Below the pieces are notes generated by a model. That model did no database searches and had not been told where the DNA came from. It saw nothing but the letters and a program-made list of their open reading frames with translations. The position numbers and the translations under genes are program-made. From Spirochaetaceae bacterium (GTDB lineage Bacteria; Spirochaetota; Spirochaetia; DSM-27196; SLAA01): DNA of 60,458 nt. Each line of letters begins with the position of its first letter. The stretch's first letter is position 1. The stretch is taken from positions 1-60,458 of the forward strand of contig REEM01000110.1 in NCBI GenBank assembly GCA_007695055.1, given 5' to 3'. This document shows positions 1 to 60,458 of the stretch, one piece after another.

Positions 1-157
1 CTGCGGCCTCGCCGACATAAGCTTTGAGCCGTTCCGCGTGGTCGCCCGGGCGAGTTGGAATGTAGACCCGGTACCCGGCCTTTAGAAGGCTTTGAACCAC
101 ACCCTCACCAATTCCACCCGAGCCTCCGGCCACAACCGCTACCTTGCTTTCCTTCAT
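1..157 (-). CDS. Short-chain dehydrogenase/reductase, N-terminal part (runs off window)
   Basis: Reverse translation MKESKVAVVAGGSGGIGEGVVQSLLKAGYRVYIPTRP has a Rossmann GGSGGIG motif; AGGAGGTGT Shine-Dalgarno just upstream of the ATG at 157. Confidence 0.8.
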   Translation of the reverse strand, partial: MKESKVAVVAGGSGGIGEGVVQSLLKAGYRVYIPTRPGDHAERLKAYVGEAA

Positions 158-251
158 ACAACACCTCCTGAGGTGATAAGCCTTATACAAATGGTAAGAC
201 TATTCGATGTAGTTGTACACCTCAATATAGCAGCTTAGTAGTTGACGAGGT

Positions 252-266
252 TATTACTTTGTAATA
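252..266. promoter_or_regulatory. Palindrome TATTAC-TTT-GTAATA, candidate Zur operator upstream of znuA
   Basis: Perfect 6+3+6 inverted repeat downstream of TTGACG (242-247). Confidence 0.55.
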
Positions 267-318
267 CTCTTGCGATGATTGGTTATATGCTTATATGCCC
301 AAATAAAAGGAGATCTTT

Positions 319-1209
319 ATGAAGAAAATTGTTTTTCTGGCATCGTTACTGCTCTTCAGCAGTATGCTTGTATTTGGCGCTGGGAGGAGCGAAGAACAAG
401 GCTCCACACCAGAGGCAAAGGTTGAGGCCGCCCAGGTTGGGGTTTTCGTTTCTATCCTTCCCCAGACCTACTTTGCCGAGCGAGTGGGTGGCGACAGGGT
501 GAATGTAGAGGTCATGGTGCCTCCGGGTCGCAGTCCGGGGAACTACGAGCCCACGCCGCAACAGGTAACGGCACTTGGCAATGCCGATCTTTTTTTCACA
601 ATCGGCGTCCCATTTGAGAACGCTTTCATTCCCACAATCAAAGCAAACGTACCAAACATCAGGGTCGTTGCAACTGATGCCGGTATTGAAAAACGGCTCT
701 TTGACAGAGACGGCGCCATGCGTCCCGACCCACATGTCTGGATGGACCCAATTCTAGTAAAAGAGCAGGCTGCGGTAATGCGGGACGCATTTATTGAAGC
801 TGATCCTGACTTTGAGAGCGCTTACAGAGAACGGTATGCTGCATTTGCCGCCGAGCTTGATGAGCTTGATGCCGAACTCCGTGAAGCTCTGGCACCCGTT
901 TCCGGTGGTTCTCTCTTCGTATACCATCCGGCATTCGGCTACTTTCTGGATCGCTACGATATTGAACAGGTTGCAATTGAGACAGCGGGCCGTGAGCCTT
1001 CGCCAGCCGAGCTTGAGGCGGTCATAGAGCGTGCCAAGAATGAAGGAGCCCGAGTTATCATTGCACAGCCGGAGTTTCCAAGAAATACCGCTCGCGCGGT
1101 AGCTGAGGCAATCAACGGATCGGTTGTTTCGGTGGCTCCACTCTCGCCTGACTATTCCAACAACATTCGTTCCATTGCTCAGCAGGTTCGGGAAGGGTTG
1201 TCAGAGTAG
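319..1209 (+). CDS. znuA: Zinc/manganese ABC transporter substrate-binding protein (ZnuA/TroA family)
   Basis: Signal peptide, SILPQTYFAERVGGDRVNVEVMVPPGRSPGNYEPTPQQ, DPHVWMDP motif; followed by ATPase and permease genes; SD AAAGGAGA. Confidence 0.9.
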   Translation: MKKIVFLASLLLFSSMLVFGAGRSEEQGSTPEAKVEAAQVGVFVSILPQTYFAERVGGDRVNVEVMVPPGRSPGNYEPTPQQVTALGNADLFFTIGVPFENAFIPTIKANVPNIRVVATDAGIEKRLFDRDGAMRPDPHVWMDPILVKEQAAVMRDAFIEADPDFESAYRERYAAFAAELDELDAELREALAPVSGGSLFVYHPAFGYFLDRYDIEQVAIETAGREPSPAELEAVIERAKNEGARVIIAQPEFPRNTARAVAEAINGSVVSVAPLSPDYSNNIRSIAQQVREGLSE

Positions 1210-1967
1210 TGGCTCAGAAGAGATTCCCAGTTGTAACCGCTCGGAACCTTAGTTTTGCGTACGACACCGCTGCGGTATTGCAGGGGGTGAACTTCACGGC
1301 GTATGCCGGGGAGATGATTGCGGTTATTGGTCCTAACGGCGGGGGCAAAAGCACCCTCATTAAGCTGATCTTGGGATTGATAGAACCAACCCAAGGAAGT
1401 TTGCATGTACTTGGGAAACGGCCTTCCGTCGCGCGGGGTGAGATTGGGTATGTGCCTCAGTACACGCACTTTGACACTCGCTTTCCCATTAGCGTGCGGG
1501 AGGTGGTGTTAACCGGTTGTACGCGCCCGGTATTTGGGAGACATACGAAAGCCGACAAAGCGGCCGCGGCGGGAGCCTTAGAGCGCGTTGGACTCAGTGA
1601 TCGTGCACTGGACTCCTTTGCAGAGCTTTCCGGTGGACAGCAGCAGCGCGTGCTCATTGCGCGCGCGCTGGTGTCCGACCCGAGTATTTTGCTTCTGGAT
1701 GAACCTACGGCAAACGTAGACGCATTCATGAGCGACCGATTCCTTGAGCTTGTGGTGAATCTGGCGACCGACCGAACAGTCTTCTTTGTCACCCATGATA
1801 CCGGGTATGTGTCGGAAGAGTCCGACCGTGTCTTTTGTATCAACCGGTCACTTGTCGAGCATCCGGTCGCGGCGCTTCGGCAAGACCTCGTTCACGCCAC
1901 CTACTCACAGCCGGTACGCAAGGTTCTTCATAATAAGCATATTGATACAACGCACATGACCTTATGA
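1209..1967 (+). CDS. znuC: Zinc ABC transporter ATP-binding protein
   Basis: Walker A GPNGGGKSTLIK, LSGGQQQR signature, Walker B LLLDEPT; start overlaps the znuA stop. Confidence 0.9.
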   Translation: MAQKRFPVVTARNLSFAYDTAAVLQGVNFTAYAGEMIAVIGPNGGGKSTLIKLILGLIEPTQGSLHVLGKRPSVARGEIGYVPQYTHFDTRFPISVREVVLTGCTRPVFGRHTKADKAAAAGALERVGLSDRALDSFAELSGGQQQRVLIARALVSDPSILLLDEPTANVDAFMSDRFLELVVNLATDRTVFFVTHDTGYVSEESDRVFCINRSLVEHPVAALRQDLVHATYSQPVRKVLHNKHIDTTHMTL

Positions 1968-1974
1968 GGTATAC

Positions 1975-2841
1975 ATGAACGCATTGACTGCTTTCTTTGC
2001 CGCACTCAACAACCCAAACGTGCCGTTCATTCGCTACGCTCTGTTCGCTGGGCTTATGTCGTCGACGGCATTCGGCATGGTTGGGGGCATTGTGGTGGTT
2101 CGCCGAATTAGCTATGTTGCTGGCGCCATAAGTCACGCTGCTCTTGCAGGTCTTGGAGCCTCGTTGTATTTTAGCGAGGTACACGCAGTCCACTGGCTCA
2201 CCCCAATGCTTGGCGCTGGCATTGTTGCGGTCCTATGTTCCTGGATTATCGCGTTGGTGACGCTGTACGCAGCCGAACGCGAGGACACAATCATTGGGGC
2301 AATCTGGGCTGTAGGTATGGCTACCGGGCTCATATTTATTGCCAAGACTCCAGGCTACGTAGATGCCATGAGTTACCTCTTTGGAAACATTCTTCTGGTC
2401 GGCCGCACGGAGCTGAGAATCATTGGCATGGCGAGTTTTGTGACGGCCCTAACCGTCATTCTGTTCTATCCGCAAATCCAGTCCCTATGCTTTGATGAAA
2501 CATACGCCGAGACGCGCGGGCAGCCCACTGCGTTTTTCACCCTGCTGTTGTATACGCTGTCGGCAGTAACCGTGGTACTCATGGTGTCGACGGTTGGAAT
2601 TGTAATGGTTATTGCTATGTTGACGCTGCCCGCAGCCACGGCCGGGCTGGTTGCTCGTCGTCTGCAAACAATGATGGTGCTGGCAATTGCACTGTGCGCG
2701 TTGGCCAACACCGCTGGCCTTGCTACCAGCTACTATCTCAACGTGCCAACAGGCCCTACTACCATCATTCTCAGTGGTGCTCTTTACCTTGTCACACTCG
2801 TACTTCGGACTGCTGCAAAGAGGCTTCGGCGCGGGATGTAG
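1975..2841 (+). CDS. znuB: Zinc ABC transporter permease
   Basis: Polytopic membrane protein of ABC-3 type, directly after znuC. Confidence 0.88.
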   Translation: MNALTAFFAALNNPNVPFIRYALFAGLMSSTAFGMVGGIVVVRRISYVAGAISHAALAGLGASLYFSEVHAVHWLTPMLGAGIVAVLCSWIIALVTLYAAEREDTIIGAIWAVGMATGLIFIAKTPGYVDAMSYLFGNILLVGRTELRIIGMASFVTALTVILFYPQIQSLCFDETYAETRGQPTAFFTLLLYTLSAVTVVLMVSTVGIVMVIAMLTLPAATAGLVARRLQTMMVLAIALCALANTAGLATSYYLNVPTGPTTIILSGALYLVTLVLRTAAKRLRRGM

Positions 2842-2896
2842 GCCGTCATTGGCGCCGCACGTAGGCCCTGTCTATAAGCACTTGCCGCCAGCTACA

Positions 2897-2913
2897 GTAA
2901 TACTTTATATTAC
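2897..2913. promoter_or_regulatory. Inverted repeat GTAATA-CTTTA-TATTAC, candidate Zur operator upstream of the CobW gene
   Basis: 6+5+6 palindrome overlapping TTGCCG-N18-TATATT; shares GTAATACTTTAT with 21930-21941. Confidence 0.5.
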
Positions 2914-2972
2914 CACTACTCATGACCGCTGGAGCCGAACGAGGCAAGCGGCGAATGCAGGAGGTTATTTTC

Positions 2973-4343
2973 ATGCCAATTGACATAAATGAAGATGGAC
3001 GCATACCGGTGACCGTGCTCACGGGGTTTCTTGGATCCGGCAAGACAACTTTGCTCAATAGAATACTTGCGGAAAAGCACGGGAAACGCATTGCGGTTAT
3101 AGAGAATGAGTTTGGTGAGATTGGCGTTGATCACGAGCTGGTCATTGGCGCCGACGAAGAGGTCTTTGAGATGAACAATGGCTGCATCTGTTGTACCGTG
3201 CGTGGTGATCTCATTCGAATTCTGGGAAAGCTCATGCGGCAACGTGATCGGTTTGACTATATATTAATTGAGACAACCGGTATGGCAGATCCAGGGCCGG
3301 TGATTCAGACATTCTTCATGGATGACGAGCTGCGCGATGCCTTCCGGGTTGATGCTTGCGTGACGGTAGTTGATGCCAAGCACCTTCCGCTGCATCTGGA
3401 CAAGCAAGAGGAAGCCCTTGAGCAGGTCGCATTTGCAGATGTCATTCTGCTGAACAAATGTGATCTGGTTTCGGAAACCGAGCTTGAAAGTCTTGAGGCA
3501 CGACTGAAGAGCATTAATGTGCGGACCAAGCTGTATCGGTCGACCAATGCCGAGGTTCCGCTTGACGCTATACTTGATGTCGGAGCCTTCAGTCTGGACG
3601 ACGTCTTGGATATTGATCCCAAGTTTCTGGAGCCAGAGTACCCTTTTGAATGGGCTGGAGTTCTGAACTTAGCTGCCGAGTCTTACACCGTTGAGCTCCG
3701 CTCGGGGCCGGATCCAAGCATGGACATGGCGTTGTTCAAGCTCAACGGAGCGCCGACGAGTGCTGAGGGTGTCGCCCCAAGTACCGAACGGGCAGTACGT
3801 TTGTTTGCGGAGGACTACCTCCCGCTCTTTGACGGCGCTACCTGTGTACCAGCTGAGCAACGATATCGACTTGAGACTCGCCAGCCTCAGCAGACATTCG
3901 TGCTTCAGGTAGAGAACCCAGGGCTCTATGCAATGTACACCGAGCATCATCCGAACGAGTTCAACATGAAAGTTCGCAGAAACTCCTCAGGCGCCATAGT
4001 CGCACCGGAAAGGGAGGCCGAGTTCAAACCGGATCACCAGCACGACGACGAGGTCACCTCGGTAGGGATCAACATTGCCGGAGACCTTGACGGCCCCAAA
4101 CTTGAAAGCTGGCTGGGTGCGTTGCTACGCATACAGGGCCCTGACATTTACCGCATGAAGGGTGTGCTTTCGCTCGCCGGTCAGGAGCGGCGCTTTGTGT
4201 TTCAGGGTGTCCACATGCTCTTTGACGGGAATCCCGGCAAGGAGTGGGGGCCGAACGAGGAGCGCAAAAACTCGCTGGTGTTTATTGGGCGCTATCTGGA
4301 CCGCGCAGAGCTTGAGCAAGGCTTCCGTCAATGTATCGCGTAG
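2973..4343 (+). CDS. CobW/COG0523-family GTPase (putative zinc metallochaperone)
   Basis: [22 protein letters not shown] (CxCC), [20 protein letters not shown] before the ATG at 2973. Confidence 0.9.
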
Positions 4344-5407
4344 ATGCACGCCCGACCCGCATTGAACTGGAGCCTGCGCATGCCTTCTCGGTTGATGGAG
4401 AAGTTGTTGAGTTGGCGTGGGGGTACGAAGATCAGCAGGTATACGCTGCAACCGCCGACGGCGAACTGTGCCGCTACGACACTCAGTCGAAAAAGAAGGT
4501 TTGGCGTAACACCATGCACAGCGCTGGGGTGAGTTCGCTCTCACTCTCAGCCAATGGGGCCTTGTTAGCAAGCTGCGGGCTTGACGACCACCTCTATCTC
4601 TACAACGCGTGTACCGGCACCATTCTCCAGGACGAGCGCTTGCCAGCCTGGGGGGAACGAGCTCGGTTTTCACCGGACGGGGAGTACCTTGCTGTTGCGT
4701 GTGGGCGGCAGGTGCGTGTGTTCCGTTGCGGTGCTGGCTCGCTTGAGTTGAGTGATGTGTTTGACTCCCATGCAAGCACCGTGACCGACATCGCCTGGGA
4801 TCCGAGTTCTCAGCGCATAGCTGCAACCGCGTACGGGGCAGTGTCTGTCTGGCCCATTCAGGACCCAGCCAATGTGCGGCGCTTCGAGTGGAAGGGCTCA
4901 TCATTGTGCGTGGCCTGGAGTCCAGGAGCCCGATTCCTTGCAACCGGCGACCAGGATGCGACGGTCCATTTTTGGTTTGTTGAAAGTGGCACCGACCTGC
5001 AGATGTATGGATACGAAAACAAGGTGCGTGAACTGTCGTGGGACTGGTCGGGACGATACCTTGCGACCGGCGGGGGCAGAGTGGCCTGCATCTGGGACTG
5101 TGAAGGAAAGAAGGGGCCGGAAAACACCCGACCGCTTGAGCTTATGTACCATAGTGAGAAGGTGAGGGCTCTGCAGTTTGCGCACCACGACCGCATTGTA
5201 GCAACTGGGGATGGGCTTGGAATGCTTGCCATCTGGGATCCATTTGACGATATCGGACCTCGAGAATCTATAGAACCGGTAGACCGCAGAATGCTGCCGG
5301 ATGCAGTGAGCGTTCTTTCCTTTTCTCCCGCGGATCGCTACCTGGCTGTTGGCTGCGCCGACGGTACGGTCTTTCTGTATTTGTGCCATGGTCGGGGCAT
5401 ATGCTGA
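4331..5407 (+). CDS. WD40-repeat protein
   Basis: Repeats such as [44 protein letters not shown]; overlaps CobW stop by 13 nt. Confidence 0.85.
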
Positions 5408-5428
5408 TGAGTACGGCCCTCTGCGTCT

Positions 5429-5567
5429 CTACGGGACCGATATTCTGTTCAACAACGCTGGAAGCACCATACGCAAACCCATCCATGAGCTCTCACTGGG
5501 CGCGTGGAACCAGGTTATCACAAACAATCTGACCAGCATGTCTCTTGTTACGCGCGAATCATATTGA
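5429..5567 (+). pseudogene. Fragment of a short-chain dehydrogenase (2-deoxygluconate/gluconate dehydrogenase-like)
   Basis: DILFNNAGSTIRKPIHELSLGAWNQVITNNLTSMSLVTRE = SDR NNAG region with no N- or C-terminal part. Confidence 0.65.
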
Positions 5568-5574
5568 ACACGTG

Positions 5575-5586
5575 GCCACGCGTGGC
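5575..5586. promoter_or_regulatory. GCCACGCGTGGC palindrome in the spacer of the antitoxin promoter TTGAAC-N17-TATGTT
   Basis: Perfect 12-bp palindrome between -35 (5564-5569) and -10 (5587-5592). Confidence 0.5.
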
Positions 5587-5598
5587 TATGTTTCATGT

Positions 5599-5907
5599 AT
5601 GAAGACGAAAGCGGTCAAGACCAAGCAACTACGGGATAACTTAAGTAGCTATCTTCGCGAGGTTCGTGCAGGGGTGCGCATCCTAGTTCTGGATCGAGAC
5701 GAAGTTGTCGCGGAGCTCCACGAGCCGAGCGGGTTATACCCGGCACCGCTTTCGAGCATGGCGGAGGAGCTAGTGAGACAGGCCAAGCTTATTCCGGCAC
5801 GTGGAGAGGCGGTGGAGTGTCCGGAGAGCCCGGTCAAACTGCCTGCCGGTAGCGCTACTCGGTATTTGGACGCGGATAGAGATGAGCCTTATGGCGCTGT
5901 ACGTTGA
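5599..5907 (+). CDS. Phd/YefM-type antitoxin
   Basis: MKTKAVKTKQLRDNLSSYLREVRAGVRILVLDRDEVVAEL typical of Phd folds; adjacent PIN gene. Confidence 0.75.
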   Translation: MKTKAVKTKQLRDNLSSYLREVRAGVRILVLDRDEVVAELHEPSGLYPAPLSSMAEELVRQAKLIPARGEAVECPESPVKLPAGSATRYLDADRDEPYGAVR

Positions 5908-6318
5908 CAGCTCGGCAATTCTCGCCTGGATTTTTGGCGAGGCTGCCGGTGAGCACGCACGCAAGGTCATGAACTCGGTGAGCCCCGTAGTCAGCTCTAC
6001 CTTGAGCGTGTTGGAGGTGGAACGTGCGGTGCGGCGAGCCCTCAGCGTAGGGCCATCACCGAAGCTGAGGCCGTTAAGCTTCAAGGTATGTTCCGTTCGG
6101 TCAGTCGTGGTTGGGAGTTTATGGAAATGACCCCTGAGATTCAGCGCCGCGCTGCTGAGTCGTTCCCGGTGGAGCCACTACGCAGCCTTGATGCGCTGCA
6201 TCTTGCGACGGCGCTGTCCTTTCTTGAGTTATACAGCGATCTTAGGGTTTTGAGTTTCGACACGCGAATCCTTGATAATCTTGGTGCTCTCGGGGTGCCT
6301 GACTCTGCCGGTGGTTGA
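5891..6318 (+). pseudogene. PIN-domain toxin with frameshift near 6050
   Basis: Frame 2 encodes MALYVDSSAILAWIFGEAAG...ERAVRRALSVG; frame 1 continues AITEAEAVKLQGMFRSVSRGWEFMEMTPEIQRRAAESFPVEPLRSLDALHLATALSF. Confidence 0.7.
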
Positions 6319-6518
6319 GTGGCAGAGGTCTGGGTGGAACTCAACTGCTCAACGAGAGAGCAAACATACTTGATCGCTCGGCGCGCATAGTTCCGGATCG
6401 TGACTCACCCGAGCCGAGCTATCCTCAGTTTGTCTCTCGAGCCAAGGCGATATTAGGTGAGGTGAAGGGCGTGCCGGTTAGTGATCTCATTCAGGAAGAC
6501 CGCGGTGAGCGCGTGTGA
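6315..6518 (+). pseudogene. Possible antitoxin remnant (C-terminal part of a Phd-like protein)
   Basis: PSYPQFVSRAKAILGEVKGVPVSDLIQEDRGERV directly before a PIN-like N-terminus; N-terminus not recognisable. Confidence 0.4.
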
Positions 6519-6839
6519 ATGCCTGCCTGGACAGCAGTGTCCTGGTGAAGCTCTACTATCCGGAACCGGAGAGCGAGCGTGTTGAGCGCTGGATACATCT
6601 ACACAAAGCACAGCTTCTGTTTACATCTCTTCATGCCCAATTGGTCGCGGGTCTTTCTTGACGCCGAACGCATTGGTGAAACCCTTAGCAGGCGCTTGGG
6701 AACACGGTCGCTCGACATACTGCACATTGCTGTAGCGCGTGATTCGCCGGCCGATGTCTTTCTCACGAATGATGCTCGTCAGGGACACGCTGCGGAACAC
6801 TACGGGCTGCAGGTGGAGTTTCTTTCCGGACTGGACTGA
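6515..6839 (+). pseudogene. PIN-domain toxin with internal deletion and frame change
   Basis: N-terminal VNACLDSSVLVKLYYPEPESERVERWIHLHKAQLLFTSLHAQL stops at a TGA; C-terminal part RIGETLSRRLGTRSLDILHIAVARDSPADVFLTNDARQGHAAEHYGLQV is in another frame. Confidence 0.65.
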
Positions 6840-6845
6840 GCATAT

Positions 6846-6876
6846 TCGGATTCTCTTTGTGGAAGCGCGAATCCGA
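6846..6876. terminator. Hairpin between convergent PIN relic and MFS gene
   Basis: TCGGATTC...GAATCCGA 8-bp perfect stem; no clear T tract. Confidence 0.35.
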
Positions 6877-6905
6877 GCGTACACCGTAATCCGCGAGTTC
6901 GGAGC

Positions 6906-8189
6906 TTAGGTGCCTATCTCGCGGGCCCGAATTGAGGCAATAGCGCCCGCCGCAACCAGAACCAGCACAATGAGTAGCAAGAAGGCGGGCCGGTAGCTTC
7001 CGGTGAGGTCAAAGACCGCGCCAGCTACGGTGGGGCCTAGAGAGCCCGCAAGCGTGCCCACAAAAATAGTTGTTCCGTAGAGCAGCCCGTGGACTCGGAT
7101 TCCAAACAGCTCCGCCACGAGCGGTGAGACACAGGTGAACATTCCCCCATGGGCAAATCCATAGATCACCGCAAAGAGGTACAGCAGCACAGGGCCAGCC
7201 GCAAATTGCAACAGCACAAAGGACGTCAGCATGATGGCATAGCAGTACAACAGTGCGAGTCGCCCCCCGATCCTGTCCACGAGGCTCCCCATGACCATGC
7301 GCCCAGCTATGCTAAAGCCGCCAATCACCGACAGAAGCCCAGCCGCGAATGCCCGCTCAATCCCAAGGTCGGTGGCGTGCGGTACCAGGTGCACTATGAT
7401 AATGGGGGTGCAGAACAGCACCGCACCCTGCGCAATGCCGAGTCTGAGGAACTCCGGGCGGCGCATCATGTCCCGTGCGCGCTGCGGAGGCGCCTCCGGG
7501 GCACGTTCATCTACCGCTGGGGGAGTTGGGGTCGATGCTTCCACGACGGCTGCTAAGTTCGGGAGTACGGCTGCATCCTGGTGGGGGACACCGGCGTCCT
7601 CGGGTGAGCGGTACATCCAGCGAGCTGCCAAGAAAACCAAGGGGCCGGTCACCGCGGCTATCCACAGGTAGGCGTTGCGCCATCCGAAGAGCGAGATAAG
7701 CACCGCCGCGGCTGCCGGTGCAATGACCTGCCCGGTGCCGGTACCGACCTTGACTATAGCCGACATCCGACCACGTCGCCGCTCAAACCAACGCGCTACC
7801 GCAGAGAGAGTTACTACATCGTGGCTGCCGAAGGCAAGCCCAACAAAAATAGGGTAGGCCACAAGCAGGTGCCACGGCATGGTCATGCGCGACATAATGA
7901 GAAACCCCAGCGTAATGGCAACACCAGCAGCACTGAGAATGCGGCGCGGGCCGGTGACATCTGTGAGCCGTCCAAACAGCATTGCAGTAAAGCCCATTAC
8001 AAGTGATGCAAGCGAAGGCGCCGCCGAGATTGCTGCCCGCGACCAGCCGAGCTCTGTATGCATGGCGTCAAAAAACACACCGTAGGTGAAAATGGCACCG
8101 ACAATGGTGCCCTGAATAACAAAGCCAGCGGCAACAATGGCATAGCCATGGTAATGTTTGCTAAGAAGGGTGACTGATTCTTTTCTCAT
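6906..8189 (-). CDS. MFS transporter (OFA/monocarboxylate-like)
   Basis: 12-TM-type protein, HYHGYAIVAAGFVIQGTIVGAIFTYGVFF N-terminus, FGRLTDVTGPRRIL motif. Confidence 0.85.
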   Translation of the reverse strand: MRKESVTLLSKHYHGYAIVAAGFVIQGTIVGAIFTYGVFFDAMHTELGWSRAAISAAPSLASLVMGFTAMLFGRLTDVTGPRRILSAAGVAITLGFLIMSRMTMPWHLLVAYPIFVGLAFGSHDVVTLSAVARWFERRRGRMSAIVKVGTGTGQVIAPAAAAVLISLFGWRNAYLWIAAVTGPLVFLAARWMYRSPEDAGVPHQDAAVLPNLAAVVEASTPTPPAVDERAPEAPPQRARDMMRRPEFLRLGIAQGAVLFCTPIIIVHLVPHATDLGIERAFAAGLLSVIGGFSIAGRMVMGSLVDRIGGRLALLYCYAIMLTSFVLLQFAAGPVLLYLFAVIYGFAHGGMFTCVSPLVAELFGIRVHGLLYGTTIFVGTLAGSLGPTVAGAVFDLTGSYRPAFLLLIVLVLVAAGAIASIRAREIGT

Positions 8190-8301
8190 AGGTGGGCTTA
8201 GTATACAGATAACTTTCCAGGTGGGCACGCCGCGATAGCCAGAGTTTCCTTCTGTACCACGAGACAGTACACTACAAGCAACAAAAGGCGTTGAGGTTAC
8301 C

Positions 8302-8976
8302 ATGATACAGTCCCTACGAATCACCACCGGTTATCCCAGCAGGCTGCCTGGAATTGGAGGTCGCACGCATGCCTTTGAGGACCGCATTAATGTGTTGTTT
8401 GGGCCAAACGGAGCTGGAAAGACAACGCTCTTGAGAACACTTGCCGTGTGCACTGGGTGCGGCGAGGGCGGATGGTCGGACCATGGAGCTCCGCAGGACC
8501 CTGGGTACAAGGTACGTCTGCGTTGGAACGGCGACCCGGTCTTTTATCAAGACTGCTACAGCCAGTCCGAGCAGTCGTTCCTGGGGGGCTCATATCTGGA
8601 AGAGCATGAGGTCTTACGCTCGACCGGTGAGAAGCGCATTGGGCTCATTAACGAGCTCATTGACTATCTTGAGGAGCGCTTCCTTACGCATGTAGTTAAG
8701 AAGTCCGGCGAGCGCCCTACGCTGCTGCTGGATGAGGTAGATAACCACATTGGCTTTGCTGGCCAGGCCGTCCTCTGGAAAGAGATATTCCCGCGCCTGT
8801 CAAAAAAGTACCAGCTCATTATTTCCACCCACAGTATCTTTCCGGTGCTGCTGCGCACAGAGAGCAGCTTCCGCAGTGACAACATTATTGAACTCTCACC
8901 CTACTACCGCTTGCAGTGCCTCCAGGCCCTTGGCGAGGCAATAGAGCACTACAACAAGGTTCAGGGCTTGGAGTGA
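8302..8976 (+). CDS. AAA/ABC-type ATPase (RecF/OLD-like, small)
   Basis: Walker A FGPNGAGKTTLL, Walker B PTLLLDEVDNHI, IISTHS switch. Confidence 0.8.
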   Translation: MIQSLRITTGYPSRLPGIGGRTHAFEDRINVLFGPNGAGKTTLLRTLAVCTGCGEGGWSDHGAPQDPGYKVRLRWNGDPVFYQDCYSQSEQSFLGGSYLEEHEVLRSTGEKRIGLINELIDYLEERFLTHVVKKSGERPTLLLDEVDNHIGFAGQAVLWKEIFPRLSKKYQLIISTHSIFPVLLRTESSFRSDNIIELSPYYRLQCLQALGEAIEHYNKVQGLE

Positions 8977-8991
8977 CAGCAAATCTACCTC

Positions 8992-9019
8992 TTTGTCTGT
9001 GCGCTAACGCACAGACAAA
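8992..9019. terminator. 12-bp perfect hairpin between the ATPase and glucan synthase genes
   Basis: TTTGTCTGTGCG-CTAA-CGCACAGACAAA; T-rich on either strand edge, possibly bidirectional. Confidence 0.5.
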
Positions 9020-9102
9020 CCAATGACTGGTGCCTATTGTTTCCTACAGTGCGAGTAGCGCGCTCGGCGGCATATTGAGCGAGCGCTACCGGAAGGAAGC
9101 CT

Positions 9103-12100
9103 GTGCAACCAGCAATACTTACTGCGTTTTTCGTTGGACGAGAAGAGGCCCAGACGGCGCTTAAGAACCTAAAGCGCAGGGGAAATCAACGTGTCGCGCT
9201 CATACACAAGGACTCGGGCGGCCGGGTGGAGACTCAGTCTCCGCTGCTGCAGCTTAGACTCCAGCGCGGCCTTCTTGCAGGGCATTCGCGGCTGCTTGCA
9301 ACCGATGAATCTGCACTCGTCCTGCAGGCCCCAATCGCTTCGTTGCAGAGTCCGGTGGCACAGCTGCGTGAGAGCGGTGATAGCCCGCCGCTGATCTTTG
9401 TCCTTAACCCCAAACACACCGGCATTGTCGACGACCTTGGCATTGTCGCCACACCGCTATCTCCAGTACAAATTCAGGAGCGCGCCGCGCATCTGGCCAG
9501 TACTAGCCAGGTGAGCCTCAAACCGGCCAAGGCCACGGTGCTGCTTGACCGGCTCAAGCACATGCGTGCGTGGATAGGACCGGTGTGCCGGGATCTGTCC
9601 GCGGCCGTCGCACTTGGGCAGCGTGCGACGCCCGTTGTTGAGTGGATTCTGGATAATCAGTACATCATTGACGGCAGCATTAGGGACGTGCAGCAGAATC
9701 TGTCACGCCGTTTCTACCGGGAGCTTCCGGTGTTGAGTGACGGGCCGTATCGCGGGTTACCTCGCATATACGGACTGGCACGGCAGATCGTTTCAGATAC
9801 CGGGCTGCGTCTTGATAGAGACACCATTGTTGCGTTCATAGAGGCGTACCAGTCGGTTGCTCCGCTGAGCACCGCGGAGCTGTGGGCAATTCCCCAGATG
9901 CTCCGGCTCTCACTTGTTGAAGGCATTGTCGCGCTGGCCTCCCGTGGTCTGACCGAGCTGCGAGACCGTGAGCTCGCCGACTTCTGGGCAAACAGACTGA
10001 TAACTGCTGGACGGCGAGACCCCAATCACCTGTTTCCTATGATGGCTGATCTGACCGAGCGCCATAGCACACCTAGTCCCCATTTTGCATTTCAGCTGCT
10101 GGACCATTTGTACGGAGAGGACTCTACCTCAGTACTGGTGCGGAGCTGGCTGGAACGGGCTTTTCAGCGGCCTATTGAGGATCTTAACGCCGGAGAACAG
10201 GACCGGCAGGCCAAGGAGCAGATTGCGGTTGGGAACGCCTTCACCAGTCTAAGGGAACTTGCGCAGGTAGACTGGAGAGATGTCTTTGAGCAAGTCAGTC
10301 ACATGGATCGGCTGCTGCGGCGGGATCCGGCCGGGGTTTATCCGGAAATGGATTTCGCGACACGCGACCGCTATCGGCGCGCAGTTGAGCAGTACTCACG
10401 CCGGTCCGGGAAGACGGAGCTGGAGGTCGCTCAGGCCTGTCTCGATTTGGCTTCCGAGAAGGCGACACACATAGGTGCCTATCTGGTTGGAGACGCCAAA
10501 GCGGTGCTGGCCCGCAGCTTCGGTGCCGACGAACCGCTCGGCGAGCGCCTGCGCGCCTGGGCCACCCGTCATCATACTGCGGTCTACCTCTTAGGAGTCG
10601 CCGCGGTCACTGCGCTCCTGGTTGCTTTGATTGTTCACTTTGGTCTGAACGGCCTTCCTGCAACTACCCGCGTTCTGTTCGCGCTCATTGCGCTGCTTCC
10701 GCTGAGCCAGCTTGCGGTGGAGATGGTGAACTACCTGGTCATGCGGCTCTTTCCGCCCCGTGCACTGTCAAAGATGAACTACAAAGAGTCGGGGATTCCT
10801 GACGCCTGTCGAACGCTGGTAGTTGTTCCCATGCTACTGGTGGACGAGCGCACAATTGACGAGCAGGTGGGCAAGCTCGAGATACGCTACCTGGCGAACC
10901 GGGACGCCAACCTGCTTTTCAGCCTGTTTACCGACTACATCGACTCAGATACTCAGGTCAGCGACAATGACGAACCCCTGCTGCAGCGTGCAATTGCCGG
11001 GCTTGAGGCATTGAACCGGCGCTATGGAGAGGATCGATTTCTCCTGCTCCACCGGCAGAGGGTCTGGAGCGGATCTGAACGCGCCTTCATTGGTTGGGAG
11101 CGCAAGCGCGGCAAGCTCGAGGAGCTCAACCGCCTCATTGATGGAACACGGCCCGAGGACGCTGAGCAGCTTGTCTACCTGGGTGACCCGGAGCGCCTGC
11201 GAGAGGTGCAGTTCGTTATCACGCTCGACAGTGATACCCAACTGCCAGCTGGCACTGCCCGCAGAATGGTTGAGACGCTGTCGCACCCGTTGAACCGACC
11301 GCAGATTGACGCCACAGGCGGCATAGCCGCCGGGTCTTACACCATTATACAGCCTCGCGTGAGTCCCTCTCTGCCGAGCACGAGCGGTTCCCCCTTCAGC
11401 AGACTTTTCTCGCAGGCGGTAGGTATAGACCCCTACACCCGTGTTATCTCGGACCTCAACCAGGATCTCACCGGCGAAGGCTCCTACCACGGAAAGGGCA
11501 TTTACGATGTACGGGCCTTCAGCCGGGTACTGTCGCAGCGTTTTCCTGAAGCCCGTCTGTTGAGCCATGACCTGATAGAGGGCGCCCACGTGCGGGTAGG
11601 GCTGGCGAGCGATATCGAGTTACTGGATGAGTTCCCGCAGGACTATCTGAGCTATACCACGCGGCAGCACCGCTGGATCCGGGGCGACTGGCAGATTGCG
11701 GACTGGATCTTACCCCGCGTCCCGGGTGCAGCTGGCACACATGCACCAAACTCTCTGTCCTGGTTCAACCGTTGGAAGATAACGGACAACCTACGCCGTA
11801 GTCTCATTGCTCCGGCGAGTCTGGCCCTGCTTGGGGTGGCGTGGTTTGGTACGCCGGGGACAGCCCTCATAGCCTCCATGGTCGTTGCGGCCCAGCTGCT
11901 CTTTAATACCCTCATGCCGCCACTTACCATGGCCACCACCCGTGACGGCTTCAAGTCACTCTCGCTCTCGACACTGGGCCACGACCTGCTGCGGACGCTC
12001 GCAGAGGCCTCTCTGATACCACACCAGAGCCTGCTGGCTGCCGACGCCATTGTTCGTGTGGCCTATCGTCGTCTGATATCTCACAGAAACCTGCTGGAGT

Positions 12101-15100
12101 GGACCGTCAAGCGGCCGAAGTCTCGCGCTTCCCTCACTCCCTTGGCCGGACTGTTTGTAAGTCTTGGACTCACAACCGTGGTGAGCGCCTTCGCCGGGTG
12201 GGCACTGTTCACCTGGGTGCCTGGGAGCGCTCTGTTTGCCGCGCCCTGGCTGGCGGTCTGGGTAGGCTCCCCACTCACGGTCTGGTTGCTGAGCCGCAGA
12301 CCCTCGGCACGGTCGCGTGAGGGGGCGCTTCCCGCAAATGATGTGCGGTTCCTGCGCACGGTAGCACGTCGAACCTGGCGCTACTATGACGATTTCGTCA
12401 CAAGCGAGAGTTCCTGGCTGCCTCCGGACAACTACCAGATTTCACACCAGAACCAGCTGGCTATGCGCACCAGCCCTACCAATATCGGCCTTTGGTTGCT
12501 CAGTGCAGCAGGCGCACGGGATTTCGGTTATCTGAGCGGCGACCAAGTCATTGACAGGCTGTCGGACTCAATGAAGACCATTGCTGGCATGGAGCGTTTT
12601 GCGGGCCATTTGCTGAACTGGTATGACATTCAGACACTGCAGCCACTTGAACCCCGCTACGTGTCGACTGTGGACAGCGGCAACCTGCTGGGCTCGCTCT
12701 GGTCACTCGAGCACGGGCTCAAGGCGATCATTGACAGCTCCGTTCTGGATGCGTCGGCGGCTGCGGGTTTGCTGGACACGGTGGAGATACTGAGAGAGAG
12801 CACCGTTGGCGGAAGCCCGCTCGGCAGACTCCCGGCAGGCACGAGTACCGGAGAGCGCTCACTCCATGACAGACTCAGGAAGCTGACCAATCTGCTCTCA
12901 CCTGAGTCTGAGAACACCACCGATGCCGTCCTGGTATTGCGGCAGGTACAGGGGCTCGTTGACGAGATCTCGCTCGGAGCAAATACAGCAGGCGCAGCGG
13001 ACACCGCGGGTACCGCAGGCGCAGCAGACATCGCAGACACCCCCGAGTCTGCCCAGCCGTCTGCCTACTGGCTGGGGCAGGTGAAGAGCCAGGTATCGGC
13101 CTGGCTCGCGAGCTGCGACCGCTACCTGAGATGGGTTGAGATTGCTGGCGAGCGCAGCCCCGACGACCTTAAGCTGCTTGGCGAGGACGCCGTTGAGCTT
13201 ATCCGTCACGACTTGAAGCGTGCACCGTCGCTGACTCGGCTTGCTACTGGCGACATCGCCTCTATTCATATGTTGTCAGAAAAGCGAAAGCTACCGGAAG
13301 TGGCCGAAAGCCGCCTTGCACCATGGATAGACCGAGTGATACAGGCCTTCCAAGAATCTCAGTGGATGGCCGGTGAAAAACTTGCTATGGCCCGGCAGCT
13401 CATAGGAGATGTGCGGAAGTTCTCTGCGTCCATGGACATGCGCTTTCTCTATGACCCACGGTGCAAGCTCTTTCGTATTGGCTTTAACGTGAGCGAGCAC
13501 CGCCCGGATAGCGCGCACTATGACCTGCTTGCAAGCGAGGCGCGACTCGGCAGCTTTGTTGCGGTTGCACGGGGTGAGGTACCAATTGAACACTGGTTCT
13601 CCATGGGACGTCCGCACGCGAGCATTGGCCGTCGCCACGTTCTGCTCAGCTGGACCGGAACCATGTTTGAGTACCTCATGCCGCTGTTGCTGCTGCGCTC
13701 CTACGAGAACTCGCTGCTGGACAAGGCCGCCGCCGAGGCGGTAGCAATACAAATTGAGTACGGCCGCAAACGCCGCCTTCCGTGGGGCATTTCGGAGTCG
13801 GCATTCTCGGACCTGGACATCAACAAGACCTATCAGTACAAGGCCTTTGGTATTCCACGACTTGGACTGAAGCGGGGAGTGGACAAGGAACTGGTTGTAG
13901 CACCCTATGCGTGTTTGCTCGCGCTGGGGATAGCGACCAAGGCAACGCTGAAGAACCTTCGGCGGCTGGGTGCCCTGGGGCTGCTGAACGAGTACGGCTA
14001 TTACGACGCCATTGATTACAGTCGTCAGGCGAACCGTGAAGGCAAGCGCGGCGTGTTGGTGCAGACCTACATGTCGCACCATGAAGGAATGAGCTTTCTT
14101 GCATTAAACAACTTCCTGCATGCAGGCGTAGTGCGAACTCATTTCCACCAAGACCCGCGCGTGCGCGCGTTTGAGCCTCTGCTGCACGAGAGCATCCCGA
14201 CAGGTTTGTCGCGATATCTGACGACACGTGCTCCGGAAACCGTGGTGGAGAGCGTGAGCGAGTTCTCACCGGTGGTCAGCCGGTTTGACACGCCCAATAC
14301 CACCAGGCCAAAAACCCAGCTTCTGGGCAACGGGCACTACTCACTCATGCTCACCAACGCTGGTGGTGGATACAGCCAATGGGGCAACGTTGAGTTGAAC
14401 CGCTGGCGAGCCGACACCACCCGCGATGCGGGTGGTCTGCTCTGCTATATCCACGAACCCGAGGCCAGCCGACTCTGGTCCAACACCTACCACCCTGTCA
14501 ACGGAAAGTTTGAGTCGTACAGCGCCGACTTCACGGCCGACCGTGCCGTGATTCGCCGCATTGACAACGGAATTGACGTCAAGACCGAGATCGTTGTCTC
14601 GCCTGAGGATGACGTAGAGATACGACGCATCACGCTCACCAACAGGTCGCTCCGCAGCCGCCGTCTCGAGCTCACGAGCTACATCGAACTCTCACTCGCA
14701 CCGCACCGGCAGGATCTTCAGCATCCGGCCTTCAACAAGTTGTTCATTCAGACCGAGGCAATTCCGGAACACCAAGCCCTCATTGCGTATCGCCGCCCTC
14801 GCCGCGAGGATGATGCACCGGTCTTTGCGGGCCACCGGCTGAGCTACCACAACGCAGAGGATGCGGAGAACGCCGAGCTGCGTTTTGAGACCGACCGTGC
14901 TGCCTTTATTGGACGTGGGCACGGCTTGGAGAATCCGGTGGGGGCAGTATCCGAGCCGGGCGGAGGGCAGGGCTATGTGCTTGACCCAATTCTCAGTCTG
15001 CGCGCAGGTGTGGCTTTGGCTCCCGGCGAGCAGCAGCAGATCTCCCTCATTCTGGTCGCGGGCGAGTCACGGCAGCTTGTTCTTGATCTGTTGGACAAGT

Positions 15101-18100
15101 ATGACGACCCGCATGCAATTGAACGGGCAATGGACTTTGCCTGGGCTTCGGCACAGATAGAGTTGCGCTCACTCCGAATACAGCCGGATGAGGCGCGCCG
15201 CTTCCAGCAGATTGCGAGTCACTTGCTTATTCCCAACTCCCGAATGCGCGCGACGACACAGCTCATTGTGGAGAACCGCAAAGGTCAGTCTGCTTTGTGG
15301 CCCTATGGGATTTCGGGAGATGTACCGATTGTCCTTCTCAGCATAGCCGACATTCGGGATGTCGGACTGGTTCTTCAAATGCTGCGTGCGCACTCCTACT
15401 GGCTTTTGCGCGGTTTCGCTGCCGACCTGGTGATACTGAACGAGGAGGCAAGTGGGTACGAGAACCCGCTCCGCACCCATCTTGAAGGGTTGGTGCGAGG
15501 ACATGGCCCTGGAGCATTTTTGGTTGGCGCGGATCAAGTACCGCATGAGGATCTTGTGCTGCTGAACGCAGCAGCTCGTGTGGTACTGGTAGCCGCCCGT
15601 GGTTCATTGCCACAGCAACTGGGGGTTGCGGTGGGTATTTCTGAGCTTCCGGCGCTCTTTGCCGGAAAGCGGACGGCCGCCTATGCTTCGGCCGAGCTTC
15701 CTTTCATGGAGCTTCATTACTTCAACGGTCTCGGTGGTTTCGCTGACGGTGGGCGTGAGTACGTCATCTATCTGGGCGCGGGGGCTCAGACCCCGGCACC
15801 CTGGGTCAACATTATGGCCAACCCAAGCTTTGGAACGCTGGTAGGCGAGACCGGAGCAGGCTTTAGCTGGTACGGCAACAGTCAACGCAACCGTCTCAAT
15901 GACTGGTCCAATGATCCGGTCGTTGATCCTGCCTCCGAGGCAATCTACATTCGTGACGAGGAAAGTGGGGCGTACTGGTCTCCGACGGCTTCACCAATTC
16001 GGGAGAACTCCGCCTACCGCGCGCGGCACGGGGCCGGATACACCGTATTCGAGCACAACAGCCACGGCATAGAGCAGGAACTGACGGTCTTTGTACCACT
16101 GGATGCAGACGGCGGTGAGCCGCTCAAGCTGCAACGGCTACGCCTGAAGAATACCGGTCAGAGGGTGCGAACGCTTTCTGTGACTCACTACCTGGAGTGG
16201 ACCTTGGGTGAGAACCGGGAGTCCTCGGGAATGCATGTTACGACTTCTTGGGATGATAGTATTTCCGCTCTCCTGGCTCGCAACCGCTATCACCCCGAGT
16301 ACGGGGAGCGTCTGGCCTTTGCTGCAATGACACCCGAGGCAAGCTCGTACAGCGCAGACCGTACAAGCTTCCTGGGAAGAAACCGTTCACCAGCGCGGCC
16401 GGTAGCCATGGAGCGCACCGCCCTTTCATTGCGGGTTGGCGCAGGCTTTGACCCGTGCTCGGCGCTGCAAACCACGGTCTCGGTAGCCCCTGGAGCCACC
16501 GCCGAGCTTGTCATTATGGTGGGCGAGGGCGAGTCACTTGCGCAGGTACGGGAGCTCGTGCTTGCCTATAGGAGCGCGGCCGCCTTTGAGACCGCACTGC
16601 TGCGAACACAGGCATGGTGGGACGAGCTACTAGGAACGGTAGAGGTAGAGACTCCAGAGCATGCGGCGAACTTTCTCATTAACCGTTGGCTGCTGTATCA
16701 AAGCTTGAGCTGCCGCATGTGGGGACGCTCCGCTACCTACCAGTCAGGCGGAGCCTTTGGATTTCGGGATCAACTGCAGGACTCCATGGCCTTTGTCTAT
16801 GCCCGCCCGGAAATTGCGCGTGAGCAAATTCTGGTGGCCGCGTCGCGGCAGTTTGCCGAGGGTGATGTGCAGCACTGGTGGCATCCACCCGGGGGCGCAG
16901 GAATTCGTTCTCGCATCTCCGACGATCTCCTTTGGCTCCCGTATGTGGTTGCACACTACATACGGGTTACCGGCGACCACACGGTACTTTCAGAGCAGGC
17001 GCCCTTCCTTGACGCGCCGCAGCTGGAAGCGTCGGAGCATGAAGTGTTCTCCATGCCGAATGTCGGCTCCGAGCATGCTACGATTTTCGAACACTGCAAG
17101 CGGGCAGTAGAGCGGGGGCTCACAAGCGGCCCGCATGGGTTGCCGCTGATGGGCACCGGCGACTGGAACGACGGTATGAACCTTGTTGGCGCCGAGGGCA
17201 CCGGCGAGAGCGTCTGGCTTGCCTGGTTCCTGGTAGTTGTCTTGCATGGCATGCAGGAGCTGTGCGCCCTTCAAGGCGAGGTGCAGCTGGGCCGCTCCTA
17301 TGAGCAAAAGAGAGCAGCCTTGATAGGGCGTGTAGAGGCGACGGCGTGGGACGGTGATTGGTACCTGCGGGCATTCTTTGACAACGGCATGCCACTCGGG
17401 TCGGCGGCAAACTCTGAGGCAAGAATAGACTCCTTGCCCCAGTCCTGGGCACGTTTGAGTGGTGCTGGCAATGAGAGCCGCACGCAGACAGCCATGGAGT
17501 CAGCCTGGGAGCAGCTCGTGCGCCCGGATGAGGCCTTGGTTTTGCTCTTTGATCCGCCCTTTGACGTGAGTGAGCCGTCACCCGGTTACATCCGAGGCTA
17601 TCCGCCCGGCGTGCGCGAGAACGGCGGGCAGTACACGCATGCCGCACTCTGGTTTGCCATGGCCATGGCGCGTGGTGGCGACGGCGAGCGGGCGGCGGAA
17701 ATGCTGCGGCTGCTGAACCCTATTGAGCAAACTCGGGACCAGGAGGCGGCGTGGCGCTACGGGGTTGAGCCCTACGTGATAGCGGCGGACGTCTACCGCT
17801 TACCGGGCCGAATTGGTCGTGGTGGCTGGTCGTGGTATACCGGCTCGGCGGCATGGATGTACCGGGCATGGCTTGAGGAGGTGATAGGACTGCAGATCCG
17901 CGCCGACGAAATGCGTCTGGATCCGGTTATCCCGGCATGGTGGGACGGCTTTAGCCTGCGATATCGTCATGGTTCGGCCGTCTACGAGGTGCAGGTGAAA
18001 AACCCGCACCACTGCGAACGAGGCGTGGCGAGCATAGAGATGAATGGACAGCCGGTGGCTGGCTGCGTCATTGGCCTGGAGCGCCACCCGGTACTGCACC

Positions 18101-18159
18101 AGGTTCTTGTGATCATGGGCGATCCGGAACGAGTTTTAGGCCTCGAGCACGTCAGGTAA
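9103..18159 (+). CDS. ndvB: Cyclic beta-1,2-glucan synthase (GT84 / glucoamylase-like domain / GH94)
   Basis: 3018 aa; VITLDSDTQLPAGTARRMVETLSHPLNRP, WRYYDDFVTSESSWLPPDNYQ...TSPTNIGL, C-terminal GH94 region with LMGTGDWNDGMNLVG and GRIGRGGWSWYTGSAAWMYR. Confidence 0.93.
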   Translation: MQPAILTAFFVGREEAQTALKNLKRRGNQRVALIHKDSGGRVETQSPLLQLRLQRGLLAGHSRLLATDESALVLQAPIASLQSPVAQLRESGDSPPLIFVLNPKHTGIVDDLGIVATPLSPVQIQERAAHLASTSQVSLKPAKATVLLDRLKHMRAWIGPVCRDLSAAVALGQRATPVVEWILDNQYIIDGSIRDVQQNLSRRFYRELPVLSDGPYRGLPRIYGLARQIVSDTGLRLDRDTIVAFIEAYQSVAPLSTAELWAIPQMLRLSLVEGIVALASRGLTELRDRELADFWANRLITAGRRDPNHLFPMMADLTERHSTPSPHFAFQLLDHLYGEDSTSVLVRSWLERAFQRPIEDLNAGEQDRQAKEQIAVGNAFTSLRELAQVDWRDVFEQVSHMDRLLRRDPAGVYPEMDFATRDRYRRAVEQYSRRSGKTELEVAQACLDLASEKATHIGAYLVGDAKAVLARSFGADEPLGERLRAWATRHHTAVYLLGVAAVTALLVALIVHFGLNGLPATTRVLFALIALLPLSQLAVEMVNYLVMRLFPPRALSKMNYKESGIPDACRTLVVVPMLLVDERTIDEQVGKLEIRYLANRDANLLFSLFTDYIDSDTQVSDNDEPLLQRAIAGLEALNRRYGEDRFLLLHRQRVWSGSERAFIGWERKRGKLEELNRLIDGTRPEDAEQLVYLGDPERLREVQFVITLDSDTQLPAGTARRMVETLSHPLNRPQIDATGGIAAGSYTIIQPRVSPSLPSTSGSPFSRLFSQAVGIDPYTRVISDLNQDLTGEGSYHGKGIYDVRAFSRVLSQRFPEARLLSHDLIEGAHVRVGLASDIELLDEFPQDYLSYTTRQHRWIRGDWQIADWILPRVPGAAGTHAPNSLSWFNRWKITDNLRRSLIAPASLALLGVAWFGTPGTALIASMVVAAQLLFNTLMPPLTMATTRDGFKSLSLSTLGHDLLRTLAEASLIPHQSLLAADAIVRVAYRRLISHRNLLEWTVKRPKSRASLTPLAGLFVSLGLTTVVSAFAGWALFTWVPGSALFAAPWLAVWVGSPLTVWLLSRRPSARSREGALPANDVRFLRTVARRTWRYYDDFVTSESSWLPPDNYQISHQNQLAMRTSPTNIGLWLLSAAGARDFGYLSGDQVIDRLSDSMKTIAGMERFAGHLLNWYDIQTLQPLEPRYVSTVDSGNLLGSLWSLEHGLKAIIDSSVLDASAAAGLLDTVEILRESTVGGSPLGRLPAGTSTGERSLHDRLRKLTNLLSPESENTTDAVLVLRQVQGLVDEISLGANTAGAADTAGTAGAADIADTPESAQPSAYWLGQVKSQVSAWLASCDRYLRWVEIAGERSPDDLKLLGEDAVELIRHDLKRAPSLTRLATGDIASIHMLSEKRKLPEVAESRLAPWIDRVIQAFQESQWMAGEKLAMARQLIGDVRKFSASMDMRFLYDPRCKLFRIGFNVSEHRPDSAHYDLLASEARLGSFVAVARGEVPIEHWFSMGRPHASIGRRHVLLSWTGTMFEYLMPLLLLRSYENSLLDKAAAEAVAIQIEYGRKRRLPWGISESAFSDLDINKTYQYKAFGIPRLGLKRGVDKELVVAPYACLLALGIATKATLKNLRRLGALGLLNEYGYYDAIDYSRQANREGKRGVLVQTYMSHHEGMSFLALNNFLHAGVVRTHFHQDPRVRAFEPLLHESIPTGLSRYLTTRAPETVVESVSEFSPVVSRFDTPNTTRPKTQLLGNGHYSLMLTNAGGGYSQWGNVELNRWRADTTRDAGGLLCYIHEPEASRLWSNTYHPVNGKFESYSADFTADRAVIRRIDNGIDVKTEIVVSPEDDVEIRRITLTNRSLRSRRLELTSYIELSLAPHRQDLQHPAFNKLFIQTEAIPEHQALIAYRRPRREDDAPVFAGHRLSYHNAEDAENAELRFETDRAAFIGRGHGLENPVGAVSEPGGGQGYVLDPILSLRAGVALAPGEQQQISLILVAGESRQLVLDLLDKYDDPHAIERAMDFAWASAQIELRSLRIQPDEARRFQQIASHLLIPNSRMRATTQLIVENRKGQSALWPYGISGDVPIVLLSIADIRDVGLVLQMLRAHSYWLLRGFAADLVILNEEASGYENPLRTHLEGLVRGHGPGAFLVGADQVPHEDLVLLNAAARVVLVAARGSLPQQLGVAVGISELPALFAGKRTAAYASAELPFMELHYFNGLGGFADGGREYVIYLGAGAQTPAPWVNIMANPSFGTLVGETGAGFSWYGNSQRNRLNDWSNDPVVDPASEAIYIRDEESGAYWSPTASPIRENSAYRARHGAGYTVFEHNSHGIEQELTVFVPLDADGGEPLKLQRLRLKNTGQRVRTLSVTHYLEWTLGENRESSGMHVTTSWDDSISALLARNRYHPEYGERLAFAAMTPEASSYSADRTSFLGRNRSPARPVAMERTALSLRVGAGFDPCSALQTTVSVAPGATAELVIMVGEGESLAQVRELVLAYRSAAAFETALLRTQAWWDELLGTVEVETPEHAANFLINRWLLYQSLSCRMWGRSATYQSGGAFGFRDQLQDSMAFVYARPEIAREQILVAASRQFAEGDVQHWWHPPGGAGIRSRISDDLLWLPYVVAHYIRVTGDHTVLSEQAPFLDAPQLEASEHEVFSMPNVGSEHATIFEHCKRAVERGLTSGPHGLPLMGTGDWNDGMNLVGAEGTGESVWLAWFLVVVLHGMQELCALQGEVQLGRSYEQKRAALIGRVEATAWDGDWYLRAFFDNGMPLGSAANSEARIDSLPQSWARLSGAGNESRTQTAMESAWEQLVRPDEALVLLFDPPFDVSEPSPGYIRGYPPGVRENGGQYTHAALWFAMAMARGGDGERAAEMLRLLNPIEQTRDQEAAWRYGVEPYVIAADVYRLPGRIGRGGWSWYTGSAAWMYRAWLEEVIGLQIRADEMRLDPVIPAWWDGFSLRYRHGSAVYEVQVKNPHHCERGVASIEMNGQPVAGCVIGLERHPVLHQVLVIMGDPERVLGLEHVR

Positions 18160-18870
18160 TAGGCGGGCGAACTCGGTTCTCACAACCTCGTAGCACTCGC
18201 ACACCCGAGCCTCGAGTCCTGGACGGTCCAGCACCGTAATGTGGCCGCGTTGGTAGTTTATGAGCCCGGCTTTTTGAAGCTTGCCTGCGGCCTCGGTTAC
18301 TCCTTCACGCCGAACGCCGAGCATGTTGGCTATGAGTTCCTGGGTCATGCTGAGCTCATTAGACGGCAAGCGGTCCAGGCTCAGGAGGAGCCAGCGACAG
18401 AGTTGTTGATCTACAGAGTGGTGTCGGTTACAGACCGCGGTCTGGGCCATTTGAGTGAGCAGTGCTAAGGTGTACCGTAAGAGCAGGTGCTGCACGGCGC
18501 CCGAACGGGCGAACTCCGCATTTAGTATCGATCCCTTCAAGCGGTATGCGTGCCCAGCGCTCTGCACTACTGCACGGTTTGGCATGGTCTGCCCGCCCAT
18601 GAACAGCGCAATTCCGACAATCCCTTCCTTACCGACGACCGCAATCTCTGCGGACGCTCCGTCTTCCATAACATATAAAAGCGACACAATAGAGTCGGTG
18701 GGGAAGTAGACCCAGTCGAGTTGGCCTCCTGATTCATAGAGCACCTCACCAAGTGGCAGTGGTACCAGCTCCAGGTACTCGGCAATGCGCTCGTACTCCG
18801 GCCTTTTCAGAACGGCAAGAAGACGGTTTTCACGCGGTGCGGGTTTCGAGTCCTGGCTTAGTTCGGACAT
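18136..18870 (-). CDS. Crp/Fnr-family transcriptional regulator
   Basis: cNMP-binding-like fold with C-terminal HTH SMTQELIANMLGVRREGVTEAAGKLQKAGLI; SD GGAGG; 3' end overlaps the convergent 3' end of ndvB by 24 nt. Confidence 0.85.
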   Translation of the reverse strand: MSELSQDSKPAPRENRLLAVLKRPEYERIAEYLELVPLPLGEVLYESGGQLDWVYFPTDSIVSLLYVMEDGASAEIAVVGKEGIVGIALFMGGQTMPNRAVVQSAGHAYRLKGSILNAEFARSGAVQHLLLRYTLALLTQMAQTAVCNRHHSVDQQLCRWLLLSLDRLPSNELSMTQELIANMLGVRREGVTEAAGKLQKAGLINYQRGHITVLDRPGLEARVCECYEVVRTEFARLLPDVLEA

Positions 18871-18974
18871 TGCACGGCCTCCAATCGGAAAAGTAGTAGG
18901 TGGGGAAAAAAGAATCAAGTGAAGCTCATGCAGCAGCTTGCGCAGAGGTCGGCATGTACAGGGCCATCGCAGTG

Positions 18975-20270
18975 TCAGCCAACAGTCGAGGCCAGTTCCC
19001 CGGCCGCCCGAATGCCGGAGAGATAGGCTCCGTGTGTGGTTGCCGGGTGTTGTCGGTGGGTGTGTTCACCGGCAAAGAAGAGGCGTCCGTCAACCGGTGC
19101 CGCAAGGTGTTTGTAGGCTTTGGGAGTCAGGCCTGGGGTGAGGGAGGAGTAGGAGCCGTGCGTGAAGGGGTCGCTGCCCCAGCGTGTTATGAGGTAGGCG
19201 CGCGGTTCCGGCACCGAGTTCTTATACATGTGGCCAAGCACGCTAAGTGCAGAGCTTAACACCTGTTCATCACTCCAGTCTTCAATGTGGCGTCCAAAGC
19301 GGCCTGCATTAAAGCCCAGGAGCACCGGCTCTCCAGTTGCCGGAAACAGGTTGAGCCACTCACACCATTCCCCCTTGTTCTCCGAGATGTGCCCAAGCAG
19401 GTGCACATCCTTCTCCCAGAAAACATGGTCAAACTGCAGATAGAGCTTGTTGAGTACACCAAAACCCATGCGCTTAACGACGCGCTCCTTTTTGGGAGGC
19501 AAGGGTGGGTCAAATGCAATGTCGCCTGTCTTAAGGACGCCGAGTGGCACCGCCACCACCGCCGCATTGCTCTGGAATGAAGCTGTCTCGGTGCTGACCC
19601 TTACACCGTTCTGCGACACAGATACACCCTTAACCACCTGCCCAAGACGGACATCAATGTCCTGGGCGATATACTGACTCAGCGCATCATAACCGTTGGG
19701 GAGCAGCACATCCGGCCCCTTATACTCCTCTGCATCGTCAAACCAGAATAGTGACAGCTCGCCAAGGTCGGCGGCGTACTCTTGTTCAATGCTAGAGTTC
19801 AGCACATAGTTGATTAGAGGGAGTTCCGATGCCGGAGTGTTCTTCTTTTTCAGGTGCTGCTCAAGGGCCGTCTGAATTGAGCAGTCCTTGTCGTAGTCGG
19901 CCTGCCAAGCCGCTATCTTTTTGTGGAGGCGCTCCATGGTCTTGTTGACCTGGCGGTTCTCGTCTTTGCTTAGCCGCCCACCGCTGCTCGTATAGCGGAC
20001 AGTGTTCAGGTAGTCGGTCTCAACACGCCGGGCCCCAATTTCCTTTGCGAGTTCATTCAACGGGTTGCCGCGCTTGTGGTGTATCCAGGAAGCACCAAGA
20101 TCCAGCGGAAGACCAAGCGACCTGTCGGTCCAAATGCGCCCGCCAATCCGCTCACGGGCCTCAAAAACTATGACCCGGTAGCCTTTGCGAGTGAGCTCAC
20201 GCGCAGCGCTCAGGCCCGCAATACCAGCACCAATAACGACTACATCGCTCTTCTCAAGCTTTTCGTTCAT
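18975..20270 (-). CDS. Flavin-containing monoamine oxidase family protein
   Basis: VVVIGAGIAGLSAARELTRKGYRVIVFEARERIGGRIWTD dinucleotide motif; LFFAGEHT C-terminal motif. Confidence 0.9.
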   Translation of the reverse strand: MNEKLEKSDVVVIGAGIAGLSAARELTRKGYRVIVFEARERIGGRIWTDRSLGLPLDLGASWIHHKRGNPLNELAKEIGARRVETDYLNTVRYTSSGGRLSKDENRQVNKTMERLHKKIAAWQADYDKDCSIQTALEQHLKKKNTPASELPLINYVLNSSIEQEYAADLGELSLFWFDDAEEYKGPDVLLPNGYDALSQYIAQDIDVRLGQVVKGVSVSQNGVRVSTETASFQSNAAVVAVPLGVLKTGDIAFDPPLPPKKERVVKRMGFGVLNKLYLQFDHVFWEKDVHLLGHISENKGEWCEWLNLFPATGEPVLLGFNAGRFGRHIEDWSDEQVLSSALSVLGHMYKNSVPEPRAYLITRWGSDPFTHGSYSSLTPGLTPKAYKHLAAPVDGRLFFAGEHTHRQHPATTHGAYLSGIRAAGELASTVG

Positions 20271-20312
20271 TGCATTATGCTCCTACTACTGCACCCTGCG
20301 ACGATCTTAAGC

Positions 20313-21395
20313 TTAACCTCCCGGCTGATGCAGGCAGGCAAGAATTCCCTGTTCGGTGATATCCAAGGCCTGAGTGGCATCCGGTTGACTGTCAAGATTT
20401 GGAACTGCATCCCGTGCAAAGATAAACTCAAGCAAGCTCTCGTTCGTATGCTGCACACTGCTTGTCTCTTCAATTTCGTCAATATCCAGGTGCTGGTCAA
20501 CAAGACTGAAGAGGCGGATGCCTTGTGGGCTTTTCACGTAGCCCTTAGCACGAACCGCCCCGGAAGAACGGAAGAATCGACTCAGCTCGTCCTCTTCAAA
20601 AACAAACGCGGCACCGAACCGCCACCCGCAGCTGAAGAAATCCTGGTCTCCGCCTGTCGTGCGCGACCATTCAATTGGTTGCAGAGTTTGGCCGGGCGTG
20701 TCCGACTCTGCTACAAGCGTAGGTTCTTGGACGATACTATCTTGCGACGCTGCCGCATGATGGTGCTTTGGCTTCTCAGCGCTGCGATGCGGGTTGTGTG
20801 GGAATTGCAAGTACTTGTCGGGTGGGCTTCCACGTTCGGATAGGCCTATGAAGTCTTTTGCTGGCTGAAATGAGTGGGCAAAGGTGTGGAAGTTCTCGAG
20901 TTGTCGTGCATCGCACAGATCCACTTTGCTTGCCAAAAGTACGTCGGCTACGAAGGCCTGGTCGCGAAACAAGGCATTTTGAGTGTAGCGAGGGTCGTCA
21001 AGCCTCCGCGGATCAATAAGGCAGATAATGCTCTGTAGCTCTATCACATTGCGGTAGTGCTCTTCTTGGAGCATTGCTAAGAGTTGGGTTGGATGTCCGA
21101 GTCCGGTGGGTTCAATGATGATGCGCTGAGGGCGGGTCTTACGAATGAGCATTGTGAGCGCGATCTGGGTCGGCAGACTTGCGGTACAGCACATGCATCC
21201 ACCTGCAACCTCTTTTACCGCAGCGCCGGAAACCGTTTTGCCATCAATGCCCACCTGACCAAACTCGTTAATGAGAACGCCCCAGGGCTCCGAAGGATCT
21301 TTGTTGTCGAGCAAACTCTGAATACGTGTTGTCTTCCCACAACCCAAGAAACCCATAACGATATTGGTTGGTATAGCCTGTATAGGTGTGTCCAT
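20313..21395 (-). CDS. CobW/COG0523-family GTPase, second paralogue with His-rich loop
   Basis: GFLGCGKTT, GGCMCCTASLP, EPTGLGHP; His-rich HNPHRSAEKPKHHHAA. Confidence 0.88.
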   Translation of the reverse strand: MDTPIQAIPTNIVMGFLGCGKTTRIQSLLDNKDPSEPWGVLINEFGQVGIDGKTVSGAAVKEVAGGCMCCTASLPTQIALTMLIRKTRPQRIIIEPTGLGHPTQLLAMLQEEHYRNVIELQSIICLIDPRRLDDPRYTQNALFRDQAFVADVLLASKVDLCDARQLENFHTFAHSFQPAKDFIGLSERGSPPDKYLQFPHNPHRSAEKPKHHHAAASQDSIVQEPTLVAESDTPGQTLQPIEWSRTTGGDQDFFSCGWRFGAAFVFEEDELSRFFRSSGAVRAKGYVKSPQGIRLFSLVDQHLDIDEIEETSSVQHTNESLLEFIFARDAVPNLDSQPDATQALDITEQGILACLHQPGG

Positions 21396-21400
21396 GTGGC

Positions 21401-21910
21401 TCAGGCTTCGGTTGTAGAACCGAACTCACGTGGGCTGCACAGTTCCGGTAATCCCATATTCCGAATCTGCGCTACGTGGTAGGTGTCATGCGCAGGCATC
21501 CAAATAATTGCTTCACGAACGCTACACTCCCATTCCTCAATTCGGCGTTCTAAGTCATGGACTGACAGCTTCTGTAGCACAGCGATATAGGTGTCATGCA
21601 CTTTCTCTGCGTAGTCAAGCGCGGCTTGCCAGGCATGCTCCGAGGTGTCAGGAATCGGCGGGAAACTGCCTTCCTGCCACGGGTACGGCAGAAGTGTTTC
21701 AGCTGCCCCAAGAAACCGGGTGAGATGAAACTTAAAGAATACGCAGTGGATAAGATTTTCCCATGCAGAGTACCCCTCATAAGTGTCACGTGACGCCGCA
21801 GTTGACGCTGAAAGAGGCCGAAGTGTTTCCATGAGAGAATATCCGTTAAAGGTGTGCCCGCGAAACTCACGTTCGCTTTGCTCAATAATCAACTCAAAAA
21901 TAGCTAACAT
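21401..21910 (-). CDS. DinB-like / YfiT-type four-helix metal-binding protein
   Basis: SAWENLIHCVFFKFHLTRFLG and MPAHDTYHVAQIRNM resemble DinB-like fold; TTG at 21928 is an alternative start. Confidence 0.65.
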   Translation of the reverse strand: MLAIFELIIEQSEREFRGHTFNGYSLMETLRPLSASTAASRDTYEGYSAWENLIHCVFFKFHLTRFLGAAETLLPYPWQEGSFPPIPDTSEHAWQAALDYAEKVHDTYIAVLQKLSVHDLERRIEEWECSVREAIIWMPAHDTYHVAQIRNMGLPELCSPREFGSTTEA

Positions 21911-21926
21911 ACAACGAAGGTAACAC

Positions 21927-21939
21927 AAAGTAATACTTT
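21927..21939. promoter_or_regulatory. AAAGTA-A-TACTTT palindrome, candidate Zur operator upstream of the DinB-CobW unit
   Basis: Perfect 13-bp palindrome containing GTAATAC. Confidence 0.5.
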
Positions 21940-22002
21940 ATGGCAACGGTTATACAGCGGCTATAGGCGGCTGTCGCACCCGCACAGCTCTTGCACCGTA
22001 CC

Positions 22003-22383
22003 CTATCTGCGACTACTCGCGCATTTACTGCACAGTCCCCTTAGCACGATGTCGTGAGCTTCAAGCGTAAACCCGTGGGGTGTGAGTTGCTGTAGTCCGT
22101 CCACGCAACCATGAACCGCAAATGCCCGTTCACAAACTCGACATACGAAGAAATGATGATGTTCTTTTCCGCTGCGTTCATAGCGACAAGCCTCGCCTGG
22201 TATTTCCACTCGTATAAGCCAGCCGATCTCTGAAAGAGCAGCTAGTGTTCGGTAAACGGTGGCAATGCTGAGCTTGGGTACTTCTACTTGAGTAATCTCA
22301 AGAACCTCAACCGGTGAGAGTGCCCGCTCGCAGGTCTCAAAGGTGTTCTTGATAGCTTCTCGCTGTTTAGTTTGACGCTCCAC
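22003..22383 (-). CDS. Fur-family regulator (candidate Zur)
   Basis: LSIATVYRTLAALSEIGW recognition helix, HHHFFVCRVCERAF metal site, CSKC; GTG at 22383 preferred over the longer ORF. Confidence 0.85.
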   Translation of the reverse strand: MERQTKQREAIKNTFETCERALSPVEVLEITQVEVPKLSIATVYRTLAALSEIGWLIRVEIPGEACRYERSGKEHHHFFVCRVCERAFAVHGCVDGLQQLTPHGFTLEAHDIVLRGLCSKCASSRR

Positions 22384-22471
22384 CGTCGTAGTGTACCTGA
22401 AGACTACAGAAGCGAACAAGAGCAAAGTTGACCGTGCTTGTTTCCTGAGCCGTTTGCAATAAGCAGAGGAA

Positions 22472-23245
22472 TCAGATCACTACTTGTTTGCGTGGTAGCA
22501 CATACACGTGCTCTTGATGGGAAATGATCAAGGGACGTATGCCGTAGGTGGACTGCAGTTGCTCTTGGTTTAGCACATCGCGAGGGTGCCCTGTGGCCCT
22601 GCATCGTCCATCTTCAAGAAGAAGCACTGAGTCGCAGTACAACGAAGCAAGGTTCAAGTCATGCAAGACGAGCACCGTTATAAGTTCCTGTTCCTTCGTC
22701 TTGCGGTGGATCAGATCAAGGATTTCGATCTGATGTTTCAGGTCGAGATTATTGGTCATTTCGTCGAACACCAGCACGCTGGTGTCTCGGCATAAGCTTC
22801 GTGCAATGAGAACTTTCTGGCGCTCGCCTCCGCTTAGCGATGCAACGAACCGGTTGGTGAGTTTCGTTATGCCTAGTTCGGCAATAATCTCGTCGACCCG
22901 CTGGTAGTCCACGGAGCGTGGCCGCCAACGGAAACGAGGAACTCGTCCCAGGAGGATCGCTTCGTACACCGAAAGCCCGGGAGCCGGGATAAGACTCTGC
23001 GGAATATACGAGATAGCTAATGCTCTCTTCTTGAGCGTCATGTGTCCAAGGTTGTGTCCATCCAAGACGACGCGACCTTCTGCAGGCGGCAGAATGTGTT
23101 GCAGGCATTTGACTAGTGTTGACTTTCCGCTGCCGTTGGGCCCGAGGATACCAAGTACTGTACCGGATGCACAGCATAGACTGACATCGTGAAGTACCGG
23201 CCTGTCTTTGTAGGAAAAACACAGCTTGTCTGCTTCCAAGATCAC
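22472..23245 (-). CDS. Iron-siderophore/heme ABC transporter ATP-binding protein
   Basis: GPNGSGKSTLVKCLQHILPPAEGRVVLDG; LSGGERQKVLIARSL; FecE-like. Confidence 0.9.
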   Translation of the reverse strand: MILEADKLCFSYKDRPVLHDVSLCCASGTVLGILGPNGSGKSTLVKCLQHILPPAEGRVVLDGHNLGHMTLKKRALAISYIPQSLIPAPGLSVYEAILLGRVPRFRWRPRSVDYQRVDEIIAELGITKLTNRFVASLSGGERQKVLIARSLCRDTSVLVFDEMTNNLDLKHQIEILDLIHRKTKEQELITVLVLHDLNLASLYCDSVLLLEDGRCRATGHPRDVLNQEQLQSTYGIRPLIISHQEHVYVLPRKQVVI

Positions 23246-24246
23246 TCAAAGGCTCCGTTACCGCTTCTGAGAATAAGATGCAAAAAGAGTGGGACTCCAA
23301 GGAAAGAAACAATGATACCCACCGGAATCTGCACGGGGGCTAAGATGGTGCGGCCAAGTGTGTCTCCAACCACCAAGAGCAGAGCGCCGACTATCGCTGA
23401 ATGAGGTAGCAGATGCCGATGATCAACTCCAACAAGCATGCGTGATATGTGAGGCGCCACCAGACCAATAAAGCCGATAACCCCGGTGAAACTAATAATG
23501 GCCGCGGTCAAAAGAACTGCCGTCCCTCCGCTGATCATACGAATAAGGCGCGGATGCACTCCAAGGCTCTTTGCCACTTCATCATCGTTGCCGTGCATCA
23601 CATTCAGGGGCCAGGCGATAAAGAGCAAGACCGGGAGTGCAGTCAACAAAAGAATTCCGGGAATTGCTGTATGAGACCATTGCGCTCCGTTGAGGCTTCC
23701 AAAGGTCCAGGATACCACCGCCGAGAGCTGGTATTCCTGTGAAACGAACTGCACCCCAGCACTGAGCGCGCTAAAGAGATAACTCAGTGCTAACCCCGTG
23801 AGGACAAGCGTGACCGGGCTCAGCCCTGCTTTTCCTGCAATGAGAAAGACAACAAGCGCACACAGCAGCGCGCAACCAAAGGCCGTGGCAACGACTCCCA
23901 TGCGGGTCCCAGGAAACGGGGTCAAGTTAAAGACAATAGCCAAAGATGCTCCAAATGACGCAGCCGAGGAGAGTCCCAAGGTAAACGGGCTTACAAGTGG
24001 GTTGCGCGTGATCCCCTGCATCGCCGTGCCGGACAAAGCAAGCCCAGCACCCGCGAACAGACCTAAGAACAGGCGAGGGAGTCTGAGGTGATATAGGATT
24101 TTCCCTTGGGTGTCCAGTTCAGCTCTCCCAATCATTCTCAAGACTGACACACTCAACTCCGGAGGGGACATGGTCTGACTACCTAGGCTGAGCGAGACCA
24201 GGGAGGCTATGAGGAGAAGGCCGCCAGCCGGTAAGACATGCAACAA
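23242..24246 (-). CDS. FecCD-family ABC transporter permease
   Basis: LRLPRLFLGLFAGAGLALSGTAMQGITRNPLVSPFTLGLSSAASFGA; overlaps ATPase start; exact start uncertain. Confidence 0.9.
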   Translation of the reverse strand: MLHVLPAGGLLLIASLVSLSLGSQTMSPPELSVSVLRMIGRAELDTQGKILYHLRLPRLFLGLFAGAGLALSGTAMQGITRNPLVSPFTLGLSSAASFGASLAIVFNLTPFPGTRMGVVATAFGCALLCALVVFLIAGKAGLSPVTLVLTGLALSYLFSALSAGVQFVSQEYQLSAVVSWTFGSLNGAQWSHTAIPGILLLTALPVLLFIAWPLNVMHGNDDEVAKSLGVHPRLIRMISGGTAVLLTAAIISFTGVIGFIGLVAPHISRMLVGVDHRHLLPHSAIVGALLLVVGDTLGRTILAPVQIPVGIIVSFLGVPLFLHLILRSGNGAFE

Positions 24247-24313
24247 GAACGCTCTTCCTGAAGCACTTCGGGGTCTTAAAGGATCTATACCGGCGGCCCA
24301 AGTGTTTGTTCTT

Positions 24314-25456
24314 CTAACGTGGGACAGGATAGAAATGTCCCTCTACGAAATGGAATCCTTGAAAGTCCTCCATCCATCGCCGCTCGACCTCGACTGGGTC
24401 TAAGTCGGGCAAGAGATCGCCGTAGATCCATTTTGCCATATACGCTGCGCCCACAAGCTTTGATGCTCCACCATGACCAAACTGACTCATCACGTATACC
24501 TCGTTGTTTTGAACGGCCGCTATGTCTTCCCACGCGGGTCGATTTTTCATCTCGTTGATAACTCGACGGCGCTGCTCAATAAGAGGAGCTTCCGATAATC
24601 CCGTACCTCTAAGAGCGTGATCCGGGGTGATCATTTTCACAATGACATCGGGGTCTTCACGGATCACATCTTCCGGGTCAATGACCGTTCCCGTAATGCC
24701 GTGAGGGCGCGTCCGGAAAATATGCTCACCATGTGAGAAGCGCACCATGTCGTAGAAAAAGTCACCTTCAAAGGTCGTGGCAAATTCATTAAGCGTTTCC
24801 AGGAAAACGGTTCGGCGGGGCTGCCCTTCAAGGCTGCGCGCTATGTAGGAAAGTACTTCGTTATACCAATCCATAAATTCTTGAGCGGCTTCTTCCTCTT
24901 GGAAAACCTTTCCAAGGTTTGTAACTTGATTAATGAAGTCCGCAGTGTCGTAGCCGGAAACTACCAAGACTTCAATTCCGAAGGGGGCAAGGACTTCTTG
25001 GGCCTCTTCCCAACTACCATTTTTGGGAAGAATGAGTACTTGCGGATCTAGTTCAATGATTTTTTCGTAGTTGAGCTCGCGTTGACCGCGGCCAATTGTT
25101 TGTTCTGGATTGAACTCCTTCCAGAACTCCCGGTCTTGAGCTGTGTTCATGTCTACAGCGATGACTCGATCATTTGCGCCAATTGCGCGGATGAGCTCAC
25201 TGTTGAAGCGGAGTGCAACAGCCGCGCGTTCGACAGGCAGCGCAACTGTTACCGTCCGTTCGGCATTGTCAACGACAGTTACGGTATCCTGAGACTGGCT
25301 GTCGGCATTGCCCTCTTGTCTACCCGCGGCCTCTGCGGAGACCAGGCCTGTAAGCATAAACGCAAGTACAAGGACGCTGAGTATCAGACTGTGAGATTGA
25401 TACTTCTGTGCCCTTTTTTGATGACGCGAAGAAAGCAAGGAATAAACTCGTCTCAT
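24314..25456 (-). CDS. Iron-siderophore-type ABC transporter substrate-binding protein
   Basis: Signal peptide, VTVVDNAERTVTVALPVERAAVALRFNSELIRAIG (FecB/TroA fold); ATG at 25456 preceded by GGAGAG. Confidence 0.85.
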   Translation of the reverse strand: MRRVYSLLSSRHQKRAQKYQSHSLILSVLVLAFMLTGLVSAEAAGRQEGNADSQSQDTVTVVDNAERTVTVALPVERAAVALRFNSELIRAIGANDRVIAVDMNTAQDREFWKEFNPEQTIGRGQRELNYEKIIELDPQVLILPKNGSWEEAQEVLAPFGIEVLVVSGYDTADFINQVTNLGKVFQEEEAAQEFMDWYNEVLSYIARSLEGQPRRTVFLETLNEFATTFEGDFFYDMVRFSHGEHIFRTRPHGITGTVIDPEDVIREDPDVIVKMITPDHALRGTGLSEAPLIEQRRRVINEMKNRPAWEDIAAVQNNEVYVMSQFGHGGASKLVGAAYMAKWIYGDLLPDLDPVEVERRWMEDFQGFHFVEGHFYPVPR

Positions 25457-25591
25457 ATTAACTCTCCTTAATGCTATTAATAACGCATAATCAATAAGAA
25501 GAGTCAAGGATATCTTTAGATTCGGTTCACGTGGAGCGCAAATATTCGCCAATGCCCAAGCGCCGATGGAAGCCTGTCATTTTTGGAATGC

Positions 25592-25921
25592 TCACTCCTC
25601 AATCTGGAGCGCTACCTTAAGTGCCGCCGACAGTTCCGCGAGTTTTCTGTGGCTCAGTGATCCGACGAAGTCGGTGAGGTTGCTTTTTGCTATGCTAACC
25701 AGGCTGTCACAATGGATACAACTTGAATGCTTGAGTCCTTCGGCGACGCCAACGCTTACCTGCGAGGCCAGCCCGCTGTTGTTGGAATAGACAGGTGCAC
25801 ATATTACGGTTGCGTACTGCGACTCAATCACTACCTTTCGGTTTACAACCACAAATGCACGTTGTCGTTTCGGATCAGTCTTGCCTGGTTTTTTTACCAG
25901 GAAGATGTCGCCACGATTCAT
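25592..25921 (-). CDS. mazF: MazF/PemK-type toxin
   Basis: MNRGDIFLVKKPGKTDPKRQRAFVVVNRKVVIESQYATVICAPVYSN, FVGSLSHRKLAELSAALKVAL. Confidence 0.88.
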   Translation of the reverse strand: MNRGDIFLVKKPGKTDPKRQRAFVVVNRKVVIESQYATVICAPVYSNNSGLASQVSVGVAEGLKHSSCIHCDSLVSIAKSNLTDFVGSLSHRKLAELSAALKVALQIEE

Positions 25922-26145
25922 TCATTGGCCTGAAAGCCAAGCACGTCTATCGCTTCCTCATTGAGCTCATCCGCGTTAGCATTGATTATTTCAAGTTCCT
26001 TCTGGTCCCTTTTCTCCCGTTGATACCGGCGGAGATGGTGCCACGCAGCCTCTTCAATAAACGCTGACCTATTCGCGTGATTGGTCTCTGCAGAGATTGC
26101 TTTGAGAAGCTTTTCCGAGAGCGTAACAGAAGTCTTTACTTTCAT
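25918..26145 (-). CDS. RHH-type antitoxin paired with MazF
   Basis: MKVKTSVTLSEKLLKAISAETNHANRSAFIEEAAWHHL; overlaps toxin start by 4 nt. Confidence 0.82.
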   Translation of the reverse strand: MKVKTSVTLSEKLLKAISAETNHANRSAFIEEAAWHHLRRYQREKRDQKELEIINANADELNEEAIDVLGFQANE

Positions 26146-26259
26146 ACCACTAATATACCACTTCGGGCGATCTGCGACAATATTTGGGGGTACAACGTGA
26201 CCCTTGCACCCGACGCTTTTTCCCTTGTCCCACCCGCGTAGCGTGGTACAATCTCCTTC

Positions 26260-27495
26260 ATGAAAATACTCCTTGCAGATGCATTTCCAGAACAACAGCA
26301 GGCGGCGCTCCGGAGCGCCGGTTGTACCGTTGTGTGTGAGCCCGGCCTCAAGGGTGACTCCTTGGTGGAAACTATGGGCGGGCAGCAGCCTGATATTCTG
26401 GTAGTCCGCTCAACCAAGGTGCCCGAGGCTGCCATCGCCGCCCATCCGGGGCTGAGCCTTATTGTCCGGGCCGGAGCAGGCTACGACACCATAGATGTAG
26501 AAGCCGCCTCCGCGCGGAGCGTCTACGTGGCAAACTGTCCCGGTATGAACTCCATAGCCGTGGCGGAGCTGGCCTTTGGCCTCATTCTGAGTCTGGACCG
26601 GCGTATTCCTGACAACGTGGCGGACCTGCGCAGCGGTGTCTGGAACAAGGGTGAGTACTCCAAGGCAGAGGGGCTGTACGGCAAGACCTTGGGTATTGTT
26701 GGTCTGGGGCGCATTGCCGGTGAGCTGGTGGAACGCGCCCAGGCCTTTGGCATGAAGACCGTGGCATGGAGTCGCTCGCTTTCGGCGGCCGGGGCTGCTG
26801 GAGATACCGCGCGGGCAGCGGCGGCAGCGGCTGGTATTGCGGTGCTGGACTCACCGGAGGCGGTGGCCGCCGCTTCAGATGTAGTAAGCCTTCATGTGGC
26901 GTCCACCGCCGAGACCCACGGTCTAGCCGGGGCGGCATTCTTCAAGGCAATGAAGCCGGGAGCCTACTTCATTAACACCTCCCGGGCCGAGACGGTGGAC
27001 GAGGGTGCCCTGCGACAGGCGGTTGCAGAGAAAGGCATTCGTGTCGGTGTAGATGTCTTTGACGGGGAGCCTGCGGGTAAGGACGGCGAGGTACAGAGTG
27101 ACCTTTTCGCGCTGCCAGGGGTCTACGGAACTCACCACATTGGGGCCTCTACCGAGCAGGCGCAGGATGCGGTGGCCGACGAGGTTGTCCGGATTGTGAG
27201 TAGCTATATGAGCACCGGCAATGCGCCCAACGTTGTGAACCGCATGGAGAAGACTCCGGCCAAGTACCTGGTTTCGGTGCATCACCGCAACCGCGTTGGT
27301 GTGCTTGCCTCGGTACTACAGGTGATTAAGCAACACGGCATTAACGTGGACGGCATGGAGAATGTTCTCTTCCAGGGTGGTGAGGGTGCGTGTGCCAACA
27401 TCCAGATAGAGTCGGCGCTCTCCCCGGAAGGCCTGGATGCGGTCACCTCGGCCCATAGCGATATCTTCTCAGCGACCATGCACGAGATTCCCTGA
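26260..27495 (+). CDS. serA: D-3-phosphoglycerate dehydrogenase-like protein with C-terminal ACT-like domain
   Basis: VVRSTKVPEAAIAAHPGLSLIVRAGAGYDTIDVEAAS, GIVGLGRIAGELVERA, INTSRAETVDEGAL, GTHHIGAST. Confidence 0.88.
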   Translation: MKILLADAFPEQQQAALRSAGCTVVCEPGLKGDSLVETMGGQQPDILVVRSTKVPEAAIAAHPGLSLIVRAGAGYDTIDVEAASARSVYVANCPGMNSIAVAELAFGLILSLDRRIPDNVADLRSGVWNKGEYSKAEGLYGKTLGIVGLGRIAGELVERAQAFGMKTVAWSRSLSAAGAAGDTARAAAAAAGIAVLDSPEAVAAASDVVSLHVASTAETHGLAGAAFFKAMKPGAYFINTSRAETVDEGALRQAVAEKGIRVGVDVFDGEPAGKDGEVQSDLFALPGVYGTHHIGASTEQAQDAVADEVVRIVSSYMSTGNAPNVVNRMEKTPAKYLVSVHHRNRVGVLASVLQVIKQHGINVDGMENVLFQGGEGACANIQIESALSPEGLDAVTSAHSDIFSATMHEIP

Positions 27496-27554
27496 GGCCG
27501 TGGTATGGAGTTACCCGGACGAGCCGGGGACTTCCTTACGCTCAGCAGTCTCAG

Positions 27555-28058
27555 CTACTTCTTTGTGGACTTGGCCGCTGGTTTTGAGGCGGCCTTGGTC
27601 GCTGGCTTTGAAGATTTAGGGGAAGCCGGAGATGCTGGCTTTGCTTTCGTGTTTGCTTTCGGTGCCTTAGTCGCCTCTTTCCAGCTAGCGGTGAAGGTGG
27701 AAAAGCGCATAGTTGGTTTAGCCTTGCTGCCGTCGGGCATACGTAATTCAACCGAGGCCGGGGGCAGTCCCATAGCCCGCGCGAGACGGTCTCTCAGGGT
27801 GCCGACCGCACCGTTGGGCTTTATCTGCACAACCGGGTTGAGCGAGCCCTCATCGCGATAGCTGTCTGCTGTGGTGCTCTCATGAGCGGCCCAAACCTCG
27901 CGAAGCGTTCCTACCTCCATATCCGAGCGGGCGTCGCTTCCGCCCGGCTTGACTATAACGTAGGAACCGGAGGGGAGTACCTCATTAAAAATCCGCTTAC
28001 TCTCTGCGGTACCAACCTTGGCGTCGGCTCTTAATACCTTGGCAGTGATCTTGGTCAT
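27555..28058 (-). CDS. Hypothetical protein with Lys/Ala/Pro-rich histone-H1-like tail
   Basis: ORF with tail KAPKANTKAKPASPASPKSSKPATKAASKPAAKSTKK. Confidence 0.6.
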   Translation of the reverse strand: MTKITAKVLRADAKVGTAESKRIFNEVLPSGSYVIVKPGGSDARSDMEVGTLREVWAAHESTTADSYRDEGSLNPVVQIKPNGAVGTLRDRLARAMGLPPASVELRMPDGSKAKPTMRFSTFTASWKEATKAPKANTKAKPASPASPKSSKPATKAASKPAAKSTKK

Positions 28059-28249
28059 GGGCTCTTCCCCTTAATGGCTTCTTGAATATCGTGCTGCCGC
28101 ATATGTTTGCACCCATAGCTGTTTTCTGTCAAGCAAACAAACTGCACCTACCCTGACAAATGTCATATGCAATTTTTGACAATTTGCATCTGTTCGAGTG
28201 GGGCTTTTACTTCTACACTTGCGGGTAGATTGAAAGGTGGAGGACTCTT

Positions 28250-29494
28250 ATGGCTGGAAAGCTGCTCAAACGCCTTGGTATTGGATTTGCGCTGTTTGCT
28301 GTTGTGCTTGTTGTTCTTGGAACCGGGGGATACATCTACCTGCGCAACAGTGAATGGTGGGTCGCGGTCACGCTGTTTCATGACGACTACCGAGCAGAGA
28401 ACTTCCGCACAATGCATGAGCTCTTTCCATCGGCCCCGGTGCATGCCGGAAGTGATGTCTGGCACTGGTCACGTGATGAACGCCCTTTGTCAGAGCACTA
28501 CCTCTTTGAGGATGAGGAACGTTCGGTACAGGAGTTCCTGACACGAACCGAAACGACCGGGCTCCTGGTAGCTCATGACGGCACCATCCTGCATGAGTCC
28601 TACATGCAAGGCTATGATGCGTCGTCGCTCATAACGAGTTTCTCTGTGGCCAAGACCTTTGCCTCGGTACTCGTTGGGTTGGCCATAGCGGATGGCTATA
28701 TCGACTCAGTTCATGATCCAATTACAGACTATGTCCCCGAACTCCGCGGCGGCCCTTATGACGGGATATCCATACATCATATCTTGACGATGTCCTCGGG
28801 CGTGGCCTTTGACGAGAACTACGAGAGCTTCTTCTCTGACATCATGTGGCTGCCGTCTCGAGTATTCGGATTTGGCGAGCCTATTGACCAAATTCTCAAT
28901 GAGCTTGAACGAGAGCGTGAGCCGGGGATCTACAACAACTACGTGAGTAGTGACACCTTGGCGCTGAGCCTGTTGATCTCACGGGCAACAGGAAGACCGG
29001 TGACTGAGTATCTTGAGCAGCGGCTCTGGCGCCCAGCCGGGATGGAGTCCACTGCCTACTGGAACACCGACAGGCACGGCAATGCCCTTACCCACGCCTT
29101 TCTTAGTGCGCGCCTGCAGGACTTTGCACGGCTTGGTCGGCTGTACCTCAATCATGGCCGCCGAGATGGAGTCCAGGTTGTACCTGAAGATTGGGTAACA
29201 GAGTCGCTGTACCGGGACTGGGAGGCAGAGCCGCATCTTGCCCCGGGCGAGAACCCGGACTCGTTCTGGGAGTTTGGCTATGGCTACAAGTGGTGGATTC
29301 CGGAAGACCCAGAAGGTGACTTTGTGGCAATTGGTATTTGGGGGCAGTACATTTATGTACACCCGCAGTACAACATTATCATTGCCAAGACCGCAACCGA
29401 TTACTACTTCGACGACAACGACCACGAGAACATTGCCTTCTTCCGAGCAGTTGCACGCGAGATGGGGGCTGGGATTGCGGCTCAAATGGAGTGA
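28250..29494 (+). CDS. Serine hydrolase, class C beta-lactamase family
   Basis: SVAKTF (SxxK), YVSSDT (YxS/N), membrane-anchored N-terminus; SD GGTGGAGG. Confidence 0.87.
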   Translation: MAGKLLKRLGIGFALFAVVLVVLGTGGYIYLRNSEWWVAVTLFHDDYRAENFRTMHELFPSAPVHAGSDVWHWSRDERPLSEHYLFEDEERSVQEFLTRTETTGLLVAHDGTILHESYMQGYDASSLITSFSVAKTFASVLVGLAIADGYIDSVHDPITDYVPELRGGPYDGISIHHILTMSSGVAFDENYESFFSDIMWLPSRVFGFGEPIDQILNELEREREPGIYNNYVSSDTLALSLLISRATGRPVTEYLEQRLWRPAGMESTAYWNTDRHGNALTHAFLSARLQDFARLGRLYLNHGRRDGVQVVPEDWVTESLYRDWEAEPHLAPGENPDSFWEFGYGYKWWIPEDPEGDFVAIGIWGQYIYVHPQYNIIIAKTATDYYFDDNDHENIAFFRAVAREMGAGIAAQME

Positions 29495-29547
29495 CCGGAA
29501 AGCAGCACTAATGCCGATTTCGCGCTCGATCGCGTCAGATGATGTCG

Positions 29548-30714
29548 CTAGAGTGCAGTTTGTATGAGTTGTTCGTGAAGTGAGCTCCATCCAACTACGT
29601 GTGTCCCGTTGCGCTCGTACGACTCCTCGCCTGCGTACACGAGATAGGTGGTTGGATCATCGGCCTTTGCCAAAGATCGCCAGTACTCGAGACCTGTAAA
29701 CGCATCACTTCGAACGGTTTTTCCAGCCTTGATCTCGATGCCTGACTGCTTCATTCCCGATTCAAGAATTACATCAATCTCTTTTCTATGATTATCTCGC
29801 CAGAAATACAGCCCGAATTGTTCTCCTGAGTTGAAGTTGCTTTTGAGCAGCTCCGTAACTACGAAGGTCTCAAACAGTGCACCCTTTAAAAAATGATAAT
29901 CCAACTGATCCTTATCCCTGATCCCGAGCAGGCTGCATACAAGGCCGGTGTCGGTGAAGTAGACCTTGGGATTCTTTACGATCCGCTTGTTGTAGTTCTT
30001 ATGATAGGGCGGCAATCGATAAATGAGAAAGCTCGCCTCCAACACCGATATCCATTCCCGGACGGTGCCATGAACAACACCACATTGCTCGGAAATTGAG
30101 GATAGATTCAGTTCCTGTCCGGTCCGTCCCGCCAGGATACGCAGAAATGTGAGAAACCCGTCCATCTTTGTTATCTGCTTGATCTGTCGAATGTCCTTCT
30201 CAATGTAGGTTGCGATGTAGTTCTTGTAGAACGTTTCGGGCCGTATGTGCTGGTCGTAAATGCGTGGATAGCCCCCGCAGAACAGGATATCAGATAGATC
30301 AAGATTGAGGCCCCGCATTTCGTGAGCGGAGAACGGCAACAATTTGGCGATTCCAACACGTCCAGCTAAGGACTGGGTAATCTGTTCCATAAGGAGGAAG
30401 TTGTGCGATCCAGTGATGACAATTCGCCCGGGCTCGCGGAGCGTATCCACGTGAGTTTGCAAATAGGAGATGAGGTCGGGCACACGCTGAACTTCGTCAA
30501 AGATCACTCCGGATTGAAAACGGGCCAAGAAGCCCCGGGGGTCGCTCTTGGCAAACTCCCGATGATCAATGTCTTCGAGGCTTACATAGTCATACTCGGC
30601 AAAGAGCTTTCGTGCGAGCGTAGTCTTCCCCGACTGCCGTGGCCCGAGAATTGCCACGATGGGAAACTCGGTTCTTAGCGTAGCAATTTCGACCTCAATG
30701 TGCCGGTCAATCAT
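29548..30714 (-). CDS. ATP-binding protein, AAA_14 + DUF4143 type
   Basis: AILGPRQSGKTTLARKLF, VIFDEVQRVPDLISYLQ, C-terminal IEIKAGKTV. Confidence 0.88.
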   Translation of the reverse strand: MIDRHIEVEIATLRTEFPIVAILGPRQSGKTTLARKLFAEYDYVSLEDIDHREFAKSDPRGFLARFQSGVIFDEVQRVPDLISYLQTHVDTLREPGRIVITGSHNFLLMEQITQSLAGRVGIAKLLPFSAHEMRGLNLDLSDILFCGGYPRIYDQHIRPETFYKNYIATYIEKDIRQIKQITKMDGFLTFLRILAGRTGQELNLSSISEQCGVVHGTVREWISVLEASFLIYRLPPYHKNYNKRIVKNPKVYFTDTGLVCSLLGIRDKDQLDYHFLKGALFETFVVTELLKSNFNSGEQFGLYFWRDNHRKEIDVILESGMKQSGIEIKAGKTVRSDAFTGLEYWRSLAKADDPTTYLVYAGEESYERNGTHVVGWSSLHEQLIQTAL

Positions 30715-30819
30715 GATAACAGTATAACGCATGCGTACGAATTGTCAATTGTATTACCGAAATGTACGATCAAAGCTTGGAATTGCGGCTGAGATGGAGG
30801 CAAAATGACGCAGCCAAGG

Positions 30820-31707
30820 TCAATGGAACGTATAGGACACCTGTTCAACGTGACCCCGCCAGTATGACAGACGGCCAGCAGGGAGAATCCAGCCGACATC
30901 CCCGTGCATCGGAACAAGCATACCGTCCTGCCAGTGGTAGTTCGTGAAGCGGCCGTCCCAGGGCGTGAGCTCTGTTGAATCACCGACGCTACGGTCACGC
31001 TCCTCGGTGTAGACGCGCTCAATCAAGTTGTCCGAACCAAAGAGGAAGCGCAAAGTGACCGTTGTGTCCCCGTCTGTGAGTGTCGCGTCGGCGGAGTGCT
31101 GGTCTACGGCGCTCCAGGTGACTCCCTGTCCGGGCAGCAGTGCCGTGGGATACCACGCCGTCTCGGCGAGGTGCCGCATGAGTTCGCCCCGGGCAATTTC
31201 CGGCGTGTCGCGGATATCCACCACTGGCACAAGGCCCCATAGCGCCACGTACAGTATCCCGCGGCCGTCCACATAGGCGTCGTGAACATGAGCATTCATG
31301 CCGGGCATGACATTCACTCGGCCGTCCCAGACAAAGCTCGGACGCTGGGTGAGAACTCGCTGTGTTGAGCGAAAGGGCCGCCAATTTTCGCCGGTCGCGT
31401 CCATATTGAAGGTTCCGGAATGCTCAATTTGAACGGCCGCGACCATTCGTTGCCCGGGCGTAAGTACCGTTTCCAGATAGCTCTGAACAGGATCCGGCAA
31501 GGTGGATAGGGCCGCTGGGTCGAACGTGCCGCCTTCGGCGCGCCGGGCTCCAGCGTCCTGCTGGCAATGCAGGGCCGCCGTCTCGTTCTGCCACCTCTGG
31601 TTTCCCACTGCCATCATGATGCCGACAGCTGCAACCACAACCACAACCATCACTGTGAGTACAACTCCGGCACCAATGAAAACGGTACGAACGCCCATTG
31701 TTACCAT
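30820..31707 (-). CDS. DUF6544-like membrane-anchored protein
   Basis: LPDPVQSYLETVLTPGQRMVAAVQIEHSGTFNMD, RGELMRHLAETAWYPTALLPGQGVTW resemble this family. Confidence 0.6.
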   Translation of the reverse strand: MVTMGVRTVFIGAGVVLTVMVVVVVAAVGIMMAVGNQRWQNETAALHCQQDAGARRAEGGTFDPAALSTLPDPVQSYLETVLTPGQRMVAAVQIEHSGTFNMDATGENWRPFRSTQRVLTQRPSFVWDGRVNVMPGMNAHVHDAYVDGRGILYVALWGLVPVVDIRDTPEIARGELMRHLAETAWYPTALLPGQGVTWSAVDQHSADATLTDGDTTVTLRFLFGSDNLIERVYTEERDRSVGDSTELTPWDGRFTNYHWQDGMLVPMHGDVGWILPAGRLSYWRGHVEQVSYTFH

Positions 31708-31716
31708 CTTCGAAGA

Positions 31717-32601
31717 TTAGCGCCGCGGAGAACGTTGTTCAAAATCCTTGGCGACATCCTCAAAGGTAGTCCACTCAGCGCCGGGGTGGCTGTTGATGTA
31801 CTGAATGAGGCGCTCAAGCATGAGCAAGTTCTGCGGGCGTCCCGATACATCCGGGTGAATGGTGAGCAGGTACACGCCGTAGTCCATTTCGCGGTAGACC
31901 CAGTCAAACTGGTCGCGCCACAGTGACTCAATGTCGCGTGGGTTCACGAATCCGTGGCTGTTGGCATTTGCCTTGATGAACAGCATTGGCGGCAGGTCGT
32001 CAAGATACCAGCTGGCGGGAAGCTCTATGAGGTCGGTAACGTTGTCACCGCGCACAAAGGGCTTCATCCAGGTCTCTGCGGGCTTGCTGTAGTCGATCTT
32101 GGTGTAGCGGTCACCAACACGTACGTAGTAGGGCGTGTGGTCATCATGCATTAAACTGTTGTCGTACTTAATACCCGCTTCTAGGAGCAGCTCTACCGAG
32201 GTCTCGGAAACCTCCCACCACGGGGCAACATACCCTACCGGGCGGCGACCCCAATACTTCTCAATGAGACCAATACACTTGTGCAGGATTGCGTGTTCTT
32301 GCTCGCGTGACAGTTGCAGGGGGTTTTCATGGGTATACCCGTGTAGGCCAATCTCGTGGCCAGCCGCCGCTACGGCTTCCACCTCTTTTGGAAAAGTCTC
32401 AATTGTATGGCCGGGAATGAACCAGGTGGACTTCATGTCAAAGCGGCGGAAGAGCTCCAACAGCCGCGGCATTCCAACCTCGCCTCCAAACACACCGCGC
32501 GAGATGTCCATTGGCGAGTCTTCTCCGCCGTAGGAACCAAGCCAGCCTGCTACCGCGTCACAGTGTACTCCAACTGCACACATGATTTTCTTCATACTCA
32601 A
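31717..32601 (-). CDS. Polysaccharide-deacetylase (NodB-fold, CE4) family protein
   Basis: [41 protein letters not shown]. Confidence 0.85.
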
Positions 32602-32689
32602 ACCTCCTCCAATTCAACGTCGTTTATACCTGCGTTCTGCTCCTGCAGCCTACTGCAGAGCACCTCATAGTGCATTGTAACATGCTGAT

Positions 32690-33400
32690 TTACATCCCAA
32701 GGTACGCTTTGCGCACCTCGTCGGAAGCTCCCAACTCCGCGGCCGAACCCGATAGGGCAACCCAGCCGTTCTCCAGCACGTACCCTCGGTCCGCAAACTT
32801 CAGGGTCTGGTTCACGTTCTGTTCAACAATGAGAACCGTTACACCTTCGGCCCTGATCCTGGCCACGCGATCCATAACCTCCTGAACGAGCAACGGTGCA
32901 AGGCCAAGCGAGGGTTCGTCGAGCATGAGTAGCCGCGGCAGTGCCATGAGGCCCCGCCCGAGTGCCAACATCTGCTGTTCGCCGCCGGAAAGAGACCCGG
33001 CAAGCTGCGCCTTGCGCTCCGGTAAACGGGGAAATAAGTCATACACGCGCTCGAGTGAAGACTTGAGGTGCACTCGAGCACGAGGGGTAAAGGCGCCGAG
33101 CCGCAGATTGTCTTCCACGCTCATGAAAGGAAACACAAGCCTGCCCTCGGGAACCTGGATGAGCCCACGTGCTACACGCTCGTGGGCAGGAAGGTTTTCA
33201 ATTGACTCACCATTAAAGAGAATTGTCCCATGCCGAAGCGGCACCAAACCCGAGATTCCGTTGAGAAGCGTAGTCTTGCCTGCTGCGTTAGCGCCAAGAA
33301 CGGTGACCGTCTCACCTTCTTCTACGGTGATGGAGGCTTCGTGCAGTGCGATCATGTCTCCGTACGAGACTCCGACAGTGTTGACTTCAAGTAGACTCAA
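32690..33400 (-). CDS. livF: Branched-chain amino-acid-type ABC transporter ATP-binding protein
   Basis: VTVLGANAAGKTTLLNGISGL, LSGGEQQMLALGRGLMA; TTG start at 33400 inferred. Confidence 0.88.
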   Translation of the reverse strand: MSLLEVNTVGVSYGDMIALHEASITVEEGETVTVLGANAAGKTTLLNGISGLVPLRHGTILFNGESIENLPAHERVARGLIQVPEGRLVFPFMSVEDNLRLGAFTPRARVHLKSSLERVYDLFPRLPERKAQLAGSLSGGEQQMLALGRGLMALPRLLMLDEPSLGLAPLLVQEVMDRVARIRAEGVTVLIVEQNVNQTLKFADRGYVLENGWVALSGSAAELGASDEVRKAYLGM

Positions 33401-34106
33401 TGGGTTCCCCCAAATAAACCGAGATAACCTGCGGGTCTCGTGTAATGACAGCCGGGGGGCCTTCGGTAAGCAACGCCCCCTGATTAAGTACAAGTACCTT
33501 CTCCGCAATTCGCATGATTGCGCTCATGTTGTGCTCAATGACTAGGAAGGTGAGCCCTTCCGAGTTCAGTTCCTGAATAAGGGCGAGCGTCTCATTCACC
33601 TCGGTAGGATTAAGACCGCCCATGATCTCATCTAACAGCAAGAGCTTGGGCCCGGTTGCCAACGCACGCGCAACTTCCAGGCGTTTGCGAAGGGCAAGTG
33701 GAAGGCTGCGCGCAACGGTATTCTCAAAGCGGCCGAGCCGCAGCCGATCTAGGGTGGCGCGTGCGGTCTCGCGCGCATCCGAACGACTCTGCCCACGGGT
33801 CAGCGCACCCACCACTACGTTGTCCAGCACCGTCATGCCGCCGAAGGGCTTCACAACCTGAAATGTACGTCCTATTCCTAAGCGGTTCCGATCAGCCGGG
33901 CCAAGGCGGGACAGATCTTTACCCTCAAACAGTACCGACCCGGATGTGGGCCGAATCATTCCGGACACCACGTTGAACAACGTGGTCTTTCCGGCGCCGT
34001 TAGGCCCAATGAGCCCCACAATTTGTCCTTGTTCCACCGTGAAGGACGCATGGTCGACCGCGCGAAGGCCGACGAAGTCCACGGTTACGTTTTGAACATC
34101 AAGCAT
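33387..34106 (-). CDS. livG: Branched-chain amino-acid-type ABC transporter ATP-binding protein
   Basis: LIGPNGAGKTTLFNVVSGMIRPTSGSV, RTFQ motif, LLLDEIMGGL. Confidence 0.9.
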   Translation of the reverse strand: MLDVQNVTVDFVGLRAVDHASFTVEQGQIVGLIGPNGAGKTTLFNVVSGMIRPTSGSVLFEGKDLSRLGPADRNRLGIGRTFQVVKPFGGMTVLDNVVVGALTRGQSRSDARETARATLDRLRLGRFENTVARSLPLALRKRLEVARALATGPKLLLLDEIMGGLNPTEVNETLALIQELNSEGLTFLVIEHNMSAIMRIAEKVLVLNQGALLTEGPPAVITRDPQVISVYLGEPIEST

Positions 34107-35103
34107 CTGTGGCCCCCCGCGACTGGATGAGACGGCGAAACCGGAGCACAAGTAGCCGGACTCCGGCTATTGCCCCATTTGGAGCTGCGAGCACGATGAC
34201 CATGAGCAGTAAGCCGTAGACCACCAATGCAGCACCACCGCCAACCCTTGCTCTGAGAATCTCTCCTAAGGGGATGACAATTGCGGCCCCGAGTACCGGG
34301 CCAAAGGTGGTGCCCATTCCCCCCACAATGGCAACCAGCGCAATCTGAACCGAGAGCTCAAACTGCGTGGTGCTGTCTGGGTCAATGTACTGGATGAACG
34401 CGGCGTACACCGATCCGACACAGGCGGCCAGCGCTGCCGATGTCGCGGCTGCCACGACCTTTGAGCGAACCACTCGCACGCCAAGTGAGCGGGCCGCATC
34501 TTCATCTTCGCGCAGCGCGACAAGGTAGTAACCTAAGCGGGAGCGCTCAATTGCCGCCGAAATCCCTACCGTAAGCACAAGGAGACCCAGCGCGAGGTAC
34601 CAGTAGGCCCAGAGGTTGAGGAACAGCATGTTCTGCGGCCCTCCGCGAAAGGGCAGGAGCAGCCCGGCAGCGCCACGCGTCAGCCCGCGCCAGTTTACGT
34701 TGATAATGTGGATCACAATGCCAAACGCAAGCGTTGCCAGCACGAAGAACGGACCCTTCAAACGAAAGGTGATAACTCCGAGCAGAGCGCCAAGCAGTCC
34801 CGCCAGCACAGCTCCCACAAAGATGCCTATCCAGGGAGTGATACCAAGACGCAGGAACAGCAGTGTCGAGGTGTAGGCCCCCACGCCGAAGAAGGCGGCG
34901 TGACCGAGTGAGAGCCCACCGGCAAAGCCCCCTGAGATGTTCCACGCGGTCGCCAGCGATGCCCAGATCAGGACGGTGACTCCAAGGTCGATCCAGTAGA
35001 TGTTGCGAATAAACAGCGGCAACAAGAGCAAGAGAACCAGTACCGCTGCTGCAGTTATCCGAGCAGCGGCGGGCGAAATTGGGGTCGAGTCAACGATTTT
35101 CAC
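34099..35103 (-). CDS. livM: Branched-chain amino-acid-type ABC transporter permease
   Basis: Polytopic; GGFAGGLSLGHAAFFGVGAYT; operon context. Confidence 0.9.
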   Translation of the reverse strand: MKIVDSTPISPAAARITAAAVLVLLLLLPLFIRNIYWIDLGVTVLIWASLATAWNISGGFAGGLSLGHAAFFGVGAYTSTLLFLRLGITPWIGIFVGAVLAGLLGALLGVITFRLKGPFFVLATLAFGIVIHIINVNWRGLTRGAAGLLLPFRGGPQNMLFLNLWAYWYLALGLLVLTVGISAAIERSRLGYYLVALREDEDAARSLGVRVVRSKVVAAATSAALAACVGSVYAAFIQYIDPDSTTQFELSVQIALVAIVGGMGTTFGPVLGAAIVIPLGEILRARVGGGAALVVYGLLLMVIVLAAPNGAIAGVRLLVLRFRRLIQSRGATDA

Positions 35104-35106
35104 GGC

Positions 35107-35988
35107 TCAACCTCCGTAGACTTCGGCGCCACGGCGCCCAAAGAGGCCTTGCGGACGCACAATGAGAACCAGCAGGAAGACAGCAAAGTAGGCAAGCTCG
35201 CCCCAGGCTGTTCCAAACAGAAACCCCGCTCCTGAACGAATGATACCAACCAGCAGTGCCGCAATTACCGCACCCGGCACCGACCCAAGGCCGCCGAGCA
35301 CAACAATGACGAATATCGTTACGATCTGAGTCTGGCCGACGCGAGGAAAGATGGTGAAGATCGGCGCTACCAGTACACCCATTGCACCGGCAGCGGCAAC
35401 CGCCACCGAGTAGGTGATCATGTAGGCGCGCTTGACGTCGATACCCATCAGCGCCGCTGCACGACGATTCTGGGCAACCGCCTGTATTCCTTTACCGTAC
35501 ATGGTGCGCGTGAGGAAGATCCAGAGTGCGAGCGCAAAGAGAAGGGCAACCGCGAAAGAAACAGTCATTGCTACGCTCAGCCTTACTCCGCCAACCACAA
35601 AAACCGAGCCGGTGGCAAAGGTGCTGACCGACCGGATATCCGCGCGCCACAGGGTAAGCGCCGCATTCTGCAGGAAGATTGAGAGCCCAAGCGTTGCAAA
35701 GACTACGGTTACGTCGGGTTTTCCAATTGATCGCCGAACAATCAGTCGATCTACTGCAACACCCAACAAGAAAATGACCGGGGTAACCAGGAATACCGAC
35801 AGATAGGGATCAAGACCGTAGAGGGCCCAGAGCCAGTATGCACCGTACATTCCAAGCATCATGAACTCAGCATGCGCAAAGTTCACCACCCGAAGCACTC
35901 CAAAAATTAAGGTCAGACCCACTGCCAGGAGTGCGTATAGTCCTCCAATTAAGAGTCCGTTAGCTATGATTTGCAGAACTAACTGCAT
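35107..35988 (-). CDS. livH: Branched-chain amino-acid-type ABC transporter permease
   Basis: IANGLLIGGLYALLAVGLTLIFGVLRVVNFAHAEFMMLG. Confidence 0.92.
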   Translation of the reverse strand: MQLVLQIIANGLLIGGLYALLAVGLTLIFGVLRVVNFAHAEFMMLGMYGAYWLWALYGLDPYLSVFLVTPVIFLLGVAVDRLIVRRSIGKPDVTVVFATLGLSIFLQNAALTLWRADIRSVSTFATGSVFVVGGVRLSVAMTVSFAVALLFALALWIFLTRTMYGKGIQAVAQNRRAAALMGIDVKRAYMITYSVAVAAAGAMGVLVAPIFTIFPRVGQTQIVTIFVIVVLGGLGSVPGAVIAALLVGIIRSGAGFLFGTAWGELAYFAVFLLVLIVRPQGLFGRRGAEVYGG

Positions 35989-36013
35989 GCCACCCCCTCA
36001 CCAGAACAAAGTC

Positions 36014-36036
36014 GGGGTCGCCCGTGTGGCGACCCC
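36014..36036. other. Hairpin between SBP and permease genes (GGGGTCGC-N7-GCGACCCC)
   Basis: 8-bp perfect inverted repeat in the 121-nt intergenic region. Confidence 0.6.
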
Positions 36037-36051
36037 ACCAGAAAAGCATAG

Positions 36052-36080
36052 CACCCGGACGCCCTCAGGCGTACCGGGTG
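36052..36080. other. Second hairpin between SBP and permease genes (CACCCGGACGCC-CTCA-GGCGTACCGGGTG)
   Basis: 12-bp stem with one bulged A. Confidence 0.6.
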
Positions 36081-36109
36081 TGGGAATTAATTCAGCATCC
36101 CGGGTTGAA

Positions 36110-37429
36110 CTACTGTCGGATTGGCTGGGTGCGCTCCTCCCACGGCGGGAGCGGCACGTTTATGAAATCTGCAACCGCGAGGTCTCGCGGGTAGGTGACG
36201 CGCAGCCGCTGATCCTGCCACTGCTGCACAACCGGAATGGCTCGCAGATTCTGGCCGGAATTCTCGTGATCCACTCCAGCAAACTCAAATCCAAACCCGG
36301 TGATAGAGTCGAGAGCGTCTACATTGACGTTGGCCGCCGCTGCCATCATGTCCTCTATCGAGGTAGATGCGGCGTTAGGAACGATCTCGTTCAGAAAGAC
36401 CCAGGTACCCATGAAACCCCAGTCGGTGTACGGACCTTGGGTCCAACCGCGGGCTTCAACACGAGACTGCAGCTCACTTAGCAGGTTCTGAGCTTCTGGT
36501 GTAAGAGACTCAACATTGATTGATCCGGAAGTAGGTGGAACCACGTTGAAGATGCCGTCCGAGTTGGTACCGAGCGGTCGTGCAAAATCTTCCTGTCCGT
36601 ATCCACCGCCGACACCAACAACTGCGGGCATATCAACTCCGAGTTGCTGTGCCTGGCGCCAGAACAGTACCCCATCGGGAACCTGGGCAATGTGGATGAC
36701 CGCGTGTGGTCGCTCCTGCTGTATTCGTAGCAGTACTGAGGAGAGATCGCTGGTGGTTGCCGCTGGGTAGCTCTCGCGCACAACAAGTCTGGCGGGGGAG
36801 TCATCTATGCGACCCACTGCTGCGTCCGCTATTGAGGTACCGAACTCATCATCGGTGAAGACAAGCGCAACGCGCATATCTGCCTCGGCCACTCCAAGTT
36901 CCTCGGCAAGGCCGGTCAAGATGAAGTCGGCAGCAGCCGCTCCGAGCGAACCCGAGGAAATAGTGGTGCGCAGCACGTTTGAGGTGTTGCGGGTGATCCC
37001 TTCCGCCCAGGCGGTGGTCTCTACGTACAGCACATTGAGTCGTTCCGCTGCGGGCGCAGTTGCCGAAGCAACGGCCGAAGAGAAAGTACCCATGACCACG
37101 TCAACGTTTTGCTGGGTAATGAGCTGACGTACACCGGTGGTTCCGGTTGCGGGATCGGGAGCGTCGGCGTCAAACAGTTCAACGGTGATGCCGTGCGGGT
37201 TGGTCTCGTTAAACAGGTCAACGGCTATCTGCGTTCCCTGTAGCGCGTTAGAGCCGCCAAAAGCCATACCGCCCGTCTGTGGGAAGAGCGCCCCGACGCG
37301 TAGCGTCGTAATTCCGACCTCTTCTGCGGGAGCTGGCTCGGCCGCTCCTCCGGCAAACAGGTGCCCTCCGGTAATGACAAACGCCACTATCAGAGCGAAA
37401 AACATTACTCTGCGAATTCCTACTTTCAT
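36110..37429 (-). CDS. Branched-chain amino-acid-type ABC transporter substrate-binding protein
   Basis: Signal peptide; LRVGALFPQTGGMAFGGSNALQGTQIAVDLFNETN. Confidence 0.88.
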   Translation of the reverse strand: MKVGIRRVMFFALIVAFVITGGHLFAGGAAEPAPAEEVGITTLRVGALFPQTGGMAFGGSNALQGTQIAVDLFNETNPHGITVELFDADAPDPATGTTGVRQLITQQNVDVVMGTFSSAVASATAPAAERLNVLYVETTAWAEGITRNTSNVLRTTISSGSLGAAAADFILTGLAEELGVAEADMRVALVFTDDEFGTSIADAAVGRIDDSPARLVVRESYPAATTSDLSSVLLRIQQERPHAVIHIAQVPDGVLFWRQAQQLGVDMPAVVGVGGGYGQEDFARPLGTNSDGIFNVVPPTSGSINVESLTPEAQNLLSELQSRVEARGWTQGPYTDWGFMGTWVFLNEIVPNAASTSIEDMMAAAANVNVDALDSITGFGFEFAGVDHENSGQNLRAIPVVQQWQDQRLRVTYPRDLAVADFINVPLPPWEERTQPIRQ

Positions 37430-37554
37430 ACAAACCTCCTTACGGTTCGTGCATCTTCACCGTGTCGACCTTCGGCACGGCATCGTGCTCCGGAAATTTA
37501 TGACAAGGCGATATACGTGTCAAGAACAAAGATACCTATGTGGGAGGTACTCAC

Positions 37555-39627
37555 ATGAATCCTACAAAAATGACAGAAACGACATCGGAAAACATGGGGG
37601 CATTCGCCACATATAAAGTTGACGAATGCGGTCAGCAATATCATACTACCAGCATGGCAAACGAATACACCCCGGATTTTGAATGGACAAAGGGCTCTCT
37701 GGTTGGATCAATGGCTGCGTATCAGCAGATGTATGACCGAAGCATTGCGGATCCGTCCGCCTTCTGGGAGGAACAGGCTCGTGAGCGGCTAAGCTGGGAG
37801 CAGGACTTCCACACCGTCTCCGATATCGACATGGAGACCGGCTCCTTTGCGTGGTTTCTTGGCGGGCGTCTGAACGCCGCCTACAACTGTGTTGACCGCC
37901 ACGTGGCAACCCGGGGTGACCAGGTTGCAATACTCTGGGAGGGAGACAAGCCAGAGGAGGTGCGCCGTATTACCTACCGGGAGCTCCAGCGGGAGGTGTC
38001 GCGCCTTGCCAACGTGCTTGCGCGCTATGGCGTGCGGAAGGGTGACCGGGTAGCCATTTACCTGCCCATGATACCGGAGGCCGCCTTTGCCATGCTGGCC
38101 TGTGCCCGGCTCGGTGTCGTTCACACCGTGGTGTTTGCCGGGTTCAGCGCAGAGGCGCTACGCGACCGCATCCTGGACTCCAATGCGGTGGCCGTGATTA
38201 CCGCTGACGAGGGGCTGCGCGGCGGCAAGCTTATTCCCCTTAAGCGCACCGTAGATGAAGCGGTCATGGCGACTCCCAGCGTCCGCAACGTATTTATCAC
38301 CAAGCGCACCGGAACAAAGGTGCCGTTCTTTGCACCTCGGGATGTAGACCTTGACGAGGCCATGATAGCCCAGCGACCCTACTGCCCGGTTGAGCCCATG
38401 GACGCCGAGGACATTCTCTTTCTGCTCTACACCTCGGGAAGCACCGGCCGCCCCAAGGGCATTGCCCACACCACCGCTGGCTACCTGCTCTATACGGCTC
38501 TGACTCACCGTTACGTTTTTGACTATCGCGATGGCGACGTGTTTGCCTGCGTCGCGGATGTCGGGTGGATTACCGGTCACAGCTATGTCGTGTACGGGCC
38601 ACTCCTCAACGGCGCTACCACCTTCATGTTTGAGTCCACCCCGGTCTATCCGGATCCAGGTCGATACTGGGACATGGTGCAGCGGCACCAGATTACACAG
38701 TTCTACACCGCGCCGACCGCCTTGCGCGCGGTGGCTCGGGAGGGTGACGACTGGGTAAAGAAGTACGACCGCTCCAGCCTCCGAATTCTTGGAACTGTAG
38801 GGGAGCCAATAAACCCCAACACCTGGGAGTGGTACTACAACGTTGTTGGCCAGAAGCGCTGTGCAATTGTAGACACCTGGTGGCAGACCGAGACGGGCGG
38901 CATCATGATTACCCCGCTGCCGGGCGCAACACCCACCAAGCCGGGCTCGGCAACCTTTCCGTTCTTTGGCATTGTACCGGTACTGCTTGACGAACAAGGT
39001 GCGGAGATTGAGGGGAACGATGTCTCCGGTCTGCTGGCAATTAAGGATCCCTGGCCGAGCATGGTTAGAACCATACAGGACGACCACCCGCGGTTTCTCC
39101 AAACCTATCTCAGCCCCTACAAGGGCTACTACTTCACCGGTGACGGTTGCCGCCGGGACGAGGACGGCTATTACTGGATTACCGGTCGCGTGGACGACGT
39201 TATTAACGTGAGCGGTCACCGCATGGGCACCGCCGAGGTCGAGTCGGCGCTGGTCAACCACCCGGCCTGCGCCGAGGCGGCAGTGGTTGGGTTCCCGCAT
39301 GAGATTAAGGGACAGGGGATCTTTGCGTACGTAGTGATCACTGAGGGCTGGGAGCATAGCGCCGAACTCGTTGGCGAACTCCGTGGCGAGGTGCGCCGCC
39401 GCATTGGCCCCATTGCAGCACCGGACCACATTCTTATTGCAGACGGCCTACCCAAGACGCGCTCTGGAAAGATCATGCGCCGCATTCTCCGCAAGATTGC
39501 AGAGCGTCAACCCGAGGCGGTGGGAGATGTCTCAACGCTGGCAGACCCAAGTGTGGTAGATGCTCTTGTCAAAGCGCGCATGGCGCTCCCTGACGACTGC
39601 CTCACCCTTGCTGGTTGTTTTGACTGA
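37555..39627 (+). CDS. acs: Acetyl-CoA synthetase (acetate-CoA ligase)
   Basis: [72 protein letters not shown]. Confidence 0.95.
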
Positions 39628-39649
39628 GAAGCTTCGTTCGGGAGCATCC

Positions 39650-39904
39650 ATGAACGAGGCAAAGATTCCAGTATACGTTACCATAACCCGCTTCACCGGA
39701 CTGGGACGGCATGTGCATGTAGAGATGCGTGAAGAGGCGGAGCCACACAGCGACGGGAAGCTACGGGTCATGAGCTTCATCAACAGGGATCGGGCACTTG
39801 AATGGGTGCGACACACCTTTGCTCAGACCTTTGACAGCGCTACGCACGAACTGGTATTTGCCGAACCAAAGACGCGCAAATGGTTCTATCCGGAGGGAGA
39901 CTAA
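39650..39904 (+). CDS. Small hypothetical protein
   Basis: 84-aa ORF with an acidic/aromatic C-terminus. Confidence 0.5.
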   Translation: MNEAKIPVYVTITRFTGLGRHVHVEMREEAEPHSDGKLRVMSFINRDRALEWVRHTFAQTFDSATHELVFAEPKTRKWFYPEGD

Positions 39905-39931
39905 CCTGCATTGCAGGTTCAGTTTGTCTCC
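39896..39931. terminator. Nested hairpin after the small ORF
   Basis: GGAGAC...GTCTCC outer and AACCTGCA-T-TGCAGGTT inner stems; no clear T tract. Confidence 0.45.
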
Positions 39932-40024
39932 GGGCTGAGCTGACACTTCCCCCGTAATTTGCCCGTAACGCTCCCAAATCTTTCTGCCTTTGCGATATAC
40001 TCGTTCAAACACATGGGGCGGAAG

Positions 40025-41041
40025 ATGAATCAACTAGAAAACGCTGATCTTGAGAAACAGTCCCGGGATATTTTGGGACACCTTTACGACGTAGCAGGTG
40101 TCGGTATGTGCGTAACTGGTGCAGACCGCAGCTTTGTTGCGGTCAACCGCGAGTACTGCGAAACCTATGGCTATGCTCCGTCTGAGTTGCTGGGTAACGA
40201 GTTTACTATGGTGCTTCCAAGCGAGCAGCGAGAAGCAGCGGCGCAACTTCACGACGACTTCCTGTTGAGAGGACAGGGGGAAGTTAGTGGGGAGTGGGTT
40301 GTTGGCGGGAAGGATGGCGCGCTACGCACCGTGCTTATAACGGCGGGGCGCCTTGAGCTGGAATACACTGTCTACAAGATTACAACCGTATATGACATGC
40401 GCGGCAGATCAACGCGCGCCAATCTCGACCAGATGCAAGAGAACACGCTTCGCGAGGTCAATCACCGAGTCAAAAACCACTTGAATAGCCTTCAGTCAAT
40501 GCTCTATCTACAGCTGCTCGAATCCGAGGGTGAAACCAAGATCGTGAGCATTCTCACTGACAGTATCAACAGGATCAAGTCCATGAGCAGGCTCTATGAC
40601 AGCCTGCAGAATGCGTCCTCGGTAACGAGTATTGGTCTCAAAGCATACCTCGACAGTCTCATTGCGGATATCGTATCTACCGGAGGTCGAGAAGACTTGG
40701 TAGAGGTCTCTCTTGATGTGGAGGACCTCAAGCTTACCGTTGAGCAGGGAGTGTCTCTTGGTCTCATCCTGAATGAGCTTGCGACAAACAGTCTCAAGCA
40801 CGCAATTCCCCAGGGCGGCTCTGGGTCAATATCGATCTCGGTGCACAGCACTGGCCCCTACATCGAGGCCAGAATCAGCGACTCGGGCCCGGGAGTGTCT
40901 GCTGACTATCTTGATCAAACTCGTGAAAGCATTGGCATGCAAATCATTTCTGCAATTGTGGGCCAACACGCCGGTGATTTCTTCCTTGAGGATCCCGAGC
41001 GCTCACAGTTTGTTGTGCGGCTCCCCCGGGTAATGGACTAA
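40025..41041 (+). CDS. PAS-domain sensor histidine kinase, HisKA_2/HWE-like
   Basis: PAS region then REVNHRVKNHLNSLQSML, LGLILNELATNSLKHA, ISDSGPGV. Confidence 0.88.
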   Translation: MNQLENADLEKQSRDILGHLYDVAGVGMCVTGADRSFVAVNREYCETYGYAPSELLGNEFTMVLPSEQREAAAQLHDDFLLRGQGEVSGEWVVGGKDGALRTVLITAGRLELEYTVYKITTVYDMRGRSTRANLDQMQENTLREVNHRVKNHLNSLQSMLYLQLLESEGETKIVSILTDSINRIKSMSRLYDSLQNASSVTSIGLKAYLDSLIADIVSTGGREDLVEVSLDVEDLKLTVEQGVSLGLILNELATNSLKHAIPQGGSGSISISVHSTGPYIEARISDSGPGVSADYLDQTRESIGMQIISAIVGQHAGDFFLEDPERSQFVVRLPRVMD

Positions 41042-41087
41042 CCGCCACCCTTTCGTTTGTGTCCCACCTGTTGCCAGCGTCCTCGTT

Positions 41088-41795
41088 CTACTCGACCGCG
41101 AGGGGAGCATCCCGCACTATCACATAGAGTGCGCCAAGCTGCCCTGCCAGAAGGACACCGGTTGTAGCGAGGGCGCCTCCAACCGACAACCTGTCGATAG
41201 GTGGAACCCCAATGCCCATAATATTCATCCGGACGCCCTCGCCCCAGATAGAGACAAAGACGCCGAGCACCACCAATCCTGCAACAACTGTGGCAAGGCC
41301 AACTAGCACCTTGAAGCGGCAGAATGAGAAACCTATGATCCAGCCCATGAGGAAGAACGCCAGTGCCAACACAACTCCGACGACTGGGCTGAGCACGGGG
41401 TTGCCGCCGCCGTGGACGACAGTTATTGGTAGAATGGGCTCAAGCAGGCCAGCGACCACATAACTAACGAAGGCGAGAGCCTGCAGCGACACGGCAATTC
41501 CCAGCCCCGCCAAGACTCCACCAAGGAGGAAGCTGTGCCGCGTAACTCCCTGCTGCACAAAGTACCGAATGGCGTAGACGCCGTTCACTATTCCCACAAC
41601 CAGGGCAAACACCTGGCTAAAGCCGCGCAGCAGCATCTCGGAGCGCACCTCAATGCTTCCAGCATCGCCCACAAAGAACGAAATTCCTAGGCGGACCGCA
41701 AGCATAATTGCCAGGACTACAAGGGCCCAGAACATGTACAGTTGGTACTCATCAACAGCGACGCGCGCGCTATGGTCAAGCCGGATTGATTTCAT
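41088..41795 (-). CDS. ABC transporter membrane protein (YtrC/D-like)
   Basis: Polytopic protein overlapping the ABC ATPase gene start. Confidence 0.65.
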   Translation of the reverse strand: MKSIRLDHSARVAVDEYQLYMFWALVVLAIMLAVRLGISFFVGDAGSIEVRSEMLLRGFSQVFALVVGIVNGVYAIRYFVQQGVTRHSFLLGGVLAGLGIAVSLQALAFVSYVVAGLLEPILPITVVHGGGNPVLSPVVGVVLALAFFLMGWIIGFSFCRFKVLVGLATVVAGLVVLGVFVSIWGEGVRMNIMGIGVPPIDRLSVGGALATTGVLLAGQLGALYVIVRDAPLAVE

Positions 41796-42711
41796 GGGTT
41801 CCTCCCTTGGTGAGTGAATCTGCGGGTTCGGTAAGATGAATGAACAGGTCTTGCAGCGACGCCGGAGCACATTCCAGGCCTGTCGCTTCTGCTGCGGCTC
41901 TATCCTGGTCGCTGAGTACTCCGTAGAGCATTACCGCTGCGGTAGGGCCCAGGCGCTTGTTGTCAATGACGGTCTTGTCTGCGGTGAACTGCTCTACAGC
42001 ACCCGCCTCGCCGGTGACGGTGGTGCCGCGCTCAAGCAGCGTGTCTTGTGGCTCGTCAAAGAGCAGGCTTCCGTTGTGCAGGATGAGCACCTGGTCAAAG
42101 AGGTAGGCGGCCTCTGAGACGAGGTGTGTTGAGAGAACAAAGGTTCGCCCCGTTGCTGCGCGCTGATCAAGAATTGTGTTGTAGAACAGGTTTCTCGACG
42201 GCGCATCCATTCCGTGGTGGACTTCGTCAAACAGCGTAAGAGGCGCTCCTGAGGCTAGTCCCTCAACGGCGCTGACTGCGGACTGCATACCCAGGGAGAG
42301 CTCCGAGAGCGACTTCTTACGGTCAAGTCCAAAGCGCCGTGCAAGGTCCATGGCAAGGTCAATATCGAAATCCTTGCGATATCGCGCGCAATGTTTGAGG
42401 GTCTCCTCAACTGTGTCGGATTCATCGCTCACGTCTCTGGCAAAGACAAAATGTACCAAGCTCATTCGTGCTGCATCTTCAAAAGGGTCGTCACCCTGTA
42501 CATGGACGCTCCCGGTACTCGGTCTGCGGTATGAGGCCAGAAGTGACAACAGGGTCGTCTTCCCTGCGCCGTTGCGTCCAATAAGACCGTAGATCAAGCC
42601 CGGTTCGATGCTGGTGCTTACAGAGTCAAGGGCAACGGTTTTCCCAAACCTCACCCCGACATTGTTCAGTGTCGCCAGGGGCAAAGTCTCAGTCTGTTGC
42701 GTGGTTGTCAT
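41776..42711 (-). CDS. ABC transporter ATP-binding protein
   Basis: GLIGRNGAGKTTLLSLLASYRRPSTGSVHVQG; degenerate signature LSLGMQSAV. Confidence 0.85.
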   Translation of the reverse strand: MTTTQQTETLPLATLNNVGVRFGKTVALDSVSTSIEPGLIYGLIGRNGAGKTTLLSLLASYRRPSTGSVHVQGDDPFEDAARMSLVHFVFARDVSDESDTVEETLKHCARYRKDFDIDLAMDLARRFGLDRKKSLSELSLGMQSAVSAVEGLASGAPLTLFDEVHHGMDAPSRNLFYNTILDQRAATGRTFVLSTHLVSEAAYLFDQVLILHNGSLLFDEPQDTLLERGTTVTGEAGAVEQFTADKTVIDNKRLGPTAAVMLYGVLSDQDRAAAEATGLECAPASLQDLFIHLTEPADSLTKGGTHEINPA

Positions 42712-43072
42712 GGATGGTATCCTCCTTTTCAGCGTGCGAAATGGTAGATAGGAGTTCCGCATGCGAGATCCCAAGGCGCCGTGCCTCTCGTACGAGCGGC
42801 AGCACGTAGGCGCTTACGAAGCCTTCGCGCCGCGCCTGCCGTATCCGATCCAGCGCGTCAGCGCATACAAACATTCCAACGCCGCGTCTTTTGTAGATAA
42901 TTCCCTCGTCCACCAACATGTTCATTCCTTTCAGCACCGTGAGGTGATTCACCTGGTAGAACTTCACCATTTGAGTTGAGGAGGGCACCTGGTCGTCGGG
43001 CGCAAGGCGACCGGAGAGAATCATGTCCTCAATGTGGCTCTTGATCTGTACAAACAAAGGATCAGTTCCCAT
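42689..43072 (-). CDS. GntR-family regulator, YtrA subfamily
   Basis: FVQIKSHIEDMILSGRLAPDDQVPSSTQMVKFYQVNHLTVLKGMNMLVDEGIIYKRRGVGMFV; 127 aa. Confidence 0.85.
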   Translation of the reverse strand: MGTDPLFVQIKSHIEDMILSGRLAPDDQVPSSTQMVKFYQVNHLTVLKGMNMLVDEGIIYKRRGVGMFVCADALDRIRQARREGFVSAYVLPLVREARRLGISHAELLSTISHAEKEDTIHDNHATD

Positions 43073-43142
43073 GTCGGAACTCCATTGGTTCTATGGTCAT
43101 ATGTATAACTATATAACCAGAGCCAGCCTGTGTCAATAGAAC

Positions 43143-43339
43143 AGTTTGGACGCCGAGGTTGCGCGTTGGGCACGAGCAAAGGCCGCGAAGAACGACACAA
43201 GTGCGGTTCCTGAGCAAGCCGGTGCGCCGCCTGCAGTCAAGCAGGATGTACCGAGATCCTCTCTGAAGACTTGAATCCACACCAGGAGTATCTGGGCATT
43301 CGGGTGACAAACCCCTTCGAGACCATTGTGGCTCATTGA
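43143..43339 (+). pseudogene. Collapsed relic of an RHH antitoxin + PIN toxin cassette
   Basis: SLDAEVARWARAKAAKNDTS (cf. SLDADVARWARIKAAENDTS at 46962) then ACSQAGCTEILSEDLNPHQEYLGIRVTNPF (cf. ACSQAGCIEILSEDLNPGQEYLGIRVTNPF in 47206-47637). Confidence 0.85.
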
Positions 43340-43372
43340 GCGAAGCTATTCAGAAAGAAACACCTTGACTGG

Positions 43373-43395
43373 AAATGGTAGTGCAGCTACCATTT
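43373..43395. promoter_or_regulatory. AAATGGTAG-TGCAG-CTACCATTT operator-like palindrome over the promoter of the AbrB-type antitoxin
   Basis: Perfect 9-bp inverted repeat overlapping TTGACT-N17-TACCAT. Confidence 0.65.
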
Positions 43396-43399
43396 AACC

Positions 43400-43672
43400 A
43401 TGAACGTTACCATTGACCGGTTGGGGAGAATTGTTGTGCCTAAGCAGGTTCGCGACAGGTTTCATCTTGTTGCGGGGACTTCCCTTGAGCTTGAGGTGGA
43501 GTCTGATGGAATTCGAATTCGGCCGCTTCACCAGGAGCCAGCGCTGCAGCGAAAGCAGGGTGTGCTGATTCATCACGGGCCGGAAACGGTGAGCCTGGAC
43601 ATGGCGGAGTTTGTTAATCGTGACCGGGCAAACCGGGACACGGATCTCGTCGCCGAAGGGCCCGCAGAGTGA
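43400..43672 (+). CDS. AbrB/SpoVT-type antitoxin (VapB-like)
   Basis: MNVTIDRLGRIVVPKQVRDRFHLVAGTSLELEVESDGIRIRPL. Confidence 0.88.
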   Translation: MNVTIDRLGRIVVPKQVRDRFHLVAGTSLELEVESDGIRIRPLHQEPALQRKQGVLIHHGPETVSLDMAEFVNRDRANRDTDLVAEGPAE

Positions 43673-44100
43673 CGGTGCTCTTTGACACATCGGTACTGGT
43701 TCCTGCGCTCGTAGACCAGCTTGCCAACCATCCGGCCTGTTTCTCCGCGTTTGTAGTCGCTACCTCAGACGGAAATCGCGGCGTGTGCTCGACCCACGCC
43801 TTAGCTGAGTGCTACTCCGTGTTGACCTCGTTGCCGGTGCCTCGCCGAATCACCGCGCCGGAGGCGCGGCGGCTTGTTGAGGAAAGCATTCTGCAGCGCT
43901 TAACCGTTGTCGCCCTGAAGACGGAGGACTACCGCGAAGCAATGCGGACTCTTGCTGAGGCTGGCCTCACCGGCGGAGTCATCTACGACGCACTTCACGT
44001 TGCCGCAGCCCGCAAAGAGGGATGCAGTCGCATTCTGACCTACAACCTTCGGCACTTCCAGGCACTCTGCCCACCGGAGATCACTGTCACGGCCCCGTGA
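43669..44100 (+). CDS. PIN-domain toxin (VapC-like)
   Basis: TVLFDTSVLVPALVDQ, ALAECYSVLTSLP, GVIYDALHVAAARKEGCSRILTYN; overlaps antitoxin by 4 nt. Confidence 0.88.
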   Translation: MTVLFDTSVLVPALVDQLANHPACFSAFVVATSDGNRGVCSTHALAECYSVLTSLPVPRRITAPEARRLVEESILQRLTVVALKTEDYREAMRTLAEAGLTGGVIYDALHVAAARKEGCSRILTYNLRHFQALCPPEITVTAP

Positions 44101-44378
44101 AGACCCACGAATTGCGTCGTACCCTGTTCTCGTGAAACATCGATATCTTCGCGCTCGAGAAGTGATGCGACCCGATCTGGAGTCACCTGAACTGACCCGG
44201 GGCGCTTAGAGTGAACCAGCGGGAACTCAACCCGCCGGGTCTCAATCCTCATTGGGCTTCCGGCGAGCTCGTGCTCAATTGCCTGGGTGATAAATTCCTT
44301 GAGCGTCGTACCCCGCAAAGATGAAACCACCTTGGCTTTGCGGAACAACGCATCTGGCAAATCAATTGTCGTACGCAT
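44040..44378 (-). CDS. Orphan VapB-type antitoxin, C-terminus running into antisense of the neighbouring toxin
   Basis: MRTTIDLPDALFRKAKVVSSLRGTTLKEFITQAIEHEL; no toxin gene follows. Confidence 0.7.
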   Translation of the reverse strand: MRTTIDLPDALFRKAKVVSSLRGTTLKEFITQAIEHELAGSPMRIETRRVEFPLVHSKRPGSVQVTPDRVASLLEREDIDVSREQGTTQFVGLHGAVTVISGGQSAWKCRRL

Positions 44379-44404
44379 ATTCGCATGTTCACACATTCGC
44401 ACCA

Positions 44405-44544
44405 CTAATTCAAGATTTTGGCTCCTGAACGAGCAGAAAAGCCCGCAAGAAGCGCATCCAGCCATGAGTCGTCTACCTCAAGCTTGCCGATAGATGCCTT
44501 GATCGCCACCACAACACTATGTGGGTATCAAGGAGAAGGTTCAT
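44405..44544 (-). pseudogene. PIN-domain toxin relic with internal deletion
   Basis: MNLLLDTHIVLWW followed, in another frame, by VAIKASIGKLEVDDSWLDALLAGF; ATG overlaps antitoxin TGA. Confidence 0.75.
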
Positions 44545-44780
44545 TGTTCGCCCGCTCCAAAGGCGCTGGCGATATCTTCAGGGAGTGTATCAAAGTCATC
44601 TGCAATTCGAATTTTTCCACGGAGCCTTCCCGGCTGACGGACACCGGTTGCCCGGTTATAGGGAACCAGTACGGCAACTGCTTTTCCCGCTTTGCTGATG
44701 ATGACCTCTTCGCCGCTGACCGCACGTTCAACAAGGGCAGACAACTGTGCCTTTGCTTCAGTGATTGTGTTTACTACCAT
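44541..44780 (-). CDS. Phd/YefM-type antitoxin
   Basis: MVVNTITEAKAQLSALVERAVSGEEVIISKAGKAVAVLVPY. Confidence 0.88.
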   Translation of the reverse strand: MVVNTITEAKAQLSALVERAVSGEEVIISKAGKAVAVLVPYNRATGVRQPGRLRGKIRIADDFDTLPEDIASAFGAGEQ

Positions 44781-44811
44781 GGCGATATCTCCGGTTGTTT
44801 CAGATAGTACC

Positions 44812-44827
44812 AGACCAGATCTGGTCT
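44812..44827. promoter_or_regulatory. AGACCAGATCTGGTCT perfect 16-bp palindrome upstream of the Phd antitoxin
   Basis: Perfect dyad in the intergenic promoter region. Confidence 0.65.
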
Positions 44828-44956
44828 ATACCACTTTTATGATACGCTGATTCTCTTCTCCGATCAAGGACACATCAGATGAGTGATTCAAAGGGCTCAC
44901 ACGCCCGGGAGTAACTCGGGCACGTAAGCCTTCAATCTGCGTGGCTTTTGCCGCTC

Positions 44957-45571
44957 TTAGAACGGCGTGCGGACCAGCCGATCAACTGCTGCGTCTCGCT
45001 CTGCCGCCGGTATGAGTTTCGGTTGGGTGACCAGCAAGGTAGCAACTCCGTGTACTTTTGCCCAGAAGCCCAGGAGAAACTCGTTCTCACTCAGGTGCCG
45101 GTAGGCCGCCTCTTTGTGGAGGGGTAGGGCGGTTCTCTTGAACAGCTCAAAACCGCTGTGCTCGCGAGACTCGTGACCCCCCAGCCCGCCCATGAGTGTA
45201 TACAGCGGGTTGTCGTCCGAGGGAAGTACAGAGAACAGTGGCAAGATCTCAGGGTTGTGCACAAAGAACTGAACGTAGGCAATCCCAAGGCGCATGAGCA
45301 TTTCGCGTTGGTCTATGGGTCGATGTTTGTCTCGGGGGCCGTGCACCGCCCGGTTGAGCGATTCCTCGAATGCAGTACTGGTGTGTTCAAGAATAGCGCG
45401 CAAGAGTTCGTCTTTGCTGCGGAAGTGGCGGTAAGCAGCAGCGTGACTTACGCCAAGCTCGCGCGAGAGGGCCCGTAAAGAGAAGGACTTAACTCCGTCC
45501 CTGTTGAGCATTCGAAGACCACCGCCAATGAGTTCACCTCGCAGGTTTCCGTGATGGTACTGCTCATTCAT
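44957..45571 (-). CDS. TetR/AcrR-family regulator
   Basis: N-terminal HTH FSLRALSRELGVSHAAAYRHFRSKDELLRAIL. Confidence 0.9.
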   Translation of the reverse strand: MNEQYHHGNLRGELIGGGLRMLNRDGVKSFSLRALSRELGVSHAAAYRHFRSKDELLRAILEHTSTAFEESLNRAVHGPRDKHRPIDQREMLMRLGIAYVQFFVHNPEILPLFSVLPSDDNPLYTLMGGLGGHESREHSGFELFKRTALPLHKEAAYRHLSENEFLLGFWAKVHGVATLLVTQPKLIPAAERDAAVDRLVRTPF

Positions 45572-45590
45572 GAGAAAACTATAGCATTCT

Positions 45591-45609
45591 ATGTTGACAA
45601 TGTAAACAT
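45591..45609. promoter_or_regulatory. TetR operator candidate O1: ATGTTGACAATGTAAACAT
   Basis: Imperfect 9-1-9 palindrome overlapping both divergent -35 elements; repeated at 45628. Confidence 0.75.
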
Positions 45610-45627
45610 CCCGGGGTACAGTGTGTT

Positions 45628-45646
45628 ATGTTACCAGTGTAAACAT
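45628..45646. promoter_or_regulatory. TetR operator candidate O2: ATGTTACCAGTGTAAACAT
   Basis: Same ATGTT-N5-TGTAAACAT pattern 37 bp downstream of O1. Confidence 0.7.
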
Positions 45647-45676
45647 TGCTGGCGAAAACCGGGTAGGAGGAGTTCC

Positions 45677-46246
45677 ATGAAAAAAATTGTGGTAGTGTGC
45701 GACTCGCGCGAGCCCCAAGCGCGTGCCGTTACTCACCTGACTGAGCAGGTATGCTCACAGTACGACTGGGCTATAGAAAGGATACATGCCGATGCAGTGC
45801 TGCTTTCCGACTGTATTGGCTGCTTTGGTTGCTGGGTGAAGACGCCGGGCCTCTGCGTGCTCACCAGGGATCAGGGCAATGATATGGCCCGCACCGTTTT
45901 ATCCGGTACTCACCTGGTCTTTGTCTCACGGGTTACCTGGGGTGGCTACAGTGCAAGCATAAAGAAATGCGCCGACCGCATGCTGCCGTTGCTGCATCCG
46001 GACTTTCGCAAGGTCAACGGTCAGATGCATCACATCATGCGCTACCCCCATATGCCACGAATGCTCGCGGTGGGCTACGGCGCGGTCTCGCCGTCCGAGG
46101 TACAGTGCTTCCGTACCTACACCGCCGCGCATGCCCGCAACATGGACACAGAGCTGGGCCAGCGGGCCTTTATCTGGCCTGAGCAACACCAAGACCCTGA
46201 GCCAGCTGCGTACACCAGGTGGCTGAGTGAGGAGGTGTGCGCATGA
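45677..46246 (+). CDS. Flavodoxin-fold / NADPH-dependent FMN reductase-like protein
   Basis: MKKIVVVCDSREPQARAVTHLTEQV, DCIGCFGCWVKTPGLC; SD GGAGGAG. Confidence 0.7.
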   Translation: MKKIVVVCDSREPQARAVTHLTEQVCSQYDWAIERIHADAVLLSDCIGCFGCWVKTPGLCVLTRDQGNDMARTVLSGTHLVFVSRVTWGGYSASIKKCADRMLPLLHPDFRKVNGQMHHIMRYPHMPRMLAVGYGAVSPSEVQCFRTYTAAHARNMDTELGQRAFIWPEQHQDPEPAAYTRWLSEEVCA

Positions 46247-46929
46247 GGGTTGTAGCAATAAACGGTAGCCCGCGGGGTGCGGCTTCCTCTTCGCACGAGG
46301 TTGTTCGCATTGTACAGTCCATGGTGCCGCCAGGTGTCCATGCTCAGTGGCAGACGGTTGAGCACATCCAGCGCCTGACCGAGGCCGATCTCGAGCTCAT
46401 GAGTACGGCAGATGTACTGCTCATAGCGTTCCCGCTCTATATTGACGGTGTTCCGGCCTCCACCTTGGGCTTCCTGGAGCGCTACAAGGCAGCGCGAATG
46501 CGGGCCGCCTGTGCCCATGGGGCACAGCGGGTCTTTGCCGTGTCCAACTGCGGCTTCTACGAGGGAGCCCAAAACCGCTGGGCAGTTGAGATAATGGCCA
46601 ACTACTGTGCTGATCTAGGCCTGCGGTGGTGCGGCGGAGTAGGTATAGGCACCGGTGAAATGATTCGTGGCCTTGCGCAGGTACCACTGAAGGCGCGGGT
46701 GCGACGCCCAGTCACCGCCGCGCTTCTCCGTTTAGCCGAGGCAATACAAGAGACACACGGGGCACTGGATCAAGATATCTATACCCAACACGCCTTACCG
46801 TGGAGAATCTACCAGGTACTTGGCCAACATGGATGGCGCAGACAACTCCGCCGCAACGGCCTGCATGCCCGTGAGATCGGCGCCCAACCGCTCACTAAAT
46901 CATTCCTTTCACTAAATCATTCCTTGTAG
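46243..46929 (+). CDS. NAD(P)H-dependent FMN reductase-like protein
   Basis: MRVVAINGSPRGAASSS; overlaps the upstream gene stop by 4 nt. Confidence 0.75.
   Translation: MRVVAINGSPRGAASSSHEVVRIVQSMVPPGVHAQWQTVEHIQRLTEADLELMSTADVLLIAFPLYIDGVPASTLGFLERYKAARMRAACAHGAQRVFAVSNCGFYEGAQNRWAVEIMANYCADLGLRWCGGVGIGTGEMIRGLAQVPLKARVRRPVTAALLRLAEAIQETHGALDQDIYTQHALPWRIYQVLGQHGWRRQLRRNGLHAREIGAQPLTKSFLSLNHSL
46892..46925. repeat. 17-bp perfect tandem duplication TCACTAAATCATTCCTT x2 at the 3' end of the reductase gene
   Basis: Direct reading; 46892-46908 and 46909-46925. Confidence 0.95.
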
Positions 46930-46961
46930 GCGAAGAACGAAGTCAGTGCTACACTGAATGC

Positions 46962-47198
46962 GTGAGAAAACGTAATGTTACTATCAGTCTAGATGCCGAT
47001 GTCGCGCGTTGGGCTCGCATAAAGGCGGCCGAGAACGACACAAGTGTTTCTCGTATGCTGGCTGATCAGCTTGAGCAGCAGATGGCAAAGGACACTGAAT
47101 ATGAGCAGGCACAAGCGCGGTTCTTGAACAAAGCAGGACGTCGCCTCCGAAAAGACAGCACAGCATACCCACAACGAGATACCTTGTACGAGCGGTAA
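46962..47198 (+). CDS. RHH-type antitoxin
   Basis: MRKRNVTISLDADVARWARIKAAENDTSVSRMLADQLEQQ; GTG start. Confidence 0.8.
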   Translation: MRKRNVTISLDADVARWARIKAAENDTSVSRMLADQLEQQMAKDTEYEQAQARFLNKAGRRLRKDSTAYPQRDTLYER

Positions 47199-47205
47199 GC
47201 AGTTT

Positions 47206-47637
47206 GTGGACACAAACGTGCTCGTGTACAGTCGCGACACCACCGAAGTAGACAAGCACGCCGTCGCCTCGGACATCATGCGGCGTCTGTGGGAGGACCG
47301 CACCGGCGTTATCAGCACGCAGGTGTGCAGTGAGTTCTATGTCACGGTAACGCGAAAGCTTGATCCCGGACTGACGCCCGAAGAAGCATGGGAAGATCTA
47401 GAAGCGCTGCTGGCATGGGATCCGGTCCCGGTGAACGCAAGTTGTATGCGAGTCGCCAGGCATATCGAACTGCGATACGGCCTGTCCTGGTGGGATAGCC
47501 TGATCATTGCGGCCTGCAGCCAGGCCGGTTGTATCGAAATCCTCTCAGAAGACTTGAACCCGGGTCAGGAATATCTGGGTATTCGGGTAACGAATCCGTT
47601 CAATGCCGGTGGGTCAACCCTGGAAACGGAAACGTAA
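47206..47637 (+). CDS. PIN-domain toxin
   Basis: VDTNVLVYSRDTTEVDKHAVASDIMRRLWEDRTGVISTQVCSEFYVTVTRK...GLSWWDSLIIAACSQAGCIEILSEDL. Confidence 0.85.
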   Translation: MDTNVLVYSRDTTEVDKHAVASDIMRRLWEDRTGVISTQVCSEFYVTVTRKLDPGLTPEEAWEDLEALLAWDPVPVNASCMRVARHIELRYGLSWWDSLIIAACSQAGCIEILSEDLNPGQEYLGIRVTNPFNAGGSTLETET

Positions 47638-47668
47638 CGCCAGCTGCTGTTCCCCCGCCCGGGCGACC

Positions 47669-48067
47669 CTATGGAGGCCCATCTAACCACGCTGCGTGTG
47701 AGTAGTTGTCACGGATAGTGCGGTTCCGGGTGCACAACTCCGCACTGTAGGCGAGTGCGTGTGACACAATAAGGCGGTCAAATGGGTCCCGTGTCCATCT
47801 AAGGTGGTTTGCAATCTCGGCAGCCCGTAGCCACCCTGCGGTTTCTATCTGCACGCCAAGGTCACGTTCGAGAACTCCCAGAACTCCGGCCGGATCTTCT
47901 TTAACTCTGCCGATTTCGCACAGGAACGACATCTCCAGCCGCACCATGGGAGAGATGAAGAGCTCACTCTCATCCAGCAGTTGCTGGGTGGAGCCGGGAA
48001 TGCGGTACGGCTCTGCGAACAACCACAGTGCAACGTGTGTGTCTAGAAACACCACTATGGCTTCCAC
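47669..48067 (-). CDS. PIN-domain toxin
   Basis: VVFLDTHVALWLFAEPYRIP, WTRDPFDRLIVSHALAY. Confidence 0.87.
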   Translation of the reverse strand: MEAIVVFLDTHVALWLFAEPYRIPGSTQQLLDESELFISPMVRLEMSFLCEIGRVKEDPAGVLGVLERDLGVQIETAGWLRAAEIANHLRWTRDPFDRLIVSHALAYSAELCTRNRTIRDNYSHAAWLDGPP

Positions 48068-48273
48068 TCCGACGGACTGAAGCTGTCTAGGTTATCTCCG
48101 TTAATTAGCACGCCGTCCCGCGATGGAAGCTCATGTACCTTGAGCCGCCGGGTGTGAGGCCGTAGCGCAACCGTTCCGTGGCGCCGCTCTACCAGCACCG
48201 GCTCGCCGGACTCAATGCACCGGTCAAGAGTGCTAAAGAGATTGCGGCGCAGTTCGCTTGCCTTAATCTGCAT
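48055..48273 (-). CDS. Phd-type antitoxin
   Basis: MQIKASELRRNLFSTLDRCIESGEPVLVERRHGTVALRP; overlaps toxin start. Confidence 0.82.
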   Translation of the reverse strand: MQIKASELRRNLFSTLDRCIESGEPVLVERRHGTVALRPHTRRLKVHELPSRDGVLINGDNLDSFSPSEWKP

Positions 48274-48295
48274 TCTCCCACCTCCGTCAGAATAG

Positions 48296-48323
48296 TGTAC
48301 AATGATTCAAAGAACATGTACAA
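48296..48323. promoter_or_regulatory. TGTACAA direct repeat (21-bp spacing) in the antitoxin promoter
   Basis: TGTACAA at 48296-48302 and 48317-48323; on the minus strand TTGTAC-N18-TACACT overlaps both. Confidence 0.5.
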
Positions 48324-48636
48324 CATTTTCGAATCATGAGTTAGTCAGAAAGCCTTTCAAAAAAGGCAATAGTCAAGCAGTGTATCCTTGACAGACAAGA
48401 AGCTCAGTCACATAAGGCGTTTGTTCACCGGGAAATGAAAATAGAACACACCTGCTGCAGCTGCATCAGCAGATGGGTGTTCAGAAGCAGTGGGTAATCT
48501 GGATGGACTTCACCAAACACTTCCCTGTCTGCAAGTGGCACAACGACTTCAAGAGTCAGGGACGGAGCACCCCGGCGCAGGGATCACACGGTGATACGGC
48601 TTGTATCGTGCAAACAGATAGGCTAATAATCATGTC

Positions 48637-49374
48637 ATGTACAGCCCGGCACACGACGGTATTGAAAAGTTAGCTCAAACGGTTCGATACACCGAAGCAC
48701 AGCCGCCGATTGAGCTGTGCGAACTTGTCTATTGTTACTGGGAACTCAAGACCGACGGCGAGTTAGATCAGGACTTCAGGCTTCATGCCACACCGGATGC
48801 GTGTGTAGACATCATGTTCAACAGGAGAGACACCGGCATTGCGGGTGTGACCGGGCTTCAAACCACCCACGCTGTGCTGAACCTCGGAAGGAGCTTTCAC
48901 TACGTAGGGATACAGTTTCTGCCCGGGGTGTGGCATGGAAACCGTAACGACATTGTTGATCGTTACATAGGCAGCGCTTACACCGGATGCCTACCGCTCG
49001 TTCAGACGAACAACCGAATGGCGGAACTCGATTTCGTCGGACAACAGGTTGTCATGACGGAGCTGGTACAAGAGCTCGTATCGGACAACATTGTCAAGGA
49101 GAACCAGATTACCGGGAAGATCCTGAAGGCCCTCGATGTGATCCACAGTGTGAGTGATATGGCGGGAATCGTAGGACTCTCGCCTCGGCAACTGCAACGC
49201 ACACTCAAGCGCTCCACAGGCTTTACTCCGCACGATTTCCTCAAAGTCCTGCGTCTGCAGGGTTCATTTCAACAGCCTGATCTGGACGTGTTCTCCGATC
49301 AAGCGCACTTTATCCGCTCGTTTCGCCACGCGACCGGCTACCCGCCCGGACGGTACGCACGAAAGTTTCGGTGA
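48637..49374 (+). CDS. AraC-family regulator with DUF6597-like N-terminus
   Basis: LHATPDACVDIMFN...LSPRQLQRTLKRSTGFTPHDFLKVLRLQ...FSDQAHFIRSFRHATGYPPGRY. Confidence 0.87.
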   Translation: MYSPAHDGIEKLAQTVRYTEAQPPIELCELVYCYWELKTDGELDQDFRLHATPDACVDIMFNRRDTGIAGVTGLQTTHAVLNLGRSFHYVGIQFLPGVWHGNRNDIVDRYIGSAYTGCLPLVQTNNRMAELDFVGQQVVMTELVQELVSDNIVKENQITGKILKALDVIHSVSDMAGIVGLSPRQLQRTLKRSTGFTPHDFLKVLRLQGSFQQPDLDVFSDQAHFIRSFRHATGYPPGRYARKFR

Positions 49375-49471
49375 TGTCCGATTTGTTCAATACCATCCTC
49401 AACTGACTCGTTATCCTTGGCATCGTGCGAGCAACGGTATCGTACGAGTACCAAATCGAAGGAGGAAGGGT

Positions 49472-49879
49472 ATGTCAGGAAAAGCAGATAAGGTGTCATG
49501 GTTCGAGATTCCCGCTGATGATGTGAGGCGGGCAGGAAAGTTCTACGGGACAGTATTCGGTTGGGCGACACCGCCGATGGGCCCGGACGCGACATTTGCC
49601 CTCACAGTACAAGCCGATGATAACGGCAACCCGACAGAGGTCGGTGGAATCAACGGCGGCTTTCACAAGCGCCAAGGCTCATCGGACGCAGGGCCGGTCA
49701 TCAACATTTACGTGAATGACATTAACGCCAAACTAAAGGCTGTCGAGGCAGCGGGCGGATGTGTGATTCAGCCGCGAACAGAGGTCGTTGAATTTGGTCT
49801 GTCGATGGCGTTATTCAGCGACACCGAAGGAAACGTCCTCGGTGTGTATCGCTACAGTGCGCCCTCCGGGGAAGCATAA
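49472..49879 (+). CDS. VOC (glyoxalase/bleomycin-resistance-like) family protein
   Basis: VSWFEIPADDVRRAGKFYGTVFGW; C-terminal DTEGNVLGVYR. Confidence 0.9.
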   Translation: MSGKADKVSWFEIPADDVRRAGKFYGTVFGWATPPMGPDATFALTVQADDNGNPTEVGGINGGFHKRQGSSDAGPVINIYVNDINAKLKAVEAAGGCVIQPRTEVVEFGLSMALFSDTEGNVLGVYRYSAPSGEA

Positions 49880-49953
49880 ACAGGTCGGAGCGTAGCGCTT
49901 CGACTGCGTGCAACCTGCGTGCAAAACAGGGTTGACCAAATTATCACCGGGTG

Positions 49954-49970
49954 GTTACATTCAATGTAAC
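49954..49970. promoter_or_regulatory. GTTACATT-C-AATGTAAC palindrome over the promoter of the nitroreductase lipoprotein gene
   Basis: Perfect 8+1+8 inverted repeat over the -10 of TTGACC-N17-TTACAT. Confidence 0.6.
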
Positions 49971-49993
49971 TTAACGGTAACAAGAGGTTTTCT

Positions 49994-51148
49994 ATGATTG
50001 TTCGTTCTTTTCTCCGCAGCAGTTCTTGGTGGATTGCTCTAGTACTGATTATGGTGTACGCAGGCTGCACCGATGACCCTACTGATATTCTGGCCGTGCG
50101 GAACGAGAATCTACGAGTAGAACTCGTCGAGTGGGCGCGGCTTGCGCAAAGCGCGCACAACTATCAGCCATGGCGTGTTGTGTTAGACCCTGATCGAAGC
50201 GACCGCATGTGGCTCTACATAGAAACAGAGCGCTTGCTGCCCGAAACCGATCCTCCTGCACGCCAAATTACAATTTCGGCGGGAACATTTCTTGCCGTAC
50301 TGGAAGCGCGCGCAGCGCAGCTGGGACTTGCAGCGCAAATTGAGCTGCTTCCTCACGGTGAATATGATCTCGAGACAATAGGAAGTCTTCCGGTAGCCGC
50401 TGTTGTGCTGAATGAGTTCTCAGGGGCAAGGTCCTCACTATTTGTTGCAGCAGATGTGGACGCCCTTAGCCAAGCCACGGTCAAGTACCGATATCGTCCG
50501 GCGGAACTTGATGCTTCGTTTCGGCGAAGGCTCACAGCCTGGTCTGATTGGGACTCGGGGATACAGGTGAGTGTTATGACTGATCCTGCAGACGTGCAGT
50601 GGTTGAACGAGATTTCCCGGCAGGCATACGTCATTGAAATGCGGAACCCCGCAACCCGTGCCGAAACCTATGAGAGTACGCGTATGACTCGCCGTGCTCG
50701 CCGACAACAGCCCTATGGACTCGCATACACGGCAAACTTTCGGCCAATGATCTTGCGGGTTGTTGAAACAAGCCAGATTCTGTTTCCTCAGTCTCACGAG
50801 AAGTGGGCCGAGACCGGGATAGATCAGTTCACGGCAGCGCTTGACGATATCAATACCTACATAGTGATAACGAGCGAGACGAATGATCGCACGGCACAGG
50901 TTCAGACCGGGCGAATGTTGCAGGCGCTTTGGATGGAGATTCAGGCAGCTGGTCATGTGGTACTTGCGAACTCTCAAGCGCTGCAGGAGTATCCGAAGAT
51001 GCGCGAGCTCTACACCAAAGTTCACGAACGCCTTGCCCCCGACGGCGAAACGGTGCAGATGATTCTTGCTGTTGCGCGACCGGCTACGGGTCGGCATCTG
51101 CACAGTCCACGCTTCCGTGCCGAGGCGCTTATAAGCTCACCAGATTAG
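49994..51148 (+). CDS. Acg-like nitroreductase-family protein with lipoprotein-type signal
   Basis: VYAGC lipobox-like; LVEWARLAQSAHNYQPWRV; GHVVLANSQALQEYPKM. Confidence 0.7.
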   Translation: MIVRSFLRSSSWWIALVLIMVYAGCTDDPTDILAVRNENLRVELVEWARLAQSAHNYQPWRVVLDPDRSDRMWLYIETERLLPETDPPARQITISAGTFLAVLEARAAQLGLAAQIELLPHGEYDLETIGSLPVAAVVLNEFSGARSSLFVAADVDALSQATVKYRYRPAELDASFRRRLTAWSDWDSGIQVSVMTDPADVQWLNEISRQAYVIEMRNPATRAETYESTRMTRRARRQQPYGLAYTANFRPMILRVVETSQILFPQSHEKWAETGIDQFTAALDDINTYIVITSETNDRTAQVQTGRMLQALWMEIQAAGHVVLANSQALQEYPKMRELYTKVHERLAPDGETVQMILAVARPATGRHLHSPRFRAEALISSPD

Positions 51149-51187
51149 TCGCTGTACACCAGCCGTGCCATCAGATAGACTTGAGGC

Positions 51188-51865
51188 ATGACTCCGCGCA
51201 ACGAGCATGGGCCGGATTCCGGCCCACCCGCGCGCCGCGACCGGCAAATGACCGAACGGCGCCTCATTGAGGCTACCATACAACTAATCCGTGAGCGCGG
51301 CTTCGACGCCGTGGGTATCAATGCGATAGCTGATACTGCGGGCGTCAGCAAGGTGCTGATTTATCGTTACTTCGGCGATTTCTCCGGCCTGTTAAGAGCG
51401 GTAGCCGATGAGATCGGAGTTCTTGGTTCCAACCTTGCAGCCGGATCCATTGCATCTGCGAGTGCTGACTCCACGCCTGGACAGGTTATCGCAGAAACGA
51501 CACATATTCTGCGCTCTATGGTAAAAGACAACGAACTTATTCGGAATGTTCTAATATGGGAGCTTTCGCAGGATAACGAGCTGACCAAAACACTCGCAGA
51601 GAGCCGCGAACACATTGGTCTTGAACAGACACGACAGTTCACTCGCCTCTTGGAAGAGCACCGGCCGGGAGAAAGCTTGGATACCGAGGCACTTTTTGCG
51701 CTGCTGACTGCGGGTGTGTTCTATCTTTCGCTGCGTGCGGAACACTGTCCGGTCTTTAACGGTGTAGATCTGCAAAGTGATGAAGGCTGGAACCGGATTG
51801 CCGGAGTCGTGAAGGATTTGCTTGATCGGGTGCCGGAGCCGGAGCCAAACGAAGACAAGCCCTGA
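51188..51865 (+). CDS. TetR-family regulator
   Basis: RRLIEATIQLIRERGFDAVGINAIADTAGVSKVLIYRYFGDFSGLLRAV. Confidence 0.9.
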   Translation: MTPRNEHGPDSGPPARRDRQMTERRLIEATIQLIRERGFDAVGINAIADTAGVSKVLIYRYFGDFSGLLRAVADEIGVLGSNLAAGSIASASADSTPGQVIAETTHILRSMVKDNELIRNVLIWELSQDNELTKTLAESREHIGLEQTRQFTRLLEEHRPGESLDTEALFALLTAGVFYLSLRAEHCPVFNGVDLQSDEGWNRIAGVVKDLLDRVPEPEPNEDKP

Positions 51866-51868
51866 GCA

Positions 51869-53299
51869 TCAGCTATCTACGAGGTGTCGTTCTCCGTCGG
51901 CAACAAGCGTTGCAAGTCTGCGGAGAGCCTGCTCCTTGTCATGGTTAAGTATTCCCGGCGCTACGCGAATCCAGCCGTCGTAATCATCTTGGCACCGTGC
52001 AAACATCGCTCCCGGAGCAATAGCAATCCCCTCTTTCCGGGCTGCACGGAAGATATCGCGTCCGGATACTCCTTCAGGCATCCGTATCCAGAGGGCAAAA
52101 CCACCTGAAGGTGCCGTCACTTGAGATCCGGCGGGAAAGGTATCTTGCACCAGCTCGGCGGCCGCTGTCAGACTCTCGTAGACCAGCTTGCGATTGTGGT
52201 CCTGCACTCGGCGAACCTTTCCGGAAGCGAGCATGTGCTCAAGGATTGCAAGCTGCAACGCCGAGACGGTGCATGATGTGGCTTGCCAGCGGTCGCGAAC
52301 ATGTGTCGCATGTGTTCCGGCGGCGACCCATGCTGCCTTGATTGACGGTACAAGCGTCTCTGCATAGGATGAGCACAGAAACACCGAACCTGAGGGGGCC
52401 AACGAGTAGAGGCTTGGGGAAGCTGAAGTTGTGTAGCGCATGTCCCGCAGCATCCCATACTCAATCACCTTCAGCTGAGTCTCATCAACGAGGTGTGCTA
52501 TTTCCGCGAGCACGGACTCCGGAAGGCATGAACCTGTTGGATTGTGTACCGCAGTATCCAAGAGAGCAATTCCTACCTGATTTCGCCGCACTGCCTCGGC
52601 CAGACGCGCGACCGAGAAAGAACCGTCCGGCATTGTGGGCAGCTCAAAAGCCGGCATACCTAAGGCCCGAAGAATCGTCAAATGTCCGTAATACGTTGGA
52701 GCCTGAACCGCAACCGGGAGACGTTGCGGATTGAGCGTTACCAGGAGCTGAAACACGGTTTGCTCTATCGAGCTTGCCAGAACGAGTTGATCAGGATTGA
52801 TAGCAATCCCGTGAAGCATTTCGCGCTGACTGACAAGCGAACGCAACTCTGCGGTGCGTTCAAATGTGGCGAATCCATCGAGGAGTGGAGACTGGGTTGA
52901 TGCGGCCGCTTGCATTGCCGACTTGATCAGGTCCGCCGGTACCAGTTCTTGGGGGAGAACCGCATGATCCATCTTTGCAGTTGTGGGGGCTGCTGCTGGC
53001 CGGCAGGTATATTCCTCAATCACTGCGTCAACAAGATCGTCAACGTACTCCGATCCTTCAAAGACTTCCGGCCGTGAAACCACATAGGTTCCGGCTCGCG
53101 GCCTGCTTTCTATGAGGCCGCGATCCTGCAGTAGGTTCAGGGCCGACTTCATAGTATTTATGCTCGCGGCGAACGACTCAGCGAGCTGGCGAATTGAGGC
53201 AATGCGTTCACCCGGCTCATACACGCCGTCGGCGATAGACTGCTCGATGCGATCCGCGATCACGCGATATCGATGTTCTCGTACTTTTGCCTGAAACAT
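51869..53299 (-). CDS. MocR-type regulator (GntR HTH + aminotransferase class I/II)
   Basis: IADRIEQSIADGVYEPGERIASIRQLAESFAASINTMKSALNLLQDRGLIES + fold type I aminotransferase domain. Confidence 0.9.
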   Translation of the reverse strand: MFQAKVREHRYRVIADRIEQSIADGVYEPGERIASIRQLAESFAASINTMKSALNLLQDRGLIESRPRAGTYVVSRPEVFEGSEYVDDLVDAVIEEYTCRPAAAPTTAKMDHAVLPQELVPADLIKSAMQAAASTQSPLLDGFATFERTAELRSLVSQREMLHGIAINPDQLVLASSIEQTVFQLLVTLNPQRLPVAVQAPTYYGHLTILRALGMPAFELPTMPDGSFSVARLAEAVRRNQVGIALLDTAVHNPTGSCLPESVLAEIAHLVDETQLKVIEYGMLRDMRYTTSASPSLYSLAPSGSVFLCSSYAETLVPSIKAAWVAAGTHATHVRDRWQATSCTVSALQLAILEHMLASGKVRRVQDHNRKLVYESLTAAAELVQDTFPAGSQVTAPSGGFALWIRMPEGVSGRDIFRAARKEGIAIAPGAMFARCQDDYDGWIRVAPGILNHDKEQALRRLATLVADGERHLVDS

Positions 53300-53322
53300 A
53301 TGGTATCATAGCGCATCCTAAG

Positions 53323-53341
53323 GATACAGTTCAGGACACAG
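53323..53341. promoter_or_regulatory. GAYACAG direct repeats upstream of MocR gene 1
   Basis: GATACAGTT (53323) and GACACAGTT (53335). Confidence 0.5.
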
Positions 53342-53377
53342 TTGCTGCGGACTGGATAGATACACAGCGCGGACCGG

Positions 53378-53623
53378 CTACGCGGTACAGCCTTGTACAT
53401 CCGGCGAGGTCACACGAATAGTAGCCGGGCCGCTCCCGGGGTTCACTGCAACGGCCACGTTTCGCACGTCGGTGGAGCAGTACGAAGCACCCATAGGAAG
53501 GATAATGTCTCGTCCGTTGTCGGTTACCCATACGGTTCCTGCAACAGCAAAAACGCTGCTGCCGCCGACAATGGAGAGAGTTTCACGCGGACCAAGAATA
53601 ACGGTTTGTATGTGAGTTTTCAT
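53378..53623 (-). CDS. DUF2917-like small protein
   Basis: LGPRETLSIVGGSSVFAVAGTVWVTDNGRDIILPMG resembles DUF2917. Confidence 0.55.
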   Translation of the reverse strand: MKTHIQTVILGPRETLSIVGGSSVFAVAGTVWVTDNGRDIILPMGASYCSTDVRNVAVAVNPGSGPATIRVTSPDVQGCTA

Positions 53624-53707
53624 GTGACAACACTACGCGTAACCAAGTTAAAGAACGAGACACAATACGGGGTGCTTCAAAGGGTACAGCACGGACGTGT
53701 GCGGGGC

Positions 53708-55183
53708 TCAGGGGCCGGTGCGATCGGCCGTACGGCAGGCAGCCGAGCCGATGGCTTTGATTGCAGCCTCTACGGTGGAATCCCACTTGGTAGCATTAAC
53801 CCGCATACAGTTCCGATAGTTGCCACTGAGGGTAAACATCGGCCCCGGCGCAAAACAGATCTGCTCACGCCGGACCTGCTCATACACTTCCGTGACGTTG
53901 ATCTGCGGCGGCAAGACGATCCAGATCACCATTCCGCCCGCAGGATTGGTCATCTGTGTTCCTTGCGGAAAGCTCTCAAGAACAGCCCTCCGCACCTGTG
54001 AGACCGACTCGCGGTAATGGCGCCGTGCCGACCGGAGCCACCGCTCATGGCCTCCATTCGCCAGAAACGCGGCAATCCCGAGTGACGTTGGAATAACGAC
54101 CGCGGCTGAGGTGACCAGCTTCGAGTGGGTAACCGGACCGATCAGGGTAGGGCCGGTGGCTATCCAGCCCACGCGGTATCCGGGAGCAATCGACTTGCTG
54201 AAGGACGCGCATAAGAGCGTGCGGTTTGGGTCGGTGAACGAGGCCAGTGATGGAGGCCGTTCTACATTCCAGGCCATCTCTCCGTACATATCGTCTTCCA
54301 CCAGAATCACCTCATGGCGCTCCAGTACCGCTGCGATCCGCCTCTTGCGCTCAATTGGAATTAACGACCCAATGGGATTCGAGAAGTTTGCGATAAGCAC
54401 AGCGGCAGCTACTTTTGGTCCAACACCTCGCTGGCGACGTCGCTCTGCATCTGTAAGGATCTGGTCGAGGTCTTCAGGGTCTACGCCTGTTGAAGGGCGA
54501 CTTGGTATCTCGATGGCTTGGAGCCGTAGCTTTTCCAGGAGCTGGTAGAAAAGGAAGAAGCCGGGTGACTCAATCACCACCGAATCACCGGGAGAACATA
54601 CCGTCATGAGGGAGAGAAATACCGCCTCGAGACATCCGGCCGTGATGAGTATCTGATCCGGTGACACCGATACGCTGCCACGAAACAAACGTCTGGCAAT
54701 CTCCAGTCGAAGCACCTCTGGGCCCGGGGGTAGCTCATAGCTCACTGCACGTTCCGGTTGGCGCCGCAGTTCTTTTGCCGTCAAGTCCGCCAAACGGCGT
54801 GCGGGAAGCAAGGCCGCAGGTGGCTCAGCCGTGGCCAGGTTGACCCAGCCCGGACGCATACAGTCCTGCATGACGCGCTGCGTGAGACTTCCTGCGGACG
54901 CGTCCCGTGGTATGGACTCAGCCGGGTCAGGGAAGTCCATTGAGCAGTCGTCACACAATGGCGGCAGCCGGAGCACGAAGTGCCCGGAGTGACTTCGGGG
55001 GTTAACGATTCCCCGGTCTTCCAAGAGCCGGTAAGCCTCCCGGGCGGTATTTATGCTCACCTGAAACTCCCGATGAATATCCCTAATCGATGGAAGACGT
55101 TCACCCGGTTCGTATACGCCGGTTGCAATGGTTTCTTCCAGTCGTTGTGCTACCTCTTGATACAACGGAATAGCTTTTGACAT
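53708..55183 (-). CDS. MocR-type regulator (GntR HTH + aminotransferase), second paralogue
   Basis: VAQRLEETIATGVYEPGERLPSIRDIHREFQVSINTAREAYRLLEDRGIVNPRSHSGHFV + aminotransferase domain. Confidence 0.9.
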   Translation of the reverse strand: MSKAIPLYQEVAQRLEETIATGVYEPGERLPSIRDIHREFQVSINTAREAYRLLEDRGIVNPRSHSGHFVLRLPPLCDDCSMDFPDPAESIPRDASAGSLTQRVMQDCMRPGWVNLATAEPPAALLPARRLADLTAKELRRQPERAVSYELPPGPEVLRLEIARRLFRGSVSVSPDQILITAGCLEAVFLSLMTVCSPGDSVVIESPGFFLFYQLLEKLRLQAIEIPSRPSTGVDPEDLDQILTDAERRRQRGVGPKVAAAVLIANFSNPIGSLIPIERKRRIAAVLERHEVILVEDDMYGEMAWNVERPPSLASFTDPNRTLLCASFSKSIAPGYRVGWIATGPTLIGPVTHSKLVTSAAVVIPTSLGIAAFLANGGHERWLRSARRHYRESVSQVRRAVLESFPQGTQMTNPAGGMVIWIVLPPQINVTEVYEQVRREQICFAPGPMFTLSGNYRNCMRVNATKWDSTVEAAIKAIGSAACRTADRTGP

Positions 55184-55194
55184 CTCTGCCTTCC

Positions 55195-56337
55195 TTACAT
55201 ACCCTGAACCGCCGCTGCAATGCGCCCCACTGCATCCGGAATGAGACGCTCCGACACATTCGTGAAGTTAAGTCGTATGGTCGATCTGTCAGGCTCTTGG
55301 AGGTAAAAGTGTTGTCCCGGCACAAAAGCCACGCCGCGCTTGATTGCGTAACCGAACAGCTCTTCCGTCGGCACCGGGAGCGATGCCCAGAGGAACATTC
55401 CACCGCCAGCGACCCAGGGGATTCGAGCCCCGGGCACGAGTGTTTCGATAGCCTGCACCAGCGCATCACGTTGAGCTTGGTATGTGCGGCATATACGTGA
55501 TAGGTGCGCATCAAGGTTGAACTCTCCGCCGGTGAGTAGCTCCCGGAGAATTGACTGGATTAAGGTCGATGTATGCAGATCTGTTGCTTGCTTGATTGGC
55601 TCCAAGTGTTCCAACAGCGAACAATGGGCACGAATAAAACCCAGCCGCAAGGACGGTGCCACCGACTTTGAAAAGCTCCCAAGATAGATGACCCGGTCGG
55701 GCACTCTTTGGGCGACCAAGGGTGAGTCGGTTTCACCGAAGCTAATCTCACCGTAGGGATCATCTTCAATCATCCAGCAGTCTGTCTTCATGAGAAGTTC
55801 CGCCATGGCGTTCGCAGTGGCTGCGGGGTAGCTGCGGCCGGTAGGGTTCTGAAATCGGCTCATGCCGTAGTACACCGCAGCACCTGTGTCAAATGCTTGT
55901 TCGAGCGTCTCCAGATCAGGCCCGGCGTCATTCAACGGAACCGGAATCAGCGGCACGCGGGAAGCTTGGAACGCCAGACGAGCGCCAAGATAGCCTGGGT
56001 CTTCAAAGGCAATCGGCCGGTCGGAAAACAGTTTTGCACACAGATCAAGTCCTTGCTGGGAGCCGGAGGTGATCATGACCTCATCCGGGGTGGTTGGGAT
56101 ACCATGATGTGAGCACAAACGATCGGCAATCCAGCTGCGCAGATCGGCGTCTCCGGAGCTTGCTCCGTATTGTAGTACTGAGGCACCGTCTTGCATAAGC
56201 ACGCGGTCTGCCGCAGCTCGGATTTCATCCACGGGAAATAGATCAGCCAGCGGAAGTCCACCTGCCAGACTCAGAACCTCGGGTGATGATGCGACCCTGA
56301 GAATCTCACGAATAAAAGACCGTTCTACACCATACAT
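55195..56337 (-). CDS. PLP-dependent aminotransferase (2-aminoadipate aminotransferase/LysN-like)
   Basis: VLSLAGGLPLADLFPVDEIRAAADRVL, YLGSFSKSVAPSLRLGFI; no HTH. Confidence 0.9.
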   Translation of the reverse strand: MYGVERSFIREILRVASSPEVLSLAGGLPLADLFPVDEIRAAADRVLMQDGASVLQYGASSGDADLRSWIADRLCSHHGIPTTPDEVMITSGSQQGLDLCAKLFSDRPIAFEDPGYLGARLAFQASRVPLIPVPLNDAGPDLETLEQAFDTGAAVYYGMSRFQNPTGRSYPAATANAMAELLMKTDCWMIEDDPYGEISFGETDSPLVAQRVPDRVIYLGSFSKSVAPSLRLGFIRAHCSLLEHLEPIKQATDLHTSTLIQSILRELLTGGEFNLDAHLSRICRTYQAQRDALVQAIETLVPGARIPWVAGGGMFLWASLPVPTEELFGYAIKRGVAFVPGQHFYLQEPDRSTIRLNFTNVSERLIPDAVGRIAAAVQGM

Positions 56338-56388
56338 CTGAAATGCTCCCTTCTGTTCCTATCATACATAGGAAATGTAGCAGTAGAG

Positions 56389-56485
56389 GACACAGATGAT
56401 AAGACACAGTTTGCCTGCAAGTATTGGGCACACTTTCCAATGCCTCGCGCGCGGGTGTGACTATCCGCGAAATACTAACTGTGTC
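56389..56485. promoter_or_regulatory. Three further GACACAG motifs between divergent aminotransferase and DMT transporter genes
   Basis: GACACAG at 56389 and 56403, inverted AACTGTGTC at 56477-56485. Confidence 0.45.
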
Positions 56486-56521
56486 TGGTCTTCATTAACT
56501 GCGTGACGTACCGTAGCGCGC

Positions 56522-57337
56522 ATGAAGAGCAAAAACGGCGTTACACGGAAGCCGCTGGTATGGATCGTTTACGCGGCTCTCTGTCTCATTTTTGGTACTA
56601 CATTCCTGGCGATCAAGATTGGATCCAATGCTGGGATACCTCCTTTTATTGGTGCGGGTGTGCGTTTTGTGGTGGCCGGTGTGGTATTGGTTGTCCTCCG
56701 CGGTAAACTTCGAGGACCCCAGCGGCCATCCCTGAGCTTTGTGGGCAAGGCAAGTTTGCTCGGGCTCGGTATGGTTGGCTTAGCATTTGCGTGTACCTAT
56801 TGGTCGATACAGCACCTTCAGTCCGGGTATGCCGCTCAGATACAGTCGAGTGCGCCCATCATTGTAGCTCTCCTCGCGGCGGTGGGGGCCCTTGTGGCGC
56901 TGGGTGCGGAGCTCTTTTTTGGCTTAGGTACCATTTGGCATCGCTTCGCGTTTGACAAGGGTGTAGATAGTCTCCAGGTAAACGGATTCAGCATGCTTTC
57001 TGGGGGACTCTTCTTATGCGTGATTGCCGTGGCCACGGCTCAGACGGGGTTGCCGCTAAGCTTTGCTGCACTAAGCTCATTGCTCTACTTGGTAGTCGTT
57101 GGCTCCATTGGCGGCCACTCGATGTATTTGTGGCTGGTCGGCCAAACCGGTCCGGTCTTTGCGTCAACTTGGTTGTATATTTCGCCCGTGATCGCTACCT
57201 TCGTAGGCTCCGTCGTGCTTTCAGAGGCGGTCGGCGCCTCAACCATAGCAGGAGCCGCACTTGTACTCATGGGGGTTTACTGGATTAACCGGGCTGAGCA
57301 CGGCGGGCGGCTTTTCGCTGAAAAACGGAACTACTAA
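56522..57337 (+). CDS. EamA/DMT-family transporter, possibly internally deleted
   Basis: IFGTTFLAIKIGSNAGIPPFIGAGVRFVVAGVVL, GSIGGHSMYLWLVGQTGPVFASTWLYISPVIATFVGSVVLSEAV; 271 aa. Confidence 0.8.
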   Translation: MKSKNGVTRKPLVWIVYAALCLIFGTTFLAIKIGSNAGIPPFIGAGVRFVVAGVVLVVLRGKLRGPQRPSLSFVGKASLLGLGMVGLAFACTYWSIQHLQSGYAAQIQSSAPIIVALLAAVGALVALGAELFFGLGTIWHRFAFDKGVDSLQVNGFSMLSGGLFLCVIAVATAQTGLPLSFAALSSLLYLVVVGSIGGHSMYLWLVGQTGPVFASTWLYISPVIATFVGSVVLSEAVGASTIAGAALVLMGVYWINRAEHGGRLFAEKRNY

Positions 57338-57352
57338 AGGGGAGCAACATCT

Positions 57353-58537
57353 ATGACCGACACAGGGCTCTCGAGTTCGCTGACATTGCCCTGTGGTGTG
57401 GTTCTCAAGAATCGCTGCGCCAAGTCGGCGATGTCGGACTCACTTGGTGATGGGAGGGGGAATCCAACCGACGGTCAAGTTGCTTTGTACTCAAGATGGG
57501 CCTATGGTGGAGCCGGGCTTTTGATTGTGGGAGAGGTGCACGGAGATCCACAATACCTTGAGAAACCGGGGAACCTGGTTATGCGTAGCGACTCCGATCA
57601 CCGGCGCTTCCGCGAACTGGCCGCCGCTGGCCGTGAGAACAATGCCCATCTCTGGCTACAACTTGGGCACGCTGGTGCGTTGGCATACCCGCCGTGCGGC
57701 AGGCCGGTGGGGCCCAGCGCGCTTGACCTGCCCGAGCTCAGCTGCGACGCAATGACGCTGCCCGAGATCGCCAACCTGCCTGGCTTCTTTGCCGAAACTG
57801 CGCGTTTAGCGCGTGAGTTAGGGTTTGGGGGTGTTCAACTGCACGCCGCCCACGGGTTTCTCCTGAGCCAATTCTTGTCACCGCGATTTAACCTGCGAGG
57901 GGACGCCTATGGCGGCGGTGTGGCAAACCGGGTGCGGCTGTTGGTGGAGGTTATAGAACAGGTCCGCGCGGCTGTAGGTCCGGACTTCCCAGTTGCCATC
58001 AAGCTAAACTCAAGTGACGGCATTGAAGGTGGATTGGGGGCAGAGGATGCCTTGCAGATGCTCAGGATCTTGGACCAGACCTCAGTTGACTTGATTGAGA
58101 TTAGCGGAGGAAGCTACTTTCCCGGTGCGCAAAAACAATTAGCTCAGAGACGAAGCGGCCCGTATTTCACGGAATTCACTCTTGATGCGCGCAACTGTAC
58201 CGAAAAACCGCTCATGGTGACCGGCGGGTTCAAGACACGTGAACAGGCTGAGCTTGCGCTCGAAAGCGGAGCAGCGGATATCGTGGGAATGGCCAGGGCT
58301 CTGGTACTGAACCCCGAGCTTCCTCAGGATTGGATGGAAGGAAAGGCTGTGCAGCCGGAGTTTCCCGTTTTCTCAGAAGCTCCGGAGGGTGGTGTTACCG
58401 CATGGTACACCATGAAGCTCGCGGAGTACGCGGGGTGCGGGCCGCGCGTGGACACAATCTTGGCACGGCAAGCACTTGAGCTCTACGATCAGCGGGACCA
58501 AGACAGAGTTAGACTATGGAATGAGAGGTTTCTATGA
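57353..58537 (+). CDS. NADH:flavin oxidoreductase / Old Yellow Enzyme family
   Basis: LKNRCAKSAMSDSLGDGRGNPTDGQVALYSRWAYGGAGLLIVGEV, GVQLHAAHGFLLSQFLSPRFNLRGDAYGG. Confidence 0.93.
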   Translation: MTDTGLSSSLTLPCGVVLKNRCAKSAMSDSLGDGRGNPTDGQVALYSRWAYGGAGLLIVGEVHGDPQYLEKPGNLVMRSDSDHRRFRELAAAGRENNAHLWLQLGHAGALAYPPCGRPVGPSALDLPELSCDAMTLPEIANLPGFFAETARLARELGFGGVQLHAAHGFLLSQFLSPRFNLRGDAYGGGVANRVRLLVEVIEQVRAAVGPDFPVAIKLNSSDGIEGGLGAEDALQMLRILDQTSVDLIEISGGSYFPGAQKQLAQRRSGPYFTEFTLDARNCTEKPLMVTGGFKTREQAELALESGAADIVGMARALVLNPELPQDWMEGKAVQPEFPVFSEAPEGGVTAWYTMKLAEYAGCGPRVDTILARQALELYDQRDQDRVRLWNERFL

Positions 58538-59374
58538 GTGCGCAGTTGGCGTACCCTTCTGAGACAGACTATACCCAATAGACCACTCGCCGTACTGCGT
58601 CTGCCATACCGCTATTGGAACAACGGCGACCTCGGGAGGGAGTCCAGTCGCCCGTGCTGTTCGCCGCACAAGTTCCGCCTGAGGCACAGCTGCTTCACTG
58701 ACGCCGAAGTAGGCCGTCCCCGCCTGGGCGTGCTCAAGCACTTCGGCATACAGACGGGCAAGATGGTCACGGCGGACGAGCGGCCAGGTCGCTTCCTCAG
58801 GAATTGGTATGCGAATACGGCCTGAGGCACTTGCGTCGGTCAGCAGGAGCGGCGGAACACCGGATTCTTCGTCTGTGACATTAGCCGGATGTATGACCAT
58901 GCCGTAGAGATCCGGGTGTGACAGAACTCTCAGGCACCCGTCGGTCGCCCACTGCCAGGAGCTCGGCGCGTTGTAGGGAGTCCGTGAGTCTGGTGCAGCA
59001 CTGCATGATCCAAACAGCCATAGGCCGCCGGTGTAGATAAGCCTTAGCTTATCCCCCGAGGCCTCGCTAGTTTGTGCCGCGGTGCGGGAGGCCGCGTGAG
59101 CGAAGATCGCGTTAAGGAGACTCCGGTCTACATCGCCTGCATCCGGCCCGAAACCCGTTGCAAGGTGAATAACAGCATCTGCCTCTGAGAGCCGTTCTAC
59201 CCAGTCTGCGGGAGTCGAGATTGAGCCATGAAGGACGGCAGCACCGAGTTCCCGAGCACGATCCGCCGAGGAATCCGAGCGGCAGAGAATGGTGGCTGCG
59301 TGACCTCTTGTGAGCAGTTCGCCGACAACCGCGCTGCCGACAGATCCTGTTCCACCCAGTATCAGTACGCGCAT
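58532..59374 (-). CDS. NAD-dependent epimerase/dehydratase family protein
   Basis: MRVLILGGTGSVGSAVVGELLTRGHAATILCRS; 3' end overlaps the convergent OYE gene. Confidence 0.85.
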   Translation of the reverse strand: MRVLILGGTGSVGSAVVGELLTRGHAATILCRSDSSADRARELGAAVLHGSISTPADWVERLSEADAVIHLATGFGPDAGDVDRSLLNAIFAHAASRTAAQTSEASGDKLRLIYTGGLWLFGSCSAAPDSRTPYNAPSSWQWATDGCLRVLSHPDLYGMVIHPANVTDEESGVPPLLLTDASASGRIRIPIPEEATWPLVRRDHLARLYAEVLEHAQAGTAYFGVSEAAVPQAELVRRTARATGLPPEVAVVPIAVWQTQYGEWSIGYSLSQKGTPTAHS

Positions 59375-59449
59375 TATGCCACTGAGTGTACAAGGAAGCG
59401 GTGGAGTTGAACATGGCGGAGCTCGTTATGTGGTCTGCGTACGCCTGCC

Positions 59450-59573
59450 CGTCACGAGGAGCTTCAAGCCACGTAGCATGCGTGTCTTGAAACACCATTA
59501 TGGGTTTCCACTCCGACGGGCTGAAGCTGTCGAGCATGTCCCCGTCAACCGTGACCGTGACAATCCCAAACAA
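59450..59573 (-). pseudogene. Relic of a Phd antitoxin / PIN toxin junction
   Basis: GDMLDSFSPSEWKPIMVFQDTHATWLEAP vs intact GDNLDSFSPSEWKP* and VVFLDTHVALWLFAEP at 47669-48273. Confidence 0.75.
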
Positions 59574-59605
59574 AGACGGTGCCTGCCTTCTTCAGCGCAT
59601 GCCCG

Positions 59606-60223
59606 CTACCGATACATCCCAATCCGCCGGACGGATATGTCCGCTTCAAACGCGGTAGTGCCCGCAACGATAGCAATAGATTGAAGCTGTCGCAGATTTG
59701 GAGTTCCGCGCCTGAACATAGAAGAGCCGGAGAAGTCGTCGAAGGGTATGCGTACGGTTTGCCACTGCGCGCTGACCGGAAGTGGGGCAGCGTAGTAGGA
59801 CCAGGGGAGCAAGTTCTGTGTTGTTCGCACATGCACAAAGTAGTTTCCCGCGCTTCCGCGAACATCAAGTTCTATCCCGCGGTAGTCGCGTGCATCAAGC
59901 CGTTTCTCTCCGTTTTTCAGCGGCAGGCGGACTTGTATGAAACCACCATTATTCTCAAGCGATACTCTGCCGGTCATTCGGAGAAAACGGCTATTCGGTT
60001 CCTGTACAATGTGTGCCCGCATATCGGATCGTCCACCCATGACCCTGTCGGTTAAGCTCTGCCATGCGGTACCATGGGTCGATATGCCATTTGCATTTGT
60101 GAAGTCATCGAGGAGCAGAAGCGACTCTGGGGGCGTGTCGGCCATACCAGTAAAGCCTCCCGGAACCGTGAGCAGAAACAAGATGATCCCTACCGTGAAT
60201 ATTCGCCGCCGCAGTTCATTCAT
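59606..60223 (-). CDS. CIA30-like protein with signal peptide
   Basis: LLDDFTNANGISTHGTAWQSLTDRVMGGRSDMRAHIV, GRVSLENNGGFIQVRLPL, IPFDDFSGSSMFRR. Confidence 0.8.
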   Translation of the reverse strand: MNELRRRIFTVGIILFLLTVPGGFTGMADTPPESLLLLDDFTNANGISTHGTAWQSLTDRVMGGRSDMRAHIVQEPNSRFLRMTGRVSLENNGGFIQVRLPLKNGEKRLDARDYRGIELDVRGSAGNYFVHVRTTQNLLPWSYYAAPLPVSAQWQTVRIPFDDFSGSSMFRRGTPNLRQLQSIAIVAGTTAFEADISVRRIGMYR

Positions 60224-60290
60224 GCTTGTAAGTTACTTTGAAATCACGATCGAACCAATCCTGGCCTCCGGCGTTTGTCGCCAAAACACA

Positions 60291-60458
60291 CCGGACTGAC
60301 GCCCGAGGAAGCATGGGAAGATATAGAAGCGCTGATAGCATGGGATCCGGTCCCGGTGAACGCAAGTTGTATGCGAGTCGCCAGGCATATCGAACTGCGA
60401 TACGGCCTGTCCTGGTGGGATAGCCTGATCATTGCGGCCTGCAGCCAGGCCGGTTGTA
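60291..60458 (+). pseudogene. 5'-truncated copy of the PIN toxin gene 47206-47637 (runs off window)
   Basis: 168 nt aligned ungapped to 47366-47533 with 4 mismatches by eye; upstream part of the toxin gene absent. Confidence 0.85.

Follow-up and report, generated by a model that had tools for sequence, protein, structure and literature searches.

Across a 107-bp stretch of spirochaetal DNA, a TetR-family gene faces two flavodoxin-fold genes, f1 and f2, in the opposite orientation. The locus raises the question of whether a single repressor could shut off both sides from this stretch, and whether the two near-identical palindromic sites within it, O1 and O2, are operators of that repressor. 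The stretch is very probably a real, strongly conserved genetic switch in which the TetR silences both directions. The main features of the window, i.e., the whole 60,458-nucleotide stretch analysed, are as follows.

44957-45571, minus strand: tetR, a TetR-family repressor of 204 aa with TetR_N and a probable WHG-type (TetR_C_33) C-terminal domain (Pfam, orthologue alignment)
45578-45606, minus strand: leftward promoter for tetR, TTTACA-N17-TATAGT with TG upstream; -35 at 45606 to 45601, -10 at 45583 to 45578
45591-45609, no strand: putative operator O1, ATGTTGACAATGTAAACAT, with both -35 hexamers within; kept in all ten cassettes
45594-45622, plus strand: rightward promoter for f1-f2, TTGACA-N17-TACAGT; -35 at 45594-45599, -10 at 45617-45622
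45628-45646, no strand: putative operator O2, ATGTTACCAGTGTAAACAT, around +1 of the rightward promoter
45664-45671, plus strand: Shine-Dalgarno-like sequence of f1, TAGGAGGA, read from the window sequence
45677-46246, plus strand: f1, an ISF-like, flavodoxin-fold protein of 189 aa with a CX2CX2CX7C motif (alignment, fold model)
46243-46929, plus strand: f2, a flavodoxin-fold protein of 228 aa, with a 4-nt overlap with the end of f1

Divergent promoters and paired putative operators

O1 and O2 lie 37 bp apart from centre to centre (18 bp from edge to edge), at the places and the distance given in an earlier note on this DNA. With up to three mismatches allowed, their joint pattern is matched four times in the 60-kb window (two sites on two strands), against 0.09 matches expected in dinucleotide shuffles. 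Throughout the 3.43-Mb assembly, O1 and O2 are the only sites with fewer than three mismatches to the shared pattern, which speaks against a regulon extending beyond this locus. The control region has no Rfam match to a structured RNA.

A promoter scan of 44800-47100 returned only two matches at 10 of 12 positions, the rightward TTGACA/TACAGT and the leftward TTTACA/TATAGT, confirming the two N17 promoters that had been proposed; the rightward -10 agrees with the consensus at four of six positions. Both -35 hexamers fall inside O1, also as proposed, but the overlap claimed for them was wrong by 1 bp: they stand back to back with 1 bp between them. If six nucleotides are allowed between the leftward -10 and +1, the first transcribed base is the A of the start codon of tetR (45571), and the geometry agrees with the leftward +1 that had been proposed.

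The same divergent arrangement of tetR and f1-f2 occurs in the window and in nine more spirochaetal genomes (G026, G367, SZUA-377, G118, G159, G167, G141, G131, and G046), whose proteins share 27-52% (TetR), 25-47% (f1), and 28-53% (f2) identity with those of the window. All ten cassettes have two operators, at a spacing of 35-38 bp in eight cassettes and of 27 bp in the other two. The rightward -35 lies inside O1 in every cassette (TTGACA, or TTGACG in G367), and the leftward one, TTTACA or TTTACG, does so in nine, with a weaker TAGACA in G046. In columns anchored on O1, almost the whole of O1 is conserved together with the T, A, and T of the rightward -10 at N17 (10, 9, and 9 of 10, respectively), while the left flank is an A-rich stretch that includes a -10. 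The pattern TA...T at N17 to the right of O1 is present in nine cassettes, a spacing of 18 being the better one in G167. On the left, all ten have a -10 hexamer at N16-18, preceded by TGn in nine. Both the rightward and the leftward -10 scores exceed those of all 5000 flank shuffles. O2 is confined to the rightward -10/+1 region in every cassette and overlaps the -10 in G367 and G046; the likely f1 start of G026 is found at the end of O2.

These cassettes give strong comparative support for O1 coinciding with both of the divergent -35 regions, in line with the earlier suggestion that one TetR dimer could block both promoters. Spacings of 27 and 35-38 bp hint at one-turn steps, and helical phasing of O1 and O2 was considered; given spacings of 22, 23, 31, 33, and 34 bp in other phyla, no fixed phase is proposed. 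A specific dimer-dimer contact is likewise not supported by the sequences, as the O1-O2 spacing varies (27 and 35-38 bp in spirochaetes, 22-34 bp elsewhere).

The geometry also bears on a different reading, in which the TetR partly switches between mutually exclusive promoters or acts as a roadblock, with O1 occupancy favouring one promoter and O2 only blocking elongation. Promoters that share O1 back to back probably cannot bind two RNA polymerases together, and O2 is located at or just after +1. However, O1 covers both -35 hexamers and leaves no room for an activator that helps either polymerase, and O2 overlaps the -10 instead in two genomes (G367 and G046). This reading is considered improbable, and repression of both sides by the TetR is preferred.

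The tetR ATG is 19-25 nt from the start of O1 in all ten cassettes. This interval contains the leftward -10 and leaves at most about 11 nt between the -10 and the ATG, and no Shine-Dalgarno sequence is seen before tetR in the ten orthologues. Because O1 and the -10 are so near the ATG and a Shine-Dalgarno sequence is lacking in all ten, the tetR mRNA is predicted to have no leader or almost none, a feature that appears conserved. In contrast, a purine-rich, Shine-Dalgarno-like sequence precedes f1 in most of the other cassettes as well. A leaderless TetR-family mRNA has been demonstrated for acuR (PMC3017554), and a passage of the same paper cites Tn1721 tetR as leaderless.

When 395 genomes of the class were scanned with the pattern, additional matches turned up outside the cassettes (L075, L077-L081, L083-L086, and L088). 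These are loci without f1-f2, with the exception of L088, whose genome has f1-f2 on a separate contig. The spirochaete G256 has the same O1 between a TetR gene and the gene of an unrelated flavodoxin-domain protein.

Proposed operator code and recognition helix in other phyla

A motif was learned de novo from the upstream regions (200 bp) of 31 remote TetR genes, all belonging to other phyla (Chloroflexota, Actinobacteria, Proteobacteria, Bdellovibrio-like, Myxococcota, and Gemmatimonadetes). It is a 19-bp palindrome with the consensus ATGTTGCCAgTGGTAACAT and a likelihood score of 330, compared to 59-60 with shuffled input. Applied to the 60-kb window, this matrix ranks O1 first (29.3 bits) and O2 second (28.6 bits), the next site reaching 7.5 bits. 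The assignment of O1 and O2 to the adjacent TetR is strongly supported by this ranking and by the ten diverged cassettes that keep the arrangement.

In the reverse test, a matrix built from spirochaetal sites scored above 8 bits, a cut chosen after the scores were seen, in the upstream sequence of 24 out of 27 other TetRs carrying the recognition helix SHxxxYRHF (or SN...) vs 7 of 29 without it. The association between helix and operator has a Fisher p of 9e-7, which is indicative only, since related loci are not independent and shared ancestry is uncorrected. Among the seven exceptions, most combine SKTAPYRHF or a close variant of it with a variant operator.

Other helices are accompanied by other sites. 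TetRs with SKTAPYRHF or SKNAPYRHF (L016, L018, L020, and L022) have a variant operator resembling ATGTTGACnnTGCCnACAT, while those with SEPAIYRHF or a similar helix (L028, L036, L031, and L035) have a different palindrome upstream, TTAGTGATCGATAACTAA-like, which is apparently a second operator code.

These comparisons weigh on the proposal that the operators belong to some other regulator of the same palindrome, next to which this TetR lies by accident. Some of the conservation could stem from the promoters alone, as a half-site overlaps the common -35 hexamer. The motif, however, is palindromic over 19 bp, tracks the TetR subfamily across phyla and differing targets, and goes with the recognition helix; another regulator is thus very unlikely. 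A chance origin of the promoter and palindrome matches has next to no probability: short consensus matches are common and TACAGT is a mere 4/6 match, but it is already contradicted by four pattern matches where 0.09 are expected and by conservation in ten diverged cassettes, whose -10 scores on both sides were reached by none of 5000 shuffles.

The gene divergent from tetR differs among loci and includes (i) an MFS transporter in Nocardioides, MFS genes being found at five loci, (ii) a Flavodoxin_2 quinone-reductase-like gene at three proteobacterial or Bacteriovorax loci (L050, L060, and L064), (iii) a metallo-beta-lactamase-fold protein in Myxococcota (L062 and L066), and (iv) an alpha/beta hydrolase in Herpetosiphon (L039). 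Such divergent genes are the usual targets of local TetR repressors. At the Myxococcota loci L062, L063, L066, and L059, the divergent gene probably starts at a codon made up of the last AT of the second operator and a following G (AACATG or CACATG), so that operator and start codon overlap.

There is an even chance that these loci represent a transferable module, in which WHG-type TetRs with SHxxxYRHF use one 19-bp code, ATGTTGMCAnnGKnAACAT, in about six phyla. Many half-sites would carry a -35, one dimer could lock two divergent promoters, and the module would be kept while its targets (flavoprotein pairs, quinone reductases, MFS exporters, and hydrolases) are exchanged. If the code is true, the operators and likely targets of many unstudied TetRs become predictable from a short helix signature. 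This cross-phylum code is the part that specialists may not know; no published account of it with its TetR was found in the open-licence literature, judged partly by title and abstract. PA3973 was considered as a match to the code and is ruled out by its different motif, SAAGRNMTGAACG.

Repressor, flavoproteins, and proposed mechanism

The window TetR matches TetR_N (PF00440) with 43.1 bits (cut-off 24) and TetR_C_33 (WHG) weakly, with 19.4 bits against a Pfam cut-off of 26.8. All 13 aligned TetRs match TetR_C_33 at E <= 0.01, and W170, H174, and G175 are invariant among them.

No Pfam model was matched by the window f1 alone; FMN_red was matched by 8 of the 18 aligned f1 members. C46, C49, C52, and C60 are invariant in all 18. 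The spacing of these cysteines, CX2CX2CX7C, falls within the compact CX2CX2CX(5-7)C motif of the iron-sulfur flavoproteins (ISFs; PMC3164229). AlphaFold2 models f1 and f2 with a flavodoxin-type fold (pLDDT of 94 and 90, respectively). Their best fold matches in the PDB include the SsuE FMN reductase, azoreductases, and quinone reductases, as well as KefF and WrbA for f2; sequence searches of solved structures with f1 and f2 gave nothing useful. f1 is predicted to carry 4Fe-4S and FMN and f2 a flavin, and the probable role of the pair is to reduce a compound that is toxic or redox-active.

At its 3′ end, f2 contains a 17-bp tandem duplication at 46893-46926 (CACTAAATCATTCCTTT / CACTAAATCATTCCTTG), a length not divisible by three, and its C-terminus is unlike that of its relatives, many of which finish near ARPY. 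The f1-f2 pair is also present in further spirochaetes (L118 2582-3705, L119, L125, L130, and others), where the fetched stretch lacks this TetR, so the enzymes probably act together under different control.

The cassette is situated amid several toxin-antitoxin-like genes (43400-48273). These are AbrB-like/PIN-like genes at 43400-44100 (by eye), Phd/YefM at 44541-44780 (Pfam run), a VapBC-like pair at 46962-47637 (Pfam run on 46962-47195 and 47206-47634), and, on the minus strand at 47669-48273, another PIN/Phd-like pair (by eye).

It is highly probable that a local, autoregulated TetR of the WHG/TetR_C_33 type represses its own gene and f1-f2 via O1 and O2 and releases them on binding a small ligand, with a tetR mRNA that starts at the AUG and an f1-f2 operon for redox chemistry or detoxification. 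Without inducer, O1 would be occupied by a TetR dimer that covers both -35 elements and represses tetR and f1-f2, while a second dimer on O2, over the rightward start region, would add to the repression of f1-f2. A small ligand in the WHG domain would release the dimers, and the flavoproteins and some more repressor would be made. Beginning at its AUG, the tetR mRNA may keep repressor synthesis low.

Relative to the leftward promoter, O2 extends from about -58 to -76, i.e., upstream of the predicted tetR start, whereas relative to the rightward one it sits around +1, so O2 should mainly affect f1-f2. The earlier idea that it tunes the flavoprotein operon only would fit this position and, as far as sequence can tell, all ten cassettes. 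A quinone or electrophile as inducer is a guess that stems from the flavodoxin-fold enzymes. The locus also adds a spirochaetal case of a repressor gene whose predicted leaderless mRNA is conserved, and screening could reveal the inducer of its small redox operon.

Comparison with known systems

The tet region of Tn10/Tn1721 has a TetR gene divergent from its target, two palindromic operators in overlapping promoters, and autoregulation. Like this TetR-tetO1/O2-tetA system, the window has two operators within overlapping divergent promoters, an arrangement kept in ten cassettes, and autoregulation is to be expected. Unlike it, the target is a flavoprotein pair rather than an efflux pump, and the TetR has another C-terminal domain. 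The window operator is unrelated to tetO (TCTATCATTGATAGG; PMC9736018), and its target genes encode flavodoxin-fold proteins in place of tetA.

The acuR-acuI-dddL system of Rhodobacter sphaeroides resembles the window in its leaderless repressor mRNA, predicted here, and in the operator within the promoter of that mRNA (PMC3017554). It differs in being a single operon that includes the repressor gene, with no divergent pair, and in its operator and function.

With the ISF family, f1 shares the compact cysteine motif (PMC3164229) and, in its model, the flavodoxin-type fold. No entry of that name is among its 50 best fold matches, which are led by the SsuE FMN reductase and azoreductases, with 8-14% identity to f1. 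The overall layout is classical, having been known since the tetracycline-resistance genes, and this control region is a further case of it.
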